Origin: Phlebiopsis flavidoalba
Taxonomy: Eukaryota > Basidiomycota > Agaricomycetes > Polyporales > Phanerochaetaceae
Direction of reading: 5' to 3'
NCBI GenBank assembly: GCA_035772785.1
Contig: JAOCPU010000026.1
Coordinates: 186,001-250,000 of the forward strand
Length of the DNA stretch: 64,000 bases
The position numbers and the translations under genes are program-made. The notes below the pieces were generated by a model. That model worked only from the letters and a program-made list of their open reading frames with translations. It made no database searches and had not been told where the DNA came from. Below are positions 1 to 64,000 of the stretch, in pieces (within the stretch, counting starts at the first letter, position 1; each line of letters begins with the position of its first letter).

Positions 1-432
1 ACAACTGCGCGAGAGCAACGTCTACCTCGAATACCCGCCGCGATATCTCGGCTCTCGTCTGGGACTCGCACCGCACCTCTGTCGTCGCGGTCTCTCCTCC
101 GATCACGATCACGATCGCCCGACCGATCGTGGTCCCTATAAGCGCCTATATGCCGCCCCTTGCGGCCGGGTGTGCTCGTACCCACCATCCCGACCCAAGA
201 TCCACCGTCGTACACTGCGGGACGCCGCCCCCCCTGTATGCTCCCGTCCCACTCGTCCCGCTCGCGCTCCTGCTTCCGAGCCGCCCCGCGGACGGTCTGT
301 GGAAAGTGTCATCGTCTCGCGCGACGGACCCGGCAGGGTCGTTCCGTATACCGCGGGCGCTCGTCTCGTGCTGGCCGGCCCGCTATCCCGTCGGTCTCTT
401 CGGTCCCGGCCTCCGTAACGATCGTCATCCAT
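1..432 (-). CDS. Partial Arg/Asp-rich protein, 5' end
   Basis: The ATG at 432-430 opens MDDDRYGGRDRRDRRD, an RD-type low-complexity run. A GT..AG intron of 55 bp (351-297, phase 0) joins it to a second open frame reaching the window edge, which continues with RDHDRSGDRDRDRRRDRDDR. The two exons keep one frame and the same unusual composition, which is the main support. Such RD/RS tracts are common in splicing-associated and other RNA-binding proteins, but no folded domain is visible, so the function is not assigned. The 3' part lies outside the window. A second basic open frame on the same strand (700-464, rich in K, A and G) lies just upstream and could be an earlier exon, but I found no splice pair linking them. 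Confidence 0.42.
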
Positions 433-2903
433 GGCCAAGGTCGCCAAAGGTGATTTTCGTGTGTTAGAGTCGACCATTGCGGGGGGGCCCTTTGGGTGTA
501 CCACCGTTGGTCTTGCCTCCCCTAGAGTCGCGGCGCGGGTTCGCAAAACCAGTCATCTCCTTCGTCGTCGCGGGCTTTGCTGTGCTCGCCAGCTCCATAC
601 GAGCCTTGTCTTTCTTTTTGGCGTTTTTGCCAACGTCAAGAGGGATAGAGGCACCAAAGCCGTTCGCCCCATGCCTTTTGACCTTCTGCTTGGTCTGCAT
701 ACGTTATTCTGAGGTTTGTAGCGATCTGGCTTATGGCTGCTCAGCGTCCATCCGCGAGACGGTCCAGAACAAAAAATCAAAAAAAATACCTGTAACGTTA
801 TGCCAAAGTTGCCAAACGCAGAAGAAAGGAAGGCTCCTCGATTAGTCGTGGAGGGTCATTTCTGGAGCAATCCTATCCATAGCAAGTCCAGACCACAGCA
901 GAGCGAAGAGGTCATCTTTAATCACATCTCCAAAATGACCGGACCCACCGCACCTATAACACCAATTGTCCGGCAGCAATGTATCCCTCGCCTCCTTCAC
1001 CAATATCGAGCTCACGCAACTTCTCACGGTCTTCGAGGATCTGTAGCCGCTCCGAGTCGTCGACGTACTCGTACATTCGCCACAAGGTCGGACATCCCTG
1101 AAATTCTGGGCTCAGTATATGGCCCCGATACCCAGTACTTCATCAAGAGACTCACTTCTGCCGGATGCAGCAAGGACCCGCCCAGCGATCGCAGTCTGTC
1201 CCCTTATTTTTCGTATACCACCCCTATCTCTATATTTATCCTGTTGGGGACAATTCTGTAAGCGTAGTCACAAGCAGACTAAGGATGCAAGTCCACTGCA
1301 CCAACTCCTTACTTTATTGATGTGCTCCACGCAGACATACCACATGTAAAGCAAGTCTTGCTTATAGGACACCCTACGGTACCACTGATCATTGCGCGCG
1401 CCACAGTATGATATAGACACACTTGAAAAACCCCAACCCGTTGCATACGCAGATTCGAGAATTGATAAATTGGGGAGGACGGGACAATCACTGCAACAGG
1501 GCAGTCCCCTGGTAAACGTGGTTTCCGCCCTCTTCTCGCCACATTTCTTTGCATGCTATCCGCGTCTTCTTCGTCTCCAATGTTCCTTCAGGGTCGTGGA
1601 AGTACCGACGACCAACGCCACCACGAACCTTTCCCGCGGAGCGCGCGTTATAAGACACCGAGCGAGTGGATAACAATGAAAAGCCAGCACGCACTTTTTT
1701 GTTGTCGCATCTCATAGGCACAACGTACCAGTACTCTTATGAAGTCCTCGTCTTCAGAGTCTTTTGTGTGGGGGTACGAATAGCTCTCGAAACCGGGCAT
1801 GTCACTCCAGTGCCTTCAAAGAAGGATACATTCACACGGTGGAAAGCCTCTCAACGACGGCTTTTCCATTCCGCAGCGCCCCTTGCTCCGCAGGGGACCC
1901 CGAACTTGGCAGGGTTTCTGGGTACTTCAGTTGGCTGTTTCATCGACGAAGAGAAAGAAGTGTCCACATACGAGGGGGATTCTTCCCTCCTCCATTCGTT
2001 GGTGTCTCCGTTTCATTCCCTTGGTGCGCTTCGCTATACTGCTACTCCTCCTCTTTACTCTCCTTGTGCGAGGTTTTGGCTCCTGGGGCTGCAGACTCTA
2101 CACTCGATGTCCGGCTGTCCCTGTTTGTGGTTCGGGGTGGGGGGTTGTGATCTGCGTGCTGCGTCATACTGCAAGTCCGATCGAGAAGGTCATGAAAGGT
2201 TCCTGTCCAGCATGTGTCCGCTGATTTGAGCATTCTTGCCCTCTCGATGTCTCGCTCGTTCGCTCGACTCTGCTCGTGAGACCTGGCCGGAGACCTCCGT
2301 TGCGTCATTACTTCGATCAACTCTCCCTCCTCCTCGCCCACCACTGTCTTCTTCTTGCCGCGTTTCGATCCTCGAACCTGCGCTTCTTCTTTCGCACTAC
2401 CTCTGAGCCATTGAGAGCTTCTCTTCACTTTCTTCCTCCTTCGCAGAGGGAGGTTTTCCCTTCACGAGAAGCGTGACGTGGTTGTTTCGTTTAAGGTCCC
2501 GTCAATTCTCGCCCAAGCCGCATGCGAGTAGCGATGCCTTCGCGGTCTTCGGTGTCCGTAAGGTCATAATCTTCTGGGACTAATCAATAGCGAAGGAAAG
2601 CAAGAGGACTGCAGACAGAGAGTGTTCGGCTAGTAAGCCGGCGACAAGCCCAACCAGCCCCAGGCCCGTAAGAGCAGTTGTCCGGAGCAAGCTCACAAAA
2701 TCGTGGTGTTGCCGGCGGCGATCATTTTTGATCGTGACTTCCTATTTTTAGATGCGCCTCCTCCCCTGGCAGCATGCGGCCCGGCACTCCGGCGATGAGT
2801 CGCCATTTCATTGCCAGAGATCGACGATACGTCCTCAAGCTCGTTTTGTTTTGCCTTTCTCCCATTTCTGTCTCTCTCCTTTCTTGCCCGCATATCTTTC
2901 AAC
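433..2903. other. No confident gene; pyrimidine-rich tract
   Basis: No recognisable protein or conserved frame was found. The longest open frame (1666-2229, plus strand, 187 codons) has no domain and overlaps a comparable antisense frame. From about 1980 to 2480 the plus strand is strongly C/T-rich, so the opposite strand reads as K/E/R-rich protein in several frames, an expected composition effect. Confidence 0.4.
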
Positions 2904-3373
2904 ATGTCCGCCACAGAATTCAAATACTTTCTTCCGAAAATACACGTCCATAAATTGGACTTTTGCGCATAAATCCCTTAGGCGGAGCCCTCCCTTACGG
3001 ACATCAACATCTCATAACCAAAAAGGCACTCTCGGACGATCCTTGTGGTGCTAACGGAGGTCATACGATTGAACCAATCGCTACTGACCCCCAGAGCACT
3101 ATTGGCTTACCTAGCCGGGCGAAAAATCTACTCTGCTCTTCATGATCTTGGCTGGGGGGTGGAAAGCGCCTATATAGCCAAGGATGGTACCGCGGTTCAG
3201 ATCAAGGGGCAAAAGATCGGTGTTCCGCCAATATCCTGGAGGTGGAACCTTCCTGGGAACGGAATGGTAAGCATCGTTTATGTACTTCGAGCATCTACTA
3301 CCGTGTGTCTGAACTGTTTGTCCCCAGGGACTATGAACCCCGTCTGTAAGCGGCGGAGGACATCGGTAGTATA
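2904..3373 (+). CDS. Hypothetical protein, weak evidence
   Basis: A C/T-rich stretch (about 2840-2895) ends in CTTTCAACATG, a typical fungal start context, and the ATG at 2904 opens MSATEFKYFLPKIHVHKL before a stop at 2970. Open segments in other frames follow (2963-3145 and 3045-3374), so an intron or a frameshift would be needed to make a longer protein. I recognise no domain. The end given is simply the end of the last open segment. Confidence 0.2.
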
Positions 3374-4933
3374 GAGTGATTTCTTGAATTCTGTCGGTGA
3401 GCTACCGTCACAAGGAGAGCAACGCGACAAGCTCCTCGATATTCTCGACGTGGATCTTGACTGGCACATGCCGCTATCAGCGACGGAGTAAGCGAGACAA
3501 GACATTCTAGGGTGCAGCTCGGTATGGGTACATTATGGCTGATTGGGACGTCCTTCTGGCTCGATCTGCGATGAAGTTAGTCGTTTAGCCTCTTTCTTTG
3601 CGCAAACAGGCATTGACACAGCTTTCTTCGTAGGTTACCGTGATACCTCGACGTCGTCTCGTGAGAGACGACTTACTCAAATTCCTCAAAAGGGACAGTG
3701 AAGAACGCGGGGCAACTATTCTCTGTTTGTGGCTTTGATATACCTCTATTGAGCGTTCCGTACACTGCCTGACGGATGAACAGATGCGACCCACAATATT
3801 TGTACGGCCTCAACGGATATTCCCGACTCATGATTCGCCCATTATGCGCCTTGGGTCCTTCGTTACGCTTTCCAAACCGCTTGGCCTTTCGAGAATGCCC
3901 CTGTTTCTGGCCCTAATTACACAGCTTTACAACGTGGCGCTGCAATGGCTGAAGGACGATAGGGACTTCCGACGCGAGCTCGAGAGAAGAAGGGTAGAAA
4001 AGTGCGGGGCGCCAGGGTCGGAAGGAAAAATGACGTACGTTCATATCTGTTGCCTGTACCCTCCATGTGCCTGATCGAACCCTCGGACTGCAGTGCCCGT
4101 CGACTCCGAGACTTTATACAATCAGAAGTGGCGTGTTCTGCAATATTTCACTCGGTCTGTCCCCGGTGAGAACGCTAGCTCATATTGCGCTTCGTCCGCA
4201 GGTACGCGACTATAGCCATTAACCCACGGTGTGTCCGCGCCCGAGCCCCAACGTGGCAGCTATTCTTGTCCATATCTGCCCGACAAATATGTATACACCG
4301 GGCAACAGCCGGTGACCGCGCACCGCATTGGCGCATCTTGTTCAACACATCGCCATCTGACACCTGCATCTCACTTGACCCCATTCCCAGCAAGCTGTTC
4401 ACTATCATGTTCAACACAAGTCCTTCAATGCATCGCACTCAACTGTATCATCTCTAGCTGTGTTCAACACTTGTAGACTAGCCGCATTCAACTGTACACT
4501 TTCTATAGACATTTGCCACCATTGATTACTGTTATACGCGAAGAGCGCGCCGTGTTGCATAAAAACAATTCGCCCACTCCACTTCCTCCGAGACACTTCT
4601 CACCCTCGTTTCTCCCGCACACCCTGCGAGTTCTCGTTCCTGGGGAGCCCAGACGTGCCTGCAGACAAGCGCTCGGAGAGCCAAGTTATCCGGGAGGGTT
4701 ATCAACAAAGAAAAAATAAGCCCGAATTGGATTATCCCCTCCTGGGTTGTTCTCCTACCACTTGGACGGCAACGACGTTGATCCCCTTGTCCTCTGCATC
4801 GTCGTTCTCGCCGACGATGCCAGTTGGCTGTTCATCGCCGGGCGTGCCACCAACTCTAGCCACGTCGCTACTCGTCTTTCCTCAGGTCAAACCCTCACGC
4901 TCCTTCAATTTCCTCTTTCCCAACCACCGTCTC
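3374..4933. other. Mostly unassigned; repeated GTTCAACAC motif
   Basis: An open frame at 3784-4074 (plus) ends in a charged helix-like stretch but has no recognisable domain. Three copies of GTTCAACAC (about 4340, 4409 and 4462) lie 50-70 bp apart upstream of the Opy2-like gene. The rest shows nothing I can support. Confidence 0.3.
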
Positions 4934-7192
4934 CATGGCTCCAGACCTCTTGGTCTCTTCTCAAGAGACTGGTGTCCCGTGCCCCGATGTCCTGCCACCC
5001 CCCGTGTGTTCTTGTACGTCTGGTCAGACATGTGTAGCGAACAGCGAGGTGCGTCATGACACTGGGTGAGTACGCCTCTTTGACCTAATTACTTTATTGT
5101 TTTTGTAGGAGCTGTTACATGCTTGTCCCACAAATACATGTATGGCCGCGGACAGCGACTCGTCGTCAAGTTCTACACGCGCCGTTAGCTCAGGTGCCGT
5201 TGCTGGTGCAGTCATTGCCTCCGTCATCTTCCTTGCCGCCGTCGTTCTCGCATTCCTCTGGTATCCGAAAGCGTCAGCGCCACAGCGCCAACCCGCCCAC
5301 CGCAGCAGATGTGAAGAAAGGACGAACCCGCTCGCGCAGAGGAGCGTACTTCAACGAAAAGACCCGAACACGAGAAGCCGCCCACTCCTGGACGAGCTTG
5401 AGTCGCATACAGTCAGGATATACGGCAGGGGCTTCGAAACACAACCATCAATCTCGATCCCGAATCGCAGGGGGACTCTGTCGTCGGGACGCAAGGCCAC
5501 ACCCCCGGCCCCCGCGAATCTTGCCCCAATCCAATCCCTTCACCGACGCCCATTCCATACAAAGCGTATCGACAGGCACTCAGTCGAAACGTCATACCCA
5601 TTGCATTCGTTCCCCCGGTCCGTATCGCTTAGTACACAATCCAACGACGGAACGGCATCGGGACCTATTCGCCCAGTAACGGAACCGGCATACGCACCCC
5701 GGACCTCGACCTCAAACTTGGACCATGCGAACGTCTCGAACGACAACCTTCGCACGAACCCGAACTACGCGAAATCGACTCGCTGCAGGGCATCCGGAAC
5801 TCGTACCAGACCACCGTTGGCAGTTTCGCGAGCGACTTGCTCAATGAGGCGCCCGTGATCGTTGACGCAGTCCTCCAGAGCCAGGTGAAACAAGTCGTGG
5901 GTCTTGTTAGGGCTGAGGTCATCCACACTCCTCCGGGTTCCGTGTACTCGAACCCCGACGGGCGCCTGAAGTCGACAAAGGATCATTGAGCGTCGCCAGC
6001 AGCCGCATGCCCGCCCGCTCTCCCCTCGCTAACTCAAGCTTTGGCCCTCTGGGAACCAATGGCAGAGGAGCACGAACATGAAACAGGGCAAGAGCTATCC
6101 GTTCGCGCTGATCCCTTCGGAGATGAACATTCCCCTAACCCGGCCAGCGCGTCGCCTACGGCTCGACGACTATAAACCGGTCACCTGCTGCCACTACTAC
6201 GACGTTTGGCGATGTCGAGCAACACTGGGATCCACCTAGCCCCCGGGTTTCCATGGGACTAAGAAGCAGAAGGACATGAAGCCAGCAGCACTAGCGTCAA
6301 ACACACAGGCTGGCCGATCATAGGTGCCACCATCACTAAACCGCTTCGCGCGTTCTCATTGGTCTCAATCAACTCACTCCATCTCCACAAACGCCAAGCA
6401 GGCAGTGTCCTGAATCCGTCCCCCAGTCTAGCGACTGGGGTGGGATCCCCTCGCACAAAGTCCCCTGGTCAAGCGCAGCCCTGAGCACACTCCCTCGCTC
6501 CCCAGTACCCACAGCATGAGCACGAGCGCTAAAGATCATCTCGCCCATGACCAGCAGTGAGGCCGACCCCAAACCAGAACAGTTTCCCTTCGGTCCCGTC
6601 GGGCGTTCTTGAGACGGCAGCAGCTTTGTCAGGCCATCGAGGAATAATGGCCGCGGCGAGGGATGTCGCGCACCTCAGGGTCGCTTTTCGAACTTCAACT
6701 CGTTGCGGGACTCTATCCTCGAGGGCTTCCCCATTCGTCCCTCCATCGCCGATCTCTGAACAGGCCGATTAAGGGGGGGGGGTACTCCCCCCACGATCTC
6801 CCTCGCTCGCAGTTCAGAAGCCTGTCGTCTCGAACGGCAAGGCGGCAGCCTCACCTTTGAGCGCACCTGAGCCGCCAGCGGCTGAAACCGGCAGCTGCCC
6901 ATGAATAGCCCAACCGCAAGCTACTCGGCATGGTCCAGGTCGAGCCTCGCAGTCTTCGACGATTGACGAACGGGTCTCGGCGCGTTCCCCTTCCAGATCG
7001 AGTCGGGCGGAGCAAAGAAGAGCTGACGACGCCAGCGTCGCGTCCCGCACCATCACCTTTTGCGCTCAGTGCGTAAAAGACTTCCGAACGTCATAGCGGC
7101 AGCGCGCTAGTCTGTGGACACAACCTGGCGTTGACAGCCGACTTGTCATCAGCTATCCGCTACGCGACGCAAAGTTTGACACACGGGTTTAG
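4934..7192 (+). pseudogene. OPY2: Opy2-like membrane anchor (frame-interrupted)
   Basis: Opy2 proteins are single-pass plasma-membrane anchors. In yeast Opy2 recruits Ste50 and so feeds the HOG/filamentation MAPK pathways. Here the ATG at 4934 opens MAPDLLVSSQETGVPCPD, then a Cys-rich ectodomain with PPPVCSCTSGQTCV. An intron of about 50 bp (GTGAGT..TTGTAG, ending near 5109) follows, then CPTNTCM and a Ser-rich linker. One strong transmembrane helix (GAVAGAVIASVIFLAAVVLA, 5193-5252) comes next. The cytosolic tail is long and disordered; conserved-looking pieces (NPFTDAHSIQSVSTGTQS, NLDHANVSNDNL, FVPPSPIS, FPFQIES) appear in order but in different frames. The last piece, LTADLSSYPLRDAKFDTRV, ends at a stop at 7190-7192. 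At least five frame changes are needed, with no large deletion. The Cys pattern plus helix plus tail supports the family; the Ste50 role is inferred from yeast. Confidence 0.6.
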
Positions 7193-8283
7193 ACGACTTC
7201 TCCGGCCGTGGTTGTCCAAGGATGCGGCTATGGCGCACTACCCTGGGCCCAGCAACAGACGTTGATGCGTCTGGGTCGTGATCATGTAAACGATCTGAGA
7301 TGAGCTGGCTACAGCTCCGTGTGTTTTGCTCCAAAATCAGACGACCTCTCATGTCGCCCATGTCCCGGGAACATCATGGCGTATGAACCGACCTTAAGTA
7401 GCATCCATATGTCGTGTTAGCTGTTCCTTTTGTTCAGCCACCTCCTTGGTACTCTGTTGCGTTGCTGTATTCTGATCGGACTTGTCGTGTACTCAAGAAG
7501 CTCATTCAACCGGTTGTCATCATTCCGCACAGTGCCCGTCGCTCTTTTAACGATACCCTCTCCCGCCTTGATTGTTAGCCTTGCCTTGGCGTGACTGCCG
7601 TTTCCTCTGTGTTTCACCTTGCGATTTCTTTTCTAGATTCGTCTTTTTGTGCTCGAGGTGAGCTTCTGTTCATTTTAATGCTTCATAGGGTGTACTGACT
7701 GCTCGTCAGCTGCACCCGCCCGGGTTTTCTTTTTTCTTTTTCCGTTCTCCGTCTCCCTTCCTATATCATAGTTCCAGCTCGCCTTCCTCAACTGATTTCT
7801 GCTCTGAGGCCGAGTCTACTACCATCCTTTCGTCCCTTCGTTCCCTGTTCATGTTCATACCTTCTTTGACGCCTCCCTTGGGGCCACCTCTTTCCTTTTC
7901 TGCCCCTTGGCCAACTGTCTTTTTGCTCAGAAGCAAGGTCCCGATGCGTCGTGTCAGTGCACACGCTGCATGACGACCCACAAAGAGAGATGGGTTTACA
8001 TTTGTGCTTATTGTCTATTTAATGCGGCCCGGCTGCTTTGCTGGTCATGGCGGGTTTTCCTCTACGATACGATCTTCGCGTGTGTATTACATTCGGCGTA
8101 TATATTTATCTCTGTGCGATTATGGACGCTTATACGTACTTCTGCAGTGTGGGACTGTTCAGGCAAGCAATACTCCCACAAAGGTCATTTGTCGTCCATA
8201 GAATCATGTCTGAAGCTAGGTTGTACATGAACTCTCTTTGATCGAGAGATAAATACTCATTGCTAGCTGCACAGTGCGGTCGA
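7193..8283. other. Intergenic, C/T-rich from about 7430 to 7900
   Basis: Downstream of the Opy2-like stop. A C/T-rich tract is followed by open frames at 7907-8230 (plus) without a recognisable domain. Nothing further is supported. Confidence 0.35.
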
Positions 8284-10388
8284 CTAGTACTGAAGATAGA
8301 GCCCGGCGCTTCTAACCAGATACCCCTTCGTCTGAATCCTCCTCATCTGACTCGCTATCCAGCTCGAGCGCTCGAGTACCCATTGCTTTCCCGTCCATCC
8401 GTCCCAGACCACCTTGTCCGCAAACTCCTCGAGATCATGCACTTCCTGCATTGAAATGCTGTCCTCCTTCCTCGAGAATGATCGTAGCCAAACGCAGCGA
8501 GGGGCTAATGCAAATCTTTCTCGCGCTCCCCGAAGAGTGTCGGTTAAAGCGTTCCACAATGTGCTGAGGCGCCGCATTTCGCCCTCCCTCGTCCTTTTCG
8601 AGGGAAGTCCACCTCGACTAGGGACAACGTTTCGAGATTCGCGAAGAACGGGGTCTCCCCGGCGGCTGTGGGACGGAGTAGAGCGGGAACCTGTTCTGCG
8701 ATACGGCCTCGGACGTGCAAAAGCCTGAACATTTTTCGCCTCTGCAAAGACTTGGCGCAGGCATTCGGCTCCAGGGAGAGCAAAGTCGAAATCCATCACC
8801 AACGAGGCGGGGTGTCGAACATCAATGTGCTAAGGGATTTAAGAGACGAGTGTCCGAAAACGTCTTTCAAAGCTTGTTCAGGGGCTTGACTGTGTAGACT
8901 GAGGTCGTACACCAACGAGTCGCTGAGAAAAGTTAGAGCGTGGAACCACCCTAAGCCAAGACTCCAACGGGTTTGGATGTGTGGTTGCCCCAGCAAGTGA
9001 CGGACGTTTCACATAGAGTCGGCTCTCATGCACGTCACAGGTTTCGATGAGCATTGATAAGTGGGGGCGAGACGCTTGAGACTTCAGATGGACCATCATG
9101 ACTTTGCTATTAAGCAAATGACCAATATACTTGATCTCATCCGCCGTGACCGGGTCCAAGAGCGCTGAGCTCAGCATCAGATACAGCTTGCAACTGGGGG
9201 GCAAGGAGAGATTCCGTAGCAGCAGAGGCAGCGAAAGAGCTGTCACCAGAGTGCCTATAATACAGACTTGAAGATTTGGAAGTGTAGTCGCCCCCATTGG
9301 GAATAGTGGTAGCTCGAGGGTGCCCGGCTCAAGATTCATATTTGGAGGGTTTTTGGTGGCAGAGCTCCGTCGACATGAAGCAACTCTAGCCTTGGTAGAA
9401 CGTCGCAACGTTGCCATGAGGGAGACCCATCCCTCTTCGGATTGCGTGAAAAGAGTTGCGTTTAACACTAGGGACGTAATCGTGTCAGATATTAAGGGGT
9501 ATGAGAGTGTGTCAGGGAGGAGGTGAGTGGAGAGTCGTTTCAAGGTGCAGCGTTGTTCCAGCTTCTTGAGCATCGGAGGGAACGAAGTCGTTGGGTGCTC
9601 GCGAGTCGTACTGCCGTGTGGATGCAGAGTCACTAAGAATTGGGAACTCTGGCTCGCCGAAGCTGAGATCGGATTCCCCAGTGTTCCCAATCTTCGCGGA
9701 TTTGACTATACTGGATCTTAAGACAACGGATCCGGTGCGACTGGGCGAAAATTGAATTCCAGAGGTTGATGGTGTCGCGTGAGAGACTAGGACCAGCCTG
9801 GAAAATGCCCTCTACTGATAGCGCTAGACTGCAGGACCTTGAAATGAATTCCGCGACGCAGAGCGGGTTGGATACCCGAAGCGCGGTCCATAGAGCGGGA
9901 GTACGGAGTGCCACGTCCCTCCAACGGTGACATACGTGAGTTATTCTGATCCATCCTAGGGACTTGGAAACTTGCTTGCGGTATATCAAGCATTAAACCG
10001 ATCTTGCGGTCCCCCCAGGCGAGGCCTTTAAGTGCGATGTGGTCGTATTCGCTCAAGTTCCAACAAGCGATACAACATTTGAAGATCTCGACTAACAGCT
10101 CCTCCGGTAGCCCGACAGAGAGAAGTCCCGCGTTAAGGCTGGAAGATATATCGAGACACTTCTGCTTATGCGTGGCCAGCGCGGCCTCGAGGTCTGCCCT
10201 TTTCGTCCGGAAGAAGTTTGCGATACATTCGTGGGTTCTTCTAAGTGAGAAGGGGGCACCAAGCCCGTCATGGATGTGTTAGCTTTCCTTTTATCATGAT
10301 TCACAATACTCACGGCTAGTGGAGATGGAGGAGAAGAGTAGGGATCGGGCTCAGTTCCCTGAGCCATCGTTGTGGAGGCAAGCCTCAT
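8284..10388 (-). pseudogene. F-box/LRR-like protein, distinct subtype (frame-interrupted)
   Basis: F-box proteins are substrate receptors of SCF ubiquitin ligases. The ATG at 10388 opens a short acidic/Pro leader. After a probable intron beginning GTGAGTATTG comes a helical region and the F-box core LPEELLVEIFKCC (about 10070-10110). The next landmark is the WIRITHVCHRWRDVALRTPA box followed by LWT, the usual second conserved element of Agaricomycete F-box proteins. The C-terminal part is Leu-rich and LRR-like (long open frame 9690-8878), then runs through two more frames to about 8284, with EEFADKVVWD near the end. It lacks the MDALRIGPIQRLS leader of the tandem family further right, so it is a different subfamily. 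At least three frame changes are needed. The target is unknown. Confidence 0.6.
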
Positions 10389-11409
10389 GAAATTATAACC
10401 GGGTTAAATTACAATATATCTCCTCGTAAGTTGTTACTTATATAATTGGGCGACGTTCATCCTAGTAGATTCTCAATGACCCGTTCAGTGATCCTCATAA
10501 GTTTGGAGCTGAACATTTACCGATAAAGGCTGGGCTTCAAGCTCCCAGCTCATTTTACTTCGTCGCATTTGATGGTTCGATTTCACCGTGACTAGAAATG
10601 TCAGCTCACGTGTGACAACAGCTGCAAGAAAGTAGTCCCTTCGTGAAAAATAACAAGAAAGTGTCTGAGTTAAATCCCGGGAGAATTTAAGTGTGTATAA
10701 GCGATGGGTGTTAAGCTGCTGCTGAAAACCTAGTGGAAATGCCGGCGAGCTAGTATAAAATTCGTAATAACCCTGCAACTTCGCAAGCGTTCTGAATCAG
10801 GACCCCCAATGCATTCCCAGACATCAAAAGGACCCCTGATCACCGCTACTTTTCGTGGAACTGGTCACTGGCGTGACACCTAGGCTAAACGCCTCTGGCT
10901 GGCACGAACATCCATGTCTTGCGATATTTTGTGAATGTGGCTTTTTCCATGCATAGTAAAATGTGGAAAAGCTTGAATGTATTCGAAATCTGCTGCCATA
11001 CCTAACAGAAGATCGAAGGGTCTACAAACCAACTTCACAGTCAGTACTACACGAGTATAAACTCTGTACTCATTTCAAACGAGCTTGGACTCGGGAAAGG
11101 CGGCTCTACGTGACATGCCATTCTGCTTCCAAGTAGGTAAGACAAAATAGTTTTCCGACGAAATGCAGTGAGCTAACGATATCACCATCAAGCTTTTGGT
11201 CATCTGACGGATACAACAGCCATTGGCGATATGTGACAGAACCCAAATATCCTCGCATCTCAATCCAGATACGTCTCCTGAGTGAGGGCATTCACTTGAC
11301 GCTTTAGCGAAACCCTCTCACGGCAGGCCTCGCTCGATTAACCATCCCCCGAGTTTGCAGACTGTCCGTTTTCTTTCCCCTGACCCCATGAGACGTTAAG
11401 CCCACTCAC
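10389..11409. other. Intergenic, no supported gene
   Basis: Moderately AT-rich, with only short open frames on both strands and no recognisable motif. It separates the minus-strand F-box gene from the plus-strand kinase gene and may hold both promoters. Confidence 0.4.
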
Positions 11410-13425
11410 ATGGAGGTAGCCGTTATTATAGCGCTCGCCGCCGTTGTCAAAGACCTCCATGCCATCGCCAGTAAACTTCAAGAGAACAAAGAGCAATGTC
11501 TTCGGCTTTTGCTTACACATCAACTCGATTCTCGACGTTCTAGAGCAAGAATGCAAGAATGGAGTACCTCCAATGCTATCGAGGCGCATCGTTAGGTTGT
11601 CGAGGTGAGTGGTTTCTGATCACAATGAATGCTCGGGATTACTCATCGAGCATCTGTGTAGCGCCTTGTTGGACCTCACGATAATCTTAGAGGGCCTGCA
11701 TAAGAGCTCGTTTCTTGCAAAGAGTCATATGGCGTCATCAGGTCTCGACCAAGGTCCAGGAGCTGTATAAATGCATATCTGAAGCTGTACAGGATGTCAA
11801 AGTAAGCCAAGTACCTTTGGCTTGCATATCCCTGTATATAGCTTTGAAACTCTAGCTAGGTATTGCGTTCGACGTCAGTCGTGCTCAAGCCGACAACGAG
11901 CAAGCGAGACAGCTTGATGCCGCAAATACGCGAAGAAATTTTGATCAGCTCCTGCATAATGACAAGGAAATTATCGAGGTATGTTCGCTTGGTCGCAATC
12001 ACAGAACGTGTGTTACATTATTTGTACAGGCTCTCGAAGTCCAGCAGCAGCAGATGCAAGAAGCTGTTGTGTGTCTTCATCGTGTGCGTAGCTACTCGCT
12101 AGTCTGTCTAGCTGATTTGCGAAAGCTGACCTGCGAACGGTATAGTATCTAGAACAATTACCTGATTCCTCAGAAAAGCGGTATCTGCGAAACGGGATGC
12201 ATACGTTGCAAACGTCGATCGGGTCCTCTGCGTCTCATCCCAGACTTCTTCGTTATCACGTCGCTGGATGTCATTATTCATTATGATCGGAAACTCGGCG
12301 AAGGTGGATTCACGCGAGTATACGAAGGTCTATGGGGAGGCACCAAGGTGGCAATCAAGGTGATGGAGCAGAAAAGGAGTACCTGCCACTGTGCGTTACT
12401 GTGCGAGACTCAGAGTAATCTCGGACACCACCTCTGATCTTCATGAAACAGGCAATTCAGCAAGAGGTGGATGTATGGAAGAGGCTACGGCATCCCTAAT
12501 ATCCTTGAATTTTACGGAGCCTGCTCCATTGCCGATCCCTCCATTCATGGTCTGTGCGTACAAGGAGAACGGTGACGCGGTGAACTATCTGAGGCGGTTT
12601 CCCCAACGCTAAGTAGACACCAACTCGTGAGTACATATGACCGTATCAGTAATGACCACGAAAATAATGACCATACATTCGCGAAGCTCTACGAAGCGTA
12701 GTTGTAGGTCTTGCATATCTACATCAGAATGGGGTGGTGCACGGGGATATCAAAGCGGTGAGTTGTTTTTGCATCCATAAGACTCTACATCGCTCATTGT
12801 ACCAACCTCTACAGACTAACATAGTGGTCGATAAATACGGGAAAAAGAAAAACAGGGAAAGCGTGCTTGTCTGACTTCGGACTATCGCAAATCAAGATTC
12901 ACACTCACTACGACCATACGAGGGTTGGGCAACAGCACGGGGCATGGAACAGCGCGATGGATGGCACCTGAGCACATGCTTCAAGGAGTAATGAGCAAGA
13001 GAACGGACGTGTATAGCTTCGGAATGACGATGTACGAGGTGCGTGTCTTATGGACGTTAGGAAGTTTGTCTGTCATTTATATGCCGATTGAAGGTGTTCA
13101 GTGGAGCTCCGCCCTTCGCCGCGACGCCTGAAAAGCCATGCTCATACAAGTCATTTTGTGACCGGGAAAGTCAGACCCTCCCGCCCTGAAGATCCACTTG
13201 CAGCAAAGAACGGACTCAGTGACTCAATATTGGGAGCTTATGAGATTTTCTGCATGGGCTCATGAACCGGAGAGACGACCCACGGTTTTTGATTTGCGTA
13301 CTCGATTGGCTCGCCATGCAGCCAAGGTGCACCCACAGCCTGACACGGACGATGAAGAGGCTGACGTGAGTCAGAATGTCGAGAACATTGCGACTGCGAG
13401 AGACATACCATGCTTTCTGGCGTGA
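11410..13425 (+). pseudogene. 4-helix-bundle + TKL-type protein kinase (frame-interrupted)
   Basis: The start at 11410 opens MEVAVIIALAAVVKDLHAIA followed by NKEQC, resembling the N-terminal four-helix bundle of MLKL-like and fungal TKL kinases. Helical exons follow across short introns (VSRAQADNEQARQLDAANTR, then EVQQQQMQEAVV). The kinase domain shows the Gly loop KLGEGGFTRVYEGLWGG, the ATP-binding lysine in VAIKVM, helix C (QQEVDVWKRLRHP), and the catalytic loop VVHGDIKATNIVVD, with HGD in place of HRD. DFGLSQIK, GTARWMAPEHM and DVYSFGMTMYE follow, then the C-lobe WAHEPERRPT. All key residues are present, but the frame changes around RHP..NILEFYGAC (12,495-12,540) and again before DFG. The frame closes at 13425, although conserved-looking sequence continues downstream. 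Probable Ser/Thr kinase; substrate unknown. Confidence 0.7.
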
Positions 13426-14725
13426 TGAGACGGTATGCATTCTATGGACCATTTCATGACCTGGTGTTGAACAAACTCGACAGATGAGTCACGACCATCA
13501 AGCTGTTGTTGCGTTAGACTCGAAACTCCTCCAGTGGCCAAAACTCCGGAGAAGCATCCACAAGTCGACCGAAACATGCGAGATCTGTCAGCACGTCCCC
13601 TGAAGCTACTTCACCCTCTTTGAAAGCTCACCGTGCGCCACCACCTCCACCACTCTCCCCTTCCGATACGCCTACCGCATCCCGACGATTTGTGCTGCCG
13701 AAGACCCGAGCTCCCAGTATTTGAACAGCAACTACACCTCATCAGTGAAGGGCTCAAGGCCTGGCACGCGACGGGGCTCGGGGCCATCAGATACACCTTA
13801 CATATCCCGTGGGGCGAGGGACCTTATCGAGTTCCTGGACGACGGGCCACCAGCTGAAGACGATAGCGGTAAAGATGTTGGCTCTCAGCCTAACAAAGGT
13901 CCGAAGAAGCCTTCAGGACTCTCCCAGCTACCGCGACGCCTCAGAAAGATTTCGCAGAAGATGAGGAGCATAGATGACAAAGCGGACAACAATACTGGAC
14001 GAGTGTCATCACCTAGTACATCTCCAAAGGCGGTTGTGTCCCCGGACATTCGTGACCTTATCGAGTTCCTCGAGGAAGGCCCACCAGAGGATGCGGATGC
14101 AAGTGCTGGTCCTTCAAACCCGCCCACGCCCAATAGCAACACATTCTTCAACCGGCTTCCGCTTCTGATGACACGTCCCCCGCGCCAGCACAGACCCAAA
14201 GATATAGCCGTCGATCTTCCCGACATTGACACATCCCCTCAGTTTGAGACGAACCGATCCCCACCTATCCCCCCACAGCCCCGTTTTCGCAGCTCGCGGA
14301 GCTCAGGGTCCCACCCGTACATCTCCCAAAGCGCTCGCGAGCTGGTCGAGTTTCTGGACGAGGGTCCACCACAGAAAATGCTCAAACCGGCGACGAAGGC
14401 GCGACGGGAGTAACGCGTCGAACGACTCTGGAGGAGCATGTCCTCGATCCAGAAGCTGCGGGGCATGCTATCCCGAAATCAGGGCCACTTTGTACAAGCC
14501 AGTGACGAGACGGACGAGGCGGACCCCTCGCGGCCACTGAGCACGGCGTCATCTGACATGTTCACGCTCCCCATTCCTGGTGTTTTCGAAGACGGCACGA
14601 GATACGACGGGCCAGCCATGTCCGCGTCGGAGGCCCTGGAGGTTGTCCAGCAAAGCATGCTGGATCAAGGCGTGGTCTCTGAGTCTGATGAGGTGAAATC
14701 GCAGACCACTCATTCTGATACCTAG
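13426..14725 (+). pseudogene. Disordered tail with three DLIEFLxxGPP motifs; probable kinase C-terminus
   Basis: A possible intron (GTATGC..CGACAG, 13,434-13,482) would splice the kinase frame onto MSHDHQAVVALDSKLLQW and then a Pro/Ser-rich stretch (HRAPPPPPLSPSDTP). One frame shift later, the 13721-14413 frame holds three copies of a short motif: ARDLIEFLDDGPP, IRDLIEFLEEGPP and ARELVEFLDEGPP, about 85-95 residues apart and each followed by acidic or Pro/Ser sequence. After the stop at 14413, a frame at 14438-14725 (MSSIQKLRGMLSRNQGHF, ending SDEVKSQTTHSDT) looks like the true end. I read this as the kinase's regulatory tail, but a separate downstream gene is possible. The motif resembles short peptide-docking motifs; I cannot name its partner. 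Confidence 0.45.
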
Positions 14726-15098
14726 TCTCATATCCGAGGAATCTCAAACTTCGTCTCTTTGTACGGCCTATCCCTCCTGTGGATATCGCTACTCCCGGGC
14801 GTTGGTCGTTCTATCGTCGTTAGCTCTTTTATGTGCTCTTTTCCATGCCAATCAGCTAGACGAGCCGTTTGGCATGGGGAAATAGGGACATTGCAAATCG
14901 TAGAAAGTATCTTCTGAATCGCATTATAGTATTTATAGAGGTAGATACACGTACAATATGGCTCTTCATCGGACTTCAAACGTCATGGATCTTGTCTTAA
15001 GAGTATCTATATGCTCGTTAGTCGCAATTCAACCCGTTTAACCACCGTGTTGCGACTCACTTCTGCCGTCGCGTGTTGCTCAACACGGTCGCGTCGCT
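14726..15098. other. Convergent intergenic region
   Basis: Lies between the 3' ends of the kinase locus (plus) and F-box A (minus), so it should hold both polyadenylation regions. It is locally AT-rich (14,900-15,020). No gene seen. Confidence 0.4.
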
Positions 15099-16937
15099 TT
15101 ACGTAGCTCTATCACAACTGACTTCGTCCGCAAATTCCCCCAGCCTTTGGACATCTTCGAGCGAGAACATCTTGGACCGCGTGATAGTAATCAGCTTCAA
15201 GCGTTCCGATATGCCGACCCTACACCGGAGCACCTCCAACAGGGCTGACATCCACATCTCGTGAAGTTCCGCAGTCGGAATCGGAGCGGCCGTCCTCTGG
15301 AATGAGTAGCTCGTGGTCGACGATATGGATGGTGTGTAGCTTCGGGAAGAGGATTTTTTGGTCATTTCCTAAATGTCACTAATAATCTCGTCGGCAGCTG
15401 TTGGACCCGGCCGGTTTTGAACGACGAGTGTATCGACCTCCGTTGCCGTCGCAAAGGCCACACACTGTTCGGCGGTCAGTGAGTGACGGTCTTGCTGTGG
15501 CCAGTTGCAGCCGAGAGAAATGCACCGGAGGGACTCGGCAGGAATAGACCGCGCATGGTGGCTTCAGCTGTTATTTCGTTAACACCATCGTGGTCTTTTT
15601 GAGAGATCGTGCATAGACATGGTTCCTGGGTGGTAAAAGGATGCCACTTTGCTACAATCGTTCATAATCCATAGCCACAGCGATCTCTTGCGTCCAGCAA
15701 GCACAGTACGGTTGCAAAAAGTGTTCATAGCGGTCCCAGAACCATAGTCATGGATGGCGAGGGGTACGTGCCGAACAGGAGTGTGGCTTTTGCTGACGCA
15801 TTTTATTTATGCCTGTCATTCTGGTCCGCAAAGAGCGACAACTAAGTAAATCTATCTCTGTCTCGTTGCACATAATTGTGTTTCAGCTCTATGCGAGTCA
15901 GTTTGAGGAGGATTCAGATGACGGTAAATGGTACAATGGGGGCGAGGAGATCGACTTCTTGGTCGACGCGTAGGTGCGCTAGATGGTGACATGTCTGCTG
16001 GTTTGCCAAGGATCAAGGGTAGCTTATCGAAGGATGTGCTTTCATCGGGAATGATTTCGAGGGGCGTTTCAAATGGGATAAACACCAATGAGTTCGAGAT
16101 TTTGAAAGTTGATGGAGTGCTTTTCAATGCCAGGTGGGGCGTCGAAAAGCCTCGTAAGCGTGGCTTGCGTTGGAGGGACATGGTATCATGATCAAAATGC
16201 GGTGTGCGGCGGAGCTTCAGGTCTCGCGGTCCGAGGTTGAAAAGAATCGTAGAGTGGATTAGCTGAATTTTTCGCTGCAATGTACTTCAAGGGTTTCGAG
16301 AGCCGGCCTTGCCCAAAGGTTATGGAACATACGCTTCGGTGCCCAATCGTTACCGTCATCATGCAAGTCGGAGAAGCAATGTTCTTCAACCAGTCGGAAA
16401 CTCGGGATACAAATGTCTTCGTACCCCGGAGATGTCCAGATCGAATAGCCGTCATCGTTCTGGTCGAAACAAAGAGTGCGGATCCTGTGAGAATGCTCCA
16501 CGACCGATCGTCGCCATGCGTTAGGTACCATGGTCGTCATTATCCGTGGGGAGGACACCCTTCACATCCAGGAGCATGTTCCGCGATCTCGCCAGACACA
16601 ACCGGACAAATGCATGATATCTGAATATCCTACGCGAATGTCTCTGTCCACAGAGTCGGGTTCTCCAGAGCAACATTCCGCCAGCGTTTGCAGACGGCGG
16701 TCGTCACGGTCCAGCGGTTCCTGAGATTCGTGCCTTGAACCCATACGAGTTTGAGATGCATAAAAGATCTCGGACAGCGTCTCTTCCGGGAGCGTAGAAT
16801 CACAGCGAGATTGGTCGAGTGAGATTTGAAAGTAAGTTCGCGAACTCGTCTCTGTGCTTCTTCACAAGTGATCTTCTGGTGCTGCGTCTCTCTTCAGCGG
16901 AAAGTCTCTGAATGGAGCCGATGCGTAAGGTGTCCAT
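15099..16937 (-). pseudogene. Tandem F-box family member A (frame-interrupted)
   Basis: The start at 16937 gives MDTLRIGSIQRLSAEERR, the leader shared by all members of this local family, then a helical stretch ending SNLTRPISL. The F-box core follows in a shifted frame (LPEETL.EIF-like, around 16,790), then CKRWRNVALENPTLWT in another frame. The middle is poorly conserved. The 3' end (15365-15099) carries the family tail: a -LHTIHIVD- like segment, ITITRSKMFSLEDVQRLGEF and ADEVS, then the stop. Length and order match the paralogues at 26-33 kb, but A is the most decayed of the full-length copies. Presumed SCF substrate receptor or a relic of one. Confidence 0.55.
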
Positions 16938-17189
16938 GGTGTATATAATCTTTGTGGTATTATGCCTACATTTGACATCGATATCAATACAAGTTGACAC
17001 TGGGGGTCATCTTCCTTAGGTTTTGCGAGAACGAGACTCACTTTGATCCTAAAATATCTTAAATATTACAGGGAACGCTCCACGTTCTGGTTCAACGCGC
17101 TCAGGGTCGATCCCAAAGGCAGAGCACGTACAGACAGGGTCGCATGGGAGTGGCAGGCGAAGAGTGGGAACAGAATAGAAAAGCGCCAA

Positions 17190-17318
17190 AACGCTGAACG
17201 CCCGGGGATCCCGGAGGACGTTGCCTACTTGTTTGGGAAGGCGTTAAATTACCAGGCTCCTCTGGCTTTGTCTCTCATATATCGAGTCTCTATATCACAT
17301 CTCGTCTGTAGTCTGTAG
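17190..17318 (+). pseudogene. Divergent upstream block of F-box A
   Basis: Reads ERPGIPEDVAYLFGKALN, which aligns with GISGDIAFCFGNGVES upstream of F-box C and PPAISEIIAFLFRTKAL upstream of G. Like the others it lies upstream of the F-box start and on the opposite strand. Either a fragment of a small divergent gene or a conserved 5' element that happens to be open. Confidence 0.35.
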
Positions 17319-17322
17319 CGAG

Positions 17323-19120
17323 ATGCTCCCCTTCATCCCACGAAAAAAAGTCGCGAGTCAATCAAAGCCCCCCCCCCGAAGAAAACATCTACTTCCTCCA
17401 TTATCGCCCTTCTCAACGGCCGTCGCGCCTACTGCTCACGTCACGCCCTGTGTGAAAAGCACAGGGCACCGTCTACTTCTAGGAACTCGTCAGGACCGAA
17501 GGGAAAGGAGAAGGCCCCTGAACTCTTGGGCGTTGGGAGATGAAGAAATTGCTAGCATTGCTGCTGTCAATGGTGATGTCTGACTACGCCCTGTGGTCCG
17601 ATGCAGACCTTCGCCGGGCGGTAGAGTTCGCGGAAGATGGGTGTACGTCCGTTCGTTCATATATTGTCGGACGGTTCGGACTCATGACATCAAAGTCATA
17701 CCCCTTTTATCCATCATAAATAGGATAATATCACATTTTGGGCCTCAAACACATCTGTCCGAGGGTCTCCTGGTCCAAAGCCATCCGTCGCTGTGTGTCA
17801 GACGTGTTCGACATTCGGATAGTTGATGTCCTCGCCGTCTCAGCGCCGCCCACGTGGCTTGGAGGGTAAAATCCTTCCTAAGGCCGACGCTGGTGGCTTT
17901 GAGATTCGTTTGAGAAACTACAAGGACGCGGTTGAGAGGATAGGCAATAAGACGCGACAGGACTCCTGGGACAAGCAGACAGTATAACGTGGTAGCGTCT
18001 AAGCATTAGCCACGAATGACCCATCTTCTCACAGGCGTACATACAGAAAACATACCTCCCCAACATCGCAGTGCTGCTGGTATCCATGAATTCGTTATAC
18101 GCTTGTTGCGCGAAGCTGTGATTTCAAACCCATAAACGCTCACCAAATATCAAACCGTCACTCTACCTCGGCACCATATACGGACAAGCCTACCGGACCA
18201 GCCAAAATGCAAAAGGATTCGCCATTGGTCACGCTGTCATGCATAGGGGATGTTGACCTTCTGCGTCCTCCATGCATGGCCGTGGCAGCGGCGGCCCACC
18301 TCGGTCTCCGAGGCTTCAGACACCTCCAGCATACATCAAGATGCGACGCGTTTTGGGGTCAGAGTCACGTCCAAAGCGCCCTGGGATACGCTCAACGCCG
18401 AGTATACGGCATACCGTCAACAGCTCCTTTGACGCACTTGCTGAGGAGAGGCCCCGTACGAGGCACCGCGCACGTCGAGGGAGTCATGGGTCCTCCTACG
18501 CCAGACCCTATCCCCCAGGAGCCGACTCCTCGGGCTTTTTTGCCCCGACATTGGATTTGTCTTCCCCTTTCCCACCAGGATGTCTGGTATACGTGCGCAA
18601 CGTACATCCAGAGACCAAACAAGACGACACTGCGCAAGCTGCTTGCACAAGCATGTGCAAACGTCCGACCTCGTCCAGCGATGGGATTGACTATGTGGAC
18701 TCAACAAGGGCATGGACACGGTAGGGGAATAGAGCCACCACATTGCTAGGATATACGGCTCACCATTTTTCCAGTGTCATCTGACGTCTGCGAAACCAGA
18801 TTACACCCAGCCTGCTGCGTCAAGCATTTCTTTAGAGCGGCCTCTCGTACAAGCCCACGGTCTCGACGGAGTTGGGACTGTCCAAACTGACGGCGGGGCG
18901 CAAAGCCATTATCGTTCGAAGTTGTTTCTGGTGAGCGCGCGAGGGCACTCTATTGGGGCAAGGTTACCCGAGAAGGTGAGGCGGCAAGCCAGTGGAGAAG
19001 GCGGTATTTGGCGGAGATTCGACCTAGCCAACAGAGAAGCGGCTGGCCAGGGCCGACGTAATACGCGGCGGAAAAGGAGGAGAGTCAAGATAGCTGTTGA
19101 TTGGGGGACCTCTGGGGGCA
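17323..19120 (+). pseudogene. LARP7/Pof8-like La-related RNA-binding protein (frame-interrupted)
   Basis: LARP7-type proteins bind the 3' ends of small RNAs; in fission yeast Pof8 assembles telomerase RNA and helps U6 modification. The leader (from 17323) is Lys/Pro/Ser-rich with GPKGKEKAPE. A La-motif-like segment follows: SDYALWSDADLRRAVEFAED, then further on IINRIISHFGPQ and VFDIRIVDVLAVS. After a linker (GGFEIRLRNYKDAVERI, then Pro/Arg-rich) comes an xRRM-like domain. It starts PPGCLVYVRNVHPETNKTTL (the match switches frame after PET), then has DYVDSTRAWTR and, after a further shift, KAIIV and LYWGKV followed by PEKVRRQAS. A basic tail (RRNTRRKRRRVKIAV) ends near 19,110. The RNP1-poor xRRM plus upstream La-like region is what suggests LARP7. 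At least four frame changes. The exact ends are uncertain. Confidence 0.5.
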
Positions 19121-19705
19121 TGCCGGGTATACGTTCCATGTGTGAGTGGCCCATGGGTCGCTTTGATGACAGGACACCAGTCCAAATGGCTAGAGACTCA
19201 GCTGCGCCTCTGCGTCACAGGCTCATTTGGTTAAACATACGCTTATATCACGTTGCAGCGAATCAATACAAGTCTGCATATTTTGTAACTACCCTTCCGA
19301 AGGGCCCTGGCTCGGTATGATATCGTGTAAGCTACGCGTTACTTATTATTCTCAAGAGGTACTTTTGATGGCGCGTTCTGTCCGCGTGCCGCCTACGTGC
19401 CCGTCACGGGAAGACTCTTCGGACCGGCGTGACAAAGAATCCGCTTCAGCCGCTCTACACCGTCCCTAGGCCTATGGCCGCAGCTTTGGATTAAGTGCGG
19501 AGGTGAAGCCGCTCTACTTCTAAGATACGGTATCGTACGTATTCATACGGCACAATCTACTGTTATTAATCTCCGGAGAGGTCGGTGTGTAGGATTCAAT
19601 CATAGCAAGGTGCCGAAGAAACTCGATCATACTTACCCCTGTTGTCGCATCCTGTCGACACTCCCTCTCACCTACTACACAGTAGGATTTCCATCCCAAC
19701 AAACC
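19121..19705. other. Convergent intergenic region
   Basis: Lies between the 3' ends of the LARP7-like locus and F-box B. Short open frames only; no motif recognised. Confidence 0.35.
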
Positions 19706-21532
19706 TTATCCGCATATGTCTCCAACTTTCGTATATCTTCGCGCAGTGAATCCATCCGAGCGCGTGATAAGGATCTTCTTCAAGCGTTCTAAACCGACTC
19801 GAGACTCCAGGGCGTCGAGGAATCGCTGCATCCATGGCAACTCGTGAGGCTCTGCGGCATCGGCGTCCGATTTTGGAAGGTCAGAGACGGCGAAATCGAC
19901 GATATGGATTGTGTGACATTGTGTGTAGTTGTGGGAAGAGGATCGTGAGTGGGCATTATCCTGCAGCAGGACTTCTGGCAAACATCTCTCGCCCCCAGGT
20001 GTATCCCCAAAAACAAGTGTGACTGTCTCTGCAGTGGCCTCAAGCAAGGCACGAGACAGCTCCTGACATCATGCCAAAACTCGCTTGGCGCATTTCCACT
20101 GTGTATTAGAGAAAGACAGCGGATCGATGGTGACGGGGGATGTGAGGCCATGATGGTATCAAGTGCCAGTTCTCCGCAGCAGAAGCGACCAATCCCCACG
20201 TTATAAATCGGGATGGATGCACAAAACCGTTCCAGTGTGGCAGTCCACGAAGCCTGGGGTAGCAGCGAGATCTGCATCCCAGCAAACGACTGACACATTC
20301 GACGGGTGTCATATCGTCCATTCCGGAAAGATTCACGTATAGCCAAGGTACGGATAGGAATAGCACTTGTAACTCAGGTGCCATGAATAGGCATGGGTGT
20401 TCAAGGCAAAGAGTAGTGGCCCAGTTCTGTCGATGTGACAAGTCACCGAGTATGGAAATTTGCGGAAGGTGAGGGAGTATGAAAGGTGGCACGATTATGA
20501 GTAGAGCGTGCAGACCCAACGACATGCGTGTCCACTTGGATCTCAAATTCGCTGTGGCGATCTCTATATGATTTCCAGACTGGGTAAAGTGACTGCATTG
20601 CCGAGAATGAGCGGGAAGTCGTGGGAGGGCGTGCAGAAGTCATAGACGGATTCGAGGGATTCACCACAGGAAGAGTGTTCTTGATACTGAGATGTTTGAG
20701 CTGAGTAAGTTCTCTCAGCTGCGTCCAGTAGGCGTTCATGGGACCTCATGGACGAGTCGAGCTCAAGATTAAACTCAACCAATTGGAGATGAAGACCCGC
20801 GAAGATGAGGGGGGAGAAGAACTTTGCAGAGGGTTAGAAGGATGTGCCCTGCGCACTCAGAGTTTCGAGGGTAAGGATTCTCACAAAATCTGCGAAGTAT
20901 TTGTGTCATTAGGTCGGCGTCCTGGGGTTTGTCTACCGCTAAAACTCAGGTCCTTCAGCTCCGGAAATGTTGAGTGTATGTCGTCAATGAGATGTAAGCC
21001 TTGATCTTCGTCGTTGACAATGTCGTCCATTTTGACGAGAGCGAATTCTGTGAGAATGTCTGAGGACGAGTCGCCACGCGCCGAGCCTGCTTCTCATATG
21101 CATCTACTCCCGCTCGAGGTTTGAAACGAACGTCTAAAAGCATATTTTGAGAGCGCTGTAGTAGGGCACTGGATGCCCCAGGGTAGTATTCAATATGTGC
21201 ATTTGAAATGACACACACAAGGCGGGCTGCCCCGACCGCGACGTTTCGCCAGCGTAGGCATACTCTAGTCACGACGGTCCAACTGAGAGATTTCACATAG
21301 GTTTTCGTACAGTGTCGTCTTCAGAATGGTATAGTCCTCGACCATGCACTTGAGATACATGAATATCTCGAGTAAAGTTTCTGCTGGGAGCGATGACAGC
21401 AAGGGTGATCTGAGTTGAGGCGGGTGGCAAGTTCCACAGCCCGTTTCCTAGTAGCATCGAACTCCTCTTGCAAAGCCTGATCCTGTCGGTGGGAGAGAGC
21501 CTTTGTATTGACCCAATGCGCAATGAGTCCAT
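19706..21532 (-). pseudogene. Tandem F-box family member B (frame-interrupted)
   Basis: The start at 21532 (a Met further upstream, at 21613, is also possible) gives MDSLRIGSIQRLSPTDR. The F-box segment is split between frames: TLAVIAPSRNFTRDIH beside YLKCMVEDY-type sequence. Then LSWTVVTRVCLRWRNVAVGA (about 21,230-21,290) matches the W..V..VC.RWR.VA box, followed by ALLQRSQNMLLDVRF. The tail (20047-19706) contains CHTIHIVDFAVSDL, WMQRFLDALESRVGLERLKK and ITRSDGF. The order is identical to F-box C-E. It pairs with partial copy G at 63.4 kb across the inverted duplication. Confidence 0.55.
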
Positions 21533-21699
21533 GGTATGGCCGTCTTGAACGCTGCATTCAAGAGGAAACATTCGCGAGTGTTCAGAAATGTATGATCCTG
21601 GCGTGTTTAGCAATCAATTGAGGCTCACACCAGGGGCCTCGGATATGACCTAAAATAATGCGTCGAAACGTCTGACCCTCCCAGCCGGCTCTAGCGAGC

Positions 21700-21843
21700 G
21701 ATAATAATGGAGATGATACGAAGATGAGAGTATATGTCCAAGATTATAGAATGCGGCAACGCTCTCATGCGGGTCGTCGGCGATCTCGGAGACTGCGCCT
21801 TCTTGTTGAGGACAAAGGCGCCTATTCTTCCAGCTGAATGCGA
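21700..21843 (+). pseudogene. Divergent upstream block of F-box B, 5' part
   Basis: Begins with GATACGAAGATGAGAG, which is shared with 32,974 (plus) and about 63,293 (minus). Translation gives NAATLSCGSSAISETA in one frame and then CAFLLRTKAPILPAE in another. The block is cut at 21843 by the hAT-like element. Its continuation reappears at 23,718. Confidence 0.45.
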
Positions 21844-22077
21844 GAGAGCGTCCGGGAAACGCAGAGTCTGTGCGTCTGTGCGTCTGTGCGTCTGTGCGGC
21901 CAAGTCCGTGCACCTCGGCGCTTGGTGCTTTGACTAAGCGCGTCCTCCAAACCAGCGTTGGTGATCATCACGCGTTTCTCTAAGATGTAGGACAAGGTAC
22001 AAGAGAGATTGATAACTAGTGTACACCTTGAATTTAGCAAAGTACAAGCTTGGTTCCTCTTATACAATATTGGCTTA

Positions 22078-22930
22078 TCAAAACTCGGCCCATCCCTCAG
22101 TGTTCGGTTTGCATTTATGCGCAAGTGGCGGCAGCCCTGGACCCTCAGCGGCAGATGGGTCTCCCGCCTCGCCCACGACAGGCTGTGTCTCTCCAGCAGG
22201 AGCGGCCTGCGCGGCCTGAACGCGCTGTGTGGTGGCCTCCTCGCCCGCTTGCAGATGCTTGACCATCTCAGCTTTGTCCGAGTGCACGACCTTGATGCTA
22301 ACCTTGACAGGACAAGCTTTGTGACGGAGCACTGAGCAGGCCGCGGGGTATCCATGTACGAAGTGGCTAAAGTGGTGCGTGAGCGCGCGCGAAATGAATG
22401 TAAGAAGAGGAGAGTGTGCACCTATCACCCATGAATCGAAGGTGCTCGGTGCCAAGGTCGAGCTCAGCCATGAGGCCGACAGCCTGGGTCATGGAGGAGA
22501 AGAACCGTTTGTCCTTCTGGGTGACCGAGGAGACATCGGCGTCCATAGACAAGCATACAAATAATGTGTCAATGTAGACGAGGAGAACGAGTTTTGGTAA
22601 ATACCAGCCTCTGACAAAGGTGCCAGAGATGTGAATGAGGGTAAGGGGCCGCGTTCTTCTTCTTCCTCTTCTTCGCGAGTAGAGATATCTCGAGCGTCCC
22701 ATCGACAGTCTCCGCCCACAGAGCGTGTCGCAAAGGAGCGAGGATCTTAGGCCATTTCGCTGTTTAAATGTGCCAAGACATGAGTACGACGCGTATTGAC
22801 TCCTGTACGTGTGAAGTCGAATAGTTGTTCTGTGGTGGCGGGTGGTATGCACTGTATTGGCAAGTTGTTCGTCACATACAGAAGTGCTCGTACTCACCTG
22901 TCGAGCGTCCCCAGACAGCGTCTATCGATC
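22078..22930 (-). CDS. Gene-like exons inside the hAT-like element; unknown protein
   Basis: Three GT..AG introns of 46, 49 and 62 bp (22897-22852, 22808-22760, 22428-22367) split open sequence. The first two join in a consistent frame: CIPPATTEQLFDFT onto PKWPKILAPLRHALWAETVD, then a basic KRKRKKN run. After a frame change come KRFFSSMTQAVGLMAELDLG and EHLRFMG. The last exon has VSIKVVHSDKAEMVKHLQAG and an Ala/Pro-rich end with a stop at 22078. I do not recognise the family. Frame-consistent splicing suggests a real, perhaps captured, gene. It could instead be the element's own degenerate cargo. The 5' end is not resolved. Confidence 0.38.
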
Positions 22931-22959
22931 TCTCCTCACCCTAAACCCGGAGCCGAGAA

Positions 22960-23460
22960 CCCTATCGAGTGCGAGGTCGAAGGGCGAGGGCAGCGTGCGC
23001 TGTGGCGTGAGGCGGAGAGTGGGACAGTGAGAGGGCGGGGTTTGCCGCAGTGTGACGGTGTGAGCGCGAGGGTCGCTTATACTTGCGACAGCGTCCTACG
23101 GCATGAGCGCGAGGCTGAGGGGTCGAGGGCGGCGATTCTCAGTCTCGGTCGTGCCGTTCCACGGCCGCGCCGGTCGCCCACGGCCAAGTGGGGCAGCGGC
23201 GGCGAGGCGGGTAGCACGATCTGCTGGCACGTCGGTATCACGCGCGAGGTCGAAGGGCGAGGGCAGGGTGCGCGCAGATGTTGTACAGTGAGGGCGGCGC
23301 CAACACATCTCGAGGTCGAGGGTGCGAGGGCGAGGATAGGACGTGAGAGTGACGCGTACCGTTGTCCACAGTTTGGAGGTTGTGGGTAGGACGAGGCGAG
23401 AGCCGCGACGGCGTGAGTGCAAGAGAGCGCAAGCGCGAGTTGAAGTGTGAGGTCGAGGAG
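22960..23460. repeat. G/A-rich segment with repeated 25-bp unit
   Basis: The unit GAGGTCGAAGGGCGAGGGCA occurs at about 22,975 and 23,247 with almost identical flanks, and a shorter version (GAGGTCGAGGG) occurs at about 23,311 and 23,450. It lies inside the hAT-like element. The long antisense open frames here are a by-product of composition. Confidence 0.5.
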
Positions 23461-23717
23461 GCGACAGAGTGTCAATGACATTGGTGGGGGAGTGTATGCG
23501 ATGAGCAGCGGAGGGACAAGAGCTTTCCATATTGAGCAGCCAGCGATCCTGATATGGTTACCACAGATAAGCCTGTGTTATCTAATCTACCCGGGCGGCC
23601 CGCTGCCTAGACTCCGAGGCACTGCAGGTGACTGCACAGACTGCACAGACTGCACAGACGCTCAGACGCTCAGACGCGCGCTCAGACTCTGGGATTTCCG
23701 GACTTTCTGGAATGCGA

Positions 23718-23911
23718 CCTACGCTGCTCCTTCGCGATCGCCTGACACCATTCTCGTCATCAATGAGCTAGAATATTGCCATAAATTCACTCAAAGCTAC
23801 TTGACCCTTAACCAGACAATAACGTACCCGGTGCACAAGCTGACAAGTACTCTCTCCCGCTTCTCATCTGAGGTCGCTCGTCACTACGCGGATAGTACGA
23901 TGCCCTTGTAG
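23718..23911 (+). pseudogene. 3' part of divergent small gene, left arm
   Basis: Reads RSPDTILVINELEYCHKFTQ and continues with TITYPVHKLTSTLSRF to a stop at 23911. Nearly the same protein is encoded at 62,953-63,150 on the minus strand. It is the continuation of the block cut by the hAT-like element, so the two halves were one open frame before insertion. Confidence 0.5.
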
Positions 23912-23975
23912 TGTAAGGAAGCCACCACAGAAATTGATGCCAAACTCTAAGGTTCAGAGTGTAGGAAACCGTCGT

Positions 23976-26015
23976 TACGGTTGCCGAGGGGGATCAGGTC
24001 AATTCCTAGATCAAGTTTCAAATCCCATGTTCGCGGTCGGCTGTCGCTGGTGTCCGCTACGCCTTGCTAAGCGAGTGCGAACTGCCGAAGAGGCATTTAA
24101 TGCCCTTATGGGCCACTTTGCCCCCGTACTCTAGACACATGATTCGGCAAGCGATCCTGCCGTGCAAGGACAGGGTACCCTATCAGGTACTGTGTCCCCG
24201 GAGTTAGTCTAGGTAGTCTAGGCTCTAGAGCCTCTAGCCCACCTCAACCTACATAACGTCACCCTAGACAGACCGCAATGGGTGTTCATAGGTTGTCTTC
24301 TATGTGTGTAATGTCTAGCATCACGGGGCGGGCTTGCTGACCTCCTTGCTCTAGTGCTATAGGTTCCCAAGCCACAAGTATCGACGTGCATTGCTCGCAG
24401 GCTGCACATGTCGACGACGGGGTGGCCCATTAACCGCCTTCTGCGAATTGCATCGGTGACAGTACCGGTGTCGCATGTGTAGAGTGGAGAGAAAATTTCT
24501 ATTCAATGAAGTATTGAACAGACGGAATCTGGCCCGCTACTACGCTACCCATTACAAGTCGGGATTCTCGCGACCCACGGATACGGTCTATCGCAGGGCA
24601 CATCTGTCAGTGGATCGGGTGCGGTGAGTGCAAGGTGACGGATTTACTATACCAGCGTATTGGGGGGGGCACAGAAAATCGGCTTGAAGGCGACCGCATT
24701 CGATCGCAGTCAATCGCATTCAGTGCATGAGTTATCATCGGAGCATGGCTACAGATTAACTTACCTTGAGGTATTTTACTTCATAAATGTCCAATAGCTC
24801 CGACGCGCTGCCTGGCGACGGCGCATACCATGAGAGACTCCCGCAGTCTGCGTGAGTCGCACAGTCAGCTCTTCATAGCCTGCTGTGGGCGCGAACAGCT
24901 CAGTTTTCCGCTCTGGTATGTGCCATTCCTTTTCACCAGCCATACAGTCGGTCTTTTCCTGGTGGGTGTGAGTCGGCCTACGTCAACACGCATGATCGAA
25001 GTCAAGCGGAGACTAGCGGTGTCTAACCTGGACTCAGAGTGCGGTCGTGGTCATGTTGAGCTGGGCTTGGGTTGGGCGAAGATATGTTGTGGTGAGAAAG
25101 ATGTGGCAGAATTCAAAGGAGACATCCTCTTGTAGGATGTGCGCGAGCGACGATGCATAGACGAGACTTATAGAGAGCGACGCGGTCAAGACGCGGTAGA
25201 GGACGCGTCCACCACCTGGCGCCCAAGTTGTTCTAGGGCGCTCAGACGGTTAAAATCCGACATGCGATCATCCCGCCGCCCGACGCTACCTTTTATGGTA
25301 CCCGGGCGGCAAAAGCCGGCTGGAGGAGTTATCACCAACATTCGTTTTGAGAAGCACTAAGTGCCAGAATGGCTACTATACGTACTACTGCTAATGCTTA
25401 TAAGAGTCTAGTAGCTGATAGGAGTATTTACAACGGCGAGGAGGCCGTGAGGGATAGGACCGTCGCTTAGCATGGCGTAGCAGACAATCGGCGACAGCCG
25501 ACGCGGACATGGAATTCGAAACTCGATTTAGGAATTGACCTGATCCCCTAGGCTCGTAACCGCCGTTTCCGCTCGTGAGGCACGTGGTACGCACACCGCG
25601 CCTTTTTTGTTGGGTTGATGGTGGCGGCGTCGGAGTGCGAACCGTGCCAACTCGCTCTAACGGCTGGTGGAGTCGGACGCGGTTTGGTGGACCCCTTGCA
25701 AGGACGTTGCACGACGTCCATTTCGTCTTGTTCGATTCTTAGAGTAATAGCAGCATAATTCATATGTGCTACGAGCTGACCCCACTAAATTTTCAAAATT
25801 AAAGCGCACAATGGATGCCCAAACGCGCCCCCCAAAAGCACTTGGTGAGACTCTTGGATTTCTGCCCGCCTGTAGAAAATTGGCGCCCGAGGGGGGGTCG
25901 ACAAAAGTGCGTCCGACTAGCCCAGCCGCTTCTTCTTCGAAGCTGCTCTTCGGCAAAGCTGAGTTTGAAAGCGGCTGGGAAGTTCCGAGCCTACTGATCC
26001 CCCTCGGCAACCGTA
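23976..26015. mobile_element. TIR element, 2,040 bp, with 5-bp target duplication
   Basis: The terminal 22 bp are exact inverted repeats (beginning TACGGTTGCCGAGGG), at 23976-23997 and 25994-26015. They are flanked by GTCGT on both sides (23971-23975, 26016-26020). The duplicate locus at 62,880-62,900 has an uninterrupted site with one GCCGT. A third, longer inverted copy of the left end (about 100 bp, ~80% similar, sharing GGGGATCAGGTCAATTCCTA) lies inside at 25,470-25,580, so the right side is either a nested element or a rearranged terminus. No transposase or other recognisable gene is inside. The superfamily is not assigned. Confidence 0.75.
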
Positions 26016-26135
26016 GTCGTTTGATTACCGAAGATTTCTATATGTAATTATGCCAACAACTGCTCTTAGGGTAGTAATACAGCAAATACTCAGTTGTTGA
26101 CGCTTTCTAGCTGTGTACCGTAGACACCACGCTGC

Positions 26136-27979
26136 CTACTCCCAGACGACCTCGTCGACATACTTTCCCAGCTCGCCAATATCTTGGCTCGAGAATTCCT
26201 TCGAACGAGTGACGAAAATCCGCTTTAAAATCGTCCTGCGCCAGCCCTGTCGACCTCTAAAAACCGCGGAGGAGGCGCAGCATCCACGAATCATGCGCCG
26301 CCGCGACTTGAGCCTCGTCGTCCACGAGTTGAGAGTCATTAACTGCGTGCTCGACGATGTGAACGGTATGGAGCTTCGGGAAATAGCAGCGACGAAGAAG
26401 AGTCGCGCGCCAACACGTCCGGCAGCTTTTTCCGTCCAGGCAGCCTGGACGACGAGCGTGGTAACACTCGTTGCCACCAATCCAGCATCGCCCGTTGTCG
26501 CCTGCGTGAGGGTGCAGAGCCCGCCCGCGGGTTCGTTGCTGCGTAGGCAGATGCAGCGAACGCCGCGGAGCGGGACGCGCGGCAGGAGATCCTCCAGTGT
26601 GATCTCGCCCGTACGATTGGGGAGCTGGACCTCGAGGATGCTCTTCTCTTGTCGCGAGCGTGTGCGCCGGAGGGTTTGAAATGCAGAAGTCTGGCATTGC
26701 AGACCAACGGCGAGCTCTTGCTGGCCCAATAGCCTACTTTGAGATGGTGAGCATAGGCTTCCCTGCCAGCGGAATTATGACAGTCGTGGATAGCGATAGT
26801 GCGCACTGACACTGGGATGAAATGGGTGTGGTTGGCGATGGCGATACTCTCGTGCTTAGGGAGGAGAGTAGGAGGCCCAACTCGTTGAGAGTACACTTCC
26901 CGTTATATATCTGAACGCTAGTAGATGGGGGAAGCGCGAGGTGACGCAGAAATATTGCGGTAGCGAGCGCTGGAATGGGGACATAAGGCTGTAATCCGGA
27001 CCTCACGCGTCCTTGCTTGAGGCTCAAACAGGATAGGTTAGGCATGTTGACCGGTTTGGAGAAAATAAGGGGAACGTTCTTGAAGTACGTAATGCATTTT
27101 GGTCAGACGCGAGGGTGTCATCGAAAGAGAGACTATCCCAGATTTTGAGATATTCGAGCTGGGGAACTTTCCGCAGAACATCGAAGAGTTCTTGATAAAC
27201 TGCAAAGGAGGAGCTGGTGCTTTCGATCTGGAGACTGTTGAGCTCCAAACGGTCGCAAACTGTTTTGGGGAAAATGAGTAGGGCAAGTGAGGGAATTTGT
27301 AGCATGTGAACTTGTAGACTTTCAAGCGCAGGGCTCTCGCTGAGGCCGTAATCATACCCACCGGTATCCACGATTCTGTGTTGGGATCTGAATGTAGAAA
27401 TATGCGCAATGTCTTCAGCGCAGAGAATGGTTCAAAGTCAATATCGTCCAGCGAGTCGTCTTGCGGCGACGGCGTGTCGAAAAATATGATCGAGCTGGAG
27501 GTGACGGATTCGGTGAGAATGCCGTGGACAGCAGCCGCCATGACTTGAGGATGTCTTCGTTCTCCCTCGGTGGGGAGTACACCTTCAACATCGAGAAGCA
27601 TGTTTCGGGATCTTTGCAAGGCCATGTACACATCGGCGGGATTCTGAACGCGTATCTCGGGTCCATAGAGAGGGTGCCCCAAGCGCAACACTTCGCCATC
27701 GCCTACAAACCCCGGTCACCGAGGTCCAGCTGAGACAATCCTCATCATCGAGCACATCCATTCCCATATATTCATAGCGAGTTTGCTCGTCCCAGCGTGC
27801 TTGAGATGCACGAATATCTTGACTAGCGTCTCTGCTGGAAGCGCGACGGCGAGGTTGGTCGAGTTGAGACAAGAGATGAGGTCCCGGACACGTTTCTGAG
27901 CGTCATCGAGCGCCTCCTCAGTCTCTCTTCTCTGTTGCGGAGAGAGCCTCTGGATGGGTCCGATGCGCAGCGCGTCCAT
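26136..27979 (-). pseudogene. Tandem F-box family member C (frame-interrupted)
   Basis: The start at 27979 (or 28018) gives MDALRIGPIQRLSPQQRR, then RVRDLISCLNSTNLAVALPA and ETLVKIFVHLKH, a clean F-box helix. LSWTSVTGVCRRWRSVALGA and PSLWT follow in the next frame, then QRSRNMLLDV. The middle has Leu-rich pieces: LFDVLRKVPQLEYLKIWDSL, LRHLALPPSTSVQIYN, and LNELGLLLSSLSTRVSPSP. The tail carries FPKLHTVHIVEHAVNDSQ, SWMLRLLRGF, RIFVTRSKEFSSQDIGELGK and YVDEVVWE, with a stop at 26136. This is the best-preserved member besides C', its inverted duplicate at 60.9 kb. Presumed SCF receptor; target unknown. Confidence 0.65.
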
Positions 27980-28129
27980 GGCGAGACCGTCCTGTGGGCC
28001 GCGTGCACAATAAGGCACTGCAAATGCAATGGGACCATTGATGCCCTCCTAGGGATATATATTACACTTACCGAAGACGTCAGATAATTGATTTAATGCA
28101 GCAAACGCCCCGCGTTGCAGCCAATCGAA

Positions 28130-28282
28130 GTACACAGTGGGGGCGAGAGCGAGAGAGTAACAGGTGTTTCAAAAATGGTGGTAGGCGCCCTGACAACACC
28201 TCGGGGATCTCGGGGGACATTGCCTTCTGTTTTGGGAACGGCGTCGAGAGCCTGAGGGTGTCGTGCCCAGCAACCTTCCGCT
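28130..28282 (+). pseudogene. Divergent upstream block of F-box C
   Basis: Encodes RPDNTSGISGDIAFCFGNGV. The nucleotide match to the minus strand at 60.6-60.8 kb is strong (shared GCGTTGCAGCCAATCGAA and TCGGGGATCTCGGGGGACA). Confidence 0.45.
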
Positions 28283-28609
28283 GAGCAGTGTTTGATTTTT
28301 GTCGGACACATAACGCTTACTCTGTTTCTCTCATCTCGCGTACAAGTTCAATGACCACAATTATGAGTTTGTACACCGGCGTGTAACCTGGCACGCGCTG
28401 GAGCTGACTGCAAGTGCCGTTCACGAGAAACTTTAGATTAAACGCGAACGTGGAGTTGCTCGGCTGCTAAGGTACAATATCTTGTGAATTAATACGGAGA
28501 TATATTATTAAGAGCCCCTAGAAAGAGGTCGGTGCATATGTTTCAACTTATAGCAATTCTTGTATAGCGCGTACTTTTGGTGTCGCATTCTTCTAGTGCT
28601 CCATCTCGC

Positions 28610-30450
28610 CTACGCTGTCACATCCCAGCTGACTTCGTCCGCATACACGCGCAACCGTTGTATATCTTCCTGCGAGAATTGCTTCGAGCGCGTGACATGG
28701 ATCTGCTTCAAGCGCTGTAAATCAGATCGGAAGGCCAGAGCGTCGAGGAGGTGCCGCATCCACGCGTCGTGAGACGGGTCTAGCGAACTCCACGTCGTCT
28801 TCCCTTCGGCTGCGGGATGGACAAGGCCGACGATATGAATGGTGTGCAGTTTCGGAAACAGCAACACGTAGTCACTGGAATCCCGCTGCAGCAAAAGCTC
28901 CGGTATCCGCTCTGCCCCCCACCGCCTGGACGACAATCGTGTCAACTTCGGTCGCCGTCCGTGAGCGCGCGACGAGCGGGTTGTCAACGGCGCGGACCTG
29001 CCGATGCCTTCTCGCCGAGTTTTTTTCGTGGGTGCAAAGAGATAGAGAGATGCAGCGGATGGACTGATACGAAGACCTGGCGCGGCATGGTCGTACTGAG
29101 AAGAACTCTCCAAAGCTGGCTGCATCAAGCTTCAAAATGCGCCCATTGCGGTGATCAGATGCGGGAGGGTCGAGGCCCCGGGTCGAGCACGATGAGTGGG
29201 AGCGAACTCTCGATTCCAACAGGATATTTTCGACATAGTGATGATTATCCTCTTCGGGAAGTTCTCTACCACGACAGTGGTGTATAGCGAGGGTGCGGAT
29301 TAAGAAGAGGATTCGACGACGCAGAACATGGTTGCGTGAACGTAGAGACCAGCAAGGCCAAGTCTTCCTCGGGGCATGTGACTGTGTTTATTCTGGTCTT
29401 GAGCAATCGAGGAAGAATGAGGTGGCGAATGACTATAGCTTGAGCTAAGGTTGCTTCAAGATCCATGTGTTCTTCTCCGGTTCCTGGTTCGTTACACTGC
29501 ACAATATCTAATTTTCGGCAGGTTGGGCAAGGCGACCGGATCACCAAGAATGAAGGGAGCTCGTCGAGGGCGCTCTCATCGTAGACAGAGTTCAGGGATT
29601 CATCGTACGGGATAGAGTGTGAGAGACCTAGACTTTCGAGTCGATTGAGTTCTTTCAAAGCACCCAATAGCTTTTAAGGGACTCCAGGGGCGGCGCGTCT
29701 CGATTGAATGAATTGTCGTGTAGGTACAACTCTCGTAGATGGGAAGATATAAACCTGCGTGTATCGTTGAACATGATGTTGTGTGCTGTCAAGGTCTCGA
29801 GGGTAGGGTTCTCGCAGAATCTGGCAAACGCGCGAGGGAGTATCCAAGAGATGTCTTGCATTGGCGACAGTTCTAAAGTCTTCAGCTCCGGGAATGCCAT
29901 GCGACGAATGTCACTTCTCGAGCCGTCTCCGGATATCATATCTTCCGATAAGCACTTGAAGTTGAGACAGCGGATCCTATCGGAATGCTCCCCCCCCCCC
30001 CCGAGAACAAGTCTCCACGCGGCGACCTTTCGCCTATCTTCGTATTCTTGAATTGAGACCTCAACGTCCAGAAGTAGCCTCTGGATCTCTGAAGAGCCAC
30101 ACGCGTTTTAGTAGGATTCGTGCCGACGGGTATGTAGATCCACAGCGCAGGGGTTCCGTGCGCGACATCCCGCCACCGTGCGCAAACTTCAGCCACCGAG
30201 GTCCAGTCGGGGTTATAACAGTATAATCGTCTTCTGCGGGATCTTTATATGGTCTTATCCAGTTGATGTACTTGAGATACATGAAGATATGGAATAAGAT
30301 CTCTGCCGGGAGCATGACGATGAGGTTGGCTGAGTTGAGGCAGGAGGCAAGTCGCAGAGCCCGCCTCCTTGTGACGTCGTAATCTTTTTCAATCCTACTT
30401 CTGTCCGCGGGAGAAAACCTCTGGATTGGTCCAATGCGCACGACATCCAT
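28610..30450 (-). pseudogene. Tandem F-box family member D (frame-interrupted)
   Basis: The start at 30450 (Met at 30492 also in frame) gives MDVVRIGPIQRFSPADRS, then RLASCLNSANLIVMLPA and EILFHIFMYLKYINW, an intact F-box helix. The WTSVAEVCARWRDVAHGTPA box and LWIYIPVG (30196 down) follow in another frame. A 13-C homopolymer (29990-30002) falls inside the coding region at a frame change. The tail (29128-28610) has LLFPKLHTIHIVGLVHP, WMRHLLDALAFRSDLQRLKQ, IHVTRSKQFSQEDIQRLRVY and ADEVSWDVTA, with a stop at 28610. It belongs to the 5.1 kb segment absent from the right arm. Confidence 0.62.
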
Positions 30451-30639
30451 GGCGAGGCCGTGTTCCGCAGCGCTGCGTTCACGGAGAGACATAGAACGAG
30501 CCGTAAGAACGCTTGCCAGTGTTTTTCACGATACTATCACTCACTAAGGCCCTCGAATAGAAGAAAATAACTTAAAAACTGCGAAGAACGCCCGGCGTTC
30601 CGCTCGACTGTAGCGTGTGGCGAAGAGAAAGGTCAGAGG

Positions 30640-30777
30640 GCGCGAGCAGAGGCGAAAAATGTGGTAGACGCTCTCAGCAGTGCGTCGGGCATCTCGGAGA
30701 CTGCTACCTTCTTATTTGGGAGCTGGCAGGGAGGGGCGCTCAGGCTGTGGCACGCCCCGACGTTCGACTCTCACTAA
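30640..30777 (+). pseudogene. Divergent upstream block of F-box D
   Basis: Encodes NVVDALSSASGISETATFLF and continues GSWQGGALRLWHAPTFDSH before a stop. This is the version with the longest uninterrupted match to the other blocks. Confidence 0.45.
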
Positions 30778-30950
30778 TGCGCCACAAAGACCCTGAGTAT
30801 GCGTTATACACTGAACCATGTCTCAGATGCCTCCATACAAAGTAACGAAGCGTACGCTGCACAGCCGCCCCAAACTTCTCGTTGCGGCGCAGAGTGTTCG
30901 CAGTGTTCGCCGAGGGCATAATATGTGTGTGCCAAGTACTTCGGTGGACC

Positions 30951-32806
30951 CTAATGCGGTATCGCTAGCGATTCCACAGAGGATGAGCTCAAATAGCTTC
31001 GCCGGCGTTTTGCCCTCTCGCTCTCATACCAAATGACCTCGTCGGCATATGTAGACAAGCGTTGAACATCATCGTCCGCGAATCCAGCTGAGTGCGGGAT
31101 TCGGAGCTCATTCAAGTGTTCTGTACCAGCTCGGGGGATTTCTAGGGCACGTTGCAAAGTCGCCGTAGCCATGGCACGAAATGAGGCACCGGCTGGATGA
31201 TGTCTGGGCCTATAAGGTTAATGGGACAGTGAAATCAACAATATGGATGGTGTGAAGCTGTGAAAAGAGAGGCGGGCGGGAAGGGTCATCTTGCAATAGG
31301 ATTTTACGGCAGCATCTTCGCCCAGGTAGCCCCGACAACGAGCGTTCCGATCTCGGGCATTGTCCCTCGAGCACGGACACGAGTCCCACTGAAGGACATG
31401 TGAAAATCGCTTTCTGAGATGTTGATGTGGACAGACTATATAGAACGAATTGAATGGCGGGGAATGTGGCGCAAAACATTGTCAAGGTGTGAAATCATCG
31501 GAGTAGTCAATAAATGTAACGTCAAAAAGCGCGTTGGATGGATTGGTCGTTTCAGGGTGGCACGATATGCAGTCTAAGACAGCAGATAACTCTTCATCCC
31601 AGCAGGCTACTGATGTGCTACCGGCGCAGACATGTTACAGCCAGGGTACGGACTTGGACAGCACTCAAAGACAGACTTGTCTTCAAGGCAAAGAGCAGTA
31701 GTTCCACGGTTCTTTCGCTGTGCATGATTCGCCCGACTATGTAAACTGCGGGCAAAGTGAGGAAGGGTGAGATGGCGAACGAGGAGGGCTTGAGCCAAAG
31801 GATACGCGTTTGGTGTCGGGTCTTCAAAATTTCTGGCGGATCTCCAGCAAATACCAGATTCGGCAAACTGACTGCAGCGCCGAGAACGAGGGGGAACTCG
31901 TTGGAAGATGTGCAGCTGTCGTACAACGGATTGGAGGGATTTCGTCAAATGGGAGAGTGTCGAGTAAACGTTAGATACTTGAGCTGTGGAGTATCCTTCA
32001 GTGCGCTCATAGCTTTTTATGCGCCTCTAGAGATGATGTGTAATAGTAGGGGTAGCAATTGTTGAACTGCAACAAATTCTAGCCGTAATCGCGAAGATGG
32101 GAGGAAAAGAGCTTGCGCAAGTCAGGAAACGTGCCCGTGTTGTTTGCACTGAGGATTTCGAGCGTAGGGTTCTTGCAAAAATTGCGAAGCAAATGTTGCA
32201 GTGCGTGGGAGTATATAAGAGAAGCTTGTTGTCAGACTGAGGTCCTTCAGTTCTGGAAAAGGCGCTAACAGGTCTTCATTGATTAGGGTTTCTCTGAGAC
32301 CTTCGTCGACATAAAAGTTGTCGAGCTCGAGACGGCGGATCCTGTGAGAATGTTCAAGGACAAGCTGCCACGCGCGAAACTGATCTGCCAATTTGGGTTC
32401 AGGTTGAAAAACAAACATCCAAAAGCATGTTCTGGGACCGCTGTAGAGCATTGGCGGCAAGGGTCGGATCCAAAATGGGTATTTCTGTCCACAGGACGGG
32501 AGCTCACGATCACTACCTTCGCCATCGTAGGCAGACTCCTGCCACGGAGGTCCATCCCGACATGTCTCGCATAAATGTCGTATGTGCTTGGGAAAGGTTC
32601 GTGTGTAGTGCTCGCACTGTCCTTGTGCTTGAGGTACGTAAAGATCTGGAGTAGCGTTTCTGCGGGGAGCATGGCGGCGAGGTTGGCTGAGTTAAGGCAG
32701 GCGACAAGCTCTATGGCCCGTTTCTTGACGTCGCTGAGTTCCTCTTCGACCCTAGTCCTTTCCGAGGAGGAGAGTCTTGAATTGGCCCAATGCGCAGTGG
32801 ATCCAT
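30951..32806 (-). pseudogene. Tandem F-box family member E (frame-interrupted)
   Basis: The start at 32806 gives MDPLRIGPIQDSPPR. After a frame change, EEELSDVKKRAIELVACLNS and ANLAAMLPAETLLQIFTYLK form an intact F-box helix. The VAGVCLRWRR box follows near 32,520, and GPRTCFWMFVFQPEPKLA near 32,420 corresponds to the QRSR-MLLDV position. The tail (31172-30951) carries LQRALEIPRAGTEHLNELRI, DDDVQRLSTYADEVIWY and a short basic extension to the stop. The central part is less conserved than in C or D. Confidence 0.55.
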
Positions 32807-32971
32807 GGCAAGACCGTCTTGTACGCTGCATTCATGAGGAAGTGTTGACGCGTGTTAAGAGTGCATGCTGGCATTCTCATGAGATTAGGGTCTCACCAAG
32901 GGGCTCGAATGACTTGGATAATAAGACAAGCACCTCAAGCTTCAGCCAGGTACAGTGTGTAGCAGGTAGAG

Positions 32972-33335
32972 TTGATACGAAGATGAGAGTATGTTTTCAA
33001 ATACGCGGAGAACGCAGCCAGCGCTCTCAACGCGTCGTCAGCGATCTCGTAGGGCGCTTATCACAGCGTGCACGCACACTGTGACTGCGCCGTTCTTTCG
33101 GCTGACGTGCCCACACCACTCTTGTCGTTGATGAGCCAGAATATTGCGATACATTACGTTCAAAAACTACTTCGATATTGACTCGGAGCAGACAATAGAG
33201 GATTCAATGCACGAGCTGGCAAGCATTCCGTCACACCGTGCAGGTTGGACTGCTTCTCATCTAAGAGTCGAGACGTACGTATTCACAGATCGCTTGTCAC
33301 TACACGAAATATGGGCCGCGCCAACGAAACGAGTT
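32972..33335 (+). pseudogene. Divergent upstream block of F-box E, degenerate
   Basis: Starts with the shared GATACGAAGATGAGAG, then encodes ENAASALNASSAIS before a stop. The later part (33,120-33,240) still recalls the LVINELEYC/VHKLTS region, but with stops and shifts. Confidence 0.4.
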
Positions 33336-33384
33336 TCAATACTCATTCCGTGAGTGCAGCACATATCCGGAGCCCAGCGTGCCT

Positions 33385-35290
33385 CCGCTTTGCAGTTGGT
33401 TTTCAAACGCACGACGCACACTTTATTTCGCGGGTATTTAAGTTTACATTCAAGTTCAAAGATCATTCATTGTGAATCAAGTCCCAGGATTTTCCACATG
33501 CATACCCAAGCCAAATCAACCGCACCCACCGTGCAAGTCCACCCCCTGACCACAGAGATCAGATCCGCCAACGCCACGACGCCGATGCGCCACAAAGGCC
33601 CAGCGTATACGCTCAGCCGTATCTTTCGCGACAACCCTGCCACATCTTGCTGCGTCCCTCTGCTCATGCCGCGGCGGTACACAACGCGGTGGTGCGCAGC
33701 GAGCCTAGGAAAAAAGGACGCGGAGGACGCCGTGATAGCTCCACTTGTCGATGCGGGTGTGCGTTCGCTGCTTGTAATTTTGACGTTGGAGGCCGAGGGA
33801 GGGCTGCTGCTCGCAACTTTCAGACCGAAGGCATTAGAGGCTATCCCGGCCGAGGATCTTGTGCAATCCGAGGGCCAATGTTGTCAGCGCAGGCGGTGGT
33901 CGCTGCGGGTGCCCAAGAGCCGCAGTGCTCGCCGCGAGGCAAGAACCGCCTGCGCGGTCGCCGCGGTTGACGTCGGAGCGGAGAGCTTGCATGTTCGACT
34001 CGGCGTGCCTGTAGATAGATGCACGTCTATCTAGCTCTGCTGGTGCGCCCTTAATCTAGATGTCGAAGAGACTTAAGGATTTCGTGATGGACGATGCCTT
34101 GTACGATGCGAGATGGGTGGATAGGCACTGATGCAGATGCGGGAAGATCTCGACGACGTCTGCATGGGAATCAGCGGATGGCCGGGGTTCTACAAATCCT
34201 GTCAATCGTCAAGATATCGTCCTTGCGCGATGCGGAGTCTAGGCGCGATAGGGCGGATCTTGTCAATGTATGCGCGCGGCGGAGCGGCGACTGTCGTTGG
34301 CCCACAAATTGTTAGGTTACATCTTGAACAGCGGGAGGAATAGTCTGGAGGTTTTTGATGAGGAGGGATCTCATCGGGGTCTGCCTCTGACACAGAAGCC
34401 AATAGTATACAAAGTTCTACAAATTGCCCTTCAGTATAGATAGTAGCACAAGGATGAAGTGGGATCGCATCGAGAACGACGTGCAGAACAAAGGCCACCA
34501 TTGCGCGCTAAGTAGTGTACTACAAATTCCACTCAAAGCGGGTCAATGGACTACGACAGACAGCACGCACTCACGAGAAAAAACAGACTACAAATTCCCC
34601 GCCCCAGCTCCCAGAAATTCTTGCGCAACACTCCGAGCGACCACCCGGCGCATCTACCAAGGGTCCATAGAGTGAAGGCACGTATCACTTCCGGAATGGG
34701 CGATCCCCCCAGCAAAGAAGCCTTGCGGTCCATCCGGGAAGGCCGGGCGGTGGCAGCAGATCGTGTTCCACCAGGCAAAGAAGAGCTGCCGTACACTCAG
34801 TTGTCTTCCGTGTAGCATAGAGCCACCAATAGCAACTTCCACGCACGACGAGTCTTTCTAAAGCCCACCTTGTTCCTTCCCGTGAGATCCCCACCAGTCT
34901 AGCCCAGGCGCATCCTCGGCGCACGACCCGCCAACGATCGTTCCCCCGAAGTCCCGATCCCTGGCACCCACTCGATAGGCTCTCCGCATCTCACCAGATT
35001 CCCCGCCGCATCTCACCTGATTCGCCCTGCGCAGGCGATCGAAGGCCGTGCAGTAGGTCCAGGCCGGGCTGTGCTCCTTGCTTCTGCAGTCGCGCTGATG
35101 GGAGAGCTAAAAGGGTGTGAAAGAGGAGGAGGAGGCGGTGAACTGTGTGGGAGTCGGGGGTGTGCGCCACCCGGGTAGCGCTCGTGGTTGCTTAGTCTGG
35201 TGTGGTTTGTCAGCGAGGTGTGCGGCGGGTTTGAGGTGTTGCGGCTCGAAGTGTGACCGACGCTTTCAGAGGTCTTGCTGTGCCTCGCAG
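33385..35290 (+). repeat. Left-arm copy of the dispersed/duplicated segment
   Basis: Matches the minus strand of 58.19-60.56 kb in order over its whole length. Landmarks include GCCTCCGCTT.GCAGTTGGTT (33,390), GTGATGGACGATGCC-type sequence beside TAATCTAGATGTCGA (34,055), AGATCCGCCCTATC on the minus strand (about 34,250), and CTCGATAGGCTCTCCGCATC (34,971). The first third (33.5-34.1 kb) also resembles 53.56-54.56 kb, so at least that part is a dispersed repeat family. The long open frame 33354-34034 is not conserved as protein between copies. Confidence 0.6.
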
Positions 35291-35339
35291 TCATGTCGGT
35301 GAATACTCTGCGCCAGGGTCAGCCCCAGGTCCGATAAGG

Positions 35340-36100
35340 CTTTCGTTGACTCGAACACGCGCTGTATTTGCTGACCCTCAACTTAAAGGTGCTTGGAGAA
35401 CTTAAATCTTGCTACGCTCGCCCCCAAATGACTCAATCGAAACCCAGTCAAGTACCTGCGCCACTGTGAAGCGACCCTCAGGCTGAAGGGTTCCACCAAC
35501 CGACTCGGACATACAGTGCGCAGTGTGACTCTCAGTTTTAAGTTGCGAGCAAGTTGCGAGAACTCGAAAAAAGAACTTAGAAGAACCTGCTATGCTCGCC
35601 AAAATGACTCAGTCAAAACTCAGTCACGTACCTGCGCACTGCGCAGAGCCAACCTCAGGCTGAAAGGCTTTGATTGAGTCTGTGTGGTGACTCAAAAGTT
35701 GCGAGAGAACTTGCAAGAACACGCAGCTTGCTGTGCTCACTCAAATGGCTCAGTCACACTGACGAATATCTGCGCAGACTGAAACATGAGGCTAACGACC
35801 TTAGCTGACTTCGAACATGCAGTGTGTGTGCTGACACTCACCTTCAAAGTTCAAAACGCTGGAACTTGCGAGATCGCTTGCAAGAAGATTGGCTGTACTC
35901 GTTCAACTAGCGCAGTTCATGCTGCTGACGAAAGCCTGCGCAGGGAAGGCCGACCTCAAGATAGCCTGGTTTGACTCAGGCATGCGTTGTATCGATGAGT
36001 GTCATTTGAATCTCTTGAACTTGCGAGTAACTTGCGAGAACTTGCGGTGTGAGCTCAAATGACTCAGTCAGCCTCGACGATTCACCGGAATGTGAGTGAG
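35340..36100 (+). repeat. Diverged tandem repeat, about 140-180 bp period
   Basis: Five degenerate units can be lined up on TGCTCGC..AAATGACTCAGTCA-like cores at about 35,411, 35,588, 35,730, 35,892 and 36,045. Each is followed by CCTGCGCA-type sequence, and AACTTGCGAGAACTTG-type runs lie between units. No coding potential is conserved across units. Confidence 0.55.
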
Positions 36101-38984
36101 GTGTTGGTCAGCGGTGCTACGACTCAGCTAGTGGCGTAAGGGTTTGCGTGGAAGTTTTGTCGGTGTAAGCGCAGAAAGCTGCTTTATACCTGGCGAAGCA
36201 AGATCCGCGTCGGAACGAAAAAGATCGTTCGCCAAACTCTAAGCTCGCCATGGCAACAAGATCGCGCTTCACTACAGTCTAATCGATGCGAATAAATTCA
36301 CAAGATTCACAAATTAAGACCATAACAATTCAGACAAAATCTACCTATTCTACAACAAGAAACCCGGCCAATCGTCCATCCCATAATACTTACAGTGAAC
36401 TCAGACTGCGACGCATCACTAACAAACACAAAAAGAGGCGCTACGCGAGGGCGTAACATGTGCAATCGTAGATCGGCAGTCATACCAAGCGACGAAAATA
36501 ATTTCGTGCTAACGTTTGGGAGCGGGACACAGATTAGGAAGGTAATTAACCCAGTTATCGTTTTGGGCTGCATGAGACGCGTATTAGGATGACCGCGGAC
36601 GGCGGGGGGTGTATCGGTATGAGTGTTCCAATGCACTTTTCATCCAAAAACAAAAAAACTTAGGACGAAACCACAGGGATAGTGACAGAAAAGAGGAGAC
36701 AGGCCGGCGACCGAGCTAGCACGCAAGCAGTCCACCCCCCCACCCTTGCTGCCTCCCTCCGGGGCCAAAAAAATAATATACCACCGCAGCCGCGCGCATC
36801 GCCCTCCGCGCGCCATACTAGCCCTACGGAACCTCAACCCCCTCCCGCGCCCTACTCCGCTCGGCACTCCCGCGTATCCGTCTCCGTTACCCGTGGCTGC
36901 GGAGCTTCGTACGTGCCTCCCATTATCTGCTCCTCGTACCGAATCCGAGCGGGATGCGTCTGCAGTTAGCTGGCTGAATAGTCCGTCCCAGGCTCAGGGT
37001 CGTGGTTCTGCCCGGATGCCGTCCTGGCGCCTGGTGGTTTGTGGTGGTGGGATAGTGTTGGTAGGGGCTGTGGGGCGGTTATTGACATTAGTAGGAAGGC
37101 AATTCGGCGAGAGGAAGCGGTTTCGGGGTGCTGCTGTGGGAGGGCTTGCCTTGGTCGACACAGTTTTGGGTTGCTGTAAGGAGTGCACCGTGCGGGACGG
37201 GTGTGTTTGGCAGGTAGAATGCGAGTTGTGGTTAGTGTGGACGTGTTTGGGGCGCGGGCTGCTGGAGAGTCCATGGCGGAAGGAGGTGGTGCGGGGATGT
37301 GTTACAGGGCTCGGAGTTTGTTGTGGTGTGTTGGTGGTGGTTGTTGAGTGGTGACTATGGGTGGTTTGTGTAGTGCTGGCGCGTGCGGAGGGCAGGGTGT
37401 GTCAGGCCGGTCTGTGGCCAATCCGCGGTGTCACCGTGGCTCATACTAGGGCGTCAGTTGTTCGTCTGTGTCCATCAGTTATGTATTGAAAATTGGGTGG
37501 GGTGCGGGAGGAGTGCGCGTACCCTTCGCCGTACGCTTTTACCGGCGGAGTCGTCGCCCTGAGCCGGCCATTATATGCTGCGGAGGAAGTCTTCCTTTAG
37601 TCGAGCCGACCCTGTGTTGCTCGGTCAGTTCTTCACTGGTGTGCACAAAGGCGACAAGGCATCGTTTCACTGTGTGAGCTGCTTGGATGCACGGTCCGCC
37701 GCGGGGCCATACACGGTCCCGATCTTGACGTCGGCCGCACGATGTGCGCGGCGAGCTGGTCGCGGCGTGGGTCCGTTGACGACCCCGGCGCACGGAGGGT
37801 CGTCGGATCTGATGATCGTGTTCCGATGATGCCTCGACCTGGTGGCAGTCGCGGTGGCAGCTACGAGTCGCGAGGTACTTGTACCCTTTCGTGGGCCACC
37901 CTGCTTATGGCTTGGGCCCTAAGCAAACATACTTCAGCGTGGGTCTGGCGGGGCTATTGTAAGCGTCGGCGGCTTTGTGTCTTATCCAGTCATAGGTGCG
38001 TGGCTTTGCTGCGTTGACACATGGCGGGCAGCAGATGAAGAAAAGCAAGGAGGAGGGAATCAGGGCACAGTACAGACACCCATCGTCGGTCGCACAGTTG
38101 GCCGCGCGCAGATTGTTTTTCGAAGCTGCTTGGATTCGCTCGCAACGTTACACTCTTGCGTCCTGGTCGGCAGCTGAATCGCAGGCTTGTTCCCACTCCG
38201 TCATCCGATCGACACAGCCAGTAGTCCGGGGCCGGCGACGTACCTCGCGTGTGCTCTCGGCGCCCCAATCGGTTGGCGGCGCTGCTGCGTCGTGCTGCCC
38301 GGCGCGTGGCGACGCTGCCGCTGTGTTCGGGTGGGGCCTCGTCGGACACGTTCGGGTGTGAGGTGTCGGTGTGGTTTGTGCATCGGTGGGGGGTAGGGAT
38401 AGGCGTAGGGTAGCAGGGTGGGTGGGAGGGGGAGAGAAGACGCCTGCGGGGGCCAGTTGTGCTTATATACTATCAAAGGCAAAAGGGCCGTGTGGAAGTG
38501 GCCGAGGGAGGGGATGGAGACTTGGAGGAGAGACTTGGGGCCTGAACTTGGGGCGGGCTTCCATAGGAGCTTTATACACCAGATCACGCTGCAGATCACC
38601 CACCGCCACGCACTGTTGGCACGCGAGGGGCCGCCCTGGCGTCCGTTTGCCAGAGCCGCCACGGGCTTCTGGACTCACGCTGACTTTGCCCGACTGTGCC
38701 AGACGTCGGCCGGGGCCACACGCAGGTCGCTCTCGCATGCCGCACAGCCTCGCGCGGGGCCCAGCACCTTCGACGCCCTTCTCGCGTCCCCCGCCGCGCC
38801 CATTACGGCCATCCCTAGGGGCACACCACCACGACGAACCTTGCCCGTTGCCCTCGGAAAAAATCCCGCGCGCTGCTTGAACGTCACGCCCCCAGAGCCG
38901 CGCAGGCTGGGATTTTGGGTTGGGGGGGCGTCCACCGTCTGATCCAGGTGGAAACCCGGGAGCCAACCGGCGTCTGCCGACGCA
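36101..38984. other. Unassigned, GC-rich after 36.7 kb
   Basis: The longest open frames (36746-37354 plus; 38371-38880 and 38418-38942 plus; 38463-38987 minus) overlap each other on both strands. They are Pro/Arg/Gly-rich and show no domain. A short AT-rich stretch (36.25-36.55 kb) separates this from the minisatellite. No gene is supported. Confidence 0.35.
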
Positions 38985-40234
38985 CACTGCGGAGAAATTA
39001 CGATGAATCTGCCGGATTTCATGCTAGATACGCACACACTGCTAGACGCTGAAACAATGCGTCTCCCATATTTTCGTCACGATAGATTGCGAGACAAATT
39101 GAAGAAAAATAATGAATAAAATCTAACAATAAAGCGCAATGATACAAATTTAATAGAATGTGTGCTATATTTTTTAATTGACCTATGGAATCATCTTTGT
39201 TAGAGACCTTAGAAAGATATGCGAACCGCTTTATCTGGGGATAAATGCGGGGATATATTCTAAATAAATTTGCTAGCATGCAGATACTTTGGAAAAAAAG
39301 GCCACCAGTTATATAGTGGATATTTGAATCATGCTGAAATGAATGGTTCTAACCTTTTCTCTTGACTATTCACTGTGTAGATCTGTGTAATCACTGTGGA
39401 TGATGTGGGGAGATTTCTTGAATAAAATCCACCAGGATATATTTTTGATTATGCTGCAGAGAGTATTTCAATATTTTTTTTCTTTAGCCCATGCATTGAT
39501 ATCAAGGCTACAGTGAATATTTGGTGAGTGTCGTAGAGATTTCGAAAATCTAGTGTATATTTATTTAGAATAAATCTGCCATCAAGATGTATCTGTCAGA
39601 TAAATCATCAAATTAACGCTATATCTGGCAGATACATTTTGACGGCGGATTTTATCCCAAATGAATATGCACTATATCTTTCAAATCCCTCTAACTAAAC
39701 ATCCAACTATAGCATTTAGTACAATGCATGAGCTGGGAGAAAGGTGTTTGAAAATACTCTTCACACCACAGTCAAAATATATCCTGTGTGATGAATTCAA
39801 TAGATCCTCCTCTACAAAATCCACAGTGATTACACAGATGATTAGTCAACGAGAATGGTGAGAAATATTCCATTAATAAGCATGCACCAACATATTCTCA
39901 TCATCTAGCTTGCTGTTTATTTTTTCAAAGTCATCTTACATGCTTAGCAGATTTGTTCAGAATATCTCCTCTTGCATTTGCCCCCAGACAAGCGGTAAGA
40001 TATCTTTATAATGTATCTAAACAGGATCATCTCTATAGGCTAGTAAAAGGATGCCAGAAGGCATATTCTTTTGAAATTTTAGCTGCACTTTATTCATTAA
40101 GGTTCCTTCAATATTTTTTCTGCCCATCTATACTACCAATTATTGTGAAGAACACATGGAAGACACATTGTTTCAGAGTCTAGCCGTGCGTACAACATAA
40201 ATCGGCGGATTCATCGGAAATATCTCCGCCAGTG
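38985..40234. mobile_element. AT-rich palindromic (foldback) element, 1,250 bp
   Basis: The whole element is one imperfect inverted repeat centred near 39,612, with almost no unique spacer (about 18 bp, 39,603-39,620). Matching pairs run from the ends (left CACTGCGGAGAAATTACGAT; right, reversed, CACTGGCGGAGATATTTCCG) through CTGTGTAATCACTGTGGAT (39,382 and 39,820-39,838) and the CCGCTT..TCTGGGG segments (39,227 and 39,980) to ATGTATCTGTCAGATA near the centre. The termini begin CACTG and are flanked by a possible 3-bp target duplication, GCA (38982-38984, 40235-40237), as in CACTA-type elements. It is sharply AT-rich within GC-rich DNA. Open frames 39661-39861 and 39953-40183 mirror the minus frame 39019-39279. 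No recognised protein. Confidence 0.75.
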
Positions 40235-40619
40235 GCACCTCCTTCCCCAGCCCCCCTCAGCCACGCCCCCGCCCGCGTGCCACCCTTGCCCGGATCCGCT
40301 GCACTACAGCCGTCTGTCGTGGCGGATCCCTTTTTTTCCTTGGCCGCTGTGAGCCTGTTTTAGCTCGTTTTGCGTTTTCCGCAATTGCGTTGCGCATGGT
40401 CCGATTCTTGTTCTCTCGTCCCCGCCACAAGAGCTATGCGCCGAGCCAACTCTGTCGGCTCTTCCCTTCCCCCCCCCGTCACCCGGCCCCCTTCCCCTTG
40501 GGATATCTTTAGGGGGTTACATTTTCTCGGGCCTGATTAGGCGGCAACACAACCCCAAACGTAGCGCGACGCAGCAAATGGGCCTCTGGATCAGGGCCCA
40601 TTCCGGTGCTCCTCTCCGA

Positions 40620-40765
40620 CGATGGTTCGACACATCTTAACGGGAAACTCTAACTTATACCGTTCCTTGTCTAGTGACAAAAGTAAACGGTCTGTTACGT
40701 ACTGTAAAACGTACTGTTTAGAAACAGTTAGGCAACAGTAATTAGCAACAGGTTCTGATCGTGAT
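40620..40765. repeat. Subterminal repeat cluster, left 1
   Basis: Dense copies of a short motif in both orientations: ACCGTT, CTGTTACGTACTGT, TTTAGAAACAGTTAGG, CAACAGTAATTAG, CCCGTTAGG. The same motif family recurs at 41.5, 50.0-50.2 and 51.0-51.1 kb, bracketing the transposase gene, as expected for transposase-binding sites near element ends. Confidence 0.5.
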
Positions 40766-41519
40766 CCCGTTAGGACACCAGTAGGAACGGGGTCTGAGCG
40801 GCGTGTTTTTTGTAACCGTTGAAGTCCGTAGTAGCGAGATGAGATGGTCTTCTGGTCCAAGTCTGGCCGTAGTGTTGGAGAGAAAAACGGTTCGCTGGAA
40901 CGTGATGGCTTGAGGCAAGAAACTGAAGGCGACTGAGGGCCACAGTTGCATGATGCCAAATTCGTAGTGGGCAAATGGCGACAAGTGGCGAACAGTGATA
41001 TGGCCATTCCGGCAAGATCATCACTCAGTGCCGGCAAACGCATGGCTCGTTGGGCGAGCGGTTGCGATCCTTGGCTGGCCTGAATACGTTAGAGGCATTC
41101 CCGCTGTCGCCGACCGCGCGGGTGACTGCGCCCAACGTTCCCCAGCTTCCCAACTGAGAGAGAGGGGGAGAAAAGGGAGAAGGATTAGCGGCTTTGAGCA
41201 CATCCCTCAGAGTCTCCTCGCCACAAATTCAATTATAGAATTAATGTGTGTAGGCATTTTGAAATGGAGTCGTAAATCATAGAATAATCATGGAGCATCT
41301 ATCACTGGCTGTTCCCTTTAATCGACAGGTCAAAGCCGACAAGGCCTAGTAGATACATGGGATGTTTTCCCTGGGGGTTTGCAATCGCTGTAAGCCTAGT
41401 ACACTGCTACCCTGGGAAACATTAGTACATTAGCCATCTACATCTGAGTGAGAGTAAAACGCCGGAAGGTCAGATCTAAAGCATCTTGAATGGCAGGCAG
41501 TTTGAATCTCTCATATTGC

Positions 41520-41640
41520 TTACACTGAAAACGGTACAACCCAGTTAGCTCCCGGTTACAGATTCTCAGCCCAGTTTACTGGACAGTTAGAAACAGTTTA
41601 GAAGCGGCTGTTACAAACAGTTAGAAACTGTTAAGACCAG
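41520..41640. repeat. Subterminal repeat cluster, left 2
   Basis: Motifs in order: AACGGTACAACCCAGTTAG, CCCAGTTTACTGGACAGTTAG, AAACAGTTTAG, GGCTGTTAC, AAACAGTTAGAAACTGTTAAG. Same family as the clusters at 40.6 and 50.0 kb. Confidence 0.55.
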
Positions 41641-43129
41641 AAGTAAGGGACCAGTCAAGACGCTTAATCCGTTTGCACTGTATGTGGCTAGGATGCCTTT
41701 ATAGGGTAGAACAAGAAAGACATTTTTCATCGCTCCTGCTCAGCGTGTTAACTGAGGTTGTTTATAAGGCCTGCGCAGTGACGATCAGCTGACTAAAGCC
41801 GCTTCGACAACCAGGTTTTGAACGTTTACTTCGGCCTAGCGTTCTCAACACGTCATGTCTACACAATCCAATGACATCACTCTATAACAGCGGCAAGCCA
41901 TAGAAGAGTTGAAAGTCATACGTATGATGGTCTATTTTCGGGGACTCTAAGAGCGGTTCAAGTCGCGTAACGGACGTGTCAGGGTGAGTATAATAAAAGG
42001 CTTTGAATCTGGGTGCACCGGGCACTGAATTGCAGTACAAAGGACCGTACGGGACAAATCGGTCATTCAGGGGGTGATTGTTTGCAAGTTATACTGTATG
42101 TACATCTGCCGGTCTCATATATGTGGTGACAAAGAAGCCGTTTGGAGTTGAACTTCACACATAGTGGTGAAGCAGCAATATGCACGCTAGGGCTAGACGG
42201 TTTCTATAATCCACCAGAGAAACTTTGTGCTTCACGCGAATTTGCTGCGACGGTGCCGTGTGGACTATTTTTAGCATTGTTTCTTCTGCTCTATCACCCT
42301 TTCGTTATCACATATTTGGTCCCCATCTGAGGAGGTGCCTTCAAGCGCATGATGATGACACAGGAGTTTCTGGGCTTATTTCGGCCTTGAGCTGCGCGTC
42401 AATGGGATACAGAGGCCCGTCCTCCTGACTCTAAAGAGTTCAGGCGGCAGATGTGCTTCGTCTCACACGCCGCGCCAGCACACTCACCTACAAGTCACAA
42501 CAGAAGCAAGATATACTCCGTTCTTCTGTGTCCTAATCAAGCGGAGGGTGCACTTTCAAAATGGCCAACGACTGCCTTATCAGCCACTGTAGAGCAAATT
42601 TTGTCATTTCTCTAAACTGTCAAATGCAGGCGCTCACTTTAACGTGACCTAGAACATCTCATATTCCACCCAAAAGAAACTCGTACAGCGACTCCCGGAT
42701 TTCAAAATCCTCGCAACACCAATGCTGCAATCACCATTGCTGTTAAATAACTATCTCCAACCCTCCCATACAACCTCGCTTCTTCGCACCAAACATCAAA
42801 AACACTGGGTGATATGCTGTCCGGTACTCCAGAACGCAGCCAACATTAGGCGTTGGCCATGCCCCTCCTCCCATTCCGCCTCGGAGGCTCCTGGGGCCTC
42901 CCAGTTCCCACAGCCGTTTCCGCCTACTGGAATTCCTTCACTCCTACATGCCCATTCATTTGCTCCATGGTTCCCTCCTCCGCTGCCTGGGTCGCATTTT
43001 TGACGACGGCCTTTTGCAACATGGATCCAATGCAGTCTTTCCAGCCCTGGACAAGCAGGATGGCACCACCTCAGAAAACAATGACAGATCTTACCATCGC
43101 CTACCGCTGAAAACCCCTTCTCAGGGCTT

Positions 43130-46100
43130 CTGATGCTTGTTAGTGATGCAGGCATTGGCGACAGAAAAGAAACAATGGACAGCTATGAGACCGGGTATAG
43201 TAATGGCAATGCAGACACCTCTACTGGTACGTTTCTAAACCATTTACTTCAGCGTGTCTCTCAACTGCGCCTATTCCGTTTCATACTATAGAGCCCTACT
43301 TATGAGAACCTACATCGGCCCGACGGCTTGCGCGAAGATATCCGTGAGGTTGAAGAAACCGCTGAAACGAAGGAGAAAAAAGACCCCTTCCTGGCGCCAT
43401 GTGGCCGCTGGGATCTTTCGGTCGAAACGGACGAACCAAGTACATGGGACAGGACGCGGAGAAGCGCACCTGTTGTGGTGATAATTCCAATGCTCTGTCT
43501 GTGGTACGACTGTCCGCCCAAAGGACACAGAAAGTGCAATGGACCCAGCAACTTGCTGACCCATGTCCCAATCCGTCTCTGTACGATTGAAAAGCCCCTG
43601 GTTCTCTCACCTGTGACGCCTACTTTATTCTTGCCCACCTGAAGCGCGACTCCCCAGAGACAAACACCTTTCACTGGCGTCATTTTGGGACCCACAATCA
43701 TTCCACGACCGCCTGGTGGACCTCTTACTCAGGACGAGAAGGATGCCGTACTGGCTCAGGGTTGCACGCCGCCCTGATGCTTCTGCAGATGCTCTAGCGA
43801 CTGGTAATCCGGTCCCCCTGGGTCGGTTCCCATCGGCCAGATCAATCCCACTTTGAATAATCCGCGCGTTGCTCGTTACCATGTCGAAAATGCGAATGGT
43901 GAAAACTTGGACTCAAATCGAACAAGAAGATCTCCGGATTTTCTATCTTCGAAGCGATCGAAACAACTCGAGGCGAAAGTTGGAGAAGAATTCGTTGTTG
44001 CCTCTGGAATGGTGTGCCCGGCATACTGCTGTATTCAAACAGTATTCATGCGGACAGTCCTGGACGAAGCAGTTCTCGACTGGCATCGATTCCCAATGGC
44101 TGGTCCTCTCACTGCCCGCCACGGATTTATCACGGATGGAGATCACACCTTTTTCCTCTCAGGCGTCCTACTTGCCACCTGTGTGTTTAATTCACGTTGT
44201 CTTCGATGGATTCCGGTCCTTTATACCTTGGATCCTGCATCAAGACACTCTTCACCATCAAGTTCATTTCCGAGAGCTCAATCGCTGTATAGTTCAAGCT
44301 GCAGGAGATCAGTTTTTGATCCCAAAATGCTTACAGGAGTACGTCTAACCATGCCTCACAGTGGTCATCGATATTCTAACCGTTGCATAATATTTGTCAT
44401 CTAGGTTTTCGATTTTTCGCAAGCACAACGAAATGCCCATGCCGAAGAATTTGCGGCTACACGTCTACGTCTCATGCCAGGGAACTTCATCTAGTGCCCA
44501 CTGCAAGGAAGGCGCAGCTTGACGCATTCCCGGGAAGAGGCTAAGGAGTACCAGAAGGGTTGCCAGGTTCATTTCAAGACATCCGTGAATCGAATCAAGG
44601 AAAGACTCCTCGCTTGTTGCCTCTGGGTCCATTTCATTATTCGACTCTGCCATCGAAACAATGCTCTCACTTGACACCGGACCAAGAAGACTTCCGCAGT
44701 GCGAGTCAAAGAGCTTGAAGAGATGTTTCCTCATCTGGCTGGTTGGATCGAGTGGTGGACTAAGAAGACAATCGCACACATGATCTTTCCTGCTTGTCGG
44801 GTTATGTCTAGCGATTTGGCTTCACAGGTTCCTGATGACCTCGAACCCGATGTTGAAAGCCAGCATTCTCTTCTGCATCATGGGTCGGGCAGAAATCATG
44901 ATCCCTGACAGGGATTCACCAGCTTTGGCTACACGTGGATAAGCTGAGGCGACAAATACGATGCAGTGTGTAAAGGTAAGTGCTATGTCTGTTATTATTC
45001 CGTCATTACTAACTTCGTTATTATCCCAAATCATTAGACGGACACGTCTCCGCTAGCACTCGGATCGAAGGCACACGTTTGCCAAAGAAACCCATCGTTT
45101 TTGAGAACGATGGCCGTGCTCCAGACACATCCCAGGCTCTGGCTTCTACATTCTCAGGTCTCGAAGCCCAGGCCGTCTGGATCTCATCCGAATACAAGCC
45201 CAATGGACCGAGGTTAACCACCACCAGCTTTTTGATAGAGTCTACTGGGATACGCCCTTATGTTTCCTACCAATTCCTGGACAACTCCTGCTATATCGAC
45301 ACAGCGCAAGAGCTTCTCTTTCGATCATTCGCTCATATGGCCATCTACTACACACAGCGCCGTACTTTCATCCAAGAAACGCTTCTTCATCTCTCTCCCT
45401 TGTGGAGTCTTTTTTTGGAACTACGAGCAACGATTACGCTGGATTGTCTCTGGAACTGACTCTCTGCACACGATGAAGCGTTCTCTGAAAGCGAGGTACA
45501 GAGATCTGAGGTAAAAAAGCGTGGAGTGGTGAAAAAGGTGAGCATATTACTTAGTAAATTATTGTACGATTTAGCCTGATAAACTATTTTAGAGAGGACG
45601 GGGGGAAGAAGAAAACTCAGACTTCCGGAAGGCTGACAAGGTCGCAGCAGAAAGGAAAGGAGCCGGTGCGGAATATTCTCCAAGCTGACTCTGCTATGGA
45701 ACGTGGGCAGAATGCTTTGCGTACCTCGCAGCTGGCAGCTCAAGGCGCAATATTCAACGAGTGGAAATTATATCTGCCCGGGGGAATATGGCAGCTCAAT
45801 AAACTGGCTGAATCACGCTTTAGCGGTAAGTCATCTCTAAGTATCCGCGACAATAATCGCTAATAAATCCGATAATAATAGACCGGAACTAGCAATGCAT
45901 GTCAAGCACATTTTGCAGTGCAGTATCATAAACTCTATCGCTGCCCGCTTTGGACATTATCAGAGGACCACTGAGCCTTTGCCAATTGTCTTTCTAAGCC
46001 TATGGGACCGCGACATTGAAGACTATCGACTTTCTGTGGGATCCCATGCGACAGTTGTCACGTTAGGGGATGTGCTATCTGCAATGACCCCTCGCAGACC

Positions 46101-48570
46101 GCTTCAGCCAGGAGGAAGAGATCACAACACTGGACAAAAGTTAATCGACATTCCTCCGCCTCTTTGCACTCATCCTCGCTGCAATGAGCCCTCTATCCTA
46201 CTAGCAATCCAGACCGAATGGCCTACCGTTCTCTTCCTCATTCCAGAGACTTCTGGCGAAGACCACAAGACTTTCCTTAGTCGCTCGCCTTCTGCACTTG
46301 AGGTACCCCTCAATTTCTCAATTTCATCGAGAACTACTCGTGAAATTGCTCCCACAAATCGCACCAGCAACTTCCAAATACCACAGGAAGAAGTGACTTA
46401 CACACTCGTTGGACGACAGCTTTATAACGCTAACAAGTCGCACTTCACCACCGAGATTCTCATTGAAGGTGACGCATATCTGTACGATGACTTGGGCAAC
46501 TCAGGTGTGCTGTCAAAATTGGGTACTGCTCAAGAGATTATTGCGCCCTCTGAAGAGACTACATATCTTGTATATCATCGAATCTCTAGTGCCAAGGTCA
46601 GGTCATTCCATGGGCAAATGAAAGTGCGCTAAATTTGTAACTAGATCACTGAGCAAGACTTGACATCTCTGTCGTCTCTAGACGGCCCCCTCATATCAAG
46701 AAACCAAAATGGAATCGTCATTAATGCCAGTCAGACTTGTAAGTACTTGGACAAAATTACAACTCAAGCAGCACGTCTCATGTTTTACACAGATGCGCAG
46801 CAGGATGGAAAATCCCGTTCAGGTAGAGAAGGTGAGAGCCCAAGAATGACAAGTTGATCGAAGATCCATTGCCGGGTGCGAGCCCTAATTTCCTCATCCT
46901 CTCATAAATCTAATAAACAACTCCTTTAGAAGTGCACGGGCCTCCGTCCGATGGAGTTGTTGTTCACGACGAAGCACCATCTGAATGGTGATGAAGATCA
47001 CACCAGTGTCAACGATGAAGCTCTAAATGAGTTTCTTGAAGCTATAGGTGAACATCCGGATCAGCTCGAAGCCAGAAGAAGGAACAAGCCCTTCAAATGT
47101 GTTGTTTGTGCTCCACTTGGCTATCGGAATCCTGACGCATCTGGAGAAGAAGGTATCCAGTGCTCCAAGTGCTGGTGGTCGTCACATCGGACATGTATCA
47201 AGATCCAGTTCGGTCTTCCCAGAGCTGGAAGCGTAAAGGAGGCCGACCATGGACATGTCCCTGGACGATGTAATGACAGCGTCCCCCTATGGAATGACAG
47301 CATGTGAGTTCCAGCCTGGTGTATACCTTTCCGATATACTGATAACATGGTTATCTAGGGTCGGACAGTACATTTACTACCGCTCTCGATACGGTAGTAA
47401 AAAGCTATACGCTGTGAAGATTATAGAAGAGGATGGTCAATACGCTGTCGTTGAGTGGTATCCAGGGAATATCTACGCAGCTTCCGATAAACCACTGAAG
47501 AAACACGACAACAATCGCATCCCTATTCACCAGTGTGCTCAAGCGATCGCAAATCGGATCTCTGGGTACCAAGATCAAAAGGTGCGATGAATACTCCGCA
47601 GTTTATTATTCAATAATCTTACGCAGTACATCTAGCTTGGCACCCTTCGCTGGCCGTCGCGTCTATCCGATGAGGGCCCTAATCTCTATGGGTTATACAA
47701 ACCCATCGATAGAGTCCGCTCTCGAAGACTCTTTCCATTCAATTCTTGAGATCCTTGTTGGTTCTCGTCCACATCCCCTTCTTACCCATTGGAACAACGC
47801 GATGGAAGGCCAGGGTATACTTGCTCCAGAACAAATTCACAAGTGGTATACATTGCATCGATTGCCGGCTATTCTTCCTGGCGATAACGCACTGATACAA
47901 CCATTCCTAACCGACCTCATTCATCGCCTCATGACGCTGCGCAATCAAGGAACATCTGGAGAGAGTACTCCCGGTGCTTATGGTGGAATCGACGCCATTA
48001 TGCAAGGTCCAGCACTTGTCTTATTTCAGCTTGTCATCACACGTGAATATCTTCGACGCAAGCCGTGTGATGACGACGAAATATTTCGTTTAATATGTCC
48101 GGATAGCCCAACCAAGTCCGGACATATTGACTCCAGCTCTGGCTCAGACTCCGGCGATTCGACCAATCAAGCGAGAGGACTCCACGGCTTTAATAGATCG
48201 TAACAAAAGCGCACCGGCATATCGAATCACTCGCGCACTTACAACTCCTGAACAGGCTTTAGCAGCGCAGCTAGGCTGGAGCGATACACGATGGGAGTCG
48301 GCCGATGAAGATTCAAGCTTGCCACTGGAACCACCTAAAGGATCTGTCAAGTTTGATGCGGCATTTGAGCTCCCGGATGGAGAGCCGTCTATATTTGTTT
48401 TAGCCAGTGATGGCTATCCTCTATATGAATGGCCCATGTCACAGTCGCAGGGTCTTTCCGGAGGCCCTCGGTATGTGTCCGGAGGTGAAAGGCATGGTGT
48501 AGAGACTCAAACCAGGGGGGTGACCAAACTAGTAAGAGTAAGAACTGGGGAAGGTGTGACAGACTGGTAA
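43130..48570 (+). pseudogene. Multi-domain DNA transposase with USP-like peptidase and PHD-like finger (frame-interrupted)
   Basis: Exons in order. (1) 43,130-43,640 holds an acidic/basic leader and a Cys/His cluster (CLWYDCPPKGHRKC). (2) The transposase core begins around 44,020. It has ITDGDHTFFLSGVLLATC and RWIPVLYTW (one extra base near 44,225 shifts the frame). After an intron (44339-44404) come VFDFSQAQRNAHAEEF, then WIEWWTKKTIAHMIFPA and ESQHSLLHHGSG. I read the D-, D- and E-bearing motifs as an RNase-H-like DDE core, MULE/KDZ-like. (3) A USP-fold Cys peptidase has Cys box FLDNSCYIDTAQELLF (Cys codon 45289-45291) and His box NKSHFTTEILIEGDAYLYDD (His codon 46441-46443). (4) A PHD-like finger (CVVC..CSKC..H..C, 47,098-47,190) is spliced (intron 47304-47358) to a VEWYPGNIYAASDKP reader-like segment. 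(5) A helical/acidic C-terminus ends by 48,570. Start uncertain. Confidence 0.68.
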
Positions 48571-49510
48571 GAGTCGGATTGAGTGGTCAGCGCGGAGAGA
48601 GGCCAGACTGGTAAGAGTGATGCGTCCAAGGGCTTTTGTCGGTTATCCCCCGCCATCAAATGCGCTGGTGATGCGCCCGTCCGCGCAAGCAAGTGCCGCT
48701 TTCATCGGCATACACATGTGTAGTCATTCACAAACAATTCTGTATGCCGCGAGTGTGTCTGTTGCAAAAAATGTATGGATAATTGCATGGCATAAAATAA
48801 CAGGTGCTGTGAATAGTGAAATTACAATGTTCGGCACCAGAATTTCTGGAATCCTGGTTTACCACACATGACGATAATTCCCTTGTGCATCAAGGTTGCC
48901 GGTGTAAGTAGTAGCTGTTCATCCAGACACAGTTCAAGTCTCGGAGGACTGACTCTGGTAGTCACTGCTGCTTTCATTCACCGAGGGTAAAGTGTCCACA
49001 CGCTCATTTGATGATGCTTGCTCGAAGTAGTAAGCTCAGCATTGGGTCAGCATTCGATTCATACCCAGTAAGCGGTCCAGCCTCCCACATCGCTTAGGCC
49101 GCCGAGCAAATGGGGTGGCCGATGAGAGGGCGCATCAAACCCGACACAATCTGGCCATGCCAGATCGGGGATAGGCGCCGGGTCGGGCTGAGTCTTACCA
49201 AAAATCGCGACTCTATACCACTCTCGTCACTTTTACTCACTCTTACTTATACCAACTTCGTATATACTCCTCAAACCACCGCAGGACCTTCTAAAATACG
49301 CCACCAACGGCCGAAACCAAAGCCAGCTACAGCTTAGTATATGTTATGCTTAATATGTAGCGTAATAGAGCAGATAGAAAGATCAGGGAGATAAGAGGGC
49401 CAATTCATACTATATTTCATGCCATGATATTGTGCTGCAAGAAAATGGGCCTGCATGAATTTCCAGTGCCTCAGCGCATTTTACAAGGATTTATGCGGAT
49501 AAATATATTC
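48571..49510. other. Downstream flank of transposase gene; no gene
   Basis: Short open frames without domains (48617-48871, 49110-49337). The GACTGGTAAGAGT phrase occurs twice (about 48,562 and 48,608) at the end of the coding region. Becomes AT-rich after about 49,320. Confidence 0.35.
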
Positions 49511-49514
49511 AATG

Positions 49515-49885
49515 TCAGGTGGGGGATGTCTCACTAAGCTTCGCAATGGGGATTGATCATTTATGCTACTTATATATCAATTTATGAGCATGTAAATACA
49601 TCCAGTTTATGGGGAAGTAAGAGACGTGCTCTCATGCAATATTCTCGTACTTGGCTGCATCAGTTCAAGATAGGCGCCCTTTTGCCGATGGTGAGATACA
49701 GAATACAACGGGGATGTCTAACTAAGCTTTGGGATAGGAGAGCTTAATCATTTATACTCCTAATCTACCAATTTATATGCATGTGAATGTGTGTGGGGGA
49801 GCAGAAGACGTGTTCTCACATGATATTCTCATATTTGGCTACACTAAACTAAAATGGACGCCTTTATGCCATGGGAATTTCTTCA
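49515..49885. repeat. Two-copy tandem duplication, about 188-bp period, AT-rich
   Basis: The first unit starts GGGGGATGTCTCACTAAGCTT (49,521) and the second CGGGGATGTCTAACTAAGCTT (about 49,709). Both continue with TTAATCATTTAT-like, ATGCATGT-like, GACGTG(C/T)TCTCA and GGCGCC(C/T)TT-like stretches at the same spacing. The copies are clearly diverged. Confidence 0.6.
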
Positions 49886-50009
49886 GGAGCTCCCAAAACG
49901 ATGTTATAGATAGATTAGTAATGTATAGCAAGGCTCTCTAGTATGTTACGGTATTTGTGAGAGCTCTTTAACACATTTGTCTGGTGATGGTTACGAATAG
50001 TATACGCAT

Positions 50010-50215
50010 TATTGAAGTTAAGAACTGTTGATACAGTTCAAAAACGTTAAGAAACAGTTTATAACCGTTCGTAACAGTGCAGAACAGTTAAGAGCAGTTA
50101 AGAACAGTTAAGAACAGTTCAAAACAGTTTTAAACAGTTCAGAAAATAAACTGTTCACAACCGTTAGTGAACCGTTACTGACCGTTAGGCACTGTTACTG
50201 TCGCACAAAAACCTT
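50010..50215. repeat. Subterminal repeat cluster, right
   Basis: At least ten copies of AACAGTT(A/C/T), several in direct tandem (GTTAAGAACAGTTAAGAACA and neighbours), then inverted copies (AAACTGTTCACAACCGTTAG, GAACCGTTACTGACCGTTAGG). Mirrors the left clusters. Confidence 0.6.
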
Positions 50216-51029
50216 CGAGTTCACAGGAAGGCATTGAGAATAGTCATGGATTGATATCCAAAGTTATTTTGGTGTCATAAACATCACCTAGCTTCTGAAA
50301 ATGCGCTCAGACTACTGTGATGCCGATTAAACATTGTCAAGGCTGATGGCAATAAATGATTAGGAGCGAAATAATAGTTAAAGCATGTATTCCTCACCAA
50401 GTCAGAAAACTAAGTAGTCATTCAATACTACTCTACTCTGAAGTGTATATCAGGCCACACCAGACCACGGTCGGCTTCAATTATTCCATCTTTTTATATG
50501 TTTTAAACGCAAAATTCTTTTAATATTAATGGTCATATTACTCTGATGGCCAATTCTGCTATGTAGAGCTGTTGTAATTACTCAAAACTATCTACCCAAA
50601 TCGAGATTTCATGACTCCGAGCGTTCTTGTTGCATGCAATGGCCCTTTGCCCACCACACATCATTGGACGGCATTGGGCGGCCTGCCACATACCCGATTT
50701 GGTATGGTTAAGGCAGCGCTAGATGTGGGCGCCTGTAATCGGTCCAAACTGGGTGTTGCATCTATGTTGAGAACGCAGTGTCTTGACGATCTGTGCACTT
50801 TTCACTCGGTAATAATCCCACAGCATACGTCCCTGAAGCTTGGTAGATCAGTCCGTAGCCAATGCCTTACCGTTGGGCAGCACTGATGTGCTTGGAAGGT
50901 CGTTGGCAACTACCTTACTCACAGTGTCGTCCGCAAACCAAATGATTTTATTGGGTACGATGTCTGCTACTCAGACTCCGGCGTAAGCATATCTAACCGC
51001 AAAACATTGAGAATATAGTGCAGAAGGCT
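50216..51029. other. AT-rich, no supported gene
   Basis: An open frame at 50611-50886 (plus) has no recognisable domain. Lies between the two right-hand repeat clusters. Confidence 0.3.
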
Positions 51030-51125
51030 GCAAAGTTAGGAGTGCCCAGTTAGGCGCACAGTTAGCCCAGGTTAGCGCCTAAAGTTCGGCGGGGCCCAGT
51101 TAGAAAAAAGTTAGCCACTTCCCGT
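51030..51125. repeat. Outer right CAGTTAG repeat cluster
   Basis: AAAGTTAGGAGTGCCCAGTTAG, GCACAGTTAGCCCAGGTTAG, CCCAGTTAG and AAAGTTAGCC within about 90 bp. Base composition switches from AT-rich to GC-rich just to the right, consistent with an element boundary near here. Confidence 0.5.
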
Positions 51126-53560
51126 TACTTCGCGCACCCTCTCCTCCCGACCTCCTCTGCTCATTTGCCTTTGCCGTTGGCAATAAACGGGGTGGATATG
51201 TGGCGACGGTGCGCATTGCACCCTTCACACGGCGACTCGCACCCGACCGTGGCCACGGCTGCCCGCTGCTCGGTTCAGCAGCACACCGGAGTCACCACGA
51301 CCACCGCTCTCGCTTGCGCAAGGGATTTTCACGAGCTCGATCGCGTTCGTAGGGCGTATGCGCGACTGAAAGTGCCCGAGCTAACGCTCCTCGTGGCGTG
51401 GGTGCGCGGGGGGCCGCGCACGCCTCTCCGACGGTTCCCGGGGTCGGTGTCACAGCTCGCGTTAGGATGCCGCGGCGAGCCGACGCGCCACGCCGCGAGC
51501 GGGTGCAGGCAAAAAGTCTGACTAAGGACAGCGCGGTGACCAAGAACTATACATTACCTTCCTTTCTGTTCTTTCTTGCTTTGTGAGTTTTCTTGCTTGA
51601 CGTTGTCAGCAATCCAACGACTGGTCCCGGTATATACCAGAGTGCGACCTTTCCGAAGTGTGGCGCTGGGTGTATGGCCCTACTCCGGCGCGAAGCCGCT
51701 CCCGCGCAGCCAGGATAACCCGGACCATGCGCTTCCCACGCGCGCGCGAGGCCCCAGGCCCGCCGACTTGGCCGCACCGCCTTGCGCGAGGCCCGTCGTA
51801 CACCTGTTTCTATGTCACTGGTTAGGCTCGCTCAGGACCTCGACCGGCAAAACCACGAAGGGGGGGCCACACGAACCGAATGCCACCCCACCTTCCGTGC
51901 TTAAACCGCGTGATGGGCAGGGTCGAGGCCCGCCTCCGCCGCAGAGCATCGATCTAAGCGTGCGCGGCCTCATCGAGCGGGATTGCGCAGCCATATGGTC
52001 GTCTCTGATCACACGGCGGGGCCATGGCTGCATTGTGCTTCCTTGTCCGTGAGCTATCACGCGCTTCTAGGTCCGAGGCCAGGCCACTGGTCGTTCCTTG
52101 CTAAGTGACTGGAGTTGGCGGAACGCAGGCTAGTGCCGCGCAGAGCAAGGCGTTAAAACCTTAGCTGGTCCGATACAATCCACCTGTATTCAGCCTTTTC
52201 TTGCTACGTGGACGAATGAGCCGACTGCGATTCCGCGCTGCCTTGGGGAGAATCGTGGCACGCCATCCGGTGCTCCCCGCTGCTTATGGGATTGACTCGC
52301 CCTTGTGGGGCTGGCGTGATCCATGCGCGGTGCCTTGAATATGCGTAGGGTCTCGGGCGTGTCACATTGGCGAAAGATGGCGAGGGATTGATACAGCAGA
52401 TTTCAGCGTTGTGGGTCCGATTGCCAGCCATGTCGTGCGTTTTTTTTGCCGTTGATGAGTGCGATACATGTTTGTAGCTGCAACGTTTGGTTCATCGACC
52501 GTCGTCGATGACAGATTCTCAGGTAGCAGTACTGTGTCCCTATCAACTCATTCGTTGCGTAATGCGTGGTAAAGGGTCATTTTTTTGCTGCAGGCACTAG
52601 ATCGTCTTCTACAGACCCAGGCGATCCAGAAATCCCCCCTCATCAAAACCTCCAAGGCACACCCCACGCCGGCACATAAACAATTTTGTTAGCCACAAAA
52701 TTCTTGGGTTTCATACAGCCCAACGATTAATGTCTATCGTGTAAACCCGTACCGCCCACTCTACATTCAGCACAACTGGCCCAACAAATGTCTGTTGGAG
52801 GGAGAACCCTTACTACGGCCGTCTCTCGCTACACGCTAATAAATTTCTGGGGGGCCGCGAGGCCCCCCCAGCACCCCATCCGGCCGCCGATAAAGTCACG
52901 CTTATTTTTTTTCCCCCCCCTGAATAAAACGCAGTGAGGGATTATCTTGTTCCTGGGCACTGTGGCTCACTCCGCTTCGGTCCATATATGAGTCGAGGAG
53001 AATTGGGCGGAAAAAAAGCCTGCCCCAAAGTCCGTCAGCATGTCTGTGCGTCCCCCCCCCCCCCCCCCCCCCCAGTTCGATGCTTTGAAAGTTGACTTCG
53101 CTAGAGCCGCGATGATAGTCATCTATCTGAGGTTGAATTGGTCCTAACCGAGAGCGGGAAGGAAATCCGTGAAACCTTTACAGTATGATCAAATGTAGAG
53201 TTGATGCCTTTTTGGTTAATCAGAAGTCTGTGGATTGAGGCGATAATAAATGTTTGTTAATATTAGCTAGCCCTCCCATCGAAAGTCCGTCTAAGGCTGG
53301 TCCTGTCCTGCCGAGCCAGAGACCGCAGCACGGCGAAATCCGTTATGAGTATTTTGTACACCCCAACATTTTGACCATCCCCGTCCCGTATTCTGGGGGT
53401 GAGTTTGGCGTATAATCTATGGGCCTAGGGTTTGTCCCTCCCATGTGTTGGTGTGTCCTGCCCTATCACGAGCTAACCGAATCCATGAACAGTGGCCACA
53501 TAGAACTCCCGGCCGCGCTGAATTCACCCGTGCCTATCACCCTCGCCCGCCAATCACATC
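51126..53560. other. GC-rich then mixed; no supported gene
   Basis: Open frames (51165-51521 and 51576-52052 plus; antisense overlaps) are Arg/Pro/Ala-rich and lack domains. A run of 22 C residues sits at 53052-53073 and a T8-C8 run near 52,905-52,920. The rest of the stretch shows nothing I can name. Confidence 0.35.
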
Positions 53561-53564
53561 ACCA

Positions 53565-55450
53565 AATCCGAGTCTCGTCGACATCTAGATTAAGGGCGTG
53601 CTAGCTAGATAGGACGTGCATCTATCTACAGTGCACGATAGGTGTACCCGCTCCGGATGTCGACACGTGCCGTTCCGGCGGTGTGTTGTTGGTGGTTCGC
53701 GCGCTGCGGGTCTTGGCACGCGCCCAGTTTGTGGACAGCCAGTTTGAACTTCGCGAGGAGGGATTTTGGACGAACGTTCCCACTCGCGCGGGCCGCCGTA
53801 CTCTGCTTGGCTCATAGCTCCGCAGCACAACCACTGCACAATTCGCAGACAGCCACAGCCTACAAACATTATCGCCCACCCTTTTCACACCCTCGGCCCG
53901 CGAACCAGCGAACCAACGAACACTCGGATCGACACACCTGGAGTGCCCGCCAAGCCGCCACGTCCCCTTCTCTCATCTTGGGCTCCCTAGCTCCGTACAG
54001 CATAATCCACAACTACTTGCATACAGTCCCACAGACAACCATAGCTCACAGCCTAACATCGCCCACGACGCCAGCACCCACGCCTCGGCCCAGTGTCCCC
54101 ACGAACGGCGACTCGAGCGAACGAACGAAAACCCAGGATCAACACATCCTTCTCGCACCTTGGCTCCAACCCGCAACATATACCACAAACCACTGTACAG
54201 TCCCACAAACAACCACTGCCTCAAAGACACCATCGACCCTCTCTTTCTCTACTCCTCGGCCCACGACGCAGATAGCAACGAACGCACACCCTGAATCCAA
54301 TGGTGGAAGCATCACGGGCCCGGCGTCCTCCGGCCCCTCATTCTCACGAGGGTCGCTGCGGCACACCACCGCTTTGTACCGCCCACGGAATGAGAAGGCC
54401 ATGAGCAAGGGATGAGCAAGGGGGGGTGGTGAGATGAGGCCCCAGGGTTGAAGCGGGGCGATGCGGGCTGAGCGTATACACGCTGGGCCTTCGTGGCGCA
54501 GCGTGGTTTGGCGTTGGCACCGGAGATCTGATGCGCGTGGTCCGGGCCCGACGTTTGGTTCCTCTTTTTGGTGTACCTCTGTTTACCATCACAGACGAAG
54601 TAAATACCCCACCGGTCTCCATCAAGGCTCCGCAGGGGGGGGGGGGGAGCTGGGGGGAAGAACGTGCACTGTACCGAGGCGACACCCACCCCGCCGAGCG
54701 ACTGCGGCTCTTGGCTCACAGCCGACGATACTACCCTCGGCCCCGAGCGTCGCCGGTGCCCTCCACCGTGGCTCCGAGGCCGCTGTGCACAGGCGGCGTT
54801 CTGCAATGGCCGATTTGATGCGCGTAGTCCGCGTCCCGACGCTGACGTTGCGGTGTCGCGACAGTGGACGTTTAGATCCATCTCGCGGTCCTCGGCGAAT
54901 GAAGGGGGTATTCTGTTCCATGGTTGGTTTCATGGCCAGATAATCACGCGACAGGTCCCCGGGCGCATCTGCGCATCGCACTCAGCTCAAGCACAACATA
55001 TTCCACTACATCGAGTCCTAAGCACTGCCAACCACTCCCCAAGGCTCAAACACCCGCCCGCGTCGAGCGACCTCTGCGGCTCTTAAGCCCCGTACCCTCC
55101 ACAGCAAAATCATTACCCTCGGCCCGTGAGTATCACGGTGTCCACCGTGACTACCGCTGCATACGGAACGGCAGCCTCCGACTTTGCGACATAAGCAGAG
55201 TGGGCGTGGCAGGGTTGCAGCGGAGGATGTGGCGGAGTTGTATATGCCTGGGTCCTTCATGTGCGTAGCGGCGTCGTCTGTGGCGCTAGCAGTATCTGAT
55301 GTGCGTAGTCCGGGGTAGAGTCGGTGGGTGTGATCGATGCGGTACAGGGTGGTGCCTGTGTGGCAGGAGACGTGGCATGGCGCGGTCTTGTGGGAGACGG
55401 CAGGGTATGTCTTTGCGTTTTGTCCCAGGCTTGGATACTTACAGGACATA
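53565..55450 (-). repeat. Third copy of the dispersed repeat plus related fragments
   Basis: The junction phrase TAATCTAGATGTCGACGAGA beside GTAGATAGATGCACGT (minus strand, 53,565-53,632) also occurs at 34.01-34.08 kb (plus) and 59.34-59.43 kb (minus). The adjoining 53.64-54.56 kb resembles 59.45-60.36 kb, including the GCTGAGCGTATAC and CTGATGCGCGTGGTC phrases at 54.47-54.55 and 60.24-60.31 kb. Further CTGATGCGCGTAGTC-like phrases at about 54,823 and 55,297 suggest additional truncated copies. The open frames (53642-54415 plus, 54881-54312 minus) follow the repeat and show no domain. Confidence 0.5.
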
Positions 55451-55899
55451 GGTTTGAGGCATGTCTCAGCAGGGACAGGTCAATGATATATAATATTTCT
55501 TAGCTTGAGCGCTAATAGTGACACATGAACAAACAGAGCAGGCGTTATGCGCCCGTGACGAATTCAACTCTGTTGTTCTGCACAGCCGACTAGAGGTCGA
55601 CTTAGGTTACCAACGGACAGAGCACACCGGCCCAATGTCTTCCGAGATCACCGGAAGAGAAGTCGTTTAGGGCCGACCCCTGACCACGTTGTTTGCGACG
55701 CTTGTTACCCTCGCGTCTCTTAACTCCATATCGTGGTACGTCAGTCCGGCTGCCGACACGGGGCGTTTCGCCACCATCGAATTGAATAGTTTGGAACGCC
55801 TTTAGTTGAGCAGTTAATCCGCGCGCAGTTATGCCGCCATAGATAATCTTACCATACTCGCCAATGACGGCACGTTTCAAAGATAAAGGAGCCCTCGCG
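55451..55899. other. Upstream region of F-box F
   Basis: A minus-strand open frame (55916-55602) runs away from F-box F but does not match the divergent blocks found upstream of A-E and G. No other feature seen. Confidence 0.3.
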
Positions 55900-57840
55900 A
55901 TGGACGGGTTACGCATTGGTCCAATTCAGAAACTCTCCCCGGAAGAAAGAACTCGGACGCAGAGATCTTTCGACTCCTTGCAGACAAAAATCCGCGCTCG
56001 AAAAAAAATCCCGAATCGTTGCAGAAACAGGCTCAGACCCTCGCACACGCTTTCAACTCTGCCAACCCTCGCCGTGATGCTCCCAGAAGAGACGTTATTC
56101 CAGATTTTTAGGCGACTCAAAAACGTGTGGGAGGGCCGTAGAACCTGTATCAGCTTCTTCGGCTTTACGGAGGAGAGGATGTAGCAAGTTTGCCATCTAG
56201 GAACCTTGGTGACGGGCGTGTGCGGGCACGGTGTTGGCGTGAGCGTTCGCCTTAGGAGCCCTACTTCTGTGGGACCCACATACGTCTCCTCGACCTTGCA
56301 TACGTCAGGACGGCCCTTGAAGGCCACTCCAAGGATATGCCTCCTCCTAATACATCGAAGGTGTGCTTCCACAAGGGCCAAGATTTCCGGGATTTGCTGG
56401 GACATGTGGCTGCTCAGTTTCTCCAGCAAGTCTTCGCAGAGTCCCAGTTGCATGCCTCGATTCATGTCATCTCCGAAACGACGCCACGGACGGGAGAGGC
56501 TGCTGGACGGCGTCTGCCCTCGATTTCCCCAGCTGAAAGCGTTGACGCATCTTGTCGCAGCCCATTCGCAACGTCAGGAAGTCGCCGTAAATTCGCATGC
56601 TCCACAACTTTTACGCAACACCACGGTTGAAACTCTGCACGTGGAAGGGCTGGATTTTGCCGACCACCGCCGGCTTCTCTTCTCCGACTTTGCAAAACTT
56701 GATACTCGACAGGGTCTTTTTACGACAATCCGAGATCACTCCCGTCGTGGCAAGGGCCATACTACGTGTGCTTGAAACGGAGTTCCCCGCTTCGGAAGCT
56801 CCGAGCTCATCATAGTATCCGTACAGCGCACAAACGAACCCCTCGAGCTGTGCAACAAAAAACCACACCATCCTTCGAAGAACTATACTCCCTTCATCAT
56901 TAACGAGCCGGTTCCACATGCCCGAACTATCGTTCTTGAAAATCTACTCAGGAAGGCGATACACCAGCCGCTAGCCATGGCTTTGTTCCTCCGCAATTCT
57001 CATGATTCCCCAGTCCGCTCGCATAGAGCTAAGGCCAAGTGGCTACCCCCCGGCAAGGGAAAACTGAGCCCGCTGCTCTTTTTTTCCGGCTGAGGACGAA
57101 AATGACCAAGTCCACAACGAGTGCTACCTTTATACCGGTTACGCACCCTCGCGATTCATGGACAGCCACACACGCGAGAACAGCGGTCGGACCTCCTGCA
57201 GAGCCGCAGTAACCTGCTGGGACGAAAACACTTCCCCGCCCCAGTCAAGCCTTCCTCCCTTATCTGGCTCACAACACACGACATCGCCGGCAAACTACGA
57301 CCGCTGCCTCTTCTCGCCGTTGATAGACTACGACAACTCCGAACAAGGGCCCACGCCGGACGGCCTCATGCACCACATCCCCCTGCGCCACATCCGCTGC
57401 GTCGCGCTCTGGGCAGCAACGCAGCGCTGAGCCCGTTCGGGCGACGCTCTCCGACAACACACGGCGCGCGCCTGCGCTCGCGACCGCGACAGACGTACGT
57501 CCCACGCTCGTCGTCCAGGCCGCCTGGAACAGAGCGCTCTGTCGGATCTGCACTTTCCTGTCTCCCCCGCTGTTCCCGGGCCTCCGCGCGGTCCACATCG
57601 TCGAGCCATGGCGGTGGAAGATTTTCAGGCGCCCCAGCATGTGGCGTGGATGCTGCGGCTGAGCCTTGTTGTGCGCTGGGCGCGCCAGCGGGGTGTTGGG
57701 GTTTCGTTCGCGAGGCGGCTTGGCGCAGCCCCCATCGTGGTCCACAGCGGCGCGAAGGGTTTCTCGCGAGGAGATCTGTGCGGCCGACAGGTTTAGCGAG
57801 CGTATGCGGACGAGGTTTGTTTGGGTATGAGGCTCTGTAG
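55900..57840 (+). pseudogene. F-box family member F (frame-interrupted, most divergent)
   Basis: The start at 55900 (an in-frame Met lies at 55864) gives MDGLRIGPIQKLSPEERT, then TLAVMLPEETLFQIFRRLKN, an intact F-box. The VC.RWR box is not evident downstream. Leu-rich pieces FPQLKALTHLVAAHSQRQ and TVETLHVEGLDFADHRRLLF (56,540-56,690) lie in one frame. The tail (57,500-57,840) keeps VVQAAWN, FPGLRAVHIVEPWRW, HVAWMLRLSLVV and RMRTRFVWV/YEAL-type sequence across two frames. Opposite orientation to A-E. The 57.1-57.5 kb part is GC-rich and poorly conserved. Confidence 0.5.
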
Positions 57841-58189
57841 GCGAACCTCTCAGAATAGTGTGTTATGCTATGATATTGCGTAGTTAGAGTGATATAAAAC
57901 TGAACTTCTCAAACAGGGGTTGTTAATAGTAGAGTTTGGTATGACATTATACGATATATGTAAATCTATGTAGAAGCAGGGGCCTTCCCGCCGGCGCGTG
58001 GCTTTCGCACATTGGCCGTAGTTTAGACGATCTCATTGTCGTGAATACACCGCAAAGTCAACGCGAATCTCACTACCACGAGGTATCGACCTGAGTCTCC
58101 GTCGGTGACACCGACAGTGGCTGGGCTGACCCAGCACCGCTAGATTAATAACCCGACTCAGACTTGAAACTTCGTTGACTCGAGGGTCG
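57841..58189. other. 3' flank of F-box F
   Basis: AT-rich to about 57,975, then GC-rich; no gene seen. Confidence 0.35.
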
Positions 58190-60560
58190 CGCATCACGCT
58201 GCTTACAAAGAACGCTGAGCTAAGCAACCCCCGACGTTCCCGCGCCCGACAGCGCGCCCAACCGGGTGGCCGCACACCCCCGACTCTCCCACACACTGCC
58301 TCTTCCTCGCACGCTTTTAGCTCTCCTCCCATCATCAGCGCGACTCCCAGAACAAGGAGCACCTGGGCCCACGCACAGGCTCTTCGTTGCGACGGCACGC
58401 GATCTCGGCAGAGCGAATCAAGTGAGATGCGGAGAGCCTATCGAGTGGGTTCATCGAAAGCATGGATCTCGCTGGCCGGACGATCAGCTCACTATCCGCG
58501 ACCTATCCCCCAGGCCTGGAGCCTCGTCCGTCCCGGGTGGATCTCACAAGGAAGGCAAAAGAGGCTAGAAGACGCACCATGCGTGGAAGTCAGCTATTGG
58601 CCGCTCTCTTGCTACCGGAGGGAGGCCATTGTACGGCAGCTCGTCTTTGCCTTGTGGATGCGATCTTTGCTGCCACCCATGGTCCTCCCGGATGGACTGC
58701 TGCTTCGACCGGGATTGCCCTTGCGGGTGTGATAGCCGTGGTGCCCCCTGGGTATATGCGTCTTACCAGCCGTGGTCCATCGGAGTGTGGCAAAGATTGC
58801 GCGGAGGTGGGGTTGCACGCAATGTTTAGTGGGTTTTCTCTGTGAGGCCTGCTAGTCCGTCGTAGACTTCGAATTGCCTCACAGTTGCGTGATTTGTAGT
58901 GCGCGGGGTATGCGATGATGGCCTTGTGTTCTGCACGTCGTCGATGCGTAGTTCCCGGAGCGTTCGTGCTTATACATTCTTATGCTGTAAACTGAAGGGT
59001 CATTGTAGTACACTGAGTGTCCCATCAGCTCCAGCGCGATGAGATCCCTTTTCATACAAATCAACCAGACTAACCTTCCCGTGTGAAACACGTTATATCA
59101 CAATTTGTAGGCGAATTTGATAGACCAACGACCAGCCGCTGGCGCGAGTGCATCGACAAGATCCGCCCTATCCGCACGGACCTCGCGCGCGCAGGACGGT
59201 ATATGTTAACGATTGAGAGGATTTGTAGAACACGGGCAGCCCTGCTGCTTCTCCATGCAGGCGATTGTACGAGATACTCCCCGCATCAAGGTTTGCATAT
59301 CCCCCGCAATCTCGCCAATCGTTAAAAGACCATCGTGGATCACGACAATCCAAGTCTCTTCGACATCTAGATTAGAAGGGCTACGCTATGCAAGCCAGAT
59401 AGGCATGCATTTTTTCTATCTACAGGCACTACGGAGAGTCGAACATGCACGCCTCTCCGCCTCCGGACGTCGATCGCGGCGACCGCTGCAAGGTGGTTCT
59501 GGCCTTCGCGGCACACATCAAGCCTCTTGGCTGACAGCATCCAACCCCAGTTTGAACTTGCGTTGAGGACGTAGGAGCAGCGTAAGAAGAACTCCCGCTC
59601 GGCCCGTGGGCCTGCGAGTCACAACCACAGGTCAAGCGCACTGTCGGACGAGGCACAGAGACGAGTGTTTCGCGACACAATCTCGCTAGTGAATGCTCCC
59701 TAGATACGACTATCGAGTTCTCCCAAGTGCACGGTAGTCTGCGTGTGTCTGCGTATCTCTTCAGCGGAATGTCTCATGAATCGACCCGACGCGCAAGGTC
59801 TTCCATGACTAGGACCGATCGTATGATGCTTACATACCACGGGCGGACTCTTCGACGAGTAGTTCTTTGCCTCACGCAGGAACCACAGTCCTGCGGCTCT
59901 TGTGGCACCCGCAGCGTGCCACAGCCCGCCGGGACGGACATCCTTTCCGCCGAAACAGGCACAATACTCCTCGTCCGGCGTCAGCTTCTGCGTGTACCTT
60001 CTGGCTTGAAGGTTTGCGCAGGAGCAACCACCCTCGGCCTCACCAACGTCAATTTACAACGCAGCGAACCACGAAAACTACCATCGAGTGGAGCATCACG
60101 GCGTCCTCCGCGCCTTTTACACACCCCGGGGGATCGTCTGATGTCGCACCCACCGCTTTGTGTACCGCAGCAGGGCCTATGAGCAGAGCGAGGACGCGGC
60201 CCCAAGATGTGCCCAGGGTGCGTCGCGGGAGATACGGCTGAGCGTATACGCTGGGGCCATTCGTCGTGGCGCGGCGTCGTGGCGTTGGCGAATCTGATGC
60301 GCGTGGTCAGGGTCTGGAATTGCAAGTGCGGTTCGACTTTGGTTTGGGTGCGCGTCCCCCGCTGGACAACGCGCGATTTGTTAGCGTTTTTATAGGCGGC
60401 GGCGTGGTATGTCTCCACGCTTGTCTGCGTATGATACTAGTGTCGGTACAGGGGCACAAGTCCCAATGGGCACCCGAATCACACGATGAATTATCTTTGA
60501 AACTGGAATGTAAAATGAGGTACTCGAGAAAATGAAGTATTCGTCATGCGCTTGAAAAAC
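58190..60560 (-). repeat. Right-arm copy of the dispersed/duplicated segment
   Basis: Reverse complement matches 33,385-35,290 in order (CTCGATAGGCTCTCCGCATC at about 58,440 on the minus strand; AAGAGCTGCCGTACA-like phrase at about 58,640; the TAATCTAGATGTCGAAGAGA junction at about 59,360). It is longer than the left copy, mainly between 59.45 and 60.2 kb. No protein-coding frame is conserved between copies. Confidence 0.6.
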
Positions 60561-60905
60561 CAACTGCGAAGCGGAGGCTCAGCTGGGCTCAGTGCTCTGA
60601 GCTCGACAGCTCCCTCAAAGCGGAAGCAAACTGTCCCCCGAGATACCCCGAGTTGGCCAGTCACGGGCCGCCTCCCCACATTTGTTTGCCCAAACGCCTG
60701 TTGTGCACTCTCGCTCTGAACCCCCCACGGTGCACTTTCGATTGGCTGCAACGCGCGGGCGTTGTTTGCGTGACCATCACATAACTAATTTAATTGACGT
60801 CCTCGGTGAGTGTGAAACACCATCATCCTCATGGGGCATCAATGGTCCCACTGACATTGTGGCGACTCTTAGTGTGCATGCGGCTTACAGGGACGAGTCA
60901 TCGCC

Positions 60906-62782
60906 ATGGAGGCACTGCGCATTCGGACCTATCCAGAAGCTCTCCCCCCGAACAGAGAAGAGCAACAGAAGGGGCGCTCCGATGATGCCCAGAAACGTGT
61001 TCGGGACCTCATCTCTTGCCTCTAAACTCGACCAACCTTGCCGTCGCGCTTCCGGGCAGAGACGCTAGTCAAGATATTCATGCTTCTCAAGGGTTTCTGG
61101 GCTATGAGCTAAAACTCGCTTTGAGTACATAGGTTATTGGGAGATGGGTGAGAGTTGTCTTAGCTGGACCTCGGTTGGACGGGAGTTTGTAGGCGATGGC
61201 GCGAGCGTTGCGCTGGGGGCACCCCCCATCTATGGACGGAGATACGCATCACAGGATCCCACCGATGTAAAACATTGGCCTTGCGGGGGGTCCCGAAATA
61301 TGCTTCTCGATGTTGTGGGTGTACTCCCCACCGAGGGAGACGAACGGACATCATCAGGTCATGGCGGCTGCTGTCCACGCATTCTCACCGAATCCGTGGA
61401 GCTTCCAGCTCGGATCACATTTTCGACACGCCGTCCTCCACAAGACGACTCGCTGGACGATGTCGAATTTAAACCCTTCTCTCGCGCTGAAGACGTTGCG
61501 CATACTTCTACATCGACTCCCCGACACAAAATCGTGGATACCCGAGGGTATGCTTTCCGGCCCTCAGTGAGAGCCCTGCGCTTGAAAGTCTGCATATTAA
61601 CATGCTAGAGATTCGCTCATCATGGCATTGCCCCTACTCATTTTCCCAAGCTTGCGACGTTTGGGCAGTTCTTACGATCTTCGGACCCAAGGCATCAGCT
61701 CCCTTGCAATCTATCATCAACTCTTCGATGTTCTACAAGAAGTCCCCCAACTCGAATGTCTCAAAATTTGGGATAGTCTCTCTTTCGATGACACCCTTGT
61801 GTCTGACCAAAATGCATTTACATACTTCAAAGACATTCCCCTCATTTTCCCCAATCCGGTCAACATGTCTAACCTATCCTGTTTGAGCCTCAAGCAAGGA
61901 CACGGACGCGTATTATCCGAATTACAGCCTTATGTCCGCATTTTTCCCGCGCTCGCTACCGCAATATTCCTGCGCCACCTCGCGCTTCCCCCATCTACTA
62001 GCGTCCAGATATATAACGAACAATGTACTCTCGACGAGTTGGGCCTCCTACTCTCCTCCCTAAGCACAAGAGTATCGCCATCGCCAACCACGCCCATTTC
62101 TATCCCAGTGTCAGTGCGCACCATTGCTATTCCACGACTGTCATGATCTCGCTGGCAGGGAATGCTATCCTCGCCATCTCAAAGTAGGCTATTGGGAGCA
62201 AGAGCTCGCCGTCAGTCTTCGATGCCAGACCTGCATTTCAAACCCTCCAACGCCATGCGCTCCCAACCACAGAGAAGAGCATCCTCGAGGTCCAGCTCCG
62301 CAATAGTACGGGCGAAATCACACTGGAGGATCTCCTGCCACGCGTCCCGCTCCGCGGCGTCCCCGCTGCATCTGTCTACGGAGCAACGAACCCACGGGCG
62401 GGTTCTGCACCCTCACGCAGGCGTCCCGCGCGATGTCTCGAGGTGGCGACGAAGTCACACACACTCGTCGTCCAGGCCGCCTCTGGACGGAAAAGCTGCC
62501 GGACGTGCTAGCGCGCGACTCTTCGACGTCGTTGCTATTCCCGAAGCTCCACACCGTCCATATCGTTGAGTACGCACTTACCGGCTCTCAACCCACCGAA
62601 GACGGGGCTCAAGGCGCGACGATGCATGATTCGTGGATGCTGCGTCCCTCCTCCGCGTTTTAGAGGTCGACAGGGCCGGCGCGGGACGATTAAAGCGGAT
62701 TTTCGTCACTCTTTCGAAGGGATTCTCGAGCCAAGATATTGAGGGGCTGAAAAAGTACGTCGACGAGGTTGTCTGGGAGTAG
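60906..62782 (+). pseudogene. F-box family member C' (inverted duplicate of C; frame-interrupted)
   Basis: The start at 60906 gives MEALRIRTYPEALPPNREEQ; a frame change explains the unusual leader. Then DDAQKRVRDLISCL and AETLVKIFMLL form the F-box region, matching C residue for residue where in frame. SWTSVGREFVGDGASVALGA covers the VC.RWR box in broken form. The best stretch is 61,622-62,146 (174 codons): IYHQLFDVLQEVPQLECLKI, SFDDTLVSDQNAFTYFKDIP, FLRHLALPPSTSVQIYNEQC. The tail reads FPKLHTVHIVEYALTGSQ, SWMLRPSSAF, RIFVTLSKGFSSQDIEGLKK, YVDEVVWE and a stop at 62780-62782. Which of C or C' is the older copy cannot be told from the window. Confidence 0.62.
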
Positions 62783-62952
62783 GCAACGGGAGACATGACC
62801 AGAAACGCGTCGACAAAAGTATTGCTATATTACGACCCTAAGAGTAATTTTTGGCATAATTACATATAAAAAATCATCGGTAATCAAACGGCAGTTTTCC
62901 TACAATGTGAACCTTAGAGTTTGGCATCAATTTCCGTGGTGGTTTCCTTCCA

Positions 62953-63275
62953 CTACGGCATGCGCACAAGGGCATCGTATTCGGCGTAGTGACGAGCGAC
63001 CTCAGATGTGAAGCGGGAGAGAATACTTGTCAGCTTGTGCACCGGGTACGTTATTGTCTGGTTAATGGTCAAGTAGCTTTGAGTGAATTTATGGCAATAT
63101 TTTAGCTTATTGATGATGAGAATATTTGGTGTCAGGCGATCGCGAAGGAGCAGCGCTGCATCAGCTGGAATAATAAGCGCCTTTGTCCTAAACAAGAAGG
63201 CAATGATCTCCGAGATCGCCGGCGGCGGGCCGTTGAGAGCGCTGCTGCATTCCCCACATCTTGGACCATGCTCTC
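62953..63275 (-). CDS. Small divergent gene paired with F-box G; unknown family
   Basis: This is the only uninterrupted version of the block found upstream of the F-box paralogues. Open from about 63,275: SSALNGPPPAISEIIAFLFR, then TKALIIPADAALLLRDRL, TPNILIINKLKYCHKFTQ, SYLTINQTITYPVHKLTS and ILSRFTSEVARHYAEYDAL, with a stop at 62953. Related peptides occur upstream of A, B, C, D and E. No ATG was identified at the 5' end, so an upstream exon or another start is needed. I do not recognise the family. Conservation of the peptide and not just the DNA favours a real small gene; the alternative is a conserved 5' region. Confidence 0.42.
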
Positions 63276-63462
63276 ATCTTCGTATCATCACCGTCTTCAT
63301 TATATACTATAGCTGGCTGAAACCACAGGACGTTGGCCGTGTTTATCTGAATAATTCTACTAGGACTTTGGTGAGTTTCAGTCTCATAAGAACATCGGTA
63401 GGCATCCTCACAGGCCCCTATCCATGCTTCCTCGTAGATATAGCCTACGAGACGACCTCGCT

Positions 63463-64000
63463 ATGGATGCGTTGCGTATTGGGCCAATCCAGAGGCTCTC
63501 TTCCGCAGACAGGAATAGGATTAAAGAAGAACTCGATGCCTCGAAGAAACGGGGTGTTGGAGCTCACCTCCTGTCTCAACTCCGCCAATCTCGCCGTCAT
63601 GCTTCCGGCGGAAACTTTACTCGAGATCTTCATGTACCTCAAATGCATGGTCGCGAGACAATCTCAATATAGCAGCTACAATTCGTACGCGATATACCTT
63701 GGCTGGACCCCTGTGGCTGGGGTCTGCGTACAATGGCGAAATGTAGCGGTAGGGACCCCCACCCTATGGACCGAAATACACATTTCGGACCCTAATCTTG
63801 TCGGCCTTGCCCTACAACGGTCCAGGGACATGCCTCTGGACATTCATTATGATCTTACATGCAGGCAAGCCAAAGGGGCGAACCAGCTCCACGGGTGGCA
63901 GCTTGTCATCATGCACTCGCATAGAATTCGTCGTCTCGAGATTTTCAGCATCTGTACCGAGGACGATTTTGAAGATGGCGCGTTTCTTAGTGATGCTCAT
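63463..64000 (+). pseudogene. F-box family member G, 5' part, runs off window
   Basis: The start at 63463 (or 63424) gives MDALRIGPIQRLSSADRNR and KEELDASKKRG. A frame change falls at the Gly, then the F-box region reads LNSANLAVMLPAETLLEIFM-like when followed across frames, ending YLKCMVARQSQY. The next exon-like stretch (63,690-64,000) is open to the window edge: WTPVAGVCVQWRNVAVGTPT, LWTEIHISDPNLVGLALQ, RSRDMPLDIHYDL and SHRIRRLEIFS. This is the clearest VC..WRNVA box in the family. It pairs with B across the inverted duplication. Confidence 0.6.

Follow-up and report, generated by a model that had tools for sequence, protein, structure and literature searches.

Long palindromes are unstable, and we know of no settled answer to the question of how foldback transposons hold their long inverted arms alike. 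Hairpin MITEs are gene-less, hairpin-forming elements with inverted ends and a length of tens to hundreds of base pairs. Short MITEs that are palindromic are also known, which makes the statement in the initial annotation of this DNA that ordinary MITEs have unique middles too strong. Subterminal short repeats are a feature of CACTA/EnSpm elements. In the accessible part of one account, fungal EnSpm/CACTA elements are called by CAC..GTG termini together with 3-bp target duplications (PMC12730594). For the foldback-like element Tetris, the available portion of the report describes repeats that group together in two of three complete elements, read as possible homogenisation (PMC4079207). Here we describe an element with CACTG ends that is a single palindrome over its whole length, found in the window, the stretch of 64,000 nucleotides from Phlebiopsis flavidoalba that was analysed.

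The palindrome in the window and its relatives

The element occupies positions 38985–40234 (1250 bp; 35.5% G+C, against 57.5% in the flanks). It runs from CACTGCGGAGAAATTA at the left end to AATATCTCCGCCAGTG at the right end, with GCA on either side (38982–38984 and 40235–40237), which flank comparison identifies as a 3-bp target site duplication. The end carried by the element is CACTGCGGAG, and the terminal 16 bp, CACTGCGGAGAAATTA (38985–39000, forward strand), provide a pattern for finding relatives. Half-to-half alignment and an alignment of 22 arms define a left arm of 617 bp on the forward strand (38985–39601) and a right arm of 612 bp on the reverse strand (39623–40234), which is the left arm copied inverted; an unpaired centre of about 21 bp lies between them (39602–39622). 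No strand is assigned to the element as a whole, its duplications, its centre or the region 39405–39813, which comprises the inner third of both arms with the centre and in which, across copies, an arm's own partner is never its nearest arm. A 26-nt arm segment on the forward strand (39381–39406), 92% complementary to 39814–39839, sits near the point at which rehomogenisation stops in sister copies. The longest stop-to-stop frame in the element is 113 aa; Rfam at gathering scores gave no match anywhere in the window, and Pfam gave none for 18 window ORFs.

The palindrome is real and far beyond chance. Aligned to each other, the two halves agree at 459 of 595 letter-to-letter columns (655 columns when gaps are counted) and score 446, against scores of -50 to -90 for the five printed out of 30 mononucleotide shuffles. 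The same permissive alignment gives those five shuffles 62–66% identity, so that percent identity by itself is a weak yardstick and the score is the evidence. The arm-to-arm identity of the window copy in the 22-arm alignment is 71.4%, above the limit of about 60% that the initial annotation had set for its full-length inverted repeat at 38985–40234. That annotation placed the palindrome, its CACTG ends and the flanking GCA correctly, and only its 18-bp centre needs to be widened to about 21 bp.

Searched with the element as query, the window's own assembly (36.3 Mb, 129 contigs) yields at least 26 matches at a minimum of 13 candidate places. At least 11 of these are palindromic copies, scattered and 1.16–1.26 kb long; the matches on contigs C40 and C84 are fragments. 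Every one of the 11 has matches to the query in both orientations, covering most or all of the copy, so none has inverted ends around a unique middle. The 11 copies align end to end with sharp common ends. Both CACTG-type ends are kept in ten of them (L009 has lost its right end), and nine of these ten carry an exact 3-bp target duplication (GCA, CGA, TGA, TCG, AGA, TAA, CTA, TAC and again AGA, eight different triplets); the flanks of the tenth, L005, are TAT and TAC, alike at two of three bases. Comparison of the insertion-point flanks of the ten copies revealed no common sequence, and the ten are therefore separate insertions; one 122-bp repeat is common to the flanks of L002 and L008, at different distances. 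The longest stop-to-stop frames across the 11 copies span 58–148 aa, with none above 148 aa. Dispersed copies and target duplications show movement: the element is mobile DNA, and the family is apparently gene-less, CACTA/EnSpm-like and palindromic over its whole length. The left flank of L010 (C4:420592–420841) is an AT-rich repeat with 42 other genome matches among those listed, most of which break off no more than a few bases from where the palindrome inserted; with such a repeat as left flank, no empty site was demonstrated for this copy.

The inverted ends are of the CAC..GTG type (CACTG..CAGTG), and with the 3-bp duplications and the whole-length pairing they uphold the earlier description of a CACTA-like foldback. 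Assigned by its ends and duplications, the element appears to behave like a non-autonomous CACTA element served by a putative partner transposase. Inverted ends and a target duplication are MITE traits as well; MITEs usually occur in high copy number, and the element, which at 1.2 kb is long for one, has at least 11 palindromic copies. A GAATAAATCTGCC-like motif, chosen by eye and allowed up to three mismatches, occurs one to six times per arm in the seven arms checked, and shuffles have means of 0.15–0.37 and maxima of 2–4.

With as many as two mismatches allowed, the 16-base end is present at 38 sites in the whole genome, against 4 for a reversed-pattern control. Palindromic copies account for 18 of them, one-armed relatives for 2 and a 77-base fragment for 1; the other 17 lie elsewhere. 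At the ten of these 17 that were examined, there was no convincing opposite end within 1.5 kb (one was viewed over 10 kb) and no coding partner. An opposite-end search at 13 loci returned only pairs with three mismatches, without matching 3-bp flanks. A genome profile search with PF02992 (Transposase_21) gave one match, at C1:1514651; it was rejected as the partner, its score lying below the cut-off and four ORFs there having no Pfam match at E 0.01. The Plavaka transposase family (PF18759) has 46 matches in the genome, many with in-frame stops (for example C112:17679, C10:386890 and C45:78797), and was set aside as the partner after three loci of 8–9 kb showed no end pair like the element's. 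The Plavaka locus L056 holds one CACTG pair matching at 13 of 16 bases, without a 2- or 3-bp duplication, which by our own estimate is of the sort expected by chance. The element itself is not Plavaka: that group is likewise CACTA-related, but its ends, as given in the accessible part of PMC12730594, are TGT..ACA or CATCA..TGATG rather than CACTG..CAGTG.

Three one-armed relatives (L041 at C26:66458, L042 at C26:148513 and L055 at C96:7977) have arm-length homology up to the centre motif, followed by a common tail of about 200 bp that the genome search places at these three loci only. No second arm or right end appears in the roughly 1.5 kb viewed, and the outer end of L055 is decayed; beyond the first 120 bases, the arms of all three score z 5–11 against two palindrome arms. 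L012 (C40:311660–312158) is a solo arm that starts near arm base 51 and reaches the centre of the palindrome, with the other arm and the end missing, and suggests loss at the centre. The one-armed relatives may be products of breakage at the centre, or remnants of a relative with long inverted ends. L028 (C30:91148) holds just the first 77 or so arm bases and then unrelated DNA, with an F-box-like reading frame, predicted by eye, farther along.

Old inner arms and overwritten outer arms

The palindrome is whole-length and old, and was later overwritten arm-to-arm from the ends in single copies. Within-copy arm identity is 0.71 in the window copy, 0.76–0.81 in six copies, 0.83 in L008 and 0.88–0.91 in L002, L003 and L004. 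Mere drift of the arms away from one founding palindrome should leave every left arm in a single group. For the 22 arm sequences, left and right, of the 11 copies (802 alignment columns), the whole-arm tree rejects such a single left/right split (lnL 58 lower, p-AU 0.00025), and the rejection is driven by L008, whose right arm is placed within the left arms (97/96). Once L008 is removed, the left arms all fall on one side of the whole-arm tree (support 88/96), so the case for L002–L004 rests on separating outer from inner arm; with the window copy removed as well, the split is not rejected (p 0.30).

Over outer columns 1–526 of the 802, a cut picked after seeing the data and with which a later change-point scan agreed, the single split is rejected far more strongly (lnL 237 lower, p-AU 7.7e-7), and a copy's own two arms pair with each other in L002, L003, L004 and L008 (bootstrap 100, 100, 99 and 98). 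Over inner columns 527–802, lefts group mostly with lefts and rights with rights, L008 excepted, and the split has a p-AU of 0.48. Rejection of the split in the outer columns and not in the inner ones argues that rehomogenisation of the arms has recurred, working inward from the element ends. All 11 copies retain an inverted repeat in their inner third (z 12–21 against 200 mononucleotide shuffles). The initial annotation's view of the palindrome as old thus stands for the inner third and gives way, in the outer part, to later arm-to-arm rehomogenisation in sister copies.

The edges of the tracts can be located in individual copies. L003 changes at arm base 400, with 396 of 399 bases matching before it and 123 of 173 after; L004 also breaks at arm base 400 (375/392 before it), L008 at 396 (349/386) and L002 at 261 (255/260). 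For these four change points, none of 300 permutations was as good in the full scan. Five other copies change at 90–114 bases and L011 at 468 (0–3 of 300 permutations). The window copy, which has no real change point (46 of 300 permutations), is an old copy without recent rehomogenisation. An arm's nearest relative among the other 21 is its own partner for 8 of 22 arms outside and for none of 22 inside. Copy-private changes on both arms number 29 outside versus 2 inside, with 21 of the outer ones in L002, L003 and L004 and only 2 in L008; single-arm private changes number 167 outside and 114 inside. We take recent rehomogenisation to have affected four of the 11 copies, with L006, over its last 109 bp or so, perhaps a fifth. 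Of 63 markers, 38 and 41 are left-type in the two arms of L008, and A-group arms have only 31–36 right-type ones; any direction of overwriting that we infer is noisy. The result comes from one assembly, and near-identical inverted arms can gain false identity through assembly itself.

The four rehomogenised copies, L002, L003 (C20), L004 (C71) and L008 (C14), are all found no more than 21 kb from a contig end, and the other seven palindromic copies lie 33–419 kb away. A subtelomeric position of the four, an idea that arose post hoc, found no support, there being no (TTAGGG)3 in the assembly. At the end of C14, L064 has a run of 69 G close to the contig end.

Repeat-induced point mutation is not supported as the cause of the AT-richness and divergence: among singletons, C>T (13) and G>A (20) are outnumbered by T>C (25) and A>G (37), hence no C-to-T excess, and TpA/ApT is 0.60–0.75. 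CpG is depleted in the 11 palindromic copies (CG/GC 0.25–0.75, against 0.5–1.06 in most flanks), possibly a sign of methylation and slow loss of methylated CpG. A search for tandem sub-repeats in the arms gave no clear sign of them in 12 unit comparisons from four arms (z -1.4 to 2.4); averaged arm autocorrelation has a weak peak at lag 24–25, and a tandem finder reports two short pairs of 11–12 bp in the window copy. Lacking clear tandem sub-repeats, the element is not a classical Foldback element, though it has the same shape.

Maintenance of the arms

We propose, as the probable explanation, that the element is a non-autonomous CACTA/EnSpm-type palindrome that is moved in trans and kept by repeated end-inward overwriting of its arms. 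A transposase acting on the CACTG ends and making 3-bp duplications would move it in trans. The persistence of the palindrome is best explained if sequence from one arm repeatedly replaces that of the other, a process that would begin at the element ends and proceed inward to the too-diverged inner third. Breakage or resection at one end of the element would allow one strand to fold back onto the other arm; alternatively, gap repair could copy the opposite end. Mismatch repair or synthesis would then render the arms alike, and the process would stop at the inner third because this no longer pairs well. The overwriting is thus most likely gene conversion, of a fold-back or gap-repair kind. The accessible part of a yeast study makes the first step plausible, describing inverted repeats near a break that anneal intramolecularly into fold-back structures; in that part, fold-back shifts repair away from gene conversion and towards break-induced replication, and arm conversion is not demonstrated (PMC6103520). 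Gap repair with template switching is invoked in the available portion of a paper on Galileo (PMC4168063).

A more tentative proposal is that rehomogenisation is tied to the transposition cycle: the transposase would open an end, the resected strand would fold back and the outer arms would be corrected, so that each new copy would start out with outer arms nearly perfect over as much as about 400 bp and with the inner third, already too diverged to pair, left as it was. We regard this coupling as possible but doubtful. If it were true, arm difference would measure the time since each insertion, and the palindrome would be a self-renewing trait.

Other processes could make or keep arms alike. 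Selection for a base-paired hairpin RNA, as a source of small RNAs, would maintain complementarity through compensatory changes, and the element is indeed predicted to fold into one long hairpin: the window copy comes to -483 kcal/mol, where five shuffles average -271, and L003, which contains unbroken helices of 136 and 118 bp, comes to -867 against -260. Private changes on both arms also exist. Pairing selection should, however, act in a spread-out manner and tolerate G-U pairs, whereas the likeness comes in contiguous, end-anchored tracts with abrupt edges, is almost complete in some copies but missing from others, and does not extend to the inner third, where identity stays at about 70%; because of these tracts, the RNA explanation accounts for the data less well, and we consider it quite improbable. 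Inverted dimerisation of a single-armed ancestor, making each palindrome lineage anew, is favoured by the existence of one-armed relatives whose homology stops at the centre motif (L041, L042, L055, and L012 on C40). New dimers should nevertheless match up to the centre, as 0 of 11 copies do, and the inner third of L002, L003 and L004 retains separate left and right lineages that are common across copies, from which it follows that the palindrome is older than the outer rehomogenisation; this origin seems unlikely. The good conservation of the first 100 alignment columns (means 0.81–0.96 in all group comparisons) would fit ordinary decay in which a strong constraint on the ends, needed by the transposase, keeps the outer arm alike with no conversion. 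Yet such constraint would also liken copies to one another, whereas the outer arms of L003 match each other at 0.992 and pair apart from those of L004, and the 29 outer private changes are common to both arms of a single copy. We judge this last explanation very improbable.

Repeated overwriting from the ends, our preferred explanation, has consequences for how such elements are read. Arm divergence need not equal element age. Copies with alike arms, if transcribed, would yield near-perfect dsRNA. Four copies show apparent single events, each with its own end-anchored tract and sharp edge, and the unconverted inner third is an internal control; the question of arm maintenance thereby becomes testable by strain comparison.

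Comparison with known systems

Hairpin MITEs differ from this element, which is about 1.2 kb long, has a low copy number and probably undergoes arm conversion. With fungal EnSpm/CACTA elements, as the accessible part of PMC12730594 presents them, it shares CAC..GTG termini and 3-bp duplications; it differs in having no recognised gene, in being palindromic over its whole length and in that its partner was not found. Like Foldback elements, it consists of long inverted arms with little or no middle, and very long inverted arms are likewise described in the available portions of reports on the Foldback-like Galileo (PMC3573991, PMC4168063), Tetris (PMC4079207) and Tm1 (PMC3169594). In those portions the target duplication is 7 bp for Galileo and 9 bp for Tm1; here it is 3 bp, and the element has hardly any middle and no clear tandem sub-repeats.

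In our searches of titles and abstract openings in the open-licence library, we found no palindromic CACTA-like fungal element and no end-anchored arm conversion in one. An active process that keeps arms alike is described in the accessible parts of work on human Y palindromes (PMC3723533) and nematode long inverted repeats (PMC1803023). In comparison with those, the probable conversion here takes place in a small mobile element, is anchored at its ends and goes no further than the old inner third. Transposons with long arms and palindromes with converting arms are each known in their own right; those searches brought up no CACTA-like element that is palindromic over its whole length and whose arms appear to be converted from the ends.
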